This document shows positions 1 to 64,000 of a stretch of DNA of 64,000 nt, one piece after another. This DNA is from Fidelibacterota bacterium MT.SAG.2 (GTDB lineage Bacteria > Fidelibacterota > SORT01), in assembly GCA_004402915.1 (NCBI GenBank), contig SORU01000002.1:1-64000 (forward strand), read 5' to 3'. How positions within the stretch are numbered: the first letter of the stretch is position 1; each line of letters begins with the position of its first letter. The notes below the pieces were generated by a model. That model saw nothing but the letters and a program-made list of their open reading frames with translations. It was not told the DNA's origin and did not search any database. Both the position numbers and the translations under genes were made by a program.

Positions 1-108
1 GTGACGGAGGGTGTGATTCTGATGCTGATTCAAATTATTTCCTGTTTAGGATAAGCTACACTCTCACGCCTGCCTGGCAAGCAATCGGACAGGAAAAGGA
101 AGGGCTCG

Positions 109-1398
109 TCAGTTCTCGGAATATATTTTATTCCCGTTCACCACACCTAACACCTTACCTTTGAGCGTCATCCCTTCAAAAGGGGTGTTTCTTGACTGAG
201 AGTTGAATTCAGATGAATCTACTTTCCATTCAGTCGTAGTATCAAAGAAGGTCATATTGGCATTTTCACCGACCTTGATCTCCGCGGAAGGAAGGTTATA
301 TATCTTCCTCGGAGCGGTGGTAAGTTTCTCTACGAGCTCCTCTAATTTCAAAACTTTCGTGTCCAGAAGATTAACAACGCAAACACCAAACGCCGTTTCG
401 AGTCCCACAAGACCGAACGGAGCGTCGAGCAGGTCGGCTTCATTCTCTTCGGGCGAATGCGGCGCATGGTCGGAAGCGATACAATCTATCGTTCCGTCGG
501 CAAGCCCGGCACGCAATGCTTCCATAACGTCCTCAGTCCGAAGCGGAGGATTCATTTTGTATGCCGCATCGAACTTCTCAAAATTGGAATCGGTAAGACT
601 CAGGTGATGCGGAGTCACTTCGCAGGTGACGGCAAGTCCTTTGTTTTTCGCCCGGCGAACGAGTTCGATCGTCTCTATTGATGAAATGTGCGGGACGTGC
701 AGTCTGCCGTTTGTGAGTTCAACGAGTCTGATGTCCCGTGCCACCATTATATCTTCTGCGTGTGAGGGAATGCCGGGGATACCGAGTCGTGCCGAGACGG
801 CGCCCTCGTTCATAATTCCCCCCTTTGCGAGGCTTCGTACTTCCGAATGGTTGACTATCGGTACGCCGAACATCTTGGAATATTCGAGCGCGATGCGCAT
901 CAGCTCTTCGTTCTCAACCGGGTCGCCGTCATCTGAGAATCCGACTGCTCCGGCATCAACCATATTTCCTATCTCGGCAAGTTCTTCTCCTTTGCGTTCT
1001 TTGGAAACCGTGCCGAGCGGAAAAACTTCAACCAAGTGACCGTTCGCCCGCTGTTTAACGGAAGTTATCATATCTTCGGAATCGAGGGGAGGGTCTGTGT
1101 TCGGCATACAGCAAACAGCGGTGAATCCACCTGCCATTGCGGCGTCGGAACCTGACAAAATCGTCTCTTCGTCTTCCCTCCCCGGTTCGCGAAGATGCAC
1201 ATGAACGTCCGCCCATCCGGGAGAAATGTAAGCCCCTTCTAAATCAACTGTGTGCGTGGTTTTTGAGGGGTTCGTCACGCTCCCTATCTCTTTGACAGTG
1301 CCGTTTTCAATCAGAATATCAATAGGCGATCTCTTGCCGCCGACGATAACTCCGTTCTTCAGTAAAATGGATTTGTGTTCAGAAAATTTATCAGCCAT
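109..1398 (-). CDS. pyrC: Dihydroorotase
   Basis: 429-aa ORF with DVHVHLREPG metal-binding motif, DDGDPV and CIASDHAPHS motifs; adjacent to pyrB and pyrR. Confidence 0.96.
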   Translation of the reverse strand: MADKFSEHKSILLKNGVIVGGKRSPIDILIENGTVKEIGSVTNPSKTTHTVDLEGAYISPGWADVHVHLREPGREDEETILSGSDAAMAGGFTAVCCMPNTDPPLDSEDMITSVKQRANGHLVEVFPLGTVSKERKGEELAEIGNMVDAGAVGFSDDGDPVENEELMRIALEYSKMFGVPIVNHSEVRSLAKGGIMNEGAVSARLGIPGIPSHAEDIMVARDIRLVELTNGRLHVPHISSIETIELVRRAKNKGLAVTCEVTPHHLSLTDSNFEKFDAAYKMNPPLRTEDVMEALRAGLADGTIDCIASDHAPHSPEENEADLLDAPFGLVGLETAFGVCVVNLLDTKVLKLEELVEKLTTAPRKIYNLPSAEIKVGENANMTFFDTTTEWKVDSSEFNSQSRNTPFEGMTLKGKVLGVVNGNKIYSEN

Positions 1399-2341
1399 CT
1401 ATTTTCTTTTTTCTCTTGTTGTGTGTCTCCGTCAGCAGGACAAGCACAGCCATCCTCACCGCAACACCGTTCAGCACCTGATTCAATATGACCGAATGTT
1501 CGCTGTCAGCCACATCCGCGTCGATCTCAACGCCTCTGTTCAGCGGGCCGGGATGCATGATGGTATATTTCTTTTTATTTTGATTCAACCGTTTCATCGT
1601 TATGCCGAAGAATTTCCGGTACTCCCGGAGCGAGGGGAATAGACCGCCTGTTTGACGTTCTAATTGTATGCGCAGTATGTTGAGAACGTCGGCGAATTCG
1701 AGCGCTTCGTTCAGGTCGGTAGAAACGTGAACGCCGAGCGCTTCCGCCTCATAGGGGAGGAGAGTACTTGGCCCGCATATCATGACCTCGGCGCCCATGG
1801 TTTTCAGTCCGTGAATGTTCGACCGGGCGACCCTGCTGTGCTTAATATCGCCGAGAATGGCTACCTTCAGTCCTTTAAGCGATTTTAGATGTTCCTCGAG
1901 CGTCATGATGTCGAGCAGCCCCTGTGTCGGGTGTTCATGAGCGCCGTCGCCGGCATTGATAATATTTGAATCTACGAATCCGGTCATGAGTTTAGCCGAA
2001 CCGGGCGCTGAATGACGGATAACTACTGTATCGATCTTCATCGCCTCGATCGTCCTGATCGTATCTCTGAGCGTCTCGCCTTTAGAGGCGCTGCTGCTTG
2101 ATTTACTGAAGTTTATGCTGTCGGCGGAGAGTCGCTTTTCGGCAAGTTCAAAAGAGATGCGGGTCCGGGTTGAAGATTCATAAAAGAAGTTCAGTACGGT
2201 TTGTCCCTGAAGGGTCGGCACCTTCGGAACGGGACGGTCGAGTATTTCCCTGAAAGTGAATGCCCTATCGAGTATAAGCCTGATGTCTTTCTGAGGGACG
2301 CCTTCAAGCCCGAGCAAGTGCCTGTCTGAAAGAGCGGCCAT
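1391..2341 (-). CDS. pyrB: Aspartate carbamoyltransferase catalytic subunit
   Basis: FFYESSTRTRISFE, HPTQGLLD and MHPGPLNRG motifs; the ATG at 2341 overlaps the pyrR stop (TGATG), so the 30-nt longer ORF start is unlikely. Confidence 0.95.
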   Translation of the reverse strand: MAALSDRHLLGLEGVPQKDIRLILDRAFTFREILDRPVPKVPTLQGQTVLNFFYESSTRTRISFELAEKRLSADSINFSKSSSSASKGETLRDTIRTIEAMKIDTVVIRHSAPGSAKLMTGFVDSNIINAGDGAHEHPTQGLLDIMTLEEHLKSLKGLKVAILGDIKHSRVARSNIHGLKTMGAEVMICGPSTLLPYEAEALGVHVSTDLNEALEFADVLNILRIQLERQTGGLFPSLREYRKFFGITMKRLNQNKKKYTIMHPGPLNRGVEIDADVADSEHSVILNQVLNGVAVRMAVLVLLTETHNKRKKKIDG

Positions 2342-2889
2342 CAGACCTCTACATCCACCAAGAGAACACAATCCTCATCATCGATCTCAGTCATCTTTAC
2401 GCGAACCTCCTCGCCTATGGACGTGGGAATGTTTTTTCCGATGTAATCGGGAGCGATAGGCATCTCTCTGTGTCCCCTGTCGACGAGCACGGCAAGCTGA
2501 ATACTCGCGGGTCTCCCGTAATCCATCAGAGCGTCGAGAGCGGCGCGGATCGTCCTGCCAGTGTAAAGAACGTCATCGATCAGAATGACATGCTTCCCGT
2601 CGATATCGAATGAAATTTCCGAGAGTTGTACTTCCGGGTGTTTCAGCGCTATACGGAAATCGTCTCTGTATAACGAGACATCAAGAGTGCCGATCTCCAG
2701 CTTAGTTCCCTCGATTTCTTCTATCTTGGCGGCGATCCGGCGGGCGATAAAATCACCACGAGTCCTTAAACCTATGATAGCCAAGCCTTTCGAGCCTTTG
2801 TTCTTCTCGATTATTTCGTGAGCGAGACGTGTGAGCGTCCTCGCGAGTCCCTCCGAATCGATTATTGCAGCTTTAACTTTTACGTTCAT
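2341..2889 (-). CDS. pyrR: Bifunctional pyr operon regulator / uracil phosphoribosyltransferase PyrR
   Basis: PRPP loop VILIDDVLYTGRTIRAALDAL, VDRGHREMPI; first gene of pyrRBC. Confidence 0.95.
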   Translation of the reverse strand: MNVKVKAAIIDSEGLARTLTRLAHEIIEKNKGSKGLAIIGLRTRGDFIARRIAAKIEEIEGTKLEIGTLDVSLYRDDFRIALKHPEVQLSEISFDIDGKHVILIDDVLYTGRTIRAALDALMDYGRPASIQLAVLVDRGHREMPIAPDYIGKNIPTSIGEEVRVKMTEIDDEDCVLLVDVEV

Positions 2890-2908
2890 TCTACCATCCT
2901 AAAGAGCT

Positions 2909-2933
2909 AAAAAAAATCCGCCTTCAGGCGGAT
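2909..2933 (-). terminator. Leader intrinsic terminator (attenuator) upstream of pyrR
   Basis: On - strand: ATCCGCC-TGAA-GGCGGAT followed by 8 T, between the promoter and the pyrR ATG. Confidence 0.8.
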
Positions 2934-2960
2934 GGTTCTTCTATGTCTTTCTCTCTTTCC

Positions 2961-2985
2961 CCTTACCATCTCACCGGATTAGTTT
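2961..2985 (-). promoter_or_regulatory. Putative PyrR-binding leader element
   Basis: On - strand ACTAATCCGGTGAGATGGTAAGG; matches the Bacillus PyrR binding-loop core ARUCCNGNGAG. Confidence 0.65.
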
Positions 2986-2998
2986 AAAGGGCTGCGAT

Positions 2999-3027
2999 AT
3001 GATACGGAATATTGATTGCTTTGTCAA
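2999..3027 (-). promoter_or_regulatory. Sigma70-type promoter of the pyrRBC operon
   Basis: On - strand TTGACA (3022-3027), 17-nt spacer, TATCAT (2999-3004). Confidence 0.7.
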
Positions 3028-3270
3028 GTGTGGAGTTTAAATGTGATGATTAGGGCTTGTTCATGCTGTCTTTGCGAGACATGATTTATCAGGTCGTGAT
3101 CTGCCAGACATTAGTCAGGCGGGCAATCTCAAATCTATCCTCAGTAGTTACTCAGAGATTGCCGCGTCACAGCTTTGCTGTTCCTCGCAATGACGATAAT
3201 CCTCTCCCCATAATACCTTGCCTTTATTCGGTCATTACTTAAATTTAACAGCTTATGGAACAGACTCAGA

Positions 3271-4392
3271 ATGGTTAGACTTCTTCACTTAGCGGACCTG
3301 CATCTCGGAGCGAAATTCAAATCGCTCGGAGAAAAAAGCTCGATGAGAAGAGAAGATCTGTCCGAAGCGTTCAAGCGCGCAATAGACTTCGCCGTAGATG
3401 AGAAGAATAAGATCGATGCCGTGCATTTCGCAGGCGACACTTTCGATTCACATAAACCGTCTAAAGAGGCGACAGAACTCTTTCGGGCGCAGCTCGGCCG
3501 ACTCAAAAAACGCAAGATCCATGCTATTTTAATCCCCGGAAACCATGACGCTTACGAGTATTCCGACTCGCTCTGGAGGGAAGAATTCGATTGGCTTCAC
3601 CTGTTCAGCGAACCGGAGATCGGTGAGCCGCTCATTCTTTTGATCAACGGTGAAGAGTGTCATTTCTACGGATTCGCTTTTGATTCACGCAAGAGCAACG
3701 AGCCGTTTGACGAATTCAAAGCGGCCGATTCAGAAGGATTTCATATCGCCTTGCTTCACGGATCGCTCGGAGTAGGAGATCATTTTGAACTGCATAACCG
3801 GAGCGTTCCCCTGAACCGGAAAAAACTCGGAAAAACTCGGATGGATTATATCGCACTCGGGCATTATCATAATTTTGATGAAATAAACGAGGGAGGTGTA
3901 ACGGTCGTATATCCCGGAACGTTAGAGGGGACGCGGTTTGGGGAGGATGGAGACCGCTGGCTGGTCGTTGCGGAGCTGTCGCAAAAGGGCGTAAATATCC
4001 GGAAAGAGAAATTCAATAAACGGACATTGCTCAGTGAAACGATTGATCTGAGCGATTCTTCAGATGCAACCTCCACCGTGCGGGAACGTTTGAAAGAACT
4101 CGCCGACGAGAACAGACTTCTCAAACTTGAGTTGACCGGCTCGGCGAATAGTGCCGTCGATGTAGGCTCGTTGATAAAAGCATATGAAGAACAGTTTTTT
4201 CTGCTACAGATCGTGGACAATCTGTCGCTTTTAGACAGCAAGCAGATAGAGAATCTGCGGAGCGAAGTGAGCGTTCGTGGAAACTTTGTTGATTCGCTGC
4301 TGAACGGGCTTGATAAGTTGGACGACAGGGAACGCAGTCTGCGTGAACTTGCACTGCGTAAAGGGTTGGCGCATCTTGGAGGAATTGACTGA
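3271..4392 (+). CDS. SbcD/YhaO-like metallophosphoesterase (DNA repair exonuclease)
   Basis: LLHLADLHLG, FAGDTFDS, IPGNHDAY, LGHYHNF phosphoesterase motifs; directly upstream of a Rad50-like ATPase. Confidence 0.88.
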   Translation: MVRLLHLADLHLGAKFKSLGEKSSMRREDLSEAFKRAIDFAVDEKNKIDAVHFAGDTFDSHKPSKEATELFRAQLGRLKKRKIHAILIPGNHDAYEYSDSLWREEFDWLHLFSEPEIGEPLILLINGEECHFYGFAFDSRKSNEPFDEFKAADSEGFHIALLHGSLGVGDHFELHNRSVPLNRKKLGKTRMDYIALGHYHNFDEINEGGVTVVYPGTLEGTRFGEDGDRWLVVAELSQKGVNIRKEKFNKRTLLSETIDLSDSSDATSTVRERLKELADENRLLKLELTGSANSAVDVGSLIKAYEEQFFLLQIVDNLSLLDSKQIENLRSEVSVRGNFVDSLLNGLDKLDDRERSLRELALRKGLAHLGGID

Positions 4393-4393
4393 T

Positions 4394-6553
4394 ATGCGGC
4401 TGAAACGCTTACTGCTGGAACGATACGGGCTTTTCAAGGGGAAAGTGGAGCTTCAATTTTCTGACTCGGGAATTGATATCATAGTCGGTGACAACGAATC
4501 AGGTAAATCGACTCTGATGGACGGGATCCTCTCCACAATTTTCGGAACTAAAAGGGAAGAGAGAGTGAATCTGATTCCCTGGAACGAGCCGTCAAGCGGT
4601 GAGTCACTGATAGAATTAAAAACCGATAAAAGTATGAAGATACAACGGGTGATCGAGACTCAGCATACAACTCTGACAATGAACCAGGACACTGAACCAT
4701 TGGTCGTCTTCAGTGACAAAGCGAGCCCTCATGGTAAGAAGGAGGCGGCTCACTATTTTGATATGTTGAATGAGATTTTCGGGTTTAGCGACAGATCTAT
4801 TTTGGAATCGCTTACTTTTCTGAAACAAAACGAAGCTGAAACCAATCTTGACCAGAAGATACGGGAGCTGATATCGGGAAGCGGAACGGGAGATTATAAG
4901 AAGGCAATAGATAGTCTAAAGAAAGAGACACTGCTGATAACACGCGATGTTTTTTGGATGAATCCGTCAAAAGACAGGCTGTTAGAAGACCTCGTAAACG
5001 AACTGATAGAACTAAAACAGGCGTTGGAAGAGGCGCTGAATGTCCGGGATGAGGGAGGCGATGTCGAAGGCGAGTTGAAAGAAACCGAAGCCGGTCTCGG
5101 CAAGCTCGGGAAGAAATTGAAAACCGAAGAGGTCAAGTTAGATACTATTAAGAAATTCAGGGAATCAATTGAAAAATATGGACGCTCAAAAAAAGAGCAT
5201 GATAAACTTTTAGGCGAAATCCGAGAGAGGGAAAAACAGATAAAAGGGCAGGAAGAGCTCGAAGCGAAGTTGAGCGATGAGTTCGTAATTCAGATCAAAG
5301 AAGCCGGAGGCTCTTTGAGGGATGAACTGAACGAACTTAAGGGGATAGAACAGAAGAAAAAGGAGTTAGCAAACGAGATCGAAAGCTTAAGGATGCATGA
5401 TGTTGAATCGGTTGAACTTTTATCCGGCGGAGTAAAAGCCGCTATAGTTCTTTCGGTCGCTGTTATTGGAATAATCGCCGGACAGATGTGGAACTCGACT
5501 CAGATGTCAGCGCTGCTCGCATTCGTTTTCGGCTCGATTGCCGCCGCACTGCTTATGCTGCTTGGGAGGAAAAAACCTGTCTCAACCGATACACGATTAT
5601 CGGTCAGAGAGTCCGATCTGACCGACCTGATAGAAAAAGAAGAGGAGTTGATAGAAAAATACTCTAACATACTATCGGATAGTAGTATAGAAGAAACACT
5701 TAAACTGATAGATAGCGTAAAAGAATGGAAAACAGAACTGAAATTGATGCAGGAAATCCGTTCCGACAAGAAACCGTTAGAGGAGCTCGAAAAGGAGTCC
5801 AATTCTCTCCTGCAAACCATTCTGTTGACCGAAACTAACTTGGAAAATCTTGAAAAAGAATACTCTGAGCTACTCAAAACCGAACGGAAGATCGGCGCGG
5901 CTGAAGCGTTAGAGGCGGAACAGACTGAAGTTATCACTGAATTGTCTACCGAGCATAAATCACTCGAAGAAGTAAAACATGAGAATGAGAAAAAAATAGC
6001 AAAACATGAAGGTCGCGGCGTAGGCAATATTGACCTGCTCAATCATGAGATCATGGAAAAGGAAGAAGAGATCGAATCGAAGCAATTGGAATCCGATGCT
6101 TTGCAGTTAGCGGTCAGTACCTTAAAAGAATCTGCCGAAAAATTTCAGGAATCGCACCACAACAGGCTGAGCGAACAGATCTCCGAGTGGTTTGAGCGTT
6201 TCACCGGAGGAAGGTACAGCGGTGTCAAATTAGACCACAACTGGAATCCGGAGATCAGAACTAAAGAGGGCAAACGGATCGGACCGCAGCACCTCAGCGT
6301 CGGGGCGAGAGACCAGCTCTACTTCGCCATGCGACTCTCTCTTGCCGAACTGATGTCTGAGGATGTGAATCTTCCGATCGTTCTTGACGACCCTTTCGTG
6401 AATTATGATGATAAGCGGCTTAAAATCTCTATAGAGCTGCTAAAAGAGATAAGTAAAGAGCATCAGGTGCTGCTTTTTACTCATTCTCCTGAATACGCCA
6501 AGTGGGGAAATGTTGTAATGAACCTGAATGATTATTGGAAGAATATGAAGTGA
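4394..6553 (+). CDS. Rad50/SbcC-like (YhaN-like) AAA ATPase with coiled coils and two predicted TM helices
   Basis: Walker A GDNESGKST, signature LSVGARDQLYFAMRLSLAEL, Walker B LPIVLDDPF; hydrophobic segments in the middle of the coiled coil. ATG at 4394 preferred over the 4310 ORF start. Confidence 0.85.
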   Translation: MRLKRLLLERYGLFKGKVELQFSDSGIDIIVGDNESGKSTLMDGILSTIFGTKREERVNLIPWNEPSSGESLIELKTDKSMKIQRVIETQHTTLTMNQDTEPLVVFSDKASPHGKKEAAHYFDMLNEIFGFSDRSILESLTFLKQNEAETNLDQKIRELISGSGTGDYKKAIDSLKKETLLITRDVFWMNPSKDRLLEDLVNELIELKQALEEALNVRDEGGDVEGELKETEAGLGKLGKKLKTEEVKLDTIKKFRESIEKYGRSKKEHDKLLGEIREREKQIKGQEELEAKLSDEFVIQIKEAGGSLRDELNELKGIEQKKKELANEIESLRMHDVESVELLSGGVKAAIVLSVAVIGIIAGQMWNSTQMSALLAFVFGSIAAALLMLLGRKKPVSTDTRLSVRESDLTDLIEKEEELIEKYSNILSDSSIEETLKLIDSVKEWKTELKLMQEIRSDKKPLEELEKESNSLLQTILLTETNLENLEKEYSELLKTERKIGAAEALEAEQTEVITELSTEHKSLEEVKHENEKKIAKHEGRGVGNIDLLNHEIMEKEEEIESKQLESDALQLAVSTLKESAEKFQESHHNRLSEQISEWFERFTGGRYSGVKLDHNWNPEIRTKEGKRIGPQHLSVGARDQLYFAMRLSLAELMSEDVNLPIVLDDPFVNYDDKRLKISIELLKEISKEHQVLLFTHSPEYAKWGNVVMNLNDYWKNMK

Positions 6554-6581
6554 GCGTGGTTAGGGTTTTACTGCAACTAAC

Positions 6582-6667
6582 TGTCATTACGAGGAGCGAA
6601 ACGACGAAGTAATCTCAGAAATGTTCTGAGGATAAAATGAGATTGCCACGCTTCGCTCGCAATGACG
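6582..6667. repeat. GTCATTGCGAG..GAGATTGCC family intergenic inverted repeat
   Basis: CTGTCATTACGAGGAGCGAAACGACGAAGTAATCTCA..TGAGATTGCCACGCTTCGCTCGCAATGACGG, same termini as 3068, 8592, 11458 and others. Confidence 0.8.
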
Positions 6668-6872
6668 GCAAACTTCCCCTCCTTATGAAGGAGGGGACTG
6701 AGGGGTGGTTGATATTTAGTGTGGTCAATCTGAATCCTGAATCGCATGAGACCGATAATTCCCCTCTAAAAAGACGGGGTGTGTAAAGAGATAGAGGCGG
6801 ACAGACTGAATCCTGAATCGCACAGCAAATGTCGTGTAAATAGTACAATAAGGATTGAAGGAATATAGATAA

Positions 6873-8525
6873 ATGAGCGGAGCAAGAGAAGTCAGAGCGC
6901 CACGGGGAACTACATTGAGCTGTAAGGGGTGGCATCAGGAGGCGGCAATGCGGATGCTGATGAATAACCTTGACCCTGAAGTAGCGGAAAAGCCTGATGA
7001 ACTTATCGTTTACGGAGGAACGGGAAAAGCTGCCCGGAACTGGGATGCGTTCGACGCCATCATACGAACGCTCAAGGAACTCGAGAATGACGAGACGCTT
7101 CTCATCCAATCGGGTAAACCTGTCGGTGTTTTCAAAACACACGAATATTCGCCGAGAGTCATAATCAGCAACTCGATGTTGGTGCCGAATTGGGCAAACT
7201 GGGAGCATTTCAGAGAGCTCGAGGAGCGCGGACTGATGATGTACGGACAGATGACGGCGGGTTCATGGATCTACATCGGCTCGCAGGGGATTCTGCAAGG
7301 TACCTATGAAACGCTCGCAGAGGTGGCGCGGAGGCACTTCGGCGGAAGTTTGAAGGGCACGCTGACTCTTACAGGCGGATTGGGCGGTATGGGCGGAGCG
7401 CAGCCGCTTGCGGTTACCATGAACGAAGGTGTCGCTTTGATCGCCGAGGTAGAGCGAGCACGGATAGAGAAACGGCTTAGCGCTAATTATTTAGATGTCA
7501 TGACGGAGAGCATCGGAGAGGGGATCGATTTGGCGCTTGAGGCGAAGAAAAAGGGCGAGGCGAAGTCTATCGGGATTCTCGCGAACGCAGCTGATCTTTT
7601 GGAGGAATTTATAAAACGCGGTGTTACACCGGATCTGCTTACGGACCAGACTTCCGCTCACGATGAACTCAACGGGTATATCCCTTCAGGCATGTCGTAT
7701 GAAAAAGCGTTGGAGCTCCGAATCTCCGCTCCGACACAATATATAGAGAAATCGTATGATACGATGGCCCGGCACGTCAGGGCGATGTTGGAACTTCAGA
7801 AGAAAGGCTCGGTGACGTTCGATTACGGAAATAATCTTCGCGGTCAGGCGAAATCGGCGGGAGTGGAAAACGCTTTCGATTTTCCCGGTTTCGTTCCCGA
7901 ATATATCCGTCCACTCTTCTGTGAGGGGAAGGGACCGTTCAGGTGGGTAGCGCTTTCGGGCGACCCGAAAGATATTGCGGTGACGGACAGGCTCGTCCTC
8001 GAACTCTTTCCGGAAGATGAAGCGCTTACGCGATGGATAAAGATGGCGGGGGAAAAAGTAAAATTTCAAGGCCTGCCGGCTCGCATCTGTTGGCTCGGGC
8101 AGGGCGACAGAGCATTGTTCGGAAAGGCTATCAACGATGCGGTCGCTTCGGGAGAGATCTCCGCTCCGATAGTCATAGGACGGGATCATCTCGATACGGG
8201 TTCCGTAGCCTCGCCTAACCGCGAAACGGAGGCGATGAAAGACGGTTCCGATGCGGTGGCCGATTGGCCGATATTGAACGGTCTACTTAACGCTGTTTCG
8301 GGAGCGAGTTGGGTTTCGGTGCATCATGGCGGCGGCGTGGGTATGGGACTCGCGATCCACGCGGGGATGGTGATAGTCGCCGATGGAACTGAGGAGATGG
8401 GAAAACGGCTTGAGCGGGTTCTTACTAACGACCCGGGAAGCGGTGTGATGAGGCACTATGACGCGGGATATGAAGCGGCAATAGAGACAGCGAAGAAGCA
8501 CGGCATAAAGATACCGATGGGGTGA
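6873..8525 (+). CDS. hutU: Urocanate hydratase
   Basis: 550 aa; [59 protein letters not shown]. Confidence 0.97.
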
Positions 8526-8591
8526 ATAGGATTGTGTAGCGGTTGGGGCTTGTGTCGTAGACCCTCCTTTAGGGCCTCGACTACAAATAAC

Positions 8592-8686
8592 TGTCATTAC
8601 GAGGAGTGAAACGACGAAGTAATCTCATAATTGATTCGAGGATAGGGTGAGATTGCTTCTCCCGATAAATCGGGATCGCAATGACG
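8592..8686. repeat. GTCATTGCGAG..GAGATTGC family intergenic inverted repeat
   Basis: Same terminal motifs as 6582-6667 with a different inner hairpin (CTCCCGATAAATCGGGATC). Confidence 0.75.
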
Positions 8687-8715
8687 AAACCTCTCTCCCC
8701 AGGGGGAGAGGCTAA

Positions 8716-8778
8716 AATTCCCCTCTATCAAGAGGGGTGGATTTGATAATCGAAGATTATCTAAGACGGGGTGTGTAA
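8716..8778. repeat. AATTCCCCTCT..GACGGGGTGTGTAA family repeat
   Basis: Conserved termini shared with 6757, 10905, 11105, 31041 and 40065. Confidence 0.75.
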
Positions 8779-8861
8779 GGAGAGTTAAAGAAATACAACG
8801 AATAATACACAGAGCAAACGGCGGAGCCTATCCGGAGAACACGCTTGAGGCACTGGAGGAG

Positions 8862-9506
8862 ATGGTTCAGGCTGATGCCGAGGGGATAGAGATCGATATA
8901 CAACTTTCTAAAGACGATGTACCGATGGTGTTTCACGACCCGCACTTGGGCAGGTTGACAGGCAGGGATTCGCTCCTGAGAGAACTGTCGGCGGTAGAAT
9001 TAAAATCTCTCAAGGTGAGTTCTAATAGTTCAGACAAATCGGGAACTATACCGACTCTCGATGAAGCAATTGAGATACTGAAAGGGAAGAAGCAGTTTTA
9101 TATCGAACTCAAAAAAGGTGATACAAATAATATAACGGAAAATGTTTTAAGTGTATTAGATGAAAGGCTTTCAGAGGATTCATTCACACTATCTTCATTC
9201 GATCCTAAGTTGATAAAAGCGGTAAAAGCCAAGAATGAAAATGTCAGAACGGGCTATATCTTTTCCACTCAACTTCGCAATATTTTTCTGAACCGAACCG
9301 AAAAACAGGTCGGCGGATTTGACCAATGGCATATCGAAAATGGAATGCTGAATGAACGATTGCTAAAAAAAGCGCGAAGGATGAATCGGGAAGTGATGGT
9401 CTGGAAGGCGAACAGTGAAGCTCAAATGAAACGTTGTATTGAATTGGGTGTGGATGGTATTATTACGGATAATATCACTAAATTGAATAAGGTTTTGAGC
9501 GGGTGA
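8862..9506 (+). CDS. Glycerophosphodiester phosphodiesterase family protein (start unresolved; frame open to at least 8784)
   Basis: In-frame upstream codons encode IIHRANGGAYPENTLEAL (GDPD HR..ENT motif), then EGIEIDIQLSKDDVPMVFHD. Confidence 0.82.
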   Translation: MVQADAEGIEIDIQLSKDDVPMVFHDPHLGRLTGRDSLLRELSAVELKSLKVSSNSSDKSGTIPTLDEAIEILKGKKQFYIELKKGDTNNITENVLSVLDERLSEDSFTLSSFDPKLIKAVKAKNENVRTGYIFSTQLRNIFLNRTEKQVGGFDQWHIENGMLNERLLKKARRMNREVMVWKANSEAQMKRCIELGVDGIITDNITKLNKVLSG

Positions 9507-10720
9507 ATAAAATTCTGATAAAAAATATCGGCGAGCTGCTGACAGGGCGAAACGGTTCGTTGGAGATTCTGCATAATAAAGAAATATTGATCAGAGAGGG
9601 GATGATAGAGTCTGTCGGGAAGCGGGGTGAGTTCAGCGAAGAGGGTTGCGAAGTAATCGATGCAGGAAATTCACTCGTCACGCCCGGGTTGGTAGACCCG
9701 CATACGCATCTTGTTTTCTTCGGAACGCGCGAAGATGAGTTCGAAATGCGTATACAGGGAAAAGGTTATATGGAGATAGCAGCTGCAGGGGGAGGGATAC
9801 GAAAAAGCGTCAAAATGCTCCGTGAGGCGAGCGAAGACGACCTCGTCGAGCACAGCCTGCCCTATTTAGAGAGTATGCTAAGGCACGGCACCACAACTGT
9901 CGAAGTTAAAAGCGGTTACGGTCTATCTTTAAAGGATGAATTGAAGTCATTAAGAGCTCTGAAAAGGCTCAACGAAATGCAAAAAGTCGATCTGGTGCCG
10001 ACATTTTTAGGCGCGCACGAGTTCCCTGATGAGTACAGGAATGACCGGGAAAAATATATTGATTTGATAATAAACGAAATGATCCCCGCTGTCGTTGAGG
10101 AGGGGTTGGCCGAGTTCTGCGACATCTTTACGGAGGAGGGAGTCTTCACCGTTTCCGAGTCGGAAAAGATATTAACGGCGGCTTCGGATGCGGGTCTCGG
10201 ACTAAAACTTCACGCGGAGGAATTTGAGCCTATCGGCGGAGCAGAATTGGCGGCGAAATTGAACGCTGTTTCCGCCGACCACTTAGTCGCTGTCAGCGAT
10301 GAAGGGATTCGAAGCTTGAAGGAAGCGGGAGTGACTCCCGTGCTGCTTCCCGGAACGACATTCTTTCTCGGCTCGGATGTTTACGCTCCCGCGCGGAAGA
10401 TGATCGATGCGGGACTCAGACCCGCCATCGCGACCGACTTCAATCCCGGCTCATCGATGACGGAATCGCTTCAGATAATACTCACGATAGCCTGCCTGAA
10501 ACTCAAACTTACTCCGCTCGAGGCATTCGAAGCGGTAACTCTCAACGCCGCTAAAGCGTTGAATCGCAGCGATTCTATCGGTTCACTTGATATCGGCATG
10601 AAGGCGGACATCGTCATCTGGAACGCCGATAATCATAAGCAGATTCCTTATCACTACGGCGTTAATAACGTCCGGACAGTTATTAAAGGAGGAGATGTGG
10701 TTTTTTCTTTTTCAGGTTAG
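9503..10720 (+). CDS. hutI: Imidazolonepropionase
   Basis: VTPGLVDPHTHLVFFGTREDEFEMR, GGGIRKSV, LHAEEFEPIGGAELAA, ATDFNPGS. Confidence 0.96.
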   Translation: MNKILIKNIGELLTGRNGSLEILHNKEILIREGMIESVGKRGEFSEEGCEVIDAGNSLVTPGLVDPHTHLVFFGTREDEFEMRIQGKGYMEIAAAGGGIRKSVKMLREASEDDLVEHSLPYLESMLRHGTTTVEVKSGYGLSLKDELKSLRALKRLNEMQKVDLVPTFLGAHEFPDEYRNDREKYIDLIINEMIPAVVEEGLAEFCDIFTEEGVFTVSESEKILTAASDAGLGLKLHAEEFEPIGGAELAAKLNAVSADHLVAVSDEGIRSLKEAGVTPVLLPGTTFFLGSDVYAPARKMIDAGLRPAIATDFNPGSSMTESLQIILTIACLKLKLTPLEAFEAVTLNAAKALNRSDSIGSLDIGMKADIVIWNADNHKQIPYHYGVNNVRTVIKGGDVVFSFSG

Positions 10721-11104
10721 TTTTTAGCGTTTTATTCTTCTTTTGATCCAATAGTTCACTTTATGTTCACTAATTCCTTGACTGCTGATTTTATGCTTTA
10801 TATATTAAGTGAACAAAAGGCGTGTATATTAATTCCCCTCCTTTTTAAGGAGGGGACACGCTGAAAGCGTAAGGGGTGGTTTACAAATAGGAATGAGTCC
10901 GATTAATTCCCCTCTAATAAGAGGGGTGTTCCGAAGGTCACGAAGGACTCCTTTGGAGAACTCCTACGGAGGATTCGAGTCCGAAGGATGAGAAGACGGG
11001 GTGTGTAAAGAACAGAGATTCAATGATAGACGGGTGAACAATGATGTGAGAGGTAACATGGATTTTAATGACAATAGGTAGTAATGACATATGAGGGAAG
11101 ATTA

Positions 11105-11171
11105 TTACACACCCCAGCCCTTTGCTATAAGATTTCTAAAGGATCGGCTACCCCTCTTGATAGAGGGGAAT
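11105..11171. repeat. 67-bp repeat, copy 1 (near-identical to 40065-40131)
   Basis: TTACACACCCCAGCCCTTTGCTATAAGATTTCTAAAGGATCGGCTACCCCTCTTGATAGAGGGGAAT; 2 differences from copy 2. Confidence 0.9.
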
Positions 11172-11215
11172 GTTTCGCATCGTAGATGCGATGTGAAAGC
11201 GGTCAGGACAATTAA

Positions 11216-11346
11216 CCTCTCCCCTTGAGGGGAGTGTCCGTCAGCTGACGGACGAGGGGTGTTATCGTTCGGTTACAATAAGTTTTGAAAAGAATATTAG
11301 GATCACACCCTCTGTCACTCTGTGACACCCCCCTCGAGGGGGGAGG
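11216..11346. repeat. REPIN-like inverted pair, copy 1
   Basis: CCTCTCCCCTTGAGGGGAG..GAGGGGTGT / spacer / CACACCCTCTGTCACTCTGTGACACCCCCCTCGAGGGGGGAGG; same layout as 39459 and 52564. Confidence 0.8.
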
Positions 11347-11604
11347 AACGGGAATCCCCTCCTTATCAAGGAGGGGATTAAAGGGGTGGTTGACTCTTAT
11401 GCCGGTCAGGGCTCCGAAAGGAGTGTCTTTGGCACAAGCCCTGACTCGCACTTGGTTGTCATTGCGAATCCGCCGGTTGGCGGGTGTGGGAGCCGAAGAC
11501 AGGCGCATGCCAATCTCACGCTTGCCTACAGCAACAGATTTGAGATTGCCACGTCGTCCCGAAAAATCGGGACTCCTCGCAATGACGATGTCCTTAATAA
11601 ACAA

Positions 11605-14600
11605 ATGACAGAAAATAGAGAAAACATGTTCCTACACCTGCATACACATTCGAACTACTCGTTCTGCCGGGGGGCGGACACGATACGCGACCTCTGCATC
11701 GCCGCGAAGCTGGCGGGGATGGAGAAGCTTGCCCTCACCGATACGAACGGACTTTACGGTATGCACTGGTTCATAAAGGCGGCAAAGGAGGAGGGCGTAA
11801 TTCCGATAATCGGCGCTCAATTGGTTGACGAGTGCGTAAGCGCGGTGCTGTTGGCAAAAGACGAATCTGGTTATTCCGCTCTCTGCCGCGTCATCTCCGA
11901 GCGTCACAGGAAGCGCGAAAAGGGCGAGGAAAATTTCTCACTCACGAGTCATTTGCAGCGGGACAGGCAGGGGCTTATAGTTCTCTCCGGTTCGACCGCT
12001 CTGCTTGAAGCGTTAGCGGAGGATAACGGCAGTTCAGACCTCTACGTCGAGCTTTCGCCTCTGACAAGAAGGGAAGAGCTTGTGCGATTCAGCAAAAAAA
12101 CAGGTCTGCCGCTTGTCGCCACGAACGCCGTTCATTTTATACTTCCCGAAAGGCATAAGCTCCACCGGCTCTTGCGGGCGATAGATCTCAACACCACGCT
12201 CAGCCGTATCCCCGAAAGTGAACTCGTCACTCCCGAATGCTGGTTCAAGGGGGCGACGTTGATGAGTCGTTCTCATCCGAACACACCCGAAGCGTTGGAG
12301 AACACTCTGCGTATTTCCGAGGCTTGCAAGTACGAGGGCGAGGGAGCGGGATTCGTCTTTCCCTCTTATGACGGAGGCGACGAGGAAGCGACATATAAGG
12401 AATTAGAAGCGGCGGTCTGGAAGGGAGCGAAGATGCGTTACGGCGCTATCAGCGACAAGGTGCGCGGGCGTATCGCTCACGAAATGCGTTTAGTGAAGGA
12501 AAAAGGATTCGCCTCGTATTTCATGGTCGTGCGGGATATAGTTTCGCGCTCGAACCGGACTTGCGGACGCGGCTCCGCGGCGGCGAGCATCATCGCCTAT
12601 ACCCTTGCTATCACTCACGTTGATCCGATAAAGCATAACCTCTTTTTCGAGCGGTTCCTGAATGAAGGACGATTAGATCCGCCCGACATTGACGTTGATT
12701 TTCCCTGGGACGAGCGGGACGATGTTCTCGATTACGTCTTCAATAAATACGGCTCCGAACACAGCGCGATGGTCTCCAATCATGTGCGGTTCAAGGCTCG
12801 CTCTGCGCTCCGCGAGGTGGCGAAGGTTTACGGAATCCCCGACAACGAGATACGCGCAATGACCAAACGGATGCGGCATTTGTACGACATAAAGAACACA
12901 TCGTCGGCGATGAACGGACTGCACTTCAAGGATGTTGAGTTCCCCGAACCGTGGCCCGAAATGATAATCATGGCGGACAGCATCTCGAAATATCCGAGGT
13001 ATATGTCCGTCCACTGCGGCGGTGTCGTTATCACGCCGGATGCCATCACCGACCATGTGCCGATCATGCCGTCGGCTAAGGGCGTCAACATCATCCAATG
13101 GGAGAAGGAGCAGACGGAGCGAGCCGGCTTGGTGAAGATAGACCTGCTCGGCAACCGTTCGCTTGCGGTGATACGGGACGCTCTCGCCGCTATCAAGACC
13201 CATTACGACATCACGATAAATTACGCCCGCTGGAATCCGTTGGTCGATCATGAAACGCAGGAGCTCATCAAGCGCGGTGATACGATAGGCGTTTTTTATG
13301 TGGAGTCACCCGCCATGCGTCAGCTTCAGATCAAAGCGAAGACGGGTGATTTCGAGCATCTCGTCATACACTCGAGCATGATCCGTCCTGCGGCGAATAA
13401 GTTCATCAACGAATACGTCCGCAGGCTCCACGGCGGCGAGTTTGAGCCGCTGCACCCGATGATGCTTGAACTCATGCCTGAGACTTACGGCATCATGTGC
13501 TATCAGGAGGACGTGGCGAAGGTGGCGATGCTCTTTGCGGGGTTTTCCGCGTCCGATTCCGATGTTTTGCGGAAGATAATCTCGTGGAAGGAGGCGGACA
13601 GGGAGCTGCGCGATTACCGTGATAAGTTCTATTCCGGCTGCACGCGGAACGGTTTCGCGAAGGAACTTATAGAGGAGTTATGGGAGATGATAATGTCGTT
13701 CGCGGGTTACTCGTTCTGCAAACCGCACTCGGCATCGTTCGCCATGGTGTCGTATAAATCGGCATACCTGCGGGCGCACTATCCGGCTGAGTTCATGGCG
13801 GCGGTCATCTCGAACCGGGGGGGATATTACTCGCCGCTCGCCTACATCTCCGAGTGCCGCCGGATGAAATTGCAGGTGCTCATGCCCGACGTGAATGAGA
13901 GCCGGTTTGAATACACCGGCATTGATAATCGCGTGCGTGTCGGATTTATGCAGCTCAAAGGGTTCACTACCGAAGCGTCCGAACGGCTCCTTGAGGAACG
14001 CAAAAAAAGCCGGTTCCGTTCGTTCGATGATTTTCTCAGGCGCGTGAATATGAATCCTGCCGACCTGCGTGTGCTTATCAAATCAGGAGCGTTCGACGCC
14101 GTCGAACCGAGGCGGACCCGACCCGAACTGATGTGGCGGTTGTCGCAGAAAACAGCCCGCAGACGCAAGGAAAAGGCGGTTTCTGAGGAACTCTTCGACT
14201 ATACGCCCGACAGACTCCCAAAATCGCCCGAATATAGCGCTAAAACGATGCTTACGCACGAACAGGAGACTTTAGGTTTCTTAATGAGCAGGCACCCGCT
14301 GACGCTCTATCATGACCAGATACGGCGCGCGAAGCCTGTCCGGGCGAGCAGACTGCGTGAACACATTGGAGAGCGTGTCCGCACTATCGGCTGGCTCGTG
14401 ACGGGGAAGATCGTCCGCACGAAAAACGACGAGCTGATGGAGTTCTACTCGTTCGAGGACACGACCGCGCTCTACGAAACGGTCTTCTTCCCGAAAACCT
14501 ACGCCCGCTTCTGCAACATGATCTCCACCATCCGCCCCTACGTCCTCACAGGCACTGTCGACTGCGAATTAGACGCCATAACTCTCAATGTGGAAGAGGT

Positions 14601-14613
14601 TAGGTTTTTGTAG
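11605..14613 (+). CDS. DNA polymerase III alpha subunit, DnaE2/ImuC-like
   Basis: PHP domain HLHTHSNYSF, polymerase motif PDIDVDFPWDERD, GRGSAAASIIAYTL, FAGYSFCKPHSASFAMVSY; about 1002 aa. Start reassigned to ATG 11605 because upstream codons lie in repeats. Confidence 0.85.
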   Translation: MTENRENMFLHLHTHSNYSFCRGADTIRDLCIAAKLAGMEKLALTDTNGLYGMHWFIKAAKEEGVIPIIGAQLVDECVSAVLLAKDESGYSALCRVISERHRKREKGEENFSLTSHLQRDRQGLIVLSGSTALLEALAEDNGSSDLYVELSPLTRREELVRFSKKTGLPLVATNAVHFILPERHKLHRLLRAIDLNTTLSRIPESELVTPECWFKGATLMSRSHPNTPEALENTLRISEACKYEGEGAGFVFPSYDGGDEEATYKELEAAVWKGAKMRYGAISDKVRGRIAHEMRLVKEKGFASYFMVVRDIVSRSNRTCGRGSAAASIIAYTLAITHVDPIKHNLFFERFLNEGRLDPPDIDVDFPWDERDDVLDYVFNKYGSEHSAMVSNHVRFKARSALREVAKVYGIPDNEIRAMTKRMRHLYDIKNTSSAMNGLHFKDVEFPEPWPEMIIMADSISKYPRYMSVHCGGVVITPDAITDHVPIMPSAKGVNIIQWEKEQTERAGLVKIDLLGNRSLAVIRDALAAIKTHYDITINYARWNPLVDHETQELIKRGDTIGVFYVESPAMRQLQIKAKTGDFEHLVIHSSMIRPAANKFINEYVRRLHGGEFEPLHPMMLELMPETYGIMCYQEDVAKVAMLFAGFSASDSDVLRKIISWKEADRELRDYRDKFYSGCTRNGFAKELIEELWEMIMSFAGYSFCKPHSASFAMVSYKSAYLRAHYPAEFMAAVISNRGGYYSPLAYISECRRMKLQVLMPDVNESRFEYTGIDNRVRVGFMQLKGFTTEASERLLEERKKSRFRSFDDFLRRVNMNPADLRVLIKSGAFDAVEPRRTRPELMWRLSQKTARRRKEKAVSEELFDYTPDRLPKSPEYSAKTMLTHEQETLGFLMSRHPLTLYHDQIRRAKPVRASRLREHIGERVRTIGWLVTGKIVRTKNDELMEFYSFEDTTALYETVFFPKTYARFCNMISTIRPYVLTGTVDCELDAITLNVEEVRFL

Positions 14614-14686
14614 GAAGTGTTGTATAAGAACTATATAAAGTATAAACTTATAGCGAATTCTAAAAAAATCCATAAAAAAGCACAGA

Positions 14687-15847
14687 ATGACTAATCGAAA
14701 AGAGTTAGACAGAGAGTTTTTTAAGGGTAAGAGGCCTTGGTCAAAGATTAAGGACGAAGTGCTAGGGAAGTACTTAAAGCCCTACCTCGCCAAAGTAAAA
14801 ATGTTAAAAAAAGAAATTTTATTGATTGATACTTTTGCAGGTCCTGGAAAATTTGATGATGGAGAATCAGGATCACCTTTAATGATGGTTCAAATGGCGC
14901 GAAAGATGGTAAATGATAATTATAAGGCGATATTTGTGAACAATGATAGAGTACATCATGAATCAATATTACACTTGTTTGGAGAAAAATGTCCATTAGA
15001 AAATTTGATAGAAAATCAAAAAGTGATTCCAATATATGATGATGCAAAAAAATTCTTAATTCGTCTTAATAGTTCGCTCACTGATCAAACTGTGTTTTTG
15101 TATTTGGACCCATATGCACTTGAAGGATGCGAATTTAACACATGGTTGCCGTTCCTGAAAAGAGAGCAGAAAGCAAGTACTGAAATATTAGTAAACATCA
15201 ATATATCAGCTATACGAAGGCTAGCTTCTCGTAAGTCATTTTCAAAAGGAAAAATAAATAATGAAATCATACGGCATCATAAAAGACTGGATGAAGTAAT
15301 TGGAGGAAAATATTGGAGAGAATTTTTACTAGGGTCCAGTCTCAGCCAAAAAGATGCTGAGGAAGAATTGATGAAGAAATTCAAGAAAAGGATATTAAAA
15401 TATGTTAAGTATGTTGGATATTGTCCAGTGAAAGAAAAACCGAAGAATCTTGCAAAATTTTACATTATGTTTTTATCTAATTCTGAAGATGGCTTAATGC
15501 TGATGAATGATATTATGTGTAAAGCATACGATACGCGTATGAAGAAATCAATTACTAAACCAATTCCCTTGTTCCCAGATATGGAAATTAAATGGAGGAA
15601 TGAGGAAAACACAATGGAATTAAGAAATATTATTTTAACTTTTATTACATCAGAACCGAATAAATCGCGTAAAGAATATTGGTTATTAATTTGTATAGAT
15701 TATTTTATGCAATACATTGAACGCGAATATAGAGCAGCTGTGAAGGACCTGCATCACGACAATAAATTATTATTTAAAAATGTAAAAGGAACTAAGCGTT
15801 TAAATGATCATTCTATATTATATTTACCTGACCACAAAAGTATATAG
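14687..15847 (+). CDS. tcmP: Three-Cys-motif partner protein (TcmP family)
   Basis: LLIDTFAGPGKFDDGESGSPLMM and FLYLDPYALEG motifs; followed by a Gp37/Gp68-type three-Cys-motif gene. Confidence 0.85.
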   Translation: MTNRKELDREFFKGKRPWSKIKDEVLGKYLKPYLAKVKMLKKEILLIDTFAGPGKFDDGESGSPLMMVQMARKMVNDNYKAIFVNNDRVHHESILHLFGEKCPLENLIENQKVIPIYDDAKKFLIRLNSSLTDQTVFLYLDPYALEGCEFNTWLPFLKREQKASTEILVNINISAIRRLASRKSFSKGKINNEIIRHHKRLDEVIGGKYWREFLLGSSLSQKDAEEELMKKFKKRILKYVKYVGYCPVKEKPKNLAKFYIMFLSNSEDGLMLMNDIMCKAYDTRMKKSITKPIPLFPDMEIKWRNEENTMELRNIILTFITSEPNKSRKEYWLLICIDYFMQYIEREYRAAVKDLHHDNKLLFKNVKGTKRLNDHSILYLPDHKSI

Positions 15848-15856
15848 ATAAACAAT

Positions 15857-16624
15857 ATGGTCTCGAAATCACATATAGAATGGACAGATTCAACCTGGAA
15901 TCCGGTAACGGGCTGTGATAAGGTTAGTCCCGGGTGTAAACACTGTTATGCTGAGAGAATGGCGAATAGACTTCATGCTATGGGACAGTATAGGTATAGG
16001 AATAAATTTAAGTTAACGTTGCAAGAGGATATAGTAGACGCTCCACTCTCATGGAAAAAGCCAAGAATAATCTTTGTTAATTCAATGAGCGATCTGTTTC
16101 ATGACAACGTACCTTTCAAATTTATTGAAAGAGTCTTTGCAACGATGATAAACGCAAATCAGCACATTTACCAGGTATTGACGAAGAGGTCTGAACGGTT
16201 ATTGGAAGTGGCAAAGGACCTTCCATGGACTGATAATATATGGATGGGAGTTAGCGTAGAAAACGAAGATTATACGTATAGAATAGATCATCTGAGGGAT
16301 AGCCCTGCCAAAGTAAAATTCTTGTCTCTTGAGCCGCTGTTAGGGCCATTAAAGAATCTAAAATTAAAAAATATCGATTGGGCGATAGTTGGTGGAGAAT
16401 CAGGTCCCGGTGCCAGACCAATGGATGCTCAATGGGCGAGAGACATAAGAGATATATGCATCGAGCAAAAGGTAGATTTCTTTTTTAAGCAATGGGGTGG
16501 TGTAAACAAGAAAAAAGCAGGTAGGGAATTGGATGGTAAATTCTGGAATGATATGCCAGACTTCTCAAATAACATATTAATATACAAATCAAATAAAAAT
16601 AAGGAGATAAGTCGCAATGTCTGA
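15857..16624 (+). CDS. Phage Gp37/Gp68 (DUF5131)-family three-Cys-motif protein
   Basis: [64 protein letters not shown]. Confidence 0.92.
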
Positions 16625-16907
16625 TGATAAAGTAATGAATAGATTGGATGAACTGATTAAAAATGGTGAAGCAGTACTTGCTACAAAAAAATCATCTGAT
16701 ATGGTGTCGGATTCTGTCTCAAATGATATTTTTCATCAATGGAGAGTCGAATCATTATCATTTCTGCAGGCTGCATTTGGCGATAGTGGTATCTTTTTCA
16801 CAGAATTTAAAGAAAAATGTAAAGACTCTTATCACCATCACGCAGAAGAAGGATTAGCAATATTAAATGGAGCCAAATCTGAATTAGATAGTGGAGATAT
16901 TTTTTAA
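16617..16907 (+). CDS. Small hypothetical protein, third gene of the TcmP cassette
   Basis: 96-aa ORF overlapping the preceding stop by 8 nt (likely translational coupling). Confidence 0.65.
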
Positions 16908-16922
16908 TAATTCTGATCTAAT

Positions 16923-17513
16923 ATGGGTATAAATATTTTCGGAAACCCAACCCTCACATACCACCCCCTGACCTCCGACAGATGGAAAGATGTGGAGGGT
17001 CTGTTCGGGCCGAAGGGAGGGTGCGCGGGCTGCTGGTGCATGTATTGGAAGCAGAAGCAGTCGGAGTATGACGCGAAGCGCGGGGATGAGAACAAGAAAC
17101 TTTTCAGGAAGCTCGTGATGTCCGGTAAAGAGATGGGTATTTTAGCGTATGCCGACGGCGAGGCTGTCGGCTGGTGCGCTGTCGCTCCGAGGGAGGAGTA
17201 TTCACGGCTTGCGCGGTCGCGTGTGCTGAAACCGGTGGACGATAAGGAAGTCTGGTCTGTCGTCTGCTTTTTCATTAGGGCTCCGAACAGGAAGAAAGGA
17301 ATTTCCGCCGGATTACTGGAAGCAGCGGTCGAGTTTGCCGCCGAAAGAGGAGCGAAAATAGTCGAGGGCTCTCCGATAGAGCCGAAGAGTGACAGCTATC
17401 CTCCTGTCTATGCTTGGACGGGATTCGCGGGAGCATTTAAAAAGGCGGGATTCAAGGAAGTGGCACGAAGATCGCCCACCCGGCCGATCATGAGGTTTAT
17501 AATCCCCTCTTAA
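16923..17513 (+). CDS. GNAT-family N-acetyltransferase
   Basis: FFIRAPNRKKGISAGLLEAAVEFAAERGAKIVEG acetyl-CoA-binding region; GPKGGCAGCWCMYW N-terminal motif. Confidence 0.85.
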   Translation: MGINIFGNPTLTYHPLTSDRWKDVEGLFGPKGGCAGCWCMYWKQKQSEYDAKRGDENKKLFRKLVMSGKEMGILAYADGEAVGWCAVAPREEYSRLARSRVLKPVDDKEVWSVVCFFIRAPNRKKGISAGLLEAAVEFAAERGAKIVEGSPIEPKSDSYPPVYAWTGFAGAFKKAGFKEVARRSPTRPIMRFIIPS

Positions 17514-17526
17514 AAGAGGGGATTTT
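17501..17526 (+). terminator. Intrinsic terminator after the GNAT gene
   Basis: AATCCCCTCTT-AA-AAGAGGGGATT followed by TTTT; overlaps the CDS 3' end. Confidence 0.8.
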
Positions 17527-17605
17527 TTCGCGCAAATCTGAAACAAATTTTAGACGGAACATGTATATTAATTGAATCGGATAAATAAACTCAATAGGAG
17601 TCATT

Positions 17606-18580
17606 ATGTGTTCAGCTTGTGAACGATTTTTCTTAATAGTTGTCATTCTCTTTGCATTGCTGAATGGCGCTCAGGGTCAAAATAGTAAACTGAAGATCAA
17701 GGAATATAAAGTTCCGAAAGGTTCTCACCCGCATGACGTGGCGCCTGCGCCCGACGGAACTGTCTGGTACACTGCTCAGCATCAGGAAGCGTTGGGCATT
17801 CTTGATCCTAAAACTGGCAAAACGAAGCATGTGCATTTGGGCGACGGTTCGAGTCCGCACGGTGTGATCGTAGGTCCTGACGGAAATGCCTGGATAACCG
17901 ACAGCGGTTTGAACGCTATGGTGCGTGTAAATGCTCTCACAATGGAGGTAACAGTCTATCCGCTGCCCAAATGGACAGGCTACGCGAACCTGAATACGGC
18001 GACATTTGATGGAAAGGGCACGCTCTGGTTTACGGGACAGAGCGGGTTCTACGGTCGATTGCTGCCGGACGACAAAGTTGAGGTTTTCCGGTCGCCAAAA
18101 GGACGGGGTCCTTACGGGATCGCAACAGCGCCGAATGGTGACGTTTACTACGCATCGTTGGCGGGAAGTTATGTCGGCAAGGTGAATTTGGAAAATGGAA
18201 GCGTTGAGGTTCTGGAACCTCCTACAAGGGGACAGGGGGCGAGGCGTGTCTGGGCGGATTCAAAAGGTCAGATCTGGGTAGCGGAATGGAAGGGTGAACG
18301 GCTCGCCCGTTACATCCCTGAAAGCGGTGAGTGGAAAGAGTGGAAGTTACCGGGTCGTAATCCGAAACCGTATGCGGTTTATGTCGATGAAAATGACGTT
18401 GTGTGGCTAAGCGATTTCGGAAACAATTCTATGGTCAGTTTCGATCAAGAGAAGGAAGAATTCAGAGTTTACAAGATCCCGAGCACGGGCGCTAAGGTGC
18501 GGCAGATCCTCGGCAGGAAGGGAGAGGTATGGGGAGCGGAATCGGGGCAGGATAAACTTCTGCTGATTAAAACTAATTAA
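17606..18580 (+). CDS. Virginiamycin B lyase-like (Vgb) beta-propeller protein, secreted
   Basis: N-terminal signal peptide; repeated P-[DN]-G-x-[VA]-W-x-[TA/D] blades (APDGTVWYTAQ, GPDGNAWITDSGLN, DENDVVWLSDFGNN). Confidence 0.8.
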   Translation: MCSACERFFLIVVILFALLNGAQGQNSKLKIKEYKVPKGSHPHDVAPAPDGTVWYTAQHQEALGILDPKTGKTKHVHLGDGSSPHGVIVGPDGNAWITDSGLNAMVRVNALTMEVTVYPLPKWTGYANLNTATFDGKGTLWFTGQSGFYGRLLPDDKVEVFRSPKGRGPYGIATAPNGDVYYASLAGSYVGKVNLENGSVEVLEPPTRGQGARRVWADSKGQIWVAEWKGERLARYIPESGEWKEWKLPGRNPKPYAVYVDENDVVWLSDFGNNSMVSFDQEKEEFRVYKIPSTGAKVRQILGRKGEVWGAESGQDKLLLIKTN

Positions 18581-19229
18581 AGAGTTCTTTTAACTTGGCG
18601 TTTATACGCAGTTCAGCTCTGCCCGATGAATCTGAAAGCTCCTTGAACAATTGGAGTTTCTCAGCCGGTTCCATTGCTTCCGTAACAGAGTGGAGAGTTT
18701 CATATTCAACTGCTTTTTTCTTTTGAAATTCATTCCAGACAGAGTTATAACCGGATATATGTTTGAATTCATTTAAGTGCCGGGTGACCGCACCCGCTTC
18801 GACAGGATCGGAATACGGTTCTGGTTGTAATATCTTTATGCTCTCCCTCGAATACGCTATCAACGCTTTTCCAAAGGCGATGGAGGCAGTTATAAGAGTG
18901 TCTGTTTCCACTCGAGGAAGTTTGGAAATCCATGAATTTAACTTATTAGTATAACGCGCCATTTCATATTCGTTTTTATATCTCGGTTTACCATTATAAG
19001 AAGAGAGAATAATCGTGGCGATAAATTCGGTATGCCACTCGTAATGTTCCCGCCATTCAGGCGGTTCCCATATCGCGGCGATGCCCCTGTACACTGCATA
19101 AGGGGGTAAAACAACCGACAGAACACCGTGAGTCATTCCGTGTCTATAAAAAGACCAGAAAATACCCCACAGGATAAGGGCTATTGTCACAACAGCGATC
19201 TTTGGGTGTTTCCTTAGCCGAAATTTCAA
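18573..19229 (-). CDS. Hypothetical protein with N-terminal TM helix
   Basis: 218-aa ORF; IAVVTIALILWGIFWSFY hydrophobic N-terminus. Confidence 0.65.
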   Translation of the reverse strand: MKFRLRKHPKIAVVTIALILWGIFWSFYRHGMTHGVLSVVLPPYAVYRGIAAIWEPPEWREHYEWHTEFIATIILSSYNGKPRYKNEYEMARYTNKLNSWISKLPRVETDTLITASIAFGKALIAYSRESIKILQPEPYSDPVEAGAVTRHLNEFKHISGYNSVWNEFQKKKAVEYETLHSVTEAMEPAEKLQLFKELSDSSGRAELRINAKLKELFN

Positions 19230-19399
19230 TAGACTATCTCCACTAAATCTAACGGCAGTAAACTTAGCCGAAATTTATTCTAACAGTCCTTCATACGAAT
19301 GTCAATTGGTTTAAGCTCCATAAATAACTTGTAATTCTCCTTCACACAGATTATTGTTTATTGATAACTTCCGAACGCATAAAATCAAAGGGAGAGATT

Positions 19400-19837
19400 T
19401 TGTTTCGTTTTACGATTATAATTTCGGCTGCACTTCTTCTCATCGGCTGCGGCAGCGACGAGAAAAAGAAACCCGCCGCGGTCAAGGTAGAAACCACAGG
19501 AACTCAGCTGGTCATCAGTGATTCGACTGCTCCGACCGAAGTGGCGACCATGAGTAAGGCGACCCTGAAGCCGGTACCGGTTCAACTCAGGAAAGGCAAT
19601 TTTACCGTTCAGATAGGCGCGTTCCGTACCGAATCAAGAGCGCATGAAGCGATAACCAAGTATAAGGCGATGGGTTATGACGCTTATATCGAGGAAGCAA
19701 AAGTAGGGGAAGGCGACCGAGTCTGGTTTCGTGTGCGGATCGGACGATATCAACGGAGTTCTGAGGCAAAACGGATAGCGGACGAGCTCAACGCAAAAGG
19801 TAACATCAAGGCGTGGGTGGATAAGGTCTCCAGATAA
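19400..19837 (+). CDS. SPOR-domain lipoprotein
   Basis: Lipobox LLLIGC; FTVQIGAFRTESRAHEAITKYKAMGYDAYI..WFRVRIGRY SPOR domain; TTG start at 19400 after GGAGAG is most plausible. Confidence 0.8.
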   Translation: MFRFTIIISAALLLIGCGSDEKKKPAAVKVETTGTQLVISDSTAPTEVATMSKATLKPVPVQLRKGNFTVQIGAFRTESRAHEAITKYKAMGYDAYIEEAKVGEGDRVWFRVRIGRYQRSSEAKRIADELNAKGNIKAWVDKVSR

Positions 19838-19918
19838 TTTTAGAGCACTTTTCTGCTTGACAAATCGAACGAATATTCGTATTATTTCCCGCATTCTGAA
19901 AATGGAGAAGTGAAAAAG

Positions 19919-20110
19919 ATGTCAAGAGTTTGTGATATATGCGGTAAGGGTCCCATGTTCGGGAACAAGGTGAGTCATGCTCACAATACGAGTAGAAGAA
20001 GATGGCTGCCGAACTTGCAGCGGGTGAAGGCTAACATTAACGGCACTGTTAAAAGGATCCGCGTTTGTACCTCGTGTTTGAAAAACGGTAAGGTGGTCAA
20101 AGCGGCTTAG
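19919..20110 (+). CDS. rpmB: 50S ribosomal protein L28
   Basis: [37 protein letters not shown]. Confidence 0.96.
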
Positions 20111-20133
20111 TTTTTTCCGAAAAGAATTTGTTC

Positions 20134-20164
20134 AAGGGAGAGTATTCTTACTCTCCCTTTTTTT
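20134..20164 (+). terminator. Intrinsic terminator after rpmB
   Basis: AAGGGAGAG-TATTCTTA-CTCTCCCTT followed by T-run. Confidence 0.88.
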
Positions 20165-20533
20165 GTTTTATAATCCTTTAATATCAACGCTTACAGCCCT
20201 TCAATAATCTTTATGTGGCTGAAACGTGACCAAACGTCTCTTGTGTTGGTGCATAAATATTTACTATATATTGTATTTTCCTCTTGACTGCAAGTTTCAA
20301 TGTTACTATATTAAAGTCTCAGTGGATTTGGTGTATTGCAACACATATTATTTCACTTTATTAGAAACAGAATATATATGCGTATGAGAATACTCTCCGC
20401 CATGGGCCAATAAGACGAAATCTGAAAAATCTTAAACTAACATATTAGACCAATAAACTCTTGCGGTAATTTCAAGGGATGGGATTAATCCGCTTCTCTG
20501 AAAGATACTGTTAATAACAAAGGAGGGATCATA

Positions 20534-20989
20534 ATGATTCTAAAATGCTGGACAATCAAAACACCAAGTGGGAGCAGAATTCATTTTAAGTCGGAACTTG
20601 AAGAAAGTGAAGTAAATATCTTTGAGGAAGTAGATATTAATAATATCCTCCCAAATAGTACCTTGAATGGGCTTGAATTAACTGCAATAATTAGTATACC
20701 GTCAAAAATAGAAACGTTAGATACAAGCCTATCTGACGACCAAATACTCGATGACTTCCAGCATGGGAAACGGAATGCGTCTATAGATTTAACTAAGCCG
20801 GTCGATTTTTGGATTGAAACTATCTATGAATCGGATAGAACTATAAACATGGCAAGGGACAATATTATTGATCCAATTCTTAAGGCATTTAATGAATTAA
20901 GTGAAAATGTCACCCTTTCGGAGCATAAAGTTTTACTTACTTCAACTGAGAGACAGGACAAGTCTGCAGATCAAAATAAAAATAGTTGA
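20534..20989 (+). CDS. Hypothetical protein
   Basis: 151-aa ORF with AAAGGAGGG upstream; AT-rich region. Confidence 0.65.
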   Translation: MILKCWTIKTPSGSRIHFKSELEESEVNIFEEVDINNILPNSTLNGLELTAIISIPSKIETLDTSLSDDQILDDFQHGKRNASIDLTKPVDFWIETIYESDRTINMARDNIIDPILKAFNELSENVTLSEHKVLLTSTERQDKSADQNKNS

Positions 20990-21007
20990 AACTAATCTTA
21001 CCGATAA

Positions 21008-21391
21008 ATGAATAGACCAAGTAAAAAATCAATTAAATACATTGAGCATAAGCAAGGAATATTTGATTCTTATCCTGTCACGATGCAACAATGGAAAGAT
21101 ATAAAATCAAGCATAGATTTGTTAAATATAACAGGTAATATTTATCAAACAATTTTAAATGGTGTAATCGGTCTTGCTATTGGATTGATTCTGTCATTTT
21201 GGAGTTTTTTTCTCGGGAGCGAGGTCCCAGATTGGTTGATAATTATATATGGTATATTGTTAGGCATCTCGATTTCAACCACATTAATCCTCATGCACTT
21301 CATGAAAGATAAGAATGAAGTCATAACTAATTCAAAAAAAAGGATTCTCTCAGATATGAAATCTATAGAAGATGGATGGAAAAGTCGTTGA
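21008..21391 (+). CDS. Hypothetical membrane protein (two TM helices)
   Basis: 127-aa ORF; GVIGLAIGLILSFWSFFLG and LIIIYGILLGISISTTLILMHF. Confidence 0.65.
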   Translation: MNRPSKKSIKYIEHKQGIFDSYPVTMQQWKDIKSSIDLLNITGNIYQTILNGVIGLAIGLILSFWSFFLGSEVPDWLIIIYGILLGISISTTLILMHFMKDKNEVITNSKKRILSDMKSIEDGWKSR

Positions 21392-21448
21392 ATGTTAAAT
21401 TTAATATCAATAATTCACCAGCGGTGACCCTAACCCGCATGGGTGTCC

Positions 21449-21486
21449 AAAGCAAAGAACCCGTCTTGCGACGGGTTCTTTGCTTT
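21449..21486 (-). terminator. Strong hairpin downstream of ftsZ (end of dcw cluster)
   Basis: AAAGCAAAGAACCCGTC-TTGC-GACGGGTTCTTTGCTTT, 17-bp perfect stem. Confidence 0.7.
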
Positions 21487-21512
21487 TCTCTTAGGGGTGA
21501 CGACCCTGGGTG

Positions 21513-22682
21513 TTACAAACTAGCTATGCTGCCTTGTTTTCTAAGGAACGCCGGTACTTCCATATCATCCATCGGTATCGCGATTTCCGGCGGTACAGAT
21601 ACCGGTTTAACCGGTATTGAACCGTCTTCCGCCTGACGCTGCACGGCGGGTTTCTCCAACTCTTCCGGATTTTTGCGATAGAAAGCGTAATCTCTCTCTT
21701 CCGTTGCCGGCATGGAGACCGGGTTCTTGTTGAAGCCTGTTGCTATCACGGTGACGCTTATCTCGTCGCCCATTGATGGATCGATAACGGCGCCGAATAT
21801 GATATTAGCGTCTTCACCCGCTTCCTGGTAGATGATGGAGGATGCTTCTTCGACATCGCAGAGGGAGAGACTTTCGCCGCCGGTGATGTTTATGAGCACT
21901 CCGAGAGCGCCGCTGATGTCCGTATCCTCCAAGAGGGGACTGTTTATCGCCTGCTGAGCGGCTATCACTGCTCTTTCCTCGCCTGAGGCGCTGCCCGTAC
22001 CGAGTACCGCATCACCCATATCCGCCATTACCGTGCGCACATCGGCGAAATCAAGGTTGATGATGCCGTGAAAGGTGATGAGGTCGGAAATTCCCTTAGT
22101 CGATTGATAGAGCAATGTATCGGCGATCTGAAATGCGTTCAGAACCGAGGTATCGCGGTCGACTATGGATAGCAATCGCTGGTTAGGTATAACTATTATA
22201 GTATCCACATTGCCGCGCAACTCTTCTATACCCGCTTCGGCTCTTATGGTCCGCTTCGGAGCTTCGAAGATGAACGGTTTAGTGACGATAGCTACCGTCA
22301 ATGCGCCGAGGTCTTTAGCGATCTCCGCTACGACAGGAGCTGCACCTGTTCCCGTTCCGCCGCCCATACCCGCCGTTACGAATACCATATCGGTATCGGC
22401 GAGCACTTTCGCTACTGCATCCCTGTCTTCCTCGATCGCCTTTTTGCCCATTTCAACGTTTGCGCCTGCGCCGAGACCTTTCGTAATACTCTGTCCTATC
22501 TGTATCTTCGTCTTCGCCTCGCTATGATCGAGCGCTTGCGCGTCGGTGTTTATCGCCACGAAATCCACTCCCTCCAAACCGGAACGGATCATGCGATTTA
22601 GCGCGTTACCACCCGCGCCGCCTACTCCAACTACCTTCATCTTGGCTCTCTGTTCGAGAACCTCAGTGAATTCGAATAGCAT
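21513..22682 (-). CDS. ftsZ: Cell division protein FtsZ
   Basis: GGAGGNALNRMI, GGGTGTGAAPV, C-terminal MEVPAFLRKQ. Confidence 0.98.
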   Translation of the reverse strand: MLFEFTEVLEQRAKMKVVGVGGAGGNALNRMIRSGLEGVDFVAINTDAQALDHSEAKTKIQIGQSITKGLGAGANVEMGKKAIEEDRDAVAKVLADTDMVFVTAGMGGGTGTGAAPVVAEIAKDLGALTVAIVTKPFIFEAPKRTIRAEAGIEELRGNVDTIIVIPNQRLLSIVDRDTSVLNAFQIADTLLYQSTKGISDLITFHGIINLDFADVRTVMADMGDAVLGTGSASGEERAVIAAQQAINSPLLEDTDISGALGVLINITGGESLSLCDVEEASSIIYQEAGEDANIIFGAVIDPSMGDEISVTVIATGFNKNPVSMPATEERDYAFYRKNPEELEKPAVQRQAEDGSIPVKPVSVPPEIAIPMDDMEVPAFLRKQGSIASL

Positions 22683-22720
22683 AATTGCCTCCTACTTTCT
22701 GTTTATCATTCATTTTTCAT

Positions 22721-23977
22721 TCAAACAAAAAAATCTGTTATTTTGGTGATGATATTCCCCATCACTCTCCTGAAAGCGGGTTTCTCATTCGGGAGATATG
22801 ATTCCGACTCTCCTTCGGGACTGACCGCATAATTCAATAATCCTACCACCGTGGCGAACTCCGGTTCCGAGACGAGATCGGTAAGCCCCTTGAAGGGGGA
22901 GGGTTTGCCTATTTTGACCGGCTGATTGAAGATATCCTGAGCGAGATCCACCAGACCGTCGAGTTTCGCCCCGCCGCCCGTCAGGACAACACCGCCCGCG
23001 AGCATATCGTAACGGTCACACTTCTTCATCTCCATCTTCGCCATTTTCATGATCTCCTCGACTCTCGGCTCGATATATGAGGCAAGAAGCATACGGGATA
23101 TTTCCCTCGGCGATCTGCCGCCTATGCTCTTGAGCTTCAGATATTCGTCTTTGCTTACAAGCGATTGTTTCGCGCAGCCGTATTCGCATTTTATCTCTTC
23201 CGCCTGCTCACGCGGCGTACGGAGCATATAAGCGATATCGTTGGTGATATTTTCGCTCCCGAGTCCTACGACAGCCGTGTGTCTTACAGCCCCGTTGAAG
23301 AAGAGGGCTACATCTGTCGTTCCGCCTCCGAAATCGATAAGCGTCACGCCGAGCTCTTTCTCCTCGTCATCGAGAACGGCGTAACTGCTCGCTAACGGTT
23401 CGAGCACTAAATTATTTACAGTGATATCCGAGCGGTTCACAGCCTTGACGATATTTTTGGACGATGTAGCGGAACAGGTGACTATATGAACTTTCGATTC
23501 CAATTTCATTCCTGTTATGCCGATAGGCGATTTTATTCCGTACTGATCATCAACGGCGTATTCCTGCGGGAGAACGTGTAATATCTCTCTGTCGAGTCCG
23601 GTGAGGACAGCCATTGCCGCTTCGGTAACGCGCTCTATGTCATCTTCGGATATCTCTCCGTGCTGTAAGCCGCGTTTAGATTCTGATTTGGATACGGCTA
23701 TCACGGCGTCGCTGTTCATGCTTCGAATGTGGTTTCCGCCTATACCGACGTAAGCTCCGTTGATGTTCACTCCCGCCATCCGTTCGGCTTCTTCGACCGC
23801 ATTGGAAATGGAGGAGATCGTTTTCTCGAGGTTAACCACGACTCCGCGTTTGAGGCCATGTGAGGGTACGGTACCGACACCGAGTATGTTCAGTTCACCC
23901 GAATCTTCAAGCTCCGCGATGACAGCGCATATCTTTGTTGTTCCTATGTCAATACCTGTGACTATCGATTCTCTCAT
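22721..23977 (-). CDS. ftsA: Cell division protein FtsA
   Basis: TGIDIGTTKICAVI, LIDFGGGTTDVALF, VVLTGGGAKLDGL. Confidence 0.96.
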   Translation of the reverse strand: MRESIVTGIDIGTTKICAVIAELEDSGELNILGVGTVPSHGLKRGVVVNLEKTISSISNAVEEAERMAGVNINGAYVGIGGNHIRSMNSDAVIAVSKSESKRGLQHGEISEDDIERVTEAAMAVLTGLDREILHVLPQEYAVDDQYGIKSPIGITGMKLESKVHIVTCSATSSKNIVKAVNRSDITVNNLVLEPLASSYAVLDDEEKELGVTLIDFGGGTTDVALFFNGAVRHTAVVGLGSENITNDIAYMLRTPREQAEEIKCEYGCAKQSLVSKDEYLKLKSIGGRSPREISRMLLASYIEPRVEEIMKMAKMEMKKCDRYDMLAGGVVLTGGGAKLDGLVDLAQDIFNQPVKIGKPSPFKGLTDLVSEPEFATVVGLLNYAVSPEGESESYLPNEKPAFRRVMGNIITKITDFFV

Positions 23978-23994
23978 AATTTGTTACTCCTGTT

Positions 23995-24771
23995 TCAAGA
24001 GCGTTCCTTAACTATTACCTGATTATCAAAACGAAGATCCACGTAGTGGTAACGACCCAGACCGCCTCTCGGGTTCAGAGTCGCGATAAGAGAGCGGATC
24101 CGGTCAATTTTATTACGGAAACCTGATTTTCCGAGATAGATACGGGTTCCTTTCCGGGCGCCTATCAGACTGACTTCACCGTCCGGCGTGAGGTTTATCT
24201 CAGAAATAGCGTTGTAAAGAGGGATCGGACCTTCACCAAGAATTTTTACTATGTTCAATGCCTTTTGAAAGAGCGGGCTCTCTATTTTACCGCCGTACGA
24301 AGGGAGGTTTACGTCTTCTATACCCGTTATGACGGGGAGGTCGAAATTCTTATGCGAACGGGAGGGAAGCAGATGCCCGCTCAGATCGGTGCAATAAAGT
24401 TCATCAAGAGCGATGAACGCAAAGGGTTTCCGTTCAATTACTGCGATAGAGAAACTGTTCGGCAGCTCTCTAAAGATCACCGCCTTCCGTATGAAGGGAT
24501 TAGATTCCAACCGTACCGCGGCTTCACGCAGGTCGGCGGCAAACATGTCGTCCCCGAAACTGAATCCCGTCAGTCTGAAGATCTCGTCCGATGACACCGT
24601 CTCGTTGCCCCGTATCTTGACGCTCTCGAGCGAAAAGACCTCGAACGCCTCGGCGTAACTCATTATCGCGGCGGCAATAAGAATCGTTGTCGTAGCTATC
24701 ATCAAGAGAAACATCATCTGCTTGATAAAGGGTAGTTTTGACTTTATAAATTCTCTCATTAGATGAACCAC
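23995..24771 (-). CDS. ftsQ: Cell division protein FtsQ (POTRA)
   Basis: N-terminal TM, VKIRGNETVSSDEIFRLTG POTRA, position between murB and ftsA. Confidence 0.85.
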   Translation of the reverse strand: MVHLMREFIKSKLPFIKQMMFLLMIATTTILIAAAIMSYAEAFEVFSLESVKIRGNETVSSDEIFRLTGFSFGDDMFAADLREAAVRLESNPFIRKAVIFRELPNSFSIAVIERKPFAFIALDELYCTDLSGHLLPSRSHKNFDLPVITGIEDVNLPSYGGKIESPLFQKALNIVKILGEGPIPLYNAISEINLTPDGEVSLIGARKGTRIYLGKSGFRNKIDRIRSLIATLNPRGGLGRYHYVDLRFDNQVIVKERS

Positions 24772-25691
24772 TCCTCAAATCCTACCAACTTCAGTTCGAG
24801 CTCGAGTTTCACTCCGAACTTGTCTTGAACCGTCTTCTGAGCAAGAGCGATCAGATGCATCACATCTTCCGCTTTCGCTTTCCCGACATTAACAATGAAA
24901 TTCGCGTGTTTATCGGAAATCATCGCACCGCCCGCGCGTGTTCCCTTCAACCCCGCATCCTCGATAAGTTTGCCTGCCGAATCGCCTTCTTCCGGATTCT
25001 TGAAGATACTGCCCGTGGAGGGGAGGGTGACCGGTTGTTTTACGTTACGCTCTTTAACTATATCCCTTGAACTTCCGTAAAGCTCGGACGCGTCTTCAAC
25101 CTGCTCCAACTCGAACTCCGACTCTAAAATGATGGCTCCTTCGGGAAGGTTGGATTCTCTGTATTCAAATTGAAGTTCTATCGCCCGAAGTTCCAAGAAT
25201 TCCCCGTTTTCCAACAAAAGACTGAGCGATTTCAGTCTCTGGGATATCTCCGAACCGAAAGCGCCTGCATTCATGAACAGAGCGCCGCCGAGGGAGCCGG
25301 GAATACCGGCAAGTTTCTCTACGCCCGCAAGGTTGTGTTTTCGGCAGGTAGAGACAAACCGCGCAAGACTCACGCCCGATTGCGCCTTGACTATATTGCC
25401 TTCGACCTCGATCGAGTTGAACCCTCTTTTGAGGTCTATTATCAATCCTTGGTAGCCTTTGTCGTGCACGAGGATATTGCTTCCGCCGCCTAAATTGAAG
25501 TGCGGAAGATCATGCTCGGAAGCGAACTCCATGAGCGTTTTCACATCGTCCTTATCAGCGGGAAGAGCATAGATATAAGCCGGACCGCCGATATTATAAG
25601 TAGTATGCTCCGACATCGGCGTGTTATATATCAGCTCGCCTTTCACCGAGTTCTCGAGTTCCCGAAGTTCCTGATCGTTAACTAATTGCAT
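24759..25691 (-). CDS. murB: UDP-N-acetylmuramate dehydrogenase
   Basis: NLGGGSNILVHDKGYQGLII, IPGSLGGALFMNAGAFG, GSIFKNP, SDKHANFIVN. Confidence 0.96.
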   Translation of the reverse strand: MQLVNDQELRELENSVKGELIYNTPMSEHTTYNIGGPAYIYALPADKDDVKTLMEFASEHDLPHFNLGGGSNILVHDKGYQGLIIDLKRGFNSIEVEGNIVKAQSGVSLARFVSTCRKHNLAGVEKLAGIPGSLGGALFMNAGAFGSEISQRLKSLSLLLENGEFLELRAIELQFEYRESNLPEGAIILESEFELEQVEDASELYGSSRDIVKERNVKQPVTLPSTGSIFKNPEEGDSAGKLIEDAGLKGTRAGGAMISDKHANFIVNVGKAKAEDVMHLIALAQKTVQDKFGVKLELELKLVGFEEWFI

Positions 25692-27081
25692 CTTTATCCG
25701 CTGTCTCTAATTTTTGTATGAACTCTTCCCCTATCTTAAAGATATCGCCGGCGCCGATGGTGATTATCATATCGCCTTCGGTCGCAAACTCCATCAAAAA
25801 ATCTGCTATCTTCTCTTTTTCAGGGAGATAATGAACCTCTTTATGTCCCGAACTTTTCACCGCATCGGCGATCAATTTACCCGTAACTCCTTCGATGGGA
25901 GCTTCCCGGGCGGGATAGACGTCCGTGATTATCACCACATCCGCATGATTGAAAGAGCTGCCGAATTCATCTTTGAAATCTCTCGTCCGTGAATAGAGAT
26001 GAGGCTGAAACACCGCTATTACCCGCCTGTCCCATCCGGTCTGCGCGGCGGAGAGCGAACTCTTCACCTCCGTGGGATGATGAGCGTAATCGTCCACTAT
26101 CATCATACCGGCTATCCGTTTTTTGATCTCGAAGCGACGGCGTACACCTTCAAATTCGCTCAACGCTTTCGCAACGGTATCAAAGGGGATATCAAGTTCA
26201 AACGAAAGGGCGATAACGCCGAGAGCGTTCTTCACGTTATGAACGCCCGGCAGACGCAAACGAATTTCGCCTAAGTCATCCCCGTCGTTAATAAGATTGA
26301 ATCTGCTTTCACCCGAATCATAACTAATGTTGACCGCCCTGACCTCGGCGCTTTCGTCGAGACCGTATGTGATTATCCGTTTCTTAATGTCGGGAAGGAT
26401 CTCTCTGAGGTGCTGTTCGTCGATACAGGCGATTACCGCTCCGTAAAAGGGAACTCTCGAAGCAAATGTGATGAAAGTGTTTTTGATGTCATCCAAGTCT
26501 TTGTAAATATCGAGATGCTCTATCTCGATATTCGTGATAATAGCTATGGTAGGGGAGAGGGTGAGGAATGAACGGTCAAATTCATCCGCTTCCGCCACGA
26601 TATAGTCGCCATCGCCGAGCCGCGCATTGGTGGCTAAGCTCCGTACGACCCCGCCGACGATAATTGTCGGATCGAGTCCGGCTTCCGTCATGACCATACC
26701 TGCTATCGAAGTGGTAGTGGTCTTTCCATGCGTTCCAGCCACCGCCACCGCATACGGTTTGAGTCGGACGAGTTCCGCGAGCATCTCCGCCCTGCGGATC
26801 ACCGGGATCCCCTTCTCATTTGCGGCTACGATTTCAGGGTTATCGTTTTTCACAGCGGAGGAATGCACAACCACGTCTGCGCTGCCGATGTTTTCGGCTG
26901 AATGACCTATAAAGATCCTGCCTCCCATCTTCTGCAAATTCCGGGTTATGTCCGTTTCGGTCATATCCGAACCGGAAACTGTGTATCCCTGATTCAATAG
27001 AAGCTCGGCAAGACCGCTCATGCCGATGCCGCCGACTCCGATAAAGTGCAGATGGTTTGTATGTCCCAATTTTACCATCAT
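25678..27081 (-). CDS. murC: UDP-N-acetylmuramate--L-alanine ligase
   Basis: HFIGVGGIGMSGLAELL, VAGTHGKTTTTS, DDYAHHPTEV, FQPHLYSRT. Confidence 0.97.
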   Translation of the reverse strand: MMVKLGHTNHLHFIGVGGIGMSGLAELLLNQGYTVSGSDMTETDITRNLQKMGGRIFIGHSAENIGSADVVVHSSAVKNDNPEIVAANEKGIPVIRRAEMLAELVRLKPYAVAVAGTHGKTTTTSIAGMVMTEAGLDPTIIVGGVVRSLATNARLGDGDYIVAEADEFDRSFLTLSPTIAIITNIEIEHLDIYKDLDDIKNTFITFASRVPFYGAVIACIDEQHLREILPDIKKRIITYGLDESAEVRAVNISYDSGESRFNLINDGDDLGEIRLRLPGVHNVKNALGVIALSFELDIPFDTVAKALSEFEGVRRRFEIKKRIAGMMIVDDYAHHPTEVKSSLSAAQTGWDRRVIAVFQPHLYSRTRDFKDEFGSSFNHADVVIITDVYPAREAPIEGVTGKLIADAVKSSGHKEVHYLPEKEKIADFLMEFATEGDMIITIGAGDIFKIGEEFIQKLETADKDAIS

Positions 27082-28204
27082 GCCTTTGCCAATTCGATCA
27101 TCTTGAAGAGCGAGTTGATTATTTTCAAAGCTGAGTCTTCATGAGCCACCGCCTTGCCTGCCTTTGACATCTCTTTCAGTTTCCAATCGTCGAACAAAAG
27201 CTCGAAGAGAACCTTCTCCAATTTTCCCGAGGATAACTCTTCCTGATTTATCACTAAAGCGGCGCCGGCATCTGCCATGAGCTTCGCGTTATAATCCTGA
27301 TGCTTCTCCGCCGCATGAGGGAGAGGGATAAGAATGGATGGAAGACCGACAGCGGCGAGTTCCGCAATGGTCAGCGCGCCTGCTCTGCAAACGGCTAAAT
27401 CGGCGGAGAAATATGCGCCCGCCATATTAGAGAGGAAGGGGAGTATCTTAACGTTCTCCCGTTCTCCAACCTCTTTGATTATCTTCTGATAATCGTTCGT
27501 ACCCGTCTGCCAGAGAAGTTGCAGCTCAGGACGACCTGTGTATTTTTCCAAATTCTCCAATATGTGCATGTTTATTGGTCGGGAGCCTTGACTGCCGCCG
27601 AAAATAAGCAGAGTTCGTTTTCCTTCGGAGAGACCGTACGACTTTGAAGTGAGCGTTTTTGCTCTCCTGAGCAGTTCGCCTCTTATCGGATTTCCGCTAA
27701 TTCCCATATTCAAACTTTTTTTTTTAAGTATTTTGTGCATTCTTCATAACTCAGCTCAATTCGGTCGACCCTGCCTGCCAATAATCGCGTAGTCAGACCC
27801 GGGTAAGAGTTCTGCTCGTGAATCAGTGTCGGAATGCCCAACAAGGTCGCAACATAAAGGGGAGGACCGGAAACGAAACCACCGGTGCCGATAACGGCGT
27901 CAGGTTTCTGTCTCATAAGGAACCAGAACGATTGAGCCGTCGCAATCACCAACTTGAAGGGAATCAATAGATTCTTGAGAATAGTTAAAAATAAATTATT
28001 CTCCCTGCTTATTCCCGAAATCCATATCGGCAGGAAATCGAAATCACTGTCGGGGATTATCTTTCCTTCGATCCCCTTTTTAGTTCCGATAAATTTTATC
28101 ACTGCCGACTTTTGCACTAATTTGAGCCGTTCGGCGATGGCGAGAGCGGGAAATAGATGACCGCCTGTGCCGCCTCCCGCAAAAATGACCTTTAGAGCTT
28201 TCAT
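27078..28204 (-). CDS. murG: UDP-GlcNAc--MurNAc-pentapeptide transferase, split by frameshift at an A10 tract
   Basis: N-terminal ORF 27710-28204 (FAGGGTGGHLFPALA, HEQNSYPGL) and C-terminal ORF 27078-27740 (GNPIRGELL, LIFGGSQGSRPIN, CRAGALTIAEL) overlap at the tract 27716-27725. Confidence 0.88.
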
Positions 28205-28205
28205 T

Positions 28206-29351
28206 TCAGTTAGAACTCCTGTTATATCTCTTTTTTATATTCTTAGTTGAGGATGAAATATTCAGTATCACGCCGACCGAGCCGAGTGTATAGAGAACGT
28301 TTGAACCTCCGTAACTGACAAGCGGAATCGGTAATCCCGTTACCGGAAGCAGTCCTGAGACGACAGCAGCGTTAACTACCGCATAAAGAAATATCGAGCT
28401 GGCGAGTCCGACAGCGAGATAGAGTCCGAAACTGTCTTTGGAGGATTTCGCTACCTTTAACGATCTAAAAAAGAACATCAGAAACAGTGTTGAGATAGCC
28501 AACACACCTAAGAAGCCCATCTCCTCGCCGATTATGGCAAGTATGAAATCGGTATGTGGAGTAGGAAGGAAGAGGTTCTTGCTTATGCTCTCACCCAATC
28601 CTATTCCGAGAAAACCGCCGCCGCCGAGGCTCATCATCGACTGCTGCATCTGATAGCCCGCACCGGACAGGTCCCCGCCCTTGAAATATGATTCTATCCT
28701 CGCTATCTGATAACTGGAACCGAATAGAGAGAGGAGCATCAAAAGGCTGCCGACAGAGCCTATTGCGAAAAGATGGCTTATCCGCGCGTTACCAATGAAC
28801 AGCATGATGAATACGACCGTAACCAGTATGGCGGTTGTGCTGAAATCAGGCTGTTTCAATATCAGTAATGACGATATGCCGATCACGATGACCATCGGCA
28901 GGAGTCCGTCATTGAAGGAGTTCATTTTGTCCTTCTTCTTTTCGAGGTAATATGCAATGTAAGTGATAAGCGAGAACTTCATCAGCTCGGAAGTCTGCAC
29001 GCTTATCCCGCTGATATATATCCAGCGTGCCGTGGTACCCGTTCCCCAAAAACGATGGTGTATCAGACCGGCGAGTAAAACTATCGCCGCGATGACTAAT
29101 AGCGGGAATGCGATCTTTTTATAAAGTCTGTAATCTATATGCATTGTCAGGGCAAGCACTCCGAAGCCTATAAGCAGCCGCACGAAATGACCCTTCAGAT
29201 AGATGGCGCTGTCGCCCAGCTCTCTGCCGATAGCGGAGCTTGCGCTGTAAAGCATCACCATGCCTGTTCCCGCGATCAGCACGATAATGAACAGAAGCTG
29301 TTTATCGTAATCTCCTAAACGGAAAGGGATATATGAAACTATCTGGTTCAT
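28206..29351 (-). CDS. ftsW: Lipid II polymerase FtsW (SEDS)
   Basis: Multi-TM SEDS protein; LKQPDFSTT, HTDFILAIIGEEMGFLG, GLPIPLVSYGGSN. Confidence 0.95.
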   Translation of the reverse strand: MNQIVSYIPFRLGDYDKQLLFIIVLIAGTGMVMLYSASSAIGRELGDSAIYLKGHFVRLLIGFGVLALTMHIDYRLYKKIAFPLLVIAAIVLLAGLIHHRFWGTGTTARWIYISGISVQTSELMKFSLITYIAYYLEKKKDKMNSFNDGLLPMVIVIGISSLLILKQPDFSTTAILVTVVFIMLFIGNARISHLFAIGSVGSLLMLLSLFGSSYQIARIESYFKGGDLSGAGYQMQQSMMSLGGGGFLGIGLGESISKNLFLPTPHTDFILAIIGEEMGFLGVLAISTLFLMFFFRSLKVAKSSKDSFGLYLAVGLASSIFLYAVVNAAVVSGLLPVTGLPIPLVSYGGSNVLYTLGSVGVILNISSSTKNIKKRYNRSSN

Positions 29352-30712
29352 GAGCCGGCTCCGTAGGAATTAACCTCGTCTTTGAACTCTTTGCCGCGCT
29401 CCTCGTAATTTTTGAACATATCGAAGCTTGCGCAGCCGGGTGAGAGGAGCACCACTTCACCGCTTTCCGCTATCATGACGGCAGTTTCCACCGCTGCCTT
29501 CATGCTTGTCGCAAAATGCACATCTTTGATTTTCCAGAATGCTTTGGCGATCTTTTCATCCGCTTCGCCGATAAGGATAAGTTTTTTTACTTTTTTTGCC
29601 GCAAGTTCTGTCAACGAATTGAAATCGCCGCCCTTATCTCTGCCCCCGGCAATAAGTACCAAAGGTTCATCAAAAGAGTTAAGAGCTACAGCCAATGAAT
29701 CTACATTTGTAGATTTCGAGTCGTTGACGTAACTTACTTCATCGAGCATACGAACCGTTTCGAGACGGTGCTCGACGCCTTCAAAGGAAAGGAGGGCGCT
29801 ACCAGACCTGACAATGGAAGCGCCCCCTTGTGTGGTGAGAATCATGCAAGCTGCGGCATTTGCCACGTTGTGCAAGCCGCGGAGCTTAAGGTCTTTAATG
29901 TCTAATATTTTTTCATCAAAACTGTCGAATTTCAATTTGAGTTCGGTTCCTTCGAGCCAGCAGCCCTCTTCTAATTCCTGCGTAACGGAAAACGGCAACT
30001 TTCTGCTCTTGGAAAGCGAGGCTATTCGAGTTGACTCTTCGTCATCGAGATTATAAACGAAGCAATCTTCGGCGGTCATATTCTCTACTATGCGGTCTTT
30101 GGCTCCAACGTAACTCGCAAGGTCGGTATGCCAATCGAGATGGTCGGGCGTGACGTTCAGCACGGTGGCGAGGGAAGGGTGAAAATCTTTGATCCATTTG
30201 AGTTGGAAACTACTCACCTCCAAAATGTAATTCGTATCGGCGTTGTCTCCGTCAATTACCAAAGATGAAAACGGAGTTCCTATATTTCCGCCGACGCGAA
30301 CGTCGTCAAACGAACCCTTCATCATCTCGCCTAACAGGGAAGTGCAGGTTGTTTTCCCGTTAGAGCCTGTGATGGCGGTTATCTTTCCTGCGGCGAACCA
30401 GCTTGCCGCTTCGAGCTCAGTGTAGAGAGGCAAGTCAGAATCTAACACCTTCTTTATCACGTCAGATGATTCAGGAATGCCGGGGCTGGTGACAACGAAG
30501 TCGGCTTCCAACACTCTGTCGGTGTGACCGGCGGTTTCGTAAGGGATATTCATGCCATTCAATTCTTCAATGGCACTGACAAAGTTTTCCGATTTGCCGC
30601 TGTCGCTCATGAACAGCTCCGCGCCCGCTTCCGATAAGAGCCGGGCTGCCGCTCTGCCGCTTTTTCCCATTCCGAGCAGCGTGATCTTTTTATTTGACAG
30701 TTCATCTTTCAT
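29348..30712 (-). CDS. murD: UDP-N-acetylmuramoylalanine--D-glutamate ligase
   Basis: ITGSNGKTTCTSLLGEM, LNVTPDHLDWH, VNDSKSTNVDS, LSPGCASFDMF. Confidence 0.96.
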   Translation of the reverse strand: MKDELSNKKITLLGMGKSGRAAARLLSEAGAELFMSDSGKSENFVSAIEELNGMNIPYETAGHTDRVLEADFVVTSPGIPESSDVIKKVLDSDLPLYTELEAASWFAAGKITAITGSNGKTTCTSLLGEMMKGSFDDVRVGGNIGTPFSSLVIDGDNADTNYILEVSSFQLKWIKDFHPSLATVLNVTPDHLDWHTDLASYVGAKDRIVENMTAEDCFVYNLDDEESTRIASLSKSRKLPFSVTQELEEGCWLEGTELKLKFDSFDEKILDIKDLKLRGLHNVANAAACMILTTQGGASIVRSGSALLSFEGVEHRLETVRMLDEVSYVNDSKSTNVDSLAVALNSFDEPLVLIAGGRDKGGDFNSLTELAAKKVKKLILIGEADEKIAKAFWKIKDVHFATSMKAAVETAVMIAESGEVVLLSPGCASFDMFKNYEERGKEFKDEVNSYGAGS

Positions 30713-31317
30713 CTTAAAATTTTATTCACTGTTAAAACGGTGATTAATGTGCGAGTTAGGGCTTGCCCTGACCGCACTTCCGATCCTCTCCCCTCCTTTT
30801 TAAGGAGGGGAAACGCTGTAAGCGAGGAGGGGGTTGAATTATTCTTGAATATCGACTCCTCAGAAAAATCTATTGTCATCCCTGAAAGCGTTGTCGATGA
30901 CCAATAGGCGTCAGGGCAAGCCCCGACTGCCACGTATCTTATAACTTTCGATAACCGGATAGTATGAGATTGCCCGCCTGACATTAGTCGGGCAGGCCGC
31001 GTTGCTACGCTCCTCGCAATGACTGTGATAGTTTGAATCTTTACACACTCCGTCTTCTCATCCTTCGGATTCGAATCCACCCCTCTTAATAGAGGGGAAT
31101 ATTTCGTCCCCTCCTTTTTAAGGAGGGGAAGCGCTGTAAGCGCGAGGGGTGGTTGATGCCCTGACCGCATTTCCAAAGAATCAGACCCTGAGATTGCCGC
31201 GTCGTTCAACAGTTGTCGAACTCCTCGCAATGACACAATCCTATGCTTGGAGGGCAATAGCACAGGCCTATGTCTGAAGGACAAGGATATAGATTGTCTA
31301 TTATTATCTTTCATACT
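30713..31317. repeat. Intergenic palindromic repeat cluster between mraY and murD
   Basis: Contains CCCCTCCTTTTTAAGGAGGGGAAACGCTGTAAGCGAGGAGGGG, TGAGATTGCC..CTCGCAATGACTG, TTACACACTCCGTCTT..AATAGAGGGGAAT. Confidence 0.8.
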
Positions 31318-32421
31318 TCATCTTAATTTGAATGTGCTTAAACTGATTATTGCGGAGAGGATACCTATTATCCAGAACCGCACGACTATTTTCGATTCAT
31401 CCATCCCTTTCAACTCAAAGTGATGATGGATCGGAGCCATCTTAAAAAACCGAACTCCTTCGCCGAATTTTCTTTTTGTATATTTGAAATACAAAACCTG
31501 AATGACCACCGAGAGTGTCTCCATCAGAAAAACCGAGCCGACGAATACGAGCAGAATTTCCTTTTTGATCAAAATCGCCGCGACTCCGAGCGCCCCGCCG
31601 AGCGCCAGCGCTCCCGTGTCACCCATGATAACCTGCGCGGGTTTGCTGTTGAACCAGAGGAATCCGAGTGTCGCTCCCACCATCGCGGAGAGGAAGACGG
31701 TCATTTCACCCGAGCCTGCAAGATAATCTATATAGAGATAGTTGGCGATTATCGAGTTACCGGTGGCGTAAGCCATGACGGTAAACGCGAGAGCGGCGAT
31801 ACACACGAGTCCGGTCGCAAGTCCGTCAAGTCCGTCTGTTAGATTGACGGCGTTTGAAAACCAGGTAACAGTGAATACGACCATCGGGATATAGAAAACT
31901 CCGTAGTCTATCTGATAACCTTTAAAGAAGGGGAGGTAACTGCGGGTACCGACCGATTCCCATTCGGGGGAGAAGTAAACTATTCCGCCGATTATCAATC
32001 CGAGCGTAATCTGTCCGAAGAGTTTATATCTCGCTACAAGTCCTTTTTCGATCTTTTTAACAACCTTGAGATAATCGTCAAGCCAGCCGACGAACCCCAT
32101 CCAGCAAGTTGCGAAGAGCGCAAGTTGAACGTAATGATTCAGTAGATTAGCCCAGAGCAGTGTCGGCAGAATGATGGCAGTCAGTATCAAAAGTCCGCCC
32201 ATCGTCGGCGTGCCCTTTTTCGCTTGATGAGATTCCGGTCCGTCGGACCTTATCTCTTCCCCAAGTCCATGTTTATGCAATAGCCTGATGACGAACGGAC
32301 CGACCATAAAACTGATGAGCAAGGCGCTGACTGCAGCGCCGGCGCTTCTGAAAGTTATATATTGAAAAACATTGAACCCTGAAAAGTAATCTCTCAGTGG
32401 ATATAAAAGATGAAACAGCAT
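31318..32421 (-). CDS. mraY: Phospho-N-acetylmuramoyl-pentapeptide-transferase
   Basis: SHQAKKGTPTMGGLL, NAVNLTDGLDGLATG, GDTGALALGG, PIHHHFELKG. Confidence 0.97.
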   Translation of the reverse strand: MLFHLLYPLRDYFSGFNVFQYITFRSAGAAVSALLISFMVGPFVIRLLHKHGLGEEIRSDGPESHQAKKGTPTMGGLLILTAIILPTLLWANLLNHYVQLALFATCWMGFVGWLDDYLKVVKKIEKGLVARYKLFGQITLGLIIGGIVYFSPEWESVGTRSYLPFFKGYQIDYGVFYIPMVVFTVTWFSNAVNLTDGLDGLATGLVCIAALAFTVMAYATGNSIIANYLYIDYLAGSGEMTVFLSAMVGATLGFLWFNSKPAQVIMGDTGALALGGALGVAAILIKKEILLVFVGSVFLMETLSVVIQVLYFKYTKRKFGEGVRFFKMAPIHHHFELKGMDESKIVVRFWIIGILSAIISLSTFKLR

Positions 32422-33791
32422 CAGTTGACGTTCCCGATCATCAGAGTTATCACGTCTTCCATTTGCATACCGCGGGAACCTTTAACGAGTATCACATCAC
32501 CCGGAGCCGAAAAATTCATAAGCGTTTCGGTCATTTCTTCCTTGCTTTCAAAGTGAACTGCTTCCTCGCTGCCCTCTTTTTGCGCTTCGTCTATCGTTGC
32601 CTTCGTTTCCGTACCGTAAGCGTAAACAGCATCGAACCCCGCAACCGACAGCTTTCTTCCTATCTGCCTGTGCTCTTCTTCGCTGTGAGAGCCTAATTCG
32701 AGCATGTCTCCTATAACGACTATTTTTTTGGAAGAAGAGGTGAACGCCGAGAGCGAATTCAGCGCGAATTCCACGGAAGCAGGATTTGCGTTATAGCTGT
32801 CGTCAATGACTATTCTTCCTGCAACTTCTAACCTATTCATGCGTCCCTTGAATCCCCGGTATGACTCGATCGCTTCACATATGTCGGGAAGCGGTACGGC
32901 GAACTTCAGACCGATAGCCGCCGCTGCAATGGCGTTCTCAGCCATTTTTTTGCCCAAAACGTTCAGAGTAAACGGTTCGCAGCCATTGAATTCGACAACT
33001 GCGCGTGAATCATCCTCGATTCTCAATATCTTTCCACGCATATCGGCATCTACATGGAGACTGTAAGTCAATTTTTTATCTAAATTTTCGGCCAACGCCT
33101 TGATATGCGAATCGTCAATATTCACGATGGCGGTCCCACCGACCGCCATACCGGTGAACAGTTCACCTTTTGCTTTCGCAACCCGGTCAACACTTCCGAA
33201 AAATTCAATATGCGCCAACTCCACATTGGTGATAAGAGCGACGTCAGGCTCGGCGATGGAGCAGAGATAGGTCATTTCGCCGGGATGGTTAATTCCCATT
33301 TCAATTACAGCATAATCCGTGGAGTCATTCATTTCAAGCAGAGTGAGAGGGACCCCGATATGATTATTCAGATTTCCTTTGGTCTTGTGGACATTCCCGA
33401 TCTTGGACAGAACGAGAGCGGTCATCTCCTTAACGGTTGTTTTGCCGTTCGATCCGCTGATGCCCACTATCGGTTGTTTTTTAAAATTCCGGTGCATATT
33501 GGCGTATTGACCGAGAAAGAGCAGAGTGTCGACAAAAGTGTAAATACCGACCGATTCATTGATCGGAAGAACATTCTCGGAATTCCATTTTCGTGAGACT
33601 ACGACAGCGGCTGCTCCGTTAGATATAGCGGAATCAAGAAAATTGTGACCGTCGAATTTGTCTCCCTTCAGCGCGACAAACAGATTTCCCTCGCTGACAG
33701 TTCTGGAGTCGATAGACACGCCCGTGAGTTCTCCGCTGAACGGTTGAAGTTCGGTCAAACCTTTCATCTCTTTAAGAGAAACGAAACTCAT
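32421..33791 (-). CDS. murF: UDP-N-acetylmuramoyl-tripeptide--D-alanyl-D-alanine ligase
   Basis: GISGSNGKTTVKEMTA, EMGINHPGEM, DDSYNANPASV, VVIGDMLELG. Confidence 0.96.
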   Translation of the reverse strand: MSFVSLKEMKGLTELQPFSGELTGVSIDSRTVSEGNLFVALKGDKFDGHNFLDSAISNGAAAVVVSRKWNSENVLPINESVGIYTFVDTLLFLGQYANMHRNFKKQPIVGISGSNGKTTVKEMTALVLSKIGNVHKTKGNLNNHIGVPLTLLEMNDSTDYAVIEMGINHPGEMTYLCSIAEPDVALITNVELAHIEFFGSVDRVAKAKGELFTGMAVGGTAIVNIDDSHIKALAENLDKKLTYSLHVDADMRGKILRIEDDSRAVVEFNGCEPFTLNVLGKKMAENAIAAAAIGLKFAVPLPDICEAIESYRGFKGRMNRLEVAGRIVIDDSYNANPASVEFALNSLSAFTSSSKKIVVIGDMLELGSHSEEEHRQIGRKLSVAGFDAVYAYGTETKATIDEAQKEGSEEAVHFESKEEMTETLMNFSAPGDVILVKGSRGMQMEDVITLMIGNVN

Positions 33792-35251
33792 ATATTCAAT
33801 TGCTCCATAAGCTCTATAAGTACCTCTTTGTCGCTAAACTTAGTCCTGACTCCCATAACCTCCTGATACGCTTCATGCCCTTTGCCGGCTATCAAGACAA
33901 CATCACCTGTTCCGGCGATCTTCAATGCCCTCTTCAGAGCAGCGCGCCTATCAGGTATTGACTCGAATGGCGCTTTTGAGACTATTCCCGTCAGTATTTC
34001 ACTGATAACAGCTTCCGGTTTCTCGCCTCGTGGATTGTCGGAGGTAATGATCGTAAAATCGGAAAGGGTGGAGGCGACTTCTCCCATGAGAGGTCTTTTT
34101 TCTCTGTCCCTGTCACCGCCGCATCCGAAAACCGTTATGAGTTTCCCGCTGCCGCTCAGAATCTCACGAGAAGCGTTAATGGCGTTTTTCAAAGCGTCCG
34201 GCGTGTGCGCGTAATCCACGAGCACGGTGAAATCCGAATCGATTGAGATCTTTTCGAGTCTGCCCGGAATTTGAGGAAGCTCGCTGAGGTCGCTACCGGG
34301 TTCGGCTCCCACAGCTTCCGCGGCGGCATAAGCTGCCATAAGGTTGTAAATGTTGAATTCGCCGACCAACGAAGATTTGATCTCGGTTTCAGCGTCGGGT
34401 GTAATGAGATTGAGCCGTAATCCGTCCGAAGAGTAAGAATACGATTCGGCATGATAATCAGCTGTCGAATCTGACAGCGAATAAGTGATGAGTCCGGCGG
34501 GGGAGGAGGAAACCATCTTCTCCCAAGAGGAGTCGTCTTTGTTCAAGATCGCCTTGGAGGAGGAACTCAAGTCGTTGAACAGCATCGCTTTTGATTCTCT
34601 ATATGAATCGAAATCACCATGAAAATCGAGGTGGTCGTGCGTCAGATTAGTGAAGAGAGCCACGTCAAAGGCAAGCCCCGCAGTCCTCTTCATAGATAAA
34701 CTATGCGAAGAGACTTCCATTACTGCATGAGTGGAGCCTGTCTTTAACGCGTCCCGCAAAAATTTGTTGATCTCGGGCGCTTCCAGTGTGGTCAATTTGC
34801 TTTCGATCAGACCGCTGCCGAGATCATTACCAATAGTTCCCATGATTGCTGTCCGGTGTCCGTCCGATTGAAGCAGATAACGAAGAATGAACGCTACAGA
34901 TGTTTTGCCGTTCGTTCCCGTAATTCCGATAAGCTTCAGTTCCCGTGAGGGATGACCATGAAATGCGGAAGAGGCAAAAGCGAGAGCCGAGCGGGAATCA
35001 GGCGTGATCAAGAGCGGGGCGAACGATCTGTCGACAGCTTTCTCTGTAACCACAGCGCTGCAACCCTTTTCGATAGCGTCATCGATAAACTCCGCGCCGT
35101 CGAAAGTTCCCCCTGTCAGAGCGAAGTAAACGTCACCCTCCTGAAGCGTGCGCGAATCATACGCAATTCCGCTCACAGGTGTGTCCTGACCCGATTTCTG
35201 CGTGTATTCTATTCCTTCCATAATTTCAAATAGCGTAAGCGTTCCGCTCAC
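33788..35251 (-). CDS. murE: UDP-N-acetylmuramyl-tripeptide synthetase
   Basis: GITGTNGKTSVAFIL, EVSSHSLSMKRT, NLTHDHLDFHG, VDYAHTPDAL, TSDNPRGEKP. Confidence 0.97.
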   Translation of the reverse strand: MSGTLTLFEIMEGIEYTQKSGQDTPVSGIAYDSRTLQEGDVYFALTGGTFDGAEFIDDAIEKGCSAVVTEKAVDRSFAPLLITPDSRSALAFASSAFHGHPSRELKLIGITGTNGKTSVAFILRYLLQSDGHRTAIMGTIGNDLGSGLIESKLTTLEAPEINKFLRDALKTGSTHAVMEVSSHSLSMKRTAGLAFDVALFTNLTHDHLDFHGDFDSYRESKAMLFNDLSSSSKAILNKDDSSWEKMVSSSPAGLITYSLSDSTADYHAESYSYSSDGLRLNLITPDAETEIKSSLVGEFNIYNLMAAYAAAEAVGAEPGSDLSELPQIPGRLEKISIDSDFTVLVDYAHTPDALKNAINASREILSGSGKLITVFGCGGDRDREKRPLMGEVASTLSDFTIITSDNPRGEKPEAVISEILTGIVSKAPFESIPDRRAALKRALKIAGTGDVVLIAGKGHEAYQEVMGVRTKFSDKEVLIELMEQLNI

Positions 35252-37278
35252 TCCGATTCTTGCCCCATTGTTAATATCACTTCGCTACCGCTGACGATGC
35301 GCGCTCCGGCAGACGGTCTCTGCTTCTTTACAATGCCGCTTCCTGAAAATTTCGGATTCAAATTTCGCTCGCCTAAGATCTTCAGCGCATATCTGAGGCT
35401 CATCCCCTTAACGTTCGGCATGATGTTGCCCGGAACAGTTTCATCTTGTAAATTCGGTTCTACATATCTGACAGTTTGAAGGCTCATAAAAGAGTTTTCG
35501 TGTTTCGCCTCTTCCCTAAGCTGTGAATTCGACCGCTCGATCTTTGTTGAAGTCCCGGAGACGAAAAGATGCGGGTTCGCATTCGCAATCCGTGTAAATA
35601 TCTTTTTCACTATCGGAGCCGCGACCTCTCCTCCGTAAGGAAGATATGTTTTAGGATCATCCACAATTATCAGGCAGAGAAATTCAGGATCTTCTGCGGG
35701 AAAAAACGCCACAAATGAAGCATAGTAATCGTTTGAGTGCTTACCATCGATGATTTTCTGAGAAGTTCCGGATTTTCCCGCTACCCTGAATCCCCTAATA
35801 TACGCCTTCTTTCCCGTTCCTACTTTTACCACCCCCAGAAAAAGCTCTTTAAGCTTTTCGGAGGTTTCGGGCGACATCACCCGCCGGATGACCTTGACAT
35901 CATCAGAGATATCAACACTGCCGTCGCTCGATTTTGCTGAACGGATGATCTGAGGTTTAAGAAGATATCCTCCATTCGCTGCCGCTGCGTAAGCCATTGC
36001 GAGCTGGAGCGGAGTGACCGAGACTTCATACCCGATGGCAACCTCAGCTAAGGAGAGCGCAGACCATTTTTTCAATTCTCTCAGGATCCCGTTCGACTCG
36101 CCGTCTAAAGAGAGTCCCGTTTTATTACCGAATCCAAACGCTCTCGCCATTTTGTATATATTCTCTCGACCGGCGTTTTGCGCTATCTTTATGACTCCCA
36201 CGTTACTTGAATTGTAGAATACCTGATTGAATGTCAGCCAGCCGTAAGGTTTATGGTCGGAAATGGAAATGTTTTGTATATCTATTTTTCCGTTTTCGCA
36301 GAAGATGAGGTCAGAATCGTTGTATAGATTATGTTCGATCGCGGTGGTAGCGGTAACGAGTTTGAAAGTCGACCCCGGTTCGTAAATGTCGGTGATCGTT
36401 CTGTTCTTATAGTTTGCAACGGGATATTTCGTATACTCATTCGGATTGAAACCGGGCGCGCTCGCCATAGCAAGCAATTCACCCGTACGAGGCTGTAAGA
36501 TAATACCGATAACATTTTCAGCCTTTTTACTCTTGTAGGCGGAGAGTATTTCTTCCTGAAGGATTATTTGATATTCACGGTCTAACGTGAGGATCAGATC
36601 GCCGCCCGGAATCGGCTCAACAGTGCGGGAGAGGAGACCGGAAAGGTCTCTGCCCTTGCCGTCGATCTTGAAACTCTTATGACCGTCGGTTCCTTTTAGG
36701 AATTCATCATACGTTTTTTCGATTCCTTCTATACCTCTGTTGTCTATATCGGTAAAACCGATGACCTGAGCGCCGATTTCATCATACGGATAAAAACGTT
36801 TACTCTGCTTGATAGCCGAAATACCCTTAAAATCATGCCTTATAATAGCCAGACCCTTAGCCGGAGCGACCTTTCGCTCCATCCAGACGAAATTTTTGTC
36901 GGTCGATAGCTTCTCCATATAGTAGGAGGTGGATTTCCCGAAAGTTTCGCTGAAAACCTTCGCCATAAGCTCGGGATTCTCGACAACAGGTGGGTGCGCT
37001 CCCAAGTCATAATGCGGCAGATTCATCGTCAAAGCGGTTCCGTTTCTGTCTCTTATCGTACCGCGTTCCGCTACAAGCAGCAGTTCCTGATTATAAAGGT
37101 TATTCCGCACCAGCTGCACGCTCTCATGATTCACTACCTGCAGCCAGAAGAGCTTGCCCATTATCAACAGCCATCCGGCTAAAACCATGACAGACAGAAC
37201 AGCAAGACGAATGTTCACTTTTGAACTTTTTTTCTTTGATGTTCTACTTTTTCGTTTCACTCTATCTGCCTTTGTCAT
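35248..37278 (-). CDS. ftsI: Peptidoglycan D,D-transpeptidase FtsI/PBP3-type with C-terminal PASTA domain
   Basis: YEPGSTFKL SxxK, SSN, KSGTSQK motifs; C-terminal MPNVKGMSLRYALKILGERNL PASTA. Confidence 0.95.
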   Translation of the reverse strand: MTKADRVKRKSRTSKKKSSKVNIRLAVLSVMVLAGWLLIMGKLFWLQVVNHESVQLVRNNLYNQELLLVAERGTIRDRNGTALTMNLPHYDLGAHPPVVENPELMAKVFSETFGKSTSYYMEKLSTDKNFVWMERKVAPAKGLAIIRHDFKGISAIKQSKRFYPYDEIGAQVIGFTDIDNRGIEGIEKTYDEFLKGTDGHKSFKIDGKGRDLSGLLSRTVEPIPGGDLILTLDREYQIILQEEILSAYKSKKAENVIGIILQPRTGELLAMASAPGFNPNEYTKYPVANYKNRTITDIYEPGSTFKLVTATTAIEHNLYNDSDLIFCENGKIDIQNISISDHKPYGWLTFNQVFYNSSNVGVIKIAQNAGRENIYKMARAFGFGNKTGLSLDGESNGILRELKKWSALSLAEVAIGYEVSVTPLQLAMAYAAAANGGYLLKPQIIRSAKSSDGSVDISDDVKVIRRVMSPETSEKLKELFLGVVKVGTGKKAYIRGFRVAGKSGTSQKIIDGKHSNDYYASFVAFFPAEDPEFLCLIIVDDPKTYLPYGGEVAAPIVKKIFTRIANANPHLFVSGTSTKIERSNSQLREEAKHENSFMSLQTVRYVEPNLQDETVPGNIMPNVKGMSLRYALKILGERNLNPKFSGSGIVKKQRPSAGARIVSGSEVILTMGQESE

Positions 37279-37633
37279 AGTGATTTATAGTTTTCTCATT
37301 AACTCTTGCTGCAAGTCTGATTGGCTCCGGTTCCGGGAAGACCATATCAAGTTCGTTCTTTGCTTTGTCGGTGATCCTGTCCGACCGGGAGAGATGCGCG
37401 ATCTCCGCATCGAGCAGGTTCAGCGCCGTGCGGTTTTTCGATAGTTCCTTGCTCAAAATGGAAATATCGTTCAGAGTGGCGGTGACCTCGTTGTTCAGCC
37501 AAACGTAGCCGATCATCAGCGCGAATGAACTGATAGTAAGGAAAATGAAGCCTATTGCTGAACCCTCGCCCTTCTTTTTGGCGTGTTTGGCTCTCTTCGG
37601 GAGTTTGATTCCTTTATTTAGCGATTTAAGCAT
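37262..37633 (-). CDS. ftsL: FtsL-like division protein
   Basis: Small single-TM coiled-coil protein between rsmH and ftsI; position-based. Confidence 0.7.
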   Translation of the reverse strand: MLKSLNKGIKLPKRAKHAKKKGEGSAIGFIFLTISSFALMIGYVWLNNEVTATLNDISILSKELSKNRTALNLLDAEIAHLSRSDRITDKAKNELDMVFPEPEPIRLAARVNEKTINHYDKGR

Positions 37634-37636
37634 ATT

Positions 37637-38581
37637 CTACAATTTCTCCGCTGCTCTCAAACGGGCGCTCCTCGAACGGGGATTACGTTCGATTTCCGAT
37701 CCGGTCGGTTTTATCACCTTTTTAGTGAGTAATTTCAACTCTTTCACCTGATCTCTATAGCCTGTAGGGCTTTCAGGATCCTCTATGTGAGATTTCGACA
37801 GATCCCGCAACCGGTTCTTGACTATCCGGTCCTCGAGGGAGTGATAGGAGAGAACAACGATCCTTCCGCCTTTTTTTAGTAGTTTTATTGCTGCGCTAAG
37901 ACCCTCTTCGAGGCTTGAAAGCTCGTCATTTACCGCTATCCGCAGCGCCTGAAAGACCCGCGCAAGCGATTTCGTCTTCATATTTCCCATTATGACCCTC
38001 TTAACGATAGAAGAGAGGTCGGATGTGGTTCTAAGCTGTGATTCTTTCTGAAAATTGACTATCGCAGACGCTATCTTTCTGCTGTGCCGTTCTTCACCAT
38101 ATTCGTAAATGAGATCTGCTAACTCCCTTTCAGTCAGCGATTTAATCAAATCAGCTGCATTGATCCCTGAATCCTGATCCATCCTCATATCGAGAGGACC
38201 GTCTGAGGAGAAGGAGAAGCCGCGTTCCGGAAGATCTATCTGAGTGGAAGAGACGCCGAGGTCGAGTAGAACGCCGTCAACGCCCTTAACACTCATCCGT
38301 TCGGCGATCTCGTACATCATTGAGAAGTTGCCCTGAAATAACTCAACTTTTGCAGTAGAGTCCTTGAATCGTTCTTTGCAATAATCAATTGCGGTTGCAT
38401 CTTTGTCAATCCCTATGTAAAGGGCTTTATCGGTTAGTCTGTCAAGTATAACTTCAGCGTGACCGCCACCTCCGATAGTTCCGTCAATATAAACCCCATC
38501 CGGGTTTATGGTTAAAAACTCCGTTACTTCTTCCGCCATAACCGGGGTGTGTCTTTCATTTCCGCTGAAATCAGACCCCAT
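37637..38581 (-). CDS. rsmH: 16S rRNA (cytosine1402-N4)-methyltransferase
   Basis: HTPVMAEEVTEFL, YIDGTIGGGGHAEVIL, GVLLDLGVSSTQID, FSFSSDGPLDMRMD. Confidence 0.97.
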   Translation of the reverse strand: MGSDFSGNERHTPVMAEEVTEFLTINPDGVYIDGTIGGGGHAEVILDRLTDKALYIGIDKDATAIDYCKERFKDSTAKVELFQGNFSMMYEIAERMSVKGVDGVLLDLGVSSTQIDLPERGFSFSSDGPLDMRMDQDSGINAADLIKSLTERELADLIYEYGEERHSRKIASAIVNFQKESQLRTTSDLSSIVKRVIMGNMKTKSLARVFQALRIAVNDELSSLEEGLSAAIKLLKKGGRIVVLSYHSLEDRIVKNRLRDLSKSHIEDPESPTGYRDQVKELKLLTKKVIKPTGSEIERNPRSRSARLRAAEKL

Positions 38582-38592
38582 GACGGATTCAA

Positions 38593-39066
38593 CTATAAAA
38601 CTATCTTTTCGGCGAGAGCCGCTAACTGCTCTTCGGTCAACTTTTCGTCGTCCGAACTCTTCTTATCCAGCTCTCCCGGATCCCAAATCTCTATTTGTTT
38701 CAACATTCCGATAATGACGGCTTCATTGGTCAAGCCGGCAACTTCGAGGAGACTTTTAGGTATAGTTATCCTCCCCTGGCTGTCATATCTGCAAATGGTG
38801 GCGTACCGTGTCAAATCTCTAAGCCATTTCTGATCTATAGGGTTCATCCGAAGGAGTTTCCGTGTCAGATTTTCTTCGAACAGTGACCAATCCTCAAAAG
38901 GCATGGCGACAAGGCATTTATCCTTAGCAATACTCTTCGAAATAACAAAAGTCCTGTTATTCGCGGGGTGCAGTACCTTTCTGAAAGGGGCAGGCACATT
39001 GACTCTGCCTTTTTTGTCTATCGTGTACCGATACTCACCTAAAAATGAATTTGGTTCGGGTGTCAT
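38593..39066 (-). CDS. mraZ: Transcriptional regulator MraZ
   Basis: FLGEYRYTIDKKGRVNVPAPFR, YDSQGRITIPKSLLE; first gene of dcw cluster. Confidence 0.96.
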   Translation of the reverse strand: MTPEPNSFLGEYRYTIDKKGRVNVPAPFRKVLHPANNRTFVISKSIAKDKCLVAMPFEDWSLFEENLTRKLLRMNPIDQKWLRDLTRYATICRYDSQGRITIPKSLLEVAGLTNEAVIIGMLKQIEIWDPGELDKKSSDDEKLTEEQLAALAEKIVL

Positions 39067-39120
39067 TACCTTATCGTTTATTTAAAATTGCTAATATTTA
39101 ATTATAAAAAGCGGGCTTTT

Positions 39121-39165
39121 ACCCACAATTACCCCATAACATACACAATTACCCATTGTTGTCAA
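39121..39165 (-). promoter_or_regulatory. Putative MraZ operator overlapping the mraZ promoter
   Basis: On - strand TTGACA at 39160-39165, then TGGGT-AATTG-TGTAT-GTTAT-GGGGT-AATTG-TGGGT with 10-bp phasing; candidate -10 TATGTT. Confidence 0.7.
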
Positions 39166-39458
39166 GGAAAATATTCAATATATGCGAATCTACTTTAACC
39201 TAAACCGCTGAAACGCTTATATAACATAGCTTATAACAATTAAACTTTTTTTAGGTTTACTTGAATTGAAAGGGCGAATTACCCTCTGTTACTGAATTAA
39301 GCTACCCGCACCTAATGGAGTTGTTTAACTACATACTGAGTGTTGATAACTTCTATACATATATATGGTATTGGTAGGGGATGAGGTGGGGATAAGCGGA
39401 AGTGCGGTCAGGGCTCCATAGGAGTGTCTTCGACACAAGTCCTAACCCGCATCTTATT

Positions 39459-39583
39459 CCTCTCCCCTTGAGGGGAGTGCCTCGCAGAGGCGAGGGGTGT
39501 GACTATTCGATACCGAGGAGTACTAAAAGAATATTACAATTACACCCTCCGTCACTCCGTGACACCTCCCTCAAGGGAGGAGG
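39459..39583. repeat. REPIN-like inverted pair, copy 2
   Basis: Two 42-bp inverted arms separated by a 41-bp spacer; same layout as 11216 and 52564. Confidence 0.85.
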
Positions 39584-39623
39584 TTTTAGGTTTCCCCCTG
39601 AGGGAGAGAGGGGAACTGTTAGC

Positions 39624-40046
39624 TCAATCGTCATCCTTGACATTGCCGCGGAGGCGTTTCAGATTGCCTCTAATCTTTTTACTTCTCAGTTGTTTTTCCT
39701 TAGAGGCGGCGGTCGGTCTGGTTTTACGGCGCGGTTTCGGTTTGTGGATCGCTTTCAGTATCAAAGATTTCAGCCGTTCCAATGCTTCCGCTCGGTTCTG
39801 CGATTGGGATCGGGATGTCCGCGCGTCGATCAGAAGAACAGCCTCTGAATTGACTCTTTTTCCGGCCAACTTTATCAGTCTCGGTTTGATCTCATCCGGG
39901 ATGGAGGTGGAGTTACGAATATCGAAGCGAAGTTGAACCGCAGATGCTACTTTGTTGACGTTTTGTCCGCCCGGTCCGGATGAGCGCACAAAATCGAAAC
40001 GGATTTCGGCGGTTTTTATTGTTATATCAGAGTTTATTTCAAGCAT
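39624..40046 (-). CDS. arfB: Alternative ribosome-rescue factor / peptidyl-tRNA hydrolase ArfB
   Basis: RSSGPGGQNVNKVASAVQLRFD; basic C-terminal tail; about 140 aa. Confidence 0.9.
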   Translation of the reverse strand: MLEINSDITIKTAEIRFDFVRSSGPGGQNVNKVASAVQLRFDIRNSTSIPDEIKPRLIKLAGKRVNSEAVLLIDARTSRSQSQNRAEALERLKSLILKAIHKPKPRRKTRPTAASKEKQLRSKKIRGNLKRLRGNVKDDD

Positions 40047-40064
40047 TCTGTTTAGTGTAACTCT

Positions 40065-40131
40065 TTACACACCCCAGCCTTTTGCTATAAGATTTCTAAA
40101 GGATCGGCTACCCCTCTTAATAGAGGGGAAT
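40065..40131. repeat. 67-bp repeat, copy 2
   Basis: 65/67 identical by eye to 11105-11171. Confidence 0.9.
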
Positions 40132-40335
40132 TTATCGGACTATTTCTTAATTGTAAACCACCCCTCAGTCCTCTCGCTTGGAAGGAGGGGAAAACCACAC
40201 CCTCCCGATGTATCGGGATAAACTTCCTCGTTTGGAGTACTCCAAAAAACCTCATCAGTGTCACAAAGTCAACCACCCCTCAGTCCCCTCCTTTGGAAGG
40301 AGGGGATGAAAACCGCTAACCCGCACAATATCATC

Positions 40336-43215
40336 TCAATTTTCTAAGACTTCTCTTATCTTCTTTCCGAGTGACGAGGCGGTAAAAGGTTTCTGCAGGA
40401 AGGAGAGACCCTCGTCAATCATCCCGTGCTTGGCGATCACATCGTCGGAATAGCCCGATATGAAAAGCACTTTCATATCCTCCCGCTTCTTGGCAAGTTT
40501 TTCGGAGAGTTCCCGCCCGTTCAATCCGGGCAGAATGAGGTCTGTCAAGAGGAGATGGATCTTATCCTTGTATTTACCTGATATTTTCAGCGCTTCGGCA
40601 GAATCTGAAGCCTCCACAATCAAATATCCGAGCTCTTTGAGTATAAGCTTCAAAACCTCTCTGACCTCTTTGTCATCTTCTACGAGTAAAATGACCTCAT
40701 TTCCGTGATAATCCTTATCAGCAATAGTTTCATGTTTCAGCTCTTCCACCGGTTGATCGATCTTCGGCAGATATATCTTGAATGTGGTTCCTTTCCCCGG
40801 TACGCTATGGCAGGTTATCTCACCACCGTGTTGTTTCACGATGCCGTAGACCACGGACAGACCGAGTCCGGTTCCGTGTCCTTTGTCCTTCGTAGTGAAA
40901 AACGGCTCGAATATATGTTCTCTTATTTCGTTGGTCATACCCGGACCGTCATCAATTACGGAAGTGAGTACGTAATCGCCTGCTGTCAGTGCAAGTCCCG
41001 CTTTTATCTGTTTGCTGCTCACAGTTATGTTCTCGGTAAGAATAGTAATCGTGCCTTTATCACCGATCGCGTCCTTGGCGTTAATAACAAGATTTATCAG
41101 TACTTGTTCTACCTGAATAGGATCCGCTTTAACGTTCCATAGCCCAGAACTCGGTCTCATCTTTATGGAGATTCCATCGCCTATAGAGCGTTGGAGCAGA
41201 TCACCGACAGAGAGGAGTGTAGTGTTGATATTTATTACATGCGGTTCAAGGACCTGCTTTCTTCCGAACGCCATCAATCTTGCCGTGAGTTGCGTAGCTC
41301 GTGTTGCGCTTTTGTTTATCGTATTCAGCGCTTTTTTCAGCGGATCGTCATCTTCGAGGCGGGCGAAATGCATCTGAGAGAGGGCAAGAATAGGAGTCAG
41401 CGCATTGTTAAAATCGTGCGCTATCCCGCCTGCAAGATTGCCTATAACTTCCATACGCTGCGCATGACGCAGCTGCTCTTCGGCATTGATCCTGTCTGTC
41501 ATATCGGAGCCGATGCTTGCTGCTCCGAATATTTTACCGGATGAATCTCTAAGAGGAGTGTTATTCCAGGAGAACAGGAGATTATTCCCATCTTTTGTAA
41601 TTATTTCGTTATCAAAGTGAGAGGGTATTGAACCGGCGAGAACGTTATCCAAAAACATTTTTTTAATATTAGCTCTTATCTCTTCGGGGAGGAAAATATC
41701 GAACCAGTTCTTCCCTAAAACGTCACTCTTCTTATGACCTGTTTTTTCCAACAGGTAATCGTTGCAAAAGAGGATATTCCCCTCGAGGTCAAGGAGAATA
41801 GCTATCATTTTAAGGTTTTCAAGCAGTTCACGGAATCTCCGCTCGGTCTGGAGCAGCGCTTCTTCAGATTGTTTATGTTGGGTTATATCCCTGATAATTC
41901 CCTGATAACGTAAAACCTTTCCATCGGCTGACGGTCTGATAGTAGCGGAGAGCAAACAGTCTATCGGTGTACCGTCCCTTTTTTTAAGTTTCAGTTCATA
42001 ATCTCTGACAAAGCCGTTGGATTCTAAATCGTGAACGAATTTAAAACGATCATCGGGATTTAGGTAAAGGTCCCTTGCGGTGATCTTCTTGATCTCTTCA
42101 CGAGTGTAACCGAAGAGCTCCAAGCCCGACTCGTTTATCTCTATGAAGTGCCCATCGGTGTCCGTGACATAAATGACATCCCGTGATTCTTCAAATATTG
42201 AACGGTATCTTCGCTCGCTTTCCGCTAACGCGAATTCAGCCACCTTTTGCTGCGTTATGTCTCTTGCGACCGCCTGAAATCCCTTTATCTTGCCTTTTTC
42301 GATGATAGGTTGAACGTTTTGACCAAGCCATATTTCAGACCCGTCGCCTTTAATTGCAGGGAATTCGAAGTAGGTATTCGAAACTTTATTCCGAAACTGT
42401 TTCGTATAGAATTTCTTAGCAATTTTGCGATAATCTTTCCTGATAAGACTTAGATAATTTCTTCCTAAGAGCTCCTCTTTCGATATTTTCATGATAACTG
42501 AGGCTTTAGGATTAAAGTAAGTTGAATTGCCTCTCCGATCGGTTTCATATATCATGTCGCTTGCATTATCGATGATGTGCCTGAATCGAGCTTCGCTCTC
42601 GAGAAGAGCCTTTTCCATTTTGGTTCTTTCTTTAATATCTCTCCGAAGTTTTTCCAAAGCTTGATTGAGCTCTTCGGTGCGTTGCTTTACTTTATCTTCA
42701 AGTGACTTATTGAGCGTAATTATTTCATTTTCTATTTTTTTGCGGGTAGCGATATCTCTTGCGATCCCGAGAACGAGTCTGCGTCCTCCGATCTTGACGG
42801 GGTGCGTACGAATCTCCAAATCGATTTGTGAGCCATCTTTTCTGTTGAAGGTGAACACGGTAGGACCGGTAGATCTTCCACGGGCATTATGGTATAAATG
42901 TTTAGCCGCTTTGATTATCCCACTCGTCGTTAGGAGTCTGAGCTTAAGGAAGTTTTTTCCGATAAGTTCTTCCCGCTTGTATCCGGAAAGTTTTTCAGTC
43001 ATCAAATTTCCGTCAATGAAGTAGCCTTTTAGATCGTAAAGATAATACGCATCGGGCGCGTGCTCAAAAATTACGTTTAGATCTTCGGTATTATAACCTT
43101 CTCCAAAGTAGCTGGAAATATTATCATTGAGCGAGGATTTCTTTTCAGGCTCTTTCCCGTCGATGAGCTCTAAATCTTTATCCGGTCTACCTTTCGTCTT
43201 TTGAAATATTTTCAA
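40336..43215 (-). CDS. Multi-PAS hybrid sensor histidine kinase with C-terminal receiver domain
   Basis: Four PAS-like repeats, GGIAHDFNNALTPI H-box, NLVINAKDAIGD, GTGLGLSVVYGIVKQHGG, receiver LLLTDLILPGLNGREL. Confidence 0.93.
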   Translation of the reverse strand: MKIFQKTKGRPDKDLELIDGKEPEKKSSLNDNISSYFGEGYNTEDLNVIFEHAPDAYYLYDLKGYFIDGNLMTEKLSGYKREELIGKNFLKLRLLTTSGIIKAAKHLYHNARGRSTGPTVFTFNRKDGSQIDLEIRTHPVKIGGRRLVLGIARDIATRKKIENEIITLNKSLEDKVKQRTEELNQALEKLRRDIKERTKMEKALLESEARFRHIIDNASDMIYETDRRGNSTYFNPKASVIMKISKEELLGRNYLSLIRKDYRKIAKKFYTKQFRNKVSNTYFEFPAIKGDGSEIWLGQNVQPIIEKGKIKGFQAVARDITQQKVAEFALAESERRYRSIFEESRDVIYVTDTDGHFIEINESGLELFGYTREEIKKITARDLYLNPDDRFKFVHDLESNGFVRDYELKLKKRDGTPIDCLLSATIRPSADGKVLRYQGIIRDITQHKQSEEALLQTERRFRELLENLKMIAILLDLEGNILFCNDYLLEKTGHKKSDVLGKNWFDIFLPEEIRANIKKMFLDNVLAGSIPSHFDNEIITKDGNNLLFSWNNTPLRDSSGKIFGAASIGSDMTDRINAEEQLRHAQRMEVIGNLAGGIAHDFNNALTPILALSQMHFARLEDDDPLKKALNTINKSATRATQLTARLMAFGRKQVLEPHVININTTLLSVGDLLQRSIGDGISIKMRPSSGLWNVKADPIQVEQVLINLVINAKDAIGDKGTITILTENITVSSKQIKAGLALTAGDYVLTSVIDDGPGMTNEIREHIFEPFFTTKDKGHGTGLGLSVVYGIVKQHGGEITCHSVPGKGTTFKIYLPKIDQPVEELKHETIADKDYHGNEVILLVEDDKEVREVLKLILKELGYLIVEASDSAEALKISGKYKDKIHLLLTDLILPGLNGRELSEKLAKKREDMKVLFISGYSDDVIAKHGMIDEGLSFLQKPFTASSLGKKIREVLEN

Positions 43216-43607
43216 TCAGAACCTTTTGTAATGAGCCATCTTAACCACGCCAGCAGCTGAGCATACCATAAAAAAGCAGTAGTATGGTTGTGAATAACTT
43301 TTATTAAAATTTAATTATTAGCATGAAATATAAAGCCCGGCGTTCATTTTTAAAAGAGGAAAATATAAAAGGAATTCACGTTTTTTAGTTCAACTCTCTA
43401 AATATGTTTTTATTATATTGATATTACAAGAGTTAGCACGTTTAATAAGGTTCAATATTTTTCCTATATCGGTTACTTAAACGAATTAGATAACCATTCC
43501 TAAGCTGTTGATAATGTGAGGTATATCAACAAAAATCATCATATTGACAGGGAACACACTATGTTACTCTCGTCTGATTAGCTTGATTTAATAAGGAGAG
43601 GAGTAGA

Positions 43608-43982
43608 ATGAGCGGTAAAAATAGATCACGGATCGGACGAGAGGAGGCATCGAGGAAGGCATTTATCGGGCTTTGCATCGCAATGGCGGGGTGTGATTCA
43701 AAGATGGACATCAAAGAGATTTCGAAGCTCAGAAGAGTCATGGACAGATACGGATTTTCCGAGGAAGAAGTAGTGCGTGAACTAAAAGATTTTTCCAAAA
43801 TGAATATCGAGGAGGCGTTACTATATGGAAGACGGTGCATGGCTGCTCTTCCAGAGTTAGACGAGGATTTACAGAAGAGATTGTTGATTTCTCTTACAGA
43901 AATAGCCTTAGCTGAAGACGATTTCGAAGAGACTGAAATCAGAGTGATGAACACGGTTATGGATCGGTTCGTAAATGATTAA
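43608..43982 (+). CDS. TerB-like (tellurite-resistance-type helical) protein
   Basis: 124 aa; LCIAMAGCDSKMDIKEISKLRRVMDRYGFS..SLTEIALAEDDFEETEIRVMNTVMDRF resembles the TerB fold. Confidence 0.6.
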   Translation: MSGKNRSRIGREEASRKAFIGLCIAMAGCDSKMDIKEISKLRRVMDRYGFSEEEVVRELKDFSKMNIEEALLYGRRCMAALPELDEDLQKRLLISLTEIALAEDDFEETEIRVMNTVMDRFVND

Positions 43983-44138
43983 GACTTTAGACTCGAATGT
44001 AGTATATAAAATCAATTGAAAAGTGTTACCCATCTCTCCGAACATTTGATATTATAATTTGAACTGGGCAAAATAATCACTGCTCACATAGGTTGTGATA
44101 GTGACCTAAAATAGTGGGGAAGGGAGGGAAGACTAATT

Positions 44139-44429
44139 TCAGCCCAGACTCAGACTCTCCATATTCGAAATTACCAACTCTTTTACCGGTTGGAACTCGG
44201 GGATATGAGTAATGGAGTATTTGATCGTCTCCCCGGTAATAGGGTCGCTTTCCGCAATTTTCGAGTGTATCGAGTATTTAAAAGATCCAAGCCCCTTAAG
44301 GGTGACACTTCCTTTGTCATTTAAGGCAATTTTCATGTTGGTTGCCAAGGACTTGAGTACTTTCGCAGTCTGTTCAACGGAAACACCGCAATCACGGGCT
44401 ACAGCCCGAATGAGGTCTTTATCGTTCAT
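44139..44429 (-). CDS. HU-family DNA-binding protein
   Basis: MNDKDLIRAVARDCGVSVEQTAKVLKSLATNMKIALNDKGSVTLKGLGSFKYSIHSKIAESDPITGETIKY. Confidence 0.88.
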   Translation of the reverse strand: MNDKDLIRAVARDCGVSVEQTAKVLKSLATNMKIALNDKGSVTLKGLGSFKYSIHSKIAESDPITGETIKYSITHIPEFQPVKELVISNMESLSLG

Positions 44430-44480
44430 TTATTCCCTCCCTTTTGCCCAAAATCTTATAGATCGAATTCATCTATTTTA

Positions 44481-44500
44481 AAGGCAATAGTTGTGCCAAT
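44481..44500 (-). promoter_or_regulatory. Sigma54 (-24/-12) promoter upstream of HU
   Basis: On - strand TTGGCAC-AACTA-TTGCC, matching YTGGCACN5TTGCW in all core positions. Confidence 0.75.
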
Positions 44501-44572
44501 CTATGCTGCTGGCTGTTTTTGGCTTAGACTCTGTATCAGTGATTTTAATTAGACTGTTGAATCGGGAACTAT

Positions 44573-44617
44573 CGGCAATATATTGCCGCTTTAAGATGTA
44601 AAACGGCAATATATTGC
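44573..44617. promoter_or_regulatory. Tandem palindromic operator/UAS
   Basis: CGGCAATATATTGCCG (44573-44588, perfect palindrome) and CGGCAATATATTGC (44604-44617), 31 bp apart. Confidence 0.65.
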
Positions 44618-44656
44618 ACATTTCACATTTAAGGTTCAGAGCGGGAGAGAAAGAAT

Positions 44657-44710
44657 ATGCTCCGCATATTCGGTTGCACCATGAAAAATGAACCTCAGTA
44701 TGCGGAGCAT
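44657..44710. repeat. 12-bp inverted repeat
   Basis: ATGCTCCGCATA (44657-44668) and TATGCGGAGCAT (44699-44710), perfect arms; just downstream of the 44751 gene. Confidence 0.7.
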
Positions 44711-44750
44711 TGTGGTTGTTGGGGATGTCTAAAAATTCAAATAGGGTGGT

Positions 44751-45248
44751 TCATCTTACTATCCTGTCAAGTGAAGGCATTCTCACCGGTTGCCAGGAGA
44801 CGATGCCGTCCTTGTTGATTATTGTAGAAAATTCTAATCCTGTATAATTACCTCTTGCTATGAGCGTGAACTGCTCACCTGTAATATCTGCTACTTCATA
44901 GGTGCCCCATTCATAAGTCGAATCGATGGCGAAGTTCGTAATATCGGAACGGGTAATGATCTTTGGAGCGTCCATACCTCTGGATACCGGCGTTCTCCAA
45001 TACAATTTTGAAACTTCCGATATTTCCTGCACTCCCTGCATGAGTTGGTTAAATTCCATTAAAAGGACTTTTCGCTCTATGTTAAAGTCAGCGAGCAGAT
45101 ACTCATATTGTCCGTAAATCTTGTCCTGAAATATTTCGTTCTCAACCTTTACTTCGTGCATTACATACCAACCGATGCCGGAAGTAATTAAGATCCCGAA
45201 TATCGATATTACCAATACCACCATTGCTGATTTATTTTGATTCATCAT
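44751..45248 (-). CDS. Pilin-like / N-terminal TM-anchored hypothetical protein (paralogue of 45388-45774)
   Basis: SAMVVLVISIFGILITSGIGWYV N-terminal helix; LYWRTPVSRGMDAPKI and AIDSTYEWGTYEV motifs shared with its neighbour. Confidence 0.7.
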   Translation of the reverse strand: MMNQNKSAMVVLVISIFGILITSGIGWYVMHEVKVENEIFQDKIYGQYEYLLADFNIERKVLLMEFNQLMQGVQEISEVSKLYWRTPVSRGMDAPKIITRSDITNFAIDSTYEWGTYEVADITGEQFTLIARGNYTGLEFSTIINKDGIVSWQPVRMPSLDRIVR

Positions 45249-45387
45249 AGAGTTTCCTCTTTATTGTTCGTTAGAGTTAAGTTTTCAATAATTCGGTTCA
45301 TATCTATTAGCTCCCGTTTTGAGTCGTTGGCGGCAGAGGGAGCTGCCGCCGTAATATCTGACTCGTTAGATCCTATCATTCACTCAC

Positions 45388-45774
45388 TTACGGTAATGTT
45401 ATCGTAGGAGTTCCCGAAACTCCCTGTTGAGTAATAGTCGCCACAATAACGACTCCTTCGTTCGCTCCGGTGGCGGTAAGTATAAAATCATCTTTCGTAG
45501 GTGTTGACATAACGAAGGTTCCATTTGCATTTGTTGAATCGGCTCCAAATACAACCACATCGGCAACTAAGAGAAAACTACGCGCTCCGCCGCCGAGTGC
45601 GGCAGGTTTACGCCAATATGCCGCTGCCGTTGATGCGATATTATTGACATCCTGGAGTAGTGCGTCCCTTTCCGCGTTGATTGCACCTGTAGTGAACATA
45701 TTAATTCCTACCACTACTGCGACTCAGACGATTATAGTACCGAGTACGATAAGCAGTAATTGTTGTTGACCCAT
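45388..45774 (-). pseudogene. Pilin-like protein gene with in-frame TGA in the N-terminal hydrophobic helix
   Basis: AAAGGAGA then ATG: MGQQQLLLIVLGTIIV-TGA-VAVVVGINMFTTGAINAERDALLQDVNNIASTAAAYWRKP; TGA at 45724-45726. Confidence 0.75.
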
Positions 45775-46223
45775 GATTCTTCTCCTTTATCTTGTTTTTT
45801 GTTTTTCCACAGTGTTACTGTTCATATTCCGCCCAACAACATGGAGCCGTTAGTATCCGTATCCGGTCCTGACTCTCCTGATCCTTATTTTTTTTACCGC
45901 CTATCATTTTTCCATCTCTGTTCATGCCACAAAGATATCTGTGCGAAGATATTGTGATATGACCCAGAGCACGTTATGCACTGTTTAGACGGTTTACACG
46001 CTAATTCTGTGACTTGTGTCATAAAATTGCGACAGCTTATGTTATCCATGTCACAATCGGTTCAAATATAATAGTAAATGTGAAATATGAAAGTAAATAT
46101 CAGCTCCCGGTTCATTTTTAATTTTCACTCTGAATTGCACAAATGATGCCGAAAAGTTAAGAAAGTTCTAAATTTTATCTTGACTATTTATAGAGGCATG
46201 ATAAGTTTACGCAGCTGTGAAAT

Positions 46224-46296
46224 GCCACCATAGCTCAGTTGGAAGAGCAGGGGTTTTGTAAACCTCAGGTCGCGGGTTCGAATCCTGCTGGTGGCT
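46224..46296 (+). tRNA. tRNA-Thr (anticodon TGT)
   Basis: GCCACCA..TGGTGGC acceptor stem, TTTGTAA anticodon loop, GGTTCGAATCC T-arm. Confidence 0.95.
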
Positions 46297-46306
46297 CTGC
46301 TGAGAC

Positions 46307-46389
<83 letters not shown>

Positions 46390-46404
46390 CGAATTGCGGT
46401 AATT

Positions 46405-46475
46405 GCGAGAGTAGCTCAGTGGTAGAGCCCCGGCCTTCCAAGCCGGATACGCGGGTTCGATCCCCGTCTCTCGCT
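46405..46475 (+). tRNA. tRNA-Gly (anticodon TCC)
   Basis: GCGAGAG..CTCTCGC acceptor stem, CTTCCAA anticodon loop. Confidence 0.95.
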
Positions 46476-46578
46476 CGGATGAAATCTCTTCAATTTTCCG
46501 AAGATTTTCCCAACTGTTTTTTCGTGTATTTTAGTGATCTTCAGGTGGCATATAGCGGTCACACTATCGGCAAGAGAA

Positions 46579-47012
46579 TTATTGCTTGGTATATTCAATC
46601 ACGGTAAAGGTAGTGTAACCATCTACGGTCTCGCTGCTCGTTAGGGTAAGCTTATTTCCCGATATAGAATATTCATAAACGTCATCTCCATCACCAACCC
46701 CATACAGAGTCAGCGTATCTCCATCAGCCCACCAGCCGCCTGAATCGTTTTTTGTTTCAACAAGAGATAGGCTTTCCGCTGACCATCTGTTGTCAGCGCT
46801 GATAGTAAGCGTAAATTGCAAGTCATTAACGAATGTATACACGAACGTAAAATCAGGATTTGAGATCGATCCCCTATAAATGGTGAATTTATCTGCTTTC
46901 CACGTACCAACCAATTCGTGAGTCTTGGTGCAGTAGGATTATCATCACCACATGCGGAAAAGAGCGATAATGTCAATGATAGAATCAAGACTAAGATTTT
47001 CAAAGAATTCAT
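46579..47012 (-). pseudogene. Frameshifted lipoprotein (LVGTWK-type domain)
   Basis: Signal peptide MNSLKILVLILSLTLSLFSACGDDNPTAP in one frame (47012 down), ELVGTWKADKFTIYRGS..FTVIEY in another; frames switch near 46920-46932. Confidence 0.7.
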
Positions 47013-47129
47013 TATCTAACTTCCTTTGTTGCGAATATAAATGTCAATGTGGTTCTACCAATCTAGCTGATTCTTTAGCATAAGTCAAATATTAATTGAG
47101 TAAAAGGTTCTTGCCGCCCCCGATCATCC

Positions 47130-47168
47130 GATTTTGTCTGGACGAGGAAGATGATGTGATTGAAATAG
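47130..47168 (+). pseudogene. Decayed T9SS type A sorting-domain tail
   Basis: DFVWTRKMM*LK*; similar to 48372, 49177 and 50745. Confidence 0.5.
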
Positions 47169-47170
47169 AG

Positions 47171-47188
47171 GATCCCCGTCTCTTGCTT
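47171..47188. repeat. att-like partial copy of the tRNA-Gly 3' end
   Basis: GATCCCCGTCTCTTGCTT versus GATCCCCGTCTCTCGCTC at 46459-46476 (16/18). Confidence 0.5.
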
Positions 47189-47330
47189 AATAGAGGATAA
47201 TTTAGGCAATCATTTATCTTGCGAGATTTTAATTAATGAGGTATCTTTTGACCTTAGTTTTGTGTAATCAATATGAGATATTTAAAAGGATATTGATGAC
47301 ATCTGAGCCTAAACGAAAATTAGCCTATTC

Positions 47331-47461
47331 AGTCTTTGCGAGAAGCGAGGCGACGAAGCCCGGAGGGATTCCTTTGGAACAATCTCAATTTAAAGCTGTG
47401 CGGGACAATTTTGAGATTGCCGCGATCATCCGCCAAGAGGCGGATTCCCTCGCAATGACAG
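47331..47461. repeat. GTCATTGCGAG..GAGATTGCC family inverted repeat
   Basis: GTCTTTGCGAGAAGCGAGGCGACGAAG..GAGATTGCCGCGATCATCCGCCAAGAGGCGGATTCCCTCGCAATGACA. Confidence 0.75.
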
Positions 47462-47714
47462 CTGATCACTGTTTAGGGCTTATTTTGATCTCCCTTAGAC
47501 ACGATATTTCACATACCGATTGGAGAAACGGACGCAAGTTGCAGCATTAAAAGTTTTTATTGTTAATGTGATGAATTTAGTCTTATATTTTTCATAGTGA
47601 AACTCCATAGGGTCTAACTTCTTGGTAATACTTGATAGCCCTTGAAGATTTTAGTTCAGTACGATAGGTCAGATGGAGCATACACTATTACTCAAACTCA
47701 AAAAGGAGCACGAT

Positions 47715-48326
47715 ATGCGGATAAATCCTTTATTTATCACCATAGCACTCATTAGTATTATAACTGTAACCTCCTGCTCCGGCTACGAAGAGAAAAAGCC
47801 GGTTGCAAAAAGTTCTCGGGCTGTATCAGAGGTAAATGAGGGAACAGTAAGAAGAACTTACGTTGACAAGCCACTCATTGGTGCAAAGGGTTATGTAGTC
47901 GGCGATTGGGAAAAGGGAGAAGCCAGGGTTGAAGTAATGAACTTCCCGCCATCAGAAACAGGATATGAAGCATTCCTCTTTGAAATTGATGTGATGGCCT
48001 ATATGTCAATGATGTTCGTTGATGGAAATCCGGAAAAAGGGATTGTCCCTGAACCACCACCTTTTGGTGACGTTGGAGCTTTGATAAGCCAATGGCACAG
48101 TTTAGGAGATATTGAGATGAACGACAATGGGGGCGGTACGCTCGAATATCGGGAAGGTGATGACCTTGTAGCCAAAGGACTCAACATGATAATGATATTT
48201 GAAAAGGTAACAGATGGTAGGCACGAAGGTCCTGAGGATTTCAGTAAGCTCATGGTCGAATGCAATGGGCCAGTTGCCGGATTCCCGGGTGCGGATATAA
48301 TGGCTAAGGCGATAAATGTGTTTTAA
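47715..48326 (+). CDS. Hypothetical lipoprotein
   Basis: MRINPLFITIALISIITVTSC lipobox-like signal; AAAAGGAG SD upstream; start moved from 47673. Confidence 0.7.
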   Translation: MRINPLFITIALISIITVTSCSGYEEKKPVAKSSRAVSEVNEGTVRRTYVDKPLIGAKGYVVGDWEKGEARVEVMNFPPSETGYEAFLFEIDVMAYMSMMFVDGNPEKGIVPEPPPFGDVGALISQWHSLGDIEMNDNGGGTLEYREGDDLVAKGLNMIMIFEKVTDGRHEGPEDFSKLMVECNGPVAGFPGADIMAKAINVF

Positions 48327-48371
48327 GTCTAAAAAATAATTGAATTGCTTTTTTCCAATTATGCTAAATGC

Positions 48372-48410
48372 CAACTCGTCCCGACGATGAAGATGATCTG
48401 ATTGAAATAG
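48372..48410 (+). pseudogene. Decayed T9SS type A sorting-domain tail
   Basis: QLVPTMKMI*LK*, TGA at the same relative position as 47130-47168. Confidence 0.45.
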
Positions 48411-48558
48411 AGTATCAGATTCATAAGGAATAGAGTTCCCCCGAGAGGACTCTTCGGTGACCTTTGGAGGATCTCCCTCTTTCGTTCACTGAATGCTAAT
48501 TTAGCTGATCATTTATCTTGCGGAGAATTTAACAAATTGGTATCTTCCAGCTTTAACA

Positions 48559-48795
48559 ATGGAGGTACCGATGCCGGAAGAAAAAAATGTAGGTCAACTT
48601 GACAGTATAATAAGAATAATTTTAGGCTTCGGCTTTGTAGGGTTGATCGCTTATCATTTCATTGGTGATAGAATTCTCCCGATCTATGGGCTTATTCCTG
48701 TCCTGATCCTTATACCATATTTCCTTAAAACCGGATTTACTAAAGTATGCCCGATCATGAAAGCCATGAATGTTTCGACTATCAAAAGCAAATAG
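48559..48795 (+). CDS. DUF2892-type small membrane protein
   Basis: NVGQLDSIIRIILGFGFVGLIAYHF..LIPYFLKTGFTKVCPIMKAM. Confidence 0.75.
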   Translation: MEVPMPEEKNVGQLDSIIRIILGFGFVGLIAYHFIGDRILPIYGLIPVLILIPYFLKTGFTKVCPIMKAMNVSTIKSK

Positions 48796-48860
48796 AATCA
48801 CTGAAGCAGGAAAGTTAAATCTATAGATCTCAGTCATATCAAAAGAATGAGGTTATTGAG

Positions 48861-49166
48861 TTGAAATATAAAGTCCAAGCGAGAGTTATCCAGAGCAAAT
48901 CTAAAGAGTTTTATCAGCTGCTCAAGGGCGGGAGTTTAGAAGAGCAAGCGCCCGACGGACCGGAAATTCTTGCCTCGATGGATAGAGCGACGGTGGACTC
49001 TTCAGGTTTAGTCAGGTGGACAGAAACGTGTTATTGTCCGACTCCATTGAGACATGAACGGGCAACGGTTTACGATAAATATTTCTCTGATATGCAAACC
49101 GAGGAGACAACGGATCATGAAAGGTTTGAGGGAGAATCATTCTTAAAGCATATTTCTAAGAATTAA
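48861..49166 (+). CDS. Hypothetical protein (TTG start)
   Basis: 101-aa ORF; TTG preceded by a weak SD. Confidence 0.55.
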   Translation: MKYKVQARVIQSKSKEFYQLLKGGSLEEQAPDGPEILASMDRATVDSSGLVRWTETCYCPTPLRHERATVYDKYFSDMQTEETTDHERFEGESFLKHISKN

Positions 49167-49176
49167 TGCTTTTGAT

Positions 49177-49256
49177 TATCGCAAGCTACAAGTCCGTTCG
49201 CCCGACTGTCTGGCAGCGGTTTCATCCGGACAATGAAGATGTCTCTTTTGAACTGA
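49177..49256 (+). pseudogene. T9SS type A sorting-domain tail interrupted by a hairpin insert
   Basis: YRKLQV.. then insert GCCCGAC-T-GTCTGGC, then shifted frame GFIRTMKMSLLN*. Confidence 0.45.
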
Positions 49257-49266
49257 ATACCGCTGA

Positions 49267-50250
49267 ATGAAAGCAATTGTCTATTACAGCTATGGCTCAC
49301 CGGATGTTCTCGAATTCAAAGAAGTAGAAAAACCTGTTCCAAATGAGAATGAAGTCCTGATAAAAGTCCGGGCGGCGTCCGTAAATCCACTCGAGTGGCA
49401 TTTCATGAGAGGCAAACCGCTCTTTATGCGACTAATGGGTATAGGTCTTCTAAAACCGAAAAACAATATTCTCGGAGTTGACATAGCGGGCCGGGTAGAG
49501 GCGGTTGGCAGAAACGTAAAACGGTTTCAGCCGGGTGATGAGGTCTTCGGAGGAAGTAATTCCGGGGGAGGATATGCTGATTATGCCTGTGTCGATGAAG
49601 ATCGATTAGCGCCGAAACCGGAGGGTACGACGTTCGAGGAAGCAGCGGCTATTCCTATAGCGGCAATCACCGCCTTGCAAGGTCTTCGAGATAAAGGAGA
49701 GATTCAGTCAGGACAAAAAGTATTGATAAATGGAGCGGGTGGAGGTGTTGGTACATTCGCGGTGCAGATAGCCAAATCGTTCGGGGCTGAAGTGACAGGA
49801 GTGTGCAGCACAGAGAAATTGGAGATGGTCAGTTCGCTCGGGGCAGACCGGGTAATTGATTATACTCAGGAAGATTTCACTGAAAATAGTGAGCGATATG
49901 ATCTGATCTTTGATGCTGCGGCATATCGTTTGATTTCAGACTATAAGCGCGCATTAAGTCCGAATGGAATTTATGTCATGATCGGTGGCTCGATGTCTCT
50001 CATGTTCCGAATTATGTTTTCAGGACCATGGCTTTCAATGACCGGGAGTAAGAAATTCTTTGTCTTGATGGCGAAAATAACCGACAAGGATCTGGTATTC
50101 TTGAAAGAGCTTTTTGAAGCAGGGAAAGTAAAATCTATTATAGACAGACGTTACCCGCTCAGTGAGGTTGCTGAAGCTATCCGGTATCTTGAAGAAGGAC
50201 ACGCCCGGGGAAAAGCTGTTATAACTTTGGAGCATGACAGCAAAACCTAA
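49267..50250 (+). CDS. NAD(P)-dependent alcohol dehydrogenase / quinone oxidoreductase (MDR family)
   Basis: VKAASVNPLEWHFMRG-type motif, GVDIAGRVEAVG, INGAGGGVGTFAVQIAKSFGAEVTGVCS. Confidence 0.9.
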   Translation: MKAIVYYSYGSPDVLEFKEVEKPVPNENEVLIKVRAASVNPLEWHFMRGKPLFMRLMGIGLLKPKNNILGVDIAGRVEAVGRNVKRFQPGDEVFGGSNSGGGYADYACVDEDRLAPKPEGTTFEEAAAIPIAAITALQGLRDKGEIQSGQKVLINGAGGGVGTFAVQIAKSFGAEVTGVCSTEKLEMVSSLGADRVIDYTQEDFTENSERYDLIFDAAAYRLISDYKRALSPNGIYVMIGGSMSLMFRIMFSGPWLSMTGSKKFFVLMAKITDKDLVFLKELFEAGKVKSIIDRRYPLSEVAEAIRYLEEGHARGKAVITLEHDSKT

Positions 50251-50347
50251 TATAGCGTTTCAGTTGATGGTGGTTCTGACCTTACAAGGAAGATAGCGTT
50301 TTTAAGTAATCTGCGTAGAAATTAAATAATCAGGAAAGGAGGAAGAA

Positions 50348-50569
50348 ATGCTCACTCTATTCGGCTCTGTTGCCGTCGCTGTCATGTTCTTGTCTTACTG
50401 GTTCGAGCCGAGGTCTAAATGGTTCGTTCTGATCTTCGCCGGTGCCTGTGCTTCTACTTCAGCCTACAGCGCCCTTGCGGGGGTCTACCCAATAACCGTT
50501 ATTGAGGCGCTCTGGTCGATCGTGGCGTATCAGCGGTTCTCTCAGAGGAGTCGGCATGAGGCATCATAA
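50348..50569 (+). CDS. Small hypothetical membrane protein (CBU_0592-like)
   Basis: 73-aa, two TM segments, EALWSIVAYQRF C-terminus; AAAGGAGG SD. Confidence 0.6.
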   Translation: MLTLFGSVAVAVMFLSYWFEPRSKWFVLIFAGACASTSAYSALAGVYPITVIEALWSIVAYQRFSQRSRHEAS

Positions 50570-50744
50570 CAATTCTTCTGGTGGATGGACTTGGAACGGG
50601 TTCTTTGCAACAGCTTGATCAAAGTAGGTTCATCGTAAAACCAAATCAGTGAGTGGCTGGATGGAATTCAGCATCGCTGAAAAGGAAGGTTACTCGGAAG
50701 TGGCTCAATTGCAGAAGAAAGCAGGTGCGAAGGTCTAACAATAA

Positions 50745-50813
50745 GGCATCTACTTCTACCGTCTCCAAGCCGGCGATTTCGTCCAGACGAGGAAGATGGT
50801 TTTGTTGAAGTAG
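50745..50813 (+). pseudogene. T9SS type A sorting-domain tail without an upstream ORF
   Basis: GIYFYRLQAGDFVQTRKMVLLK*, preceded immediately by in-frame TAA. Confidence 0.7.
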
Positions 50814-51065
50814 AACTGTCCCATAAACCCAGGTTATGACACACCCCGTCAGACCGATGTCGGGCTGGTTGATAGCGGGGAATTTTTCAGTCTCTCCTCG
50901 CGAAGGGAAAGGTTTATTGAAACCACCCCTCCGCTCAGAGCGGTTTTCCCTCCTTTGAAAGGAGGGGAGATATCAGCATTTCGACTCCGATTTTGAGTAA
51001 AACGGATTCGCAATCCGGAATGCATAGAAAAATGTAAATTTATTTTATTTTCGGCACTTTTTTTC

Positions 51066-51094
51066 TTGACAGATAAATCTTTCTTTTATAACTT
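51066..51094 (+). promoter_or_regulatory. Sigma70-type promoter for tRNA-Thr(GGT)-tuf
   Basis: TTGACA (51066-51071), 17-nt spacer, TAACTT (51089-51094). Confidence 0.65.
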
Positions 51095-51166
51095 TATGAG
51101 CTGTCTTGCTTGCGTAAATTTTACGCATATTTTGAGGCGGCTGAGAGAAGAAAAAATGGGCAGAGT

Positions 51167-51239
<73 letters not shown>

Positions 51240-51309
51240 CTGAAAAAGTAAGATGTCCCGTTATTGGGAGGGACAATAAAAGAACTGAAATAGAACCAGG
51301 AGGAGATCG

Positions 51310-52500
51310 ATGGCTAAGGAAAAGTTTGAGAGGACAAAGCCACACGTAAATGTCGGTACTATCGGTCACGTTGACCATGGAAAGACGACGTTGACCTCGG
51401 CGATCACAATGTATTTGAGTAAGAAAGGACTGGCTGACGCCCGTACCTTCGATTCTATTGATAACGCTCCTGAAGAGCGTGAAAGAGGGATCACCATAGC
51501 CACGGCGCACGTCGAGTATGAAACGGAAGCTCGTCATTACGCTCATGTTGACTGTCCCGGTCATGCCGACTATATAAAGAACATGATAACGGGTGCCGCT
51601 CAGATGGACGGCGCTATCCTTGTGGTCTCCGCAGCTGACGGTCCGATGCCTCAGACTCGCGAGCATGTGCTTCTTGCCCGCCAGGTCAACGTTCCTTCTA
51701 TTGTAGTGTATCTGAACAAGATCGATATGGTCGACGATCCCGAACTGATAGAGTTGGTGGAACTCGAGTTAAGAGAGCTTCTCTCCAAGTATGAGTTCCC
51801 GGGCGATGAAATACCTATCATTAAAGGGAGCGCACTCGAGGCGCTCAACAATCCCGATGACGCCGAGAAGACGAAGAGCTTACAGGAGTTGTTGGATGCG
51901 ATTGATAATTACATTCCGATCCCTGAGCGTGAGATCGACAAACCCTTTTTAATGCCTGTCGAGGATGTATTCTCCATAACGGGTAGAGGAACTGTAGGCA
52001 CAGGCAGGATAGAGCGTGGAGTTGTTACGGTAGGCGAAGAGATGGAGATGGTCGGTCTTAACGCCGAAGGAAAGACTACTATCACGGGCGTAGAGATGTT
52101 CCGTAAGCTTCTCGACAGAGGCGAGGCAGGCGATAACGTCGGTCTCCTGATGCGTGGAGTCGACAAGGATTATCTGAAACGCGGAATGGTCATAGCCAAA
52201 CCCGGCAGCATTACTCCTCATACGAAGTTCAAGGCTGAGGTATATATCTTGTCGAAAGACGAGGGCGGCCGTCACACACCTTTCTTCAAGGGCTACAGAC
52301 CGCAGTTTTATTTTAGGACAACCGATGTGACCGGTTTGGTCGAGCTTCCCGAAGGCACGGAGATGGTAATGCCGGGTGACAGTCTGAGTCTTGAGATCGA
52401 GTTAATAATGCCTATAGCGATGGATAAGGAGTTGCGTTTCGCCATCCGTGAAGGTGGACATACGGTCGGAGCGGGTGTCGTAACGGAGGTGATAAAGTAG
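51310..52500 (+). CDS. tuf: Elongation factor Tu
   Basis: [41 protein letters not shown]. Confidence 0.99.
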
Positions 52501-52563
52501 TTGATGTATTCTAATAATTATACAGATGTGCGATCGGGTTTTACCACAAACTACATCCATGAT

Positions 52564-52687
52564 CCTCTCCCCTTGAGGGGAGTGCCTCGTAGAGGCGAGG
52601 GGTGTAACCTTTTAGAGGCGATAATACTGGAAAGAACATCAGAATCACACCCTCCGTCACTTCGTGACACCTCCCTCAAGGGAGGAG
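52564..52687. repeat. REPIN-like inverted pair, copy 3, inserted between tuf and rpmG
   Basis: CCTCTCCCCTTGAGGGGAGTGCCTCGTAGAGGCGAGGGGTGT / spacer / ACACCCTCCGTCACTTCGTGACACCTCCCTCAAGGGAGGAG. Confidence 0.85.
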
Positions 52688-52694
52688 TTAAATA

Positions 52695-52844
52695 ATGAGA
52701 GAAAAGATTACTCTTGAGTGCGTTGAATGCCATCAGAGGAATTACGATACGACTAAAAATAAACATTTGCATCCGGACAGGGTCGAGCATAAAAAGTACT
52801 GCCGCTTTTGTCAGAAGCACACTACACATAAAGAGACTAAATAG
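52695..52844 (+). CDS. rpmG: 50S ribosomal protein L33
   Basis: [49 protein letters not shown] (absent from the ORF track because it is short). Confidence 0.95.
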
Positions 52845-52859
52845 AGAATTTTAATATAA

Positions 52860-52933
52860 AGGCCTGTAGCTCCAATTGGTAGAGCGCCGGTCTCCAAAAC
52901 CGGATGTTGGGGGTTCGAATCCCTCCAGGCCTG
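52860..52933 (+). tRNA. tRNA-Trp (anticodon CCA)
   Basis: AGGCCTG..CAGGCCT acceptor stem, CTCCAAA anticodon loop. Confidence 0.95.
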
Positions 52934-52960
52934 CAGAGCAGGCACGGAAATAAAAGGAAT

Positions 52961-53146
52961 ATGATAACAAAAATAAGATTGTTTTTCGAGAGCGTCGTCT
53001 TCGAGTTGAAGAAGGTCTCATGGCCCAGCTGGGCGGAGCTCAAAGGTTCAACCATAGTAGTACTTGTCTTCTCTCTGATATTGGCAATATTCCTATTCGG
53101 GATCGACCGGACGCTCGGCGGTGTTGTAGGATTTTTACTTCAGTAA
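52961..53146 (+). CDS. secE: Preprotein translocase subunit SecE
   Basis: 61 aa; ELKKVSWPSWAELKGSTIVVLVFSLILAIFLFGID. Confidence 0.93.
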   Translation: MITKIRLFFESVVFELKKVSWPSWAELKGSTIVVLVFSLILAIFLFGIDRTLGGVVGFLLQ

Positions 53147-53151
53147 GGATT

Positions 53152-54048
53152 ATGAAAAATAAAAAAGAAAATATGCCTAAAAGCGAACCGCTTGATAAAA
53201 CGATAGATGGTTCCACTATGGCAGAGGATGTTGAAGCGGTCGATAGCGTCGCTCAACCCTCAAAAGAAATCGTTGCAGCGGAAGAGAGCGAAAGCGAGAA
53301 TGGGGATAGCTCCGTGACGGAAGAAGCTGAGGAAGCGTCTGATGCTGATACTACTAAGGGTGCTGCTGAAGAAGACGGGGACGAGAAACCCGAAATTGAG
53401 GTCACCGGGTCTGAACCTGCTGTAGAAGATGTCAAGGTTGCCGAGGAGACGGAAGAAGAGTCGGACGAGGCTGTAGATCCGGATGATCCGGATGGCGAGC
53501 ATAAAATTGATATCGGCAGAGCGAAATGGTATGCCATTCGGACATTCAGCGGTCAGGAGAAGAAGATAAAGGATTCGTTGCAGGCGAATATTGACCGCGA
53601 AAAGATGGATGACAGTATCTTTGAGATATTGGTGCCTACGGAGAACGTTGTCGAGATGCGCGACGGAAAGAAGCGCTCGAGGGTTAAGGTCTTTTTCCCC
53701 GGTTATGTTCTCATCCAGATGGATCTGAATAAAGCGACACGCTTCCTTATAGAAGAGACTTACGGCGTTTTGAATTTTATCGGACCGGGTAACAATCCTC
53801 AGGAGCTCAAAAAGAAGGAACTGAGGCGGATATTAGGCGATACGGAAGAGCGTAAAAAGAGGAATATCATGGCTGCTCCGTATGAGGTCGGTGATTCGAT
53901 CAAGGTCGTTGACGGTCCCTTCAATGATTTCTCCGGTTACGTGCAGGAGATAAACGAAGAGAAACAGAAGGTCAAGGTGATGGTGTCCATATTCGGCAGG
54001 GCGACGCCGGTGGAGCTTGATTTTCTTCAAGTAGCATTAGAGAAGTAG
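53152..54048 (+). CDS. nusG: Transcription termination/antitermination protein NusG with acidic N-terminal extension
   Basis: KWYAIRTFSGQEKKIKDSL, FFPGYVLIQMDL, GDSIKVVDGPFNDFSGYVQEI KOW; ATG at 53152 after the secE stop. Confidence 0.95.
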   Translation: MKNKKENMPKSEPLDKTIDGSTMAEDVEAVDSVAQPSKEIVAAEESESENGDSSVTEEAEEASDADTTKGAAEEDGDEKPEIEVTGSEPAVEDVKVAEETEEESDEAVDPDDPDGEHKIDIGRAKWYAIRTFSGQEKKIKDSLQANIDREKMDDSIFEILVPTENVVEMRDGKKRSRVKVFFPGYVLIQMDLNKATRFLIEETYGVLNFIGPGNNPQELKKKELRRILGDTEERKKRNIMAAPYEVGDSIKVVDGPFNDFSGYVQEINEEKQKVKVMVSIFGRATPVELDFLQVALEK

Positions 54049-54054
54049 AGGATT

Positions 54055-54483
54055 ATGGCAAAAAAAGTAGAAGCAGTTATCACATTACATATTAAGGCAG
54101 GGGAAGCTTCTCCTGCGCCGCCCGTCGGACCGGCGCTCGGTCAGCACGGCTTGAACATTATGGAATTTTGCAAGGCGTATAATTCCCGAACGGATAAGAT
54201 GCGTGGATATATCATCCCTGCTAAACTTACCGTCTATTCGGATCATACGTTTTCATTTATTACAAAGACTCCTTTAGCCTCCGATCTGCTTTTGAAAGCG
54301 GCGAAGATAGAGAAAGGTTCCGGGGAGCCGAATAAGGAAAAGGTTGCGGATATCAGCAAAGCAGAAGTTAAAAAGATAGCGGAAATGAAGATGGTCGATC
54401 TGAATGCGGGCGATATCGAAGCGGCGATGAAGATAATTGCCGGCACGGCACGCAGCATGGGGATATTAGTAGAGGGGGAATAA
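54055..54483 (+). CDS. rplK: 50S ribosomal protein L11
   Basis: [29 protein letters not shown]. Confidence 0.98.
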
Positions 54484-54484
54484 A

Positions 54485-55180
54485 ATGAAGCATTCAAAAA
54501 GATATAATGAAAGTTCTAAGAAGGTGGATCGATTGACAGAGTATTCCCTGAACGACGCAGTGGCATTATTAAAGGATATGCCGGCTACGAAATTTGATCA
54601 GACGGTCGAAGTAGCAATTAATCTCGGAATAGATCCCAAGCATGCAGACCAGCAGATAAGAGGGACGGTCTCTCTTCCTCATGGGATCGGGAAAACGGTA
54701 AAAGTTCTCGCCATCACTAAGGGCGAGAAGCAGAAGGAAGCAAAAGACGCGGGCGCAGATGTGGTAGGGTTTGAAGATATATTGGAGAAGATAGAGGGCG
54801 GATGGTCGGATATAGACGTCATAGTCGCGACACCCGACGTTATGGGTCAGCTCGGAAAGCACGGAAGGATTCTTGGTCCGAAGGGATTGATGCCGAATCC
54901 TAAGAGCGGCACGGTAACAAACGACATAGGCAAAGCAGTGAAAGAATTGAAAGCGGGTAGGTTGGAGATCAGGACGGATAAGTTCGGAGCCGTTCACTCC
55001 GCGGTAGGGAAGCTTTCGTTTGACAACGACAAGATAGCAGAGAACATCAAAAGTCTCGTAAGTACTCTGATGCGGATGAAACCTGCGGTTGCAAAGGGTG
55101 TTTACTTTAAGAATATGACGATCTCGTCATCGATGGGTCCCGGTATAAAGGTTGAAAAGACCTCTGCGGGCGCAAAATAA
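54485..55180 (+). CDS. rplA: 50S ribosomal protein L1
   Basis: VEVAINLGIDPKHADQQIRGTVSLPHG, GRILGPKGLMPNPKSGTV. Confidence 0.98.
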   Translation: MKHSKRYNESSKKVDRLTEYSLNDAVALLKDMPATKFDQTVEVAINLGIDPKHADQQIRGTVSLPHGIGKTVKVLAITKGEKQKEAKDAGADVVGFEDILEKIEGGWSDIDVIVATPDVMGQLGKHGRILGPKGLMPNPKSGTVTNDIGKAVKELKAGRLEIRTDKFGAVHSAVGKLSFDNDKIAENIKSLVSTLMRMKPAVAKGVYFKNMTISSSMGPGIKVEKTSAGAK

Positions 55181-55213
55181 GATTTGAACATTTTTTTAAT
55201 GGAGAACTGATAA

Positions 55214-55732
55214 ATGCCTAATGCTCAGAAGATAGAAGCCGTAAAGGAACTCGTTGAGAAGCTTTCCAAGGCAAAAGGGATCTATCTTGCCGATTTTACC
55301 GGATTGACGGTTCAGGAGGCGGTTGAATTCAGAAGGAAGCTCAAGGAGAACGGCATTGAGTACCGCGTTGCTAAGAACACTTTGATAAAGATCGCAGCGA
55401 AAGAAGCCAAAATTGAAGGACTTTCGGAATATCTTGTAGGTCCGACGGGGATCGCTTTGAGTTACGATGATCCCGCCAGTCCCGCGAAGCTATTCTACGA
55501 TTTTGCAAAAGAAAATGATAAGATGAATGTGAAGGTGTGTTGGATGGAGGGCGAACTGTTCGGGGCGGAGAAGTTCGTGGAGATAGCCAAGCTGCCACCG
55601 AGAAATGAAATGTTAAGTCGTCTTATCGGCGATTTGCAGAGTCCGATGAGAACATTGGCAGCAACTCTCCAAGCGTCGATGTCCAAATTGGTAGGAACTT
55701 TGAATTCACTAAAAGACACTAAACAGGAATAG
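55214..55732 (+). CDS. rplJ: 50S ribosomal protein L10
   Basis: YLADFTGLTVQEAVEFRRKLKENGIEYRVAKNTL; position. Confidence 0.97.
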   Translation: MPNAQKIEAVKELVEKLSKAKGIYLADFTGLTVQEAVEFRRKLKENGIEYRVAKNTLIKIAAKEAKIEGLSEYLVGPTGIALSYDDPASPAKLFYDFAKENDKMNVKVCWMEGELFGAEKFVEIAKLPPRNEMLSRLIGDLQSPMRTLAATLQASMSKLVGTLNSLKDTKQE

Positions 55733-55801
55733 ATAAATTTTAATTATAAACATGATAAGCAACCAGCCCGACATAGGTCTGGCAGGGAGGATAGACTAAG
55801 A

Positions 55802-56182
55802 ATGGCAGCCATCAAAAAAGATGATGTAATCTCTTACCTCGAGAAAGCGAATATGCTTGAGATATCCGAGTTGATCGGAGATATAGAAGAGAAATTCGGA
55901 GTAACAGCAGCAGCGCCGGTCGCGGTAGCGGAGGCAGAAGGCGGAGATGCCGGCGTAGCAGCGGAAGAAAAGACAGAATTCGATGTTTTTCTCGCAGATA
56001 TAGGCCCTCAGAAAATTCAGGTTATCAAGACGGTCAGAGCCATGACGGATCTTGGATTGACAGAAGCGAAGGAAGTTGTTGACAAAGCACCCGGTAATGT
56101 GATTGAGGGGGTCTCAAAGGAAGACGCCGAGAAAGCAAAAGCAGCTTTAGAAGAGGTTGGCGCAACAGTAGAGCTGAAGTAA
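55802..56182 (+). CDS. rplL: 50S ribosomal protein L7/L12
   Basis: [41 protein letters not shown]. Confidence 0.98.
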
Positions 56183-56243
56183 ATATCCGTTTCGCGCAAG
56201 AATATCTAAACTTTCAAGCGATTTATCGCAAGGAGGAATACTC

Positions 56244-59200
56244 TTGAAAAGAGTAAAGGGTCAATTTTTGACTCGGCAGTCCTTCGCTAAGATTCCCGTA
56301 TCTGTTGATATGCCGAATCTTCTTGACATTCAGCTGTTGTCGTACGAGGATTTTTTGCAGCAGAGTGTGAAACCCGAGGATAGGGAGAGTAAAGGGCTAC
56401 AAGCCGTATTTGAGACTGTCTTTCCAATTGAAGACAATCATGGAAATTTTAAAATTGAGTTTCTAAATTATTTTGTAACATATCCTAAATACACTGTTGA
56501 GGAGTGCCAAGACAGGGGAATGAGTTACAGCGCGCCGCTGAAAGCGAATCTTCGACTGACGGTGGCGAGTGAAGACGATAAAAACGTTGTTGCCGAAGTT
56601 ATTGAGCAGGAAGTCTTCTTCGGAAACGTTCCTTATATGACAGATCGGGGAACGTTCATCATCAATGGGGCCGAAAGGGTTATCGTCAGCCAGCTGCATC
56701 GCTCACCGGGAGTTTTCTTCGATCAGAGTATTCATCCGAACGGGACAAGATTGTTCTCGGCAAGGATCATACCTTTCCGCGGGTCATGGGTCGATTTCAC
56801 TACGGATATTAACGATGCGCTTTTCGCGTTGATAGACAGGCGAAAGAAGTTTCCCGTAACAACTCTTTTGCGCGCTATCGGCTATTCGACGAACGCCCAA
56901 ATATTAGAGTTGTTCGGTATGGCAAAAGAGCTCAAGGTCGGCTCTAAAAATATTTCCGATCATTTTGAGTCCGCCATCGCCGAAAATATAATCAATAAGG
57001 AGACGGGCGAGATACTTGCGGAGGCGGGTTCTCCTCTCAACGAAGAGGTAGTTGCCATTCTTAAGAAAGAGAAGGTCAGATCCGTAATCATCTTCGACGC
57101 TTCAGACGAAAAAGACGCTGAAGTAATCGCCAATACTCTGAAGAAGGATACTTCCACCGATGAGGAATCGGCGCTTCGGCTTATCTATAAACAATTGAGA
57201 TCCGGAGAACCGCCGAATATAGAGACTGCGCGGAAATTCGTTGACAGACTCTTTTTCAGTCCTGCGAAGTACGACCTCGGAAGCGTAGGAAGGTATCGTA
57301 TAAACAGAAGGTTCGATCTTAAAACGTCTGACGATGTTACGGTTCTCACCAGAGAAGATATTGTCGCGATAATTAAACATCTGATGGAAGTAAAGAAGGG
57401 TAATGAGACCACGGACGACATCGATCATTTAGGAAATAGACGGATAAAGACGGTCGGAGAACAGCTCAGCAATCAGTTCAGCATCGCTTTCGCGCGTACT
57501 GCGAGGACAATAAAAGAACGCATGAATGTAACCGACGGGGAAACGCTGACTCCTTCAGACCTCATTAACTCACGGATAATCACTTCCGTAGTCAATACGT
57601 TCTTTGGAACAAGTCAGCTTTCGCAGTTCATGGACCAAACAAACCCGCTCTCGGAATTGACTCACAAGAGGCGTCTGAGCGCACTCGGACCGGGTGGATT
57701 GACGAGAGAACGGGCAGGGTTCGAGGTAAGAGACATTCATTATACACACTATGGCCGTCTCTGTCCTATCGAGACTCCGGAGGGTCCGAACATCGGACTT
57801 ATCTCTTCGCTTTGCACATTCGCGAGGATAAATCAACTCGGATTTATCGAGACTCCTTATATGAAAGTCAGCCATCACGGTAAATCAAGGGTGACAAAGA
57901 AAGTAGTGTTTCTATCAGCCGACGATGAAGAGAAAATGAAGATAGCGCAGGCAAATGCTCCGCTGAACGATAAGGGAGAATTCTTAGAATCGACCACTCG
58001 TGTGAGATTACGGGCGGATTATCCTCTTGTGGATATCAAATCTGTTCAATATATGGACGTTGCTCCTCAGCAGATAGTCAGCGCCGCCGCAGCGTTGATA
58101 CCGTTCTTGGAGCATGACGATGCTAACCGCGCGCTCATGGGTTCAAATATGCAGCGGCAGGGTGTTCCGCTTCTCAGACCGGGTACTCCTATAGTAGGAA
58201 CCGGAATGGAACGGATAGTGGCGATGGATTCCAAGGCGGTAGTGCTTTCAGACGTCACCGGAGTAGTTCAGAGCGTCTCGGCGGATAAGATAGTCGTACG
58301 CAGAGATATATCCGAGTCCGAGGCTCTTCATCAGATCACCGATGAAGGGGTACGGGAGTTTGATCTTATCAAATTCCTCCGGACGAACCAGGATACTTGT
58401 GTCAATCAAAAGCCTTTAGTCAAGGTCGGCGATAAGGTAAAAGTCGGTGATGTGTTAGCCGACGGCGCCGCAACCGAAATGGGCGAGCTTGCTCTCGGGC
58501 AAAACGTCCTGGTCGCTTTCATGCCATGGAGAGGTTATAACTACGAAGACGCAATTGTCGTAAGCCAACGGCTTGCGAGAGATGATGTCTATACTTCTAT
58601 ACATATTGAGGAATACGAGCTTCAGGTCAGAGACACCAAACGGGGCGAAGAAGAGCTTACGAGGGAGATACCCAACGTGAGCGAAGAAGCCACGATGAAC
58701 TTAGATGAAAACGGCGTTATAAGAGTTGGAGCTGAGGTTGAGCCCGGAACTATCTTAGTAGGTAAGGTGACTCCCAAAGGTGAGACCGATCCCACACCTG
58801 AAGAAAAGCTTCTCAAAGCCATCTTCGGAGAGAAGGCGGGCGACGTAAAGGATGCCTCGCTGAAAGCCTCACCCGGCGTTCATGGAGTAGTGGTCGACAC
58901 AAAAGTCTTCACACGCCGAAGCAAAGACTTCAAACAGGAAGAGAAGAAGAAAGCGGCAAAGATAAGTTATGAATTCAACAGGCGGTTGAAATGGCTCCGC
59001 GAGCTTCGTAACGCGAAATTGACGAAGATCTTGGAAGGCAAAAAGAGCATGAGCTTACGCGATGTTGAAACCGGAAAGAGCGTTCTGAAAGCCGGTCTCG
59101 AGTATAACGCCGACCGAATTGATTCGATAGATTTCGACAATGTCAGCAAGGATACTCCTTGGACAGATAACACTGAAGCCAACGAATCTGTCTTCAAATT

Positions 59201-60020
59201 AATGAAGAACTACGAAACAAAAGTTACCCAATTAAATGAAGAGAGAGATAGGGAATCGTTCAAGCTCAAGGCGGGTGACGATCTTCCCCCCGGAATAATT
59301 CAGCTGGTAAAGGTTTATATCGCCTCGAAGAGAAAGATTTCGGTGGGTGATAAGATGGCAGGACGCCATGGTAACAAGGGTGTTGTGGCAGAGATAGTGC
59401 CGATAGAAGATATGCCTCACTTGAAAGACGGCACACCGATAGATATGATCCTTAATCCGTTAGGCGTTCCCTCACGTATGAATTTAGGGCAGATCTACGA
59501 AACTCTGCTCGGATACGCAGGATTCAAACTCGGTGTTTATTATGAGACTCCGGTGTTTGACGGCGCCCAAGCTTCAGAGGTTGCTGATGAGTTGAAGAAA
59601 GCGGGGATCCCCGAAGACGGCAAGATTGAACTTTATGACGGAATCACAGGTGAGAAATTCGATCAAAGAGTGACGGTAGGAAAGATATATATGCTGAAAC
59701 TCTCTCACCTTGTTGACGATAAAATGCACTCACGTTCAACCGGACCCTATTCACTTATAACTCAGCAGCCGTTAGGCGGGAAGGCGCAGTTCGGCGGGCA
59801 GCGGTTCGGAGAAATGGAAGTATGGGCTCTTGAAGCTTACGGAGCTGCTCACACACTCCAGGAGATGTTGACGATAAAATCCGATGATGTCGAAGGCAGA
59901 TCGAAGACTTATGAGGCTCTTGTCAAAGGTCAGAACCTGCCTGAACCCGGTATCCCTGAATCTTTCAACGTGCTGTTACGAGAGCTGATGGGCTTAGGAT
60001 TAGACATTGAACTTAGATAG
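56244..60020 (+). CDS. rpoB: DNA-directed RNA polymerase subunit beta
   Basis: 1258 aa; [54 protein letters not shown]; TTG start after AAGGAGG. Confidence 0.99.
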   Translation: [1258 protein letters not shown]

Positions 60021-60059
60021 ATATGATTACGAGGCTGATTTACCCCTTAGGAGGATAGT

Positions 60060-63000
60060 TTGGCATATATAAAACCACGACAGGCGAAGTTTAAAGAAGA
60101 ATTCACCGAAATAATTATTTCTCTTGCTTCTCCCGATGCAATACTTTCCCGTTCTTACGGTGAAGTGCTTAAACCGGAGACGATAAATTACCGTACCTAT
60201 AAACCGGAGAAGGACGGGCTGTTCTGCGAGAAGATCTTCGGTCCGGTCAAAGACTGGGAATGTCACTGCGGAAAATATAAGAGGCCGCGTTACAAGGGGA
60301 TCATCTGTGACCGGTGCGGAGTCGAAATAACCCGCAAGAAAGTCCGGAGAGAGCGGATGGGACACATCACTTTAGCGGTACCGATAGTCCACATCTGGTA
60401 TCTCCGCTCGATACCGAGCAAGATCAGCTACGTCTTGGGGATGTCGGTCAAGGAACTCGAAAAGATAGTTTATTATGAGAACCATGTTGTTGTAGCTCCC
60501 GGCAGGACGACTTTAGACAAAAATCAGCTCCTGACGGAAGAGGAATACAATGAAGTTATTGAGGAGTTCGGCGAAGAGATAGAAGAAGGCGATGAACCGC
60601 TGATAGTTGAAACGGGCGGTGACGCCATCCGAAAAATGCTCTCCATTATAGTGGTGCCGGACCTTATGGCAGAATTGCATGAGAAGGTTCTTACCGAGAC
60701 TTCTGTTCAGCGGAAGAATGATGCTCTCAAACGGCTCCGTGTTGTGAAAGCCTTCGCGGAAAAAGAAGGCAAGAAGTTGAACAAACCTGCGTGGATGGTG
60801 ATGAACATCATTCCTGTAATACCTCCGGAACTCAGACCTCTCGTGCCACTTGACGGCGGCAGGTTCGCCACAAGCGACCTTAACGATCTTTACCGGCGCG
60901 TCATCATACGTAATAATCGTTTGAAGCAGCTCATGGAAATACGCGCTCCCGAGGTCATCTTGAGAAACGAAAAACGGATGCTTCAGGAAGCGGTGGATTC
61001 ACTTTTTGATAACTCGCGCAGACGCACAGCGGTGAGAAGCGGCACACGAAGGCTGCTTAAGAGCCTTTCAGATATGCTCAAAGGGAAACAGGGCAGGTTC
61101 CGCCAAAATCTACTCGGTAAACGAGTGGATTATTCGGGACGTTCGGTAATTGTTGTCGGACCGGACTTGCAAATGCATCAATGCGGATTGCCGAAAGAGA
61201 TGGCGATAGAGTTATTCAAGCCGTTTATCATCAACAAACTTATTGAGCGCGGCTATCAGAATACAGTCAAGGGCGCAAAAAGAATGGTCGAGGGGAAAGA
61301 CCCCCAAATATGGGATGTCTTAGAAGAGGTGATCGAAGATCATCCCGTTCTTCTCAATCGCGCGCCTACCCTTCACAGGCTCGGAATACAGGCATTTCAA
61401 CCCGTTCTGGTCGAGGGAAGAGCTATTCGAATTCATCCGCTTGTCACTACGGCGTTCAACGCTGACTTTGACGGTGACCAGATGGCGGTACATATTCCGC
61501 TTTCAGTTGAAGCTCAACTCGAAGCCCGCGTGCTGATGCTTTCGAGTCACAACATTCTTTCTCCGGCGCACGGTATGCCGATCGCGCTGCCTTCGCAGGA
61601 CATGGTATTGGGATGCTACTATCTGACGAAGACTCTTCCCGGCGCGAAGGGTGAAGGTATGGTTCTCAGCTCTACATCAGAGGCGATTATCGCATATGAT
61701 CATAAAGAGATAGCATTACATGCCATTGTAAAGGTGCGGATGAACGGCGAGCTCGTTGAGACGACCGCTGGCAGGGTTATTTTTAACACTGTAGTTCCGG
61801 AAACTTTGGAGTATGTGAATAGGGTAGTTACTAAAAAGCATCTTGAAAAGATTGTGGGTGAAGCATTCAGATTGTCTGGTAACTATGAGACTGTCAAATT
61901 CCTTGACGGGTTGAAGAGACTCGGCTTTGAACATGCGACAATGGGCGGAATCTCTTTCGGTCTCGGTGATGTGGTCATCCCTCCGGAGAAAGATGCATTG
62001 GTGGAATCTGCCCGGAAGCAGGTCGATCAGATCATGGCGCAATACGATGCGGAGATCATTACCGACGGCGAGCGGTATAATAAAGTGATCGATATTTGGA
62101 CCACCACGAGTTTGAAGATAGGCGACGCTATGATGACTCACCTCAAGGAAGCGGATCACGGATTTAATCCTGTTTATATGATGTCCGATTCCGGCGCAAG
62201 AGGAAACAAAGAGCAGATCCGGCAGTTAGCCGGTATGCGCGGACTTATGGCGAAACCGCAGAAGAGTCTCACGGGCGGCACCGGTGAGATCATTGAAAAT
62301 CCGATCGTATCGAACTTCAAAGAAGGGCTTACAGTACTTGAATACTTTATTTCGACGCATGGCGCGCGAAAAGGACTTGCCGATACTGCATTGAAAACAG
62401 CCGATGCGGGTTATCTCACAAGACGGTTGGTTGACGTAGCTCAGGATATGGTAATTCTCGAAGAGGATTGCAAAACAATTCGTGGAATTTCAATCTCTGC
62501 TCTTAAAGAAGGTGAAGAGGTCAAAGAGCTTCTTAAGGACAGAGTCCTTGGAAGGGTTTCGCTTGACGACGTTTACGATCCGATAACAGAAGAATTTATC
62601 GTGGGCGCAGGCAAGGAGATAGTTGAAGCCGTAGCTGATAAGATTGAAAACAGTTCGGTCGAAACAATGTCGATCCGTTCTGCGTTGACCTGTGAAGCCA
62701 AGCGCGGTCTTTGCGTTCGCTGCTATGGCCGAAATCTCACTACAGGGAAGATGGCGAATATCGGGGAGGCAGTCGGTATCATGGCTGCCCAAAGTATCGG
62801 AGAGCCGGGAACACAGCTGACTCTTCGTACATTCCACGTCGGCGGTATCGCAAGCGTCATCGCCGCCAGGACCGAGATGAACGCCAAGGTAGCGGGAATT
62901 ATAAAATATGATAAGGGTCTTAAAGTCACAAAGAAGAGGAAAGAGGGAAGAATTGCCCTTACAAGGAATTCCAGGATACATATCATAAACAATGACGGTC

Positions 63001-64000
63001 AAAATCTTGTGAACTATAACGTTCCTTACGGAGCGGGCGTCCTCAAGAGGGACGGCGCGAAGATAGAAAAGGATGAAGTGATATTCAAGTGGGACCCGGA
63101 TATGGATGTAATCCTTGCTCCGGAAGACGGCAAGGTCAAATTCCACGAGATAATCGAGGGACAGACACTGCGCGAGGAATCTGATGAAGCGGGTCGTAAA
63201 CAGCGATTTATCATTGAATCGAGAGACAAAAAACTTTCGCCGAAGATAGAGATATCGGCAAAGGGGAAGAAATCTCCATCGAGCTCGAGGATCCCTGTCC
63301 GTTCACAGCTCATGGTAGTCGATGGACAGACTGTAGTACAGGGCGACATACTTATCAAGAAGCGTCGTGAAAGCAGGAAAGCCGGCGATATTACCGGCGG
63401 TCTTCCGAGAGTTGCGGAACTCTTCGAGGCGAGACAGCCTAAAGAACCCGCCGTCGTGACCGAAATTGACGGTGTCGTGAGTTACGGTAAGTTGAAACGA
63501 GGTGTGCAGGAGATCTATATCAACGAGGGACATGAAGAAGATGAGAAGAAATATAATATTCCATACGGAAAACATATTCTTGTGCATCCGGGTGATATAG
63601 TTATTGCCGGCGAGGCATTGTCTGAAGGGTCGATCGTGCCGCAGGATATTCTGAGCATTCTCGGACCGGGTCGAGTTCAAGAGTATTTGGTGGATGAGAT
63701 TCAGGCTGTTTACCGATTCCAAGATGTGCGTATCAACGATAAGCATATTGAGGTCATAGTCAGGCAGATGATGCAGAAGCTCGAAGTTGAAGATCCGGGC
63801 GATACCGATTATCTTGAGGGCGATCGTGTAAATAAGGTTGCCTTCCTTAAAGAGAACATTAAGATGGAAGGGATCGTTGTGATCACCGATTCAGGCGACT
63901 CCAAAATCGCTGTCGGTGAGATCTTGGATAAAGAACGCTTTAAACAAACCAACGAACGCTTGAAGAAGGTAAAGAAAGCTCCCATGAAATCGCGCCCTGC
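60060..64000 (+). CDS. rpoC: DNA-directed RNA polymerase subunit beta' (runs off the window)
   Basis: TTG start [34 protein letters not shown] catalytic motif; [13 protein letters not shown]; no stop before the window end, so absent from the ORF track. Confidence 0.98.

Follow-up and report, generated by a model that had tools for sequence, protein, structure and literature searches.

A predicted sigma54 promoter with tandem upstream palindromes at a divergent HU-family gene in an uncultured marine Marinimicrobia family

Studies of HU and IHF mostly treat them as proteins made constitutively or under growth-phase control that assist looping at sigma54 promoters. Finding an HU-family gene behind what looks like a sigma54 promoter raises the question of whether such a protein can itself be a target of sigma54. 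The locus lies in a stretch of 64,000 nucleotides that was analyzed as a whole (hereafter, the window; G000:C2:1-64000) and belongs to a Marinimicrobia assembly of 1.69 Mb that is only 67% complete.

The gene, which we call HU-A, extends from 44139 to 44429 on the minus strand and encodes a divergent HU-family product of 96 aa. It is monocistronic, and the next gene (43608-43982) is convergent. A ribosome-binding site, GGGAGGG, can be read in the sequence at 44435-44441(−), 5 nt before the ATG. Membership in the HU sequence family is indicated by a match to PF00216 (Bac_DNA_binding, E=1.3e-14) and by matches to HU chains in the PDB (E 3e-6 to 7e-4); the protein scores below every NCBIfam cut-off for HU or IHF. 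It resembles HU alpha and HU beta in family sequence and in length (90-96 aa) but differs from them in the arm and in charge. Where R..R.GRNPxTG is expected, the arm reads HSKIAESDPITG, with ESDPITG for GRNPxTG, and the arm arginines are gone. The pI is 7.9 for the window protein, 5.0-6.6 in the three orthologs computed and 5.2 for HU-B, a paralog described below; the range is 5-8, compared with 10 in HU alpha/beta. HU-A has neither the basic character nor the conserved arm of an HU nucleoid protein. The original prediction spoke of a nucleoid protein under sigma54 control: a sigma54-type module at an HU-family gene does exist, but the gene encodes a divergent, non-basic paralog and not the main HU. 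Because the HU proteins that appear to be sigma54-controlled are non-basic and have lost their arm arginines, the label "nucleoid protein" is unproven for them; HU-A may form heterodimers, act as an antagonist or bind DNA weakly.

A full -24/-12 consensus had been placed before the HU ATG, at 44481-44500. The element is there: TTGGCACAACTATTGCC occupies 44483-44499(−), and its core, TGGCACaactaTTGC (44484-44498, minus strand), fits the sigma54 pattern TGGCAY-N5-TTGC exactly. The stricter TGGCAC-N5-TTGC with 0 mismatches occurs only once in the window. Counting from the ATG (44429), the -12 GC is found 55 nt upstream and the -24 GG 68 nt upstream. Standard sigma54 geometry, which puts initiation about 12 nt past the -12 GC, would place the transcription start of HU-A at 44472(−).

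Two palindromes that may act as upstream activating sequences (UAS) lie further upstream. The proximal one, CGGCAATATATTGCCG (44573-44588), is perfect and begins 90 bp before the -24 element, start to start; the distal one, GTGCAATATATTGCCG on the minus strand (44604-44619), lies 31 bp beyond it, around 121 bp upstream of the promoter. Both contain the 14-mer CGGCAATATATTGC, at 44573-44586 and 44604-44617, exactly 31 bp apart. Hence, the two palindromic copies described at the outset, one of them a perfect 16-bp repeat, are real, and they take the form of GCAATATATTGC palindromes at about 90 and 121 bp from the -24/-12 element. When both strands of the window were searched with up to 2 mismatches, the motif gave 4 matches against 0.46 expected, a number reached in 0/100 shuffles. 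It had also been proposed that other copies be sought in the genome. With up to 1 mismatch allowed, the 1.69-Mb assembly contains no further copy of the 14-mer; the module made of UAS and promoter does recur, however, at other promoters in the family.

Orthologs of HU-A were identified in five family genomes (G000, which contains the window, to G004) that represent three genera; their proteins share 47-92% identity with the one encoded in the window. Every one of them has a -24/-12 element at -69 to -71 with palindromes upstream, and the pilin-like genes upstream of HU-A are the same across relatives. The proximal palindrome reads CGGCAATATATTGCCG in G000 and G004, TGGCAATATATTGCCG in G001 and TGGCAGAATATTGCCG in G003, and a degenerate copy of the UAS is kept about 30-31 bp further upstream in the relatives. 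In an alignment of four lineages, the proximal UAS has 13/16 columns invariant, the distal UAS 9/17 and the -24/-12 element 10/18, whereas the DNA separating them has 7/69 and the stretch that follows the promoter 4/34. Conservation of both UAS and promoter, in an intergenic region that has otherwise diverged, shows that they are not a chance occurrence. Furthermore, synonymous sites are near saturation between the G000 and G003 orthologs (dN 0.22, dS 1.40), and conservation of UAS and promoter over such a distance points to selection.

The distance from the start of the UAS to the -24 element was then compared among promoters. It is 88-90 bp for HU-A (69 in G003), 89 for a second HU-A copy (HU-A2) and 91, 112 and 110 for HU-B; the other promoters give 100.5, 101, 111, 132 and 114. 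Orthologous spacing has shifted by some 20-21 bp, that is, by two turns of the helix, in HU-A (89 versus 69) and again in HU-B (91 versus 110-112). Such changes by whole helical turns fit the looping requirement of an enhancer. For the 12 offsets below 150 bp, the observed 10.5-bp periodicity was reached by 0/5000 random draws, while p was 0.002 for the 7 HU promoters and 0.005 for all 15 promoters (including those at 207-212), values that are guides and not strict probabilities because the offsets are partly related by descent. A free period scan of offsets below 150 bp peaks at 10.40 bp (11 offsets) or 10.70 bp (12 offsets), and the 7 HU promoters alone peak near 20 bp, equivalent to two turns. 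Three promoters with offsets above 200 bp are out of phase and lower the periodicity signal. The helical phasing characteristic of a sigma54 promoter with a UAS is found, therefore, for offsets below 150 bp.

The same module precedes other genes. HU-B (MTTQDLANVIA... and orthologs) is intact in all five family genomes. In each of them its promoter, TGGTAYNNNNATTGC, sits at about -61 to -64 and is preceded, at a distance of 91 or 110-112 bp, by GGCAATATACCACCG-type sites; HU-A2, found in G001, also carries UAS and promoter. A TTGACA/TATATT-like promoter precedes the housekeeping HU (MNKQELIAAIA..., pI 10), where no UAS was seen when the upstream regions of HU-family genes were read; an IHF-like gene, which directly follows another gene, has neither UAS nor -24/-12 element. 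In the family genomes read, HU-B is divergent from a pair encoding an ECF sigma factor and a putative anti-sigma (G000:C44, L061), and in the g1 genomes the UAS lies in this same intergenic region.

Specificity was examined in two ways. An exact search of 245 Marinimicrobia genomes with the composite pattern GCAATATA-N76-106-TGGYAYNNNNNTTGC picked out two loci per genome throughout the five-member family (10 in all, of which 9 are directly upstream of HU paralogs) and 2 matches in the other 240 genomes; a reversed control pattern gave 1. In addition, 68 strict -24/-12 sites were picked in the five genomes without regard to the UAS, and the 240 bp upstream of each were scored with a UAS matrix built from HU sites, which makes the scores circular for HU genes but not for non-HU sites or exact patterns. 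UAS scores of at least 16.9 were obtained upstream of 14/68 sites, against a maximum of 9.1 in downstream control windows. Eleven of these 14 belong to HU genes; the other three, absent from the matrix, precede a FapA operon (G004:C5, with an ortholog in G003:C13 at 14.2), a porin-like gene (G004:C20) and Rrf2 and porin genes (G001:C26). Further members were found by starting from UAS sites; their -12 elements are weaker and their assignment is of lower confidence. They are located before an MCP gene (G001:C69), a gene for a PilJ-PAS protein (PilJ-kinase; G004:C1), an M24 peptidase gene (G003:C52), where the UAS is again tandem with copies 30 bp apart, and the gene that follows a gmhA-like gene in G002 and G003 (offsets 101 and 100). 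Altogether, UAS and promoter appear to define a small family-specific regulon that is not unique to HU-A.

A sigma54 reading requires sigma54, and the absence of rpoN had been named as an observation that would overturn it. The gene is present at G000:C7:17131-17607 (TIGR02395, 388.8 bits against a cut-off of 277), together with four canonical bEBPs, the AAA+ activators of sigma54. When the bEBPs of the five family genomes were sorted into groups, only one of the groups examined, a pilus-operon type (G000:C16:1036-2430 and four orthologs), was present in 5/5 genomes. It has a PF00158 match, an AAA+ domain and an HTH, its GAFTGA loop is intact and, by sequence reading, its gene is placed between PilB/GspE-like and PilC-like genes. 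A type IV pilus operon and an AAA+/HTH architecture are PilR-type traits, but in all five orthologs the phospho-acceptor Asp of the receiver is replaced by Ser (MSM), as in a pseudo-receiver. In a comparison of 41 genomes, no member of this type was detected in the 36 other Marinimicrobia at E<=1e-90 (0/36). The pilus-operon bEBP and the UAS module have the same phyletic distribution. On this distribution and by elimination, the family-restricted pilus-operon bEBP is the best, though tentative, candidate for the activator, with a probability somewhat below one half. In about 155 kb around the genes for this and the two bEBP types considered next, no UAS-promoter pair was found, and a single weak UAS match (14.8) was discarded as a sign of autoregulation; with no UAS close to any of the bEBP genes inspected, location does not connect the activator with its site.

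A different activator at the same sigma54 promoter is compatible with the main explanation, and we regard it as an evenly balanced possibility. It might be the LptE-linked receiverless bEBP, the C3-type bEBP or one missing from an incomplete assembly: the LptE-linked and C3-type proteins occur in 4/5 family genomes, and the fifth genome is 69% complete. However, the LptE-linked type is phylum-wide (37/41 genomes, including families that do not have the UAS module), and the C3-type (G000:C3:6565-7959 and orthologs) has a GAYTDA loop instead of GAFTGA and adjoins a conserved -24/-12 element with a different inverted repeat, TATAGTG...CACTATA. The C8-type, with an NtrX-like HTH, was rejected because it is absent from G004, a 96%-complete genome with a perfect UAS; it also falls below the cut-off of the NtrX model (383 versus 600 bits). 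Decay of HU-A, with the promoter left as a relic, may also be considered. A frameshift is found in the close relative MT.SAG.3/G002 (L035:3001-3290; G002:C9:31200-31489), where a small insertion lies near codon 18 and promoter and UAS are intact, and comparison of the window with G001 gives a relaxed dN/dS (0.51). Against decay, dN/dS is 0.16 relative to G003, the promoter is intact in five of five genomes and so is HU-B; we consider a relic very unlikely.

Slightly less likely still is that the palindromes are operators of a regulator other than a bEBP, acting on a sigma70 promoter next to an accidental -24/-12 match. Dimeric repressors also bind such palindromes, and NtrX, which binds CAAN2-5TTG sites, down-regulates some of its targets (PMC9223101). 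The UAS, GCAATATATTGC, does fit CAA-N4-TTG, a likeness that may only reflect the preference of Fis-type HTHs for such sites; here, unlike the NtrX systems, the most NtrX-like bEBP is the C8-type missing from G004. The -24/-12 element, however, is kept in every ortholog and recurs with comparable spacing before HU-B and further genes, and no sigma70 promoter was found on the HU strand in 44400-44800, where the sole sigma70-like site lies on the opposite strand and is no better than expected by chance. The least credible reading takes the palindromes for structures that belong to the pilin genes upstream, either RNA hairpins or terminators. They are indeed placed between a gene and HU-A, and in G004 CGGCAATATATTGCCG is part of a perfect inverted repeat of 38 bp, with TTTT after it. 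Nevertheless, a separate terminator-like stem precedes them, the HU-B sites (GGCAATATACCACCG) are not self-complementary and lie between divergent genes in the genomes read, and tandem copies and helical phasing would be left unexplained. This reading was rejected on account of the separate stem and the HU-B sites.

We are thus led to view the HU-A promoter as an enhancer-dependent sigma54 promoter with a UAS, an assignment that we hold to be highly probable if the identity of the activator is left aside. The activator-site geometry recognized originally is upheld by rpoN, by elements that are conserved and reused, and by spacing in helical repeats. The direct evidence is comparative throughout and consists of sequence elements, their conservation, reuse and specificity, helical phasing and the presence of rpoN and bEBPs; from it we infer binding, activation, the transcription start and the roles of the HU paralogs. 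RNA polymerase with sigma54 would wait as a closed complex on TGGCACaactaTTGC. A bEBP bound some 90 and 121 bp upstream, at the tandem GGCAATATATTGCC palindromes, would loop the DNA, hydrolyze ATP and open the promoter, and HU-A mRNA would start near 44472. The same module would govern HU-B and also, in some genomes, genes for signalling and the envelope, while the housekeeping HU would stay sigma70-type. With divergent HUs on one kind of promoter and the housekeeping HU on the other, the cell could bring in divergent members of the HU family whenever the bEBP is active.

The mechanism itself is textbook sigma54. As in promoters of the NtrC, NifA and PspF type, there are a -24/-12 element, palindromic UAS some 70-210 bp upstream, helical phasing, rpoN and AAA+ bEBPs; the differences are the UAS sequence, GGCAATATATTGCC, and the HU-family main targets. 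IHF and HU are known as architectural helpers of sigma54 transcription (PMC7962754, PMC3897727). The HU/IHF family is tied to sigma54 in both cases, but there the proteins bend promoter DNA and here an HU-family gene is a putative target. In the open-access literature searched, no precedent was found for HU-family genes under sigma54, and searching two sigma54 surveys by term returned none; nor was a sigma54 regulon described for this uncultured phylum in the literature searched. In this family, the genes most consistently predicted to be under a sigma54 enhancer module are the divergent HU paralogs themselves. Chromosome-architecture-type proteins would thereby be linked to a signal-controlled genetic switch in an uncultured marine Marinimicrobia family, and now that the UAS is defined and a regulon and candidate activator can be named, signal-dependent change of HU composition becomes testable. 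A rather unlikely speculation is that the arm-eroded paralogs, under sigma54 control, are dedicated architectural modulators (partners of the housekeeping HU in heterodimers, or antagonists) that alter looping at sigma54 promoters. Were that so, a feed-forward loop would exist in which the bEBP remodels the nucleoid upon firing.

Additional observations concern the neighborhood of HU-A, where Rfam detected only tRNAs in the window. The upstream pilin genes were discarded as UAS targets: the conserved block before them has a different make-up (TGTGAC...TCACA) and contains no UAS. This block (TGTGAC..TAACAT...GTCACA; 45960-46110, minus strand) is CRP/FNR-like and conserved in four genomes. One pilin-like gene (ATG at 45774, end at 45388) has a TGA at codon 17 (45724-45726, minus strand) where relatives have Gly (MGQQQLLLIVLGTIIVG), which is either a nonsense change or a sequencing error. 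After the pilin-like genes, a stem-loop conserved in five genomes (44640-44745, minus strand), with a terminator-like stem at 44653-44671, is likely their terminator and separate from the UAS. Its flank and loop (CAACAACCACA, AGGTT, TCATGG.GC) are unusually conserved in the five genomes, and changes in the stem look compensatory, a degree of conservation that exceeds the needs of a plain terminator.
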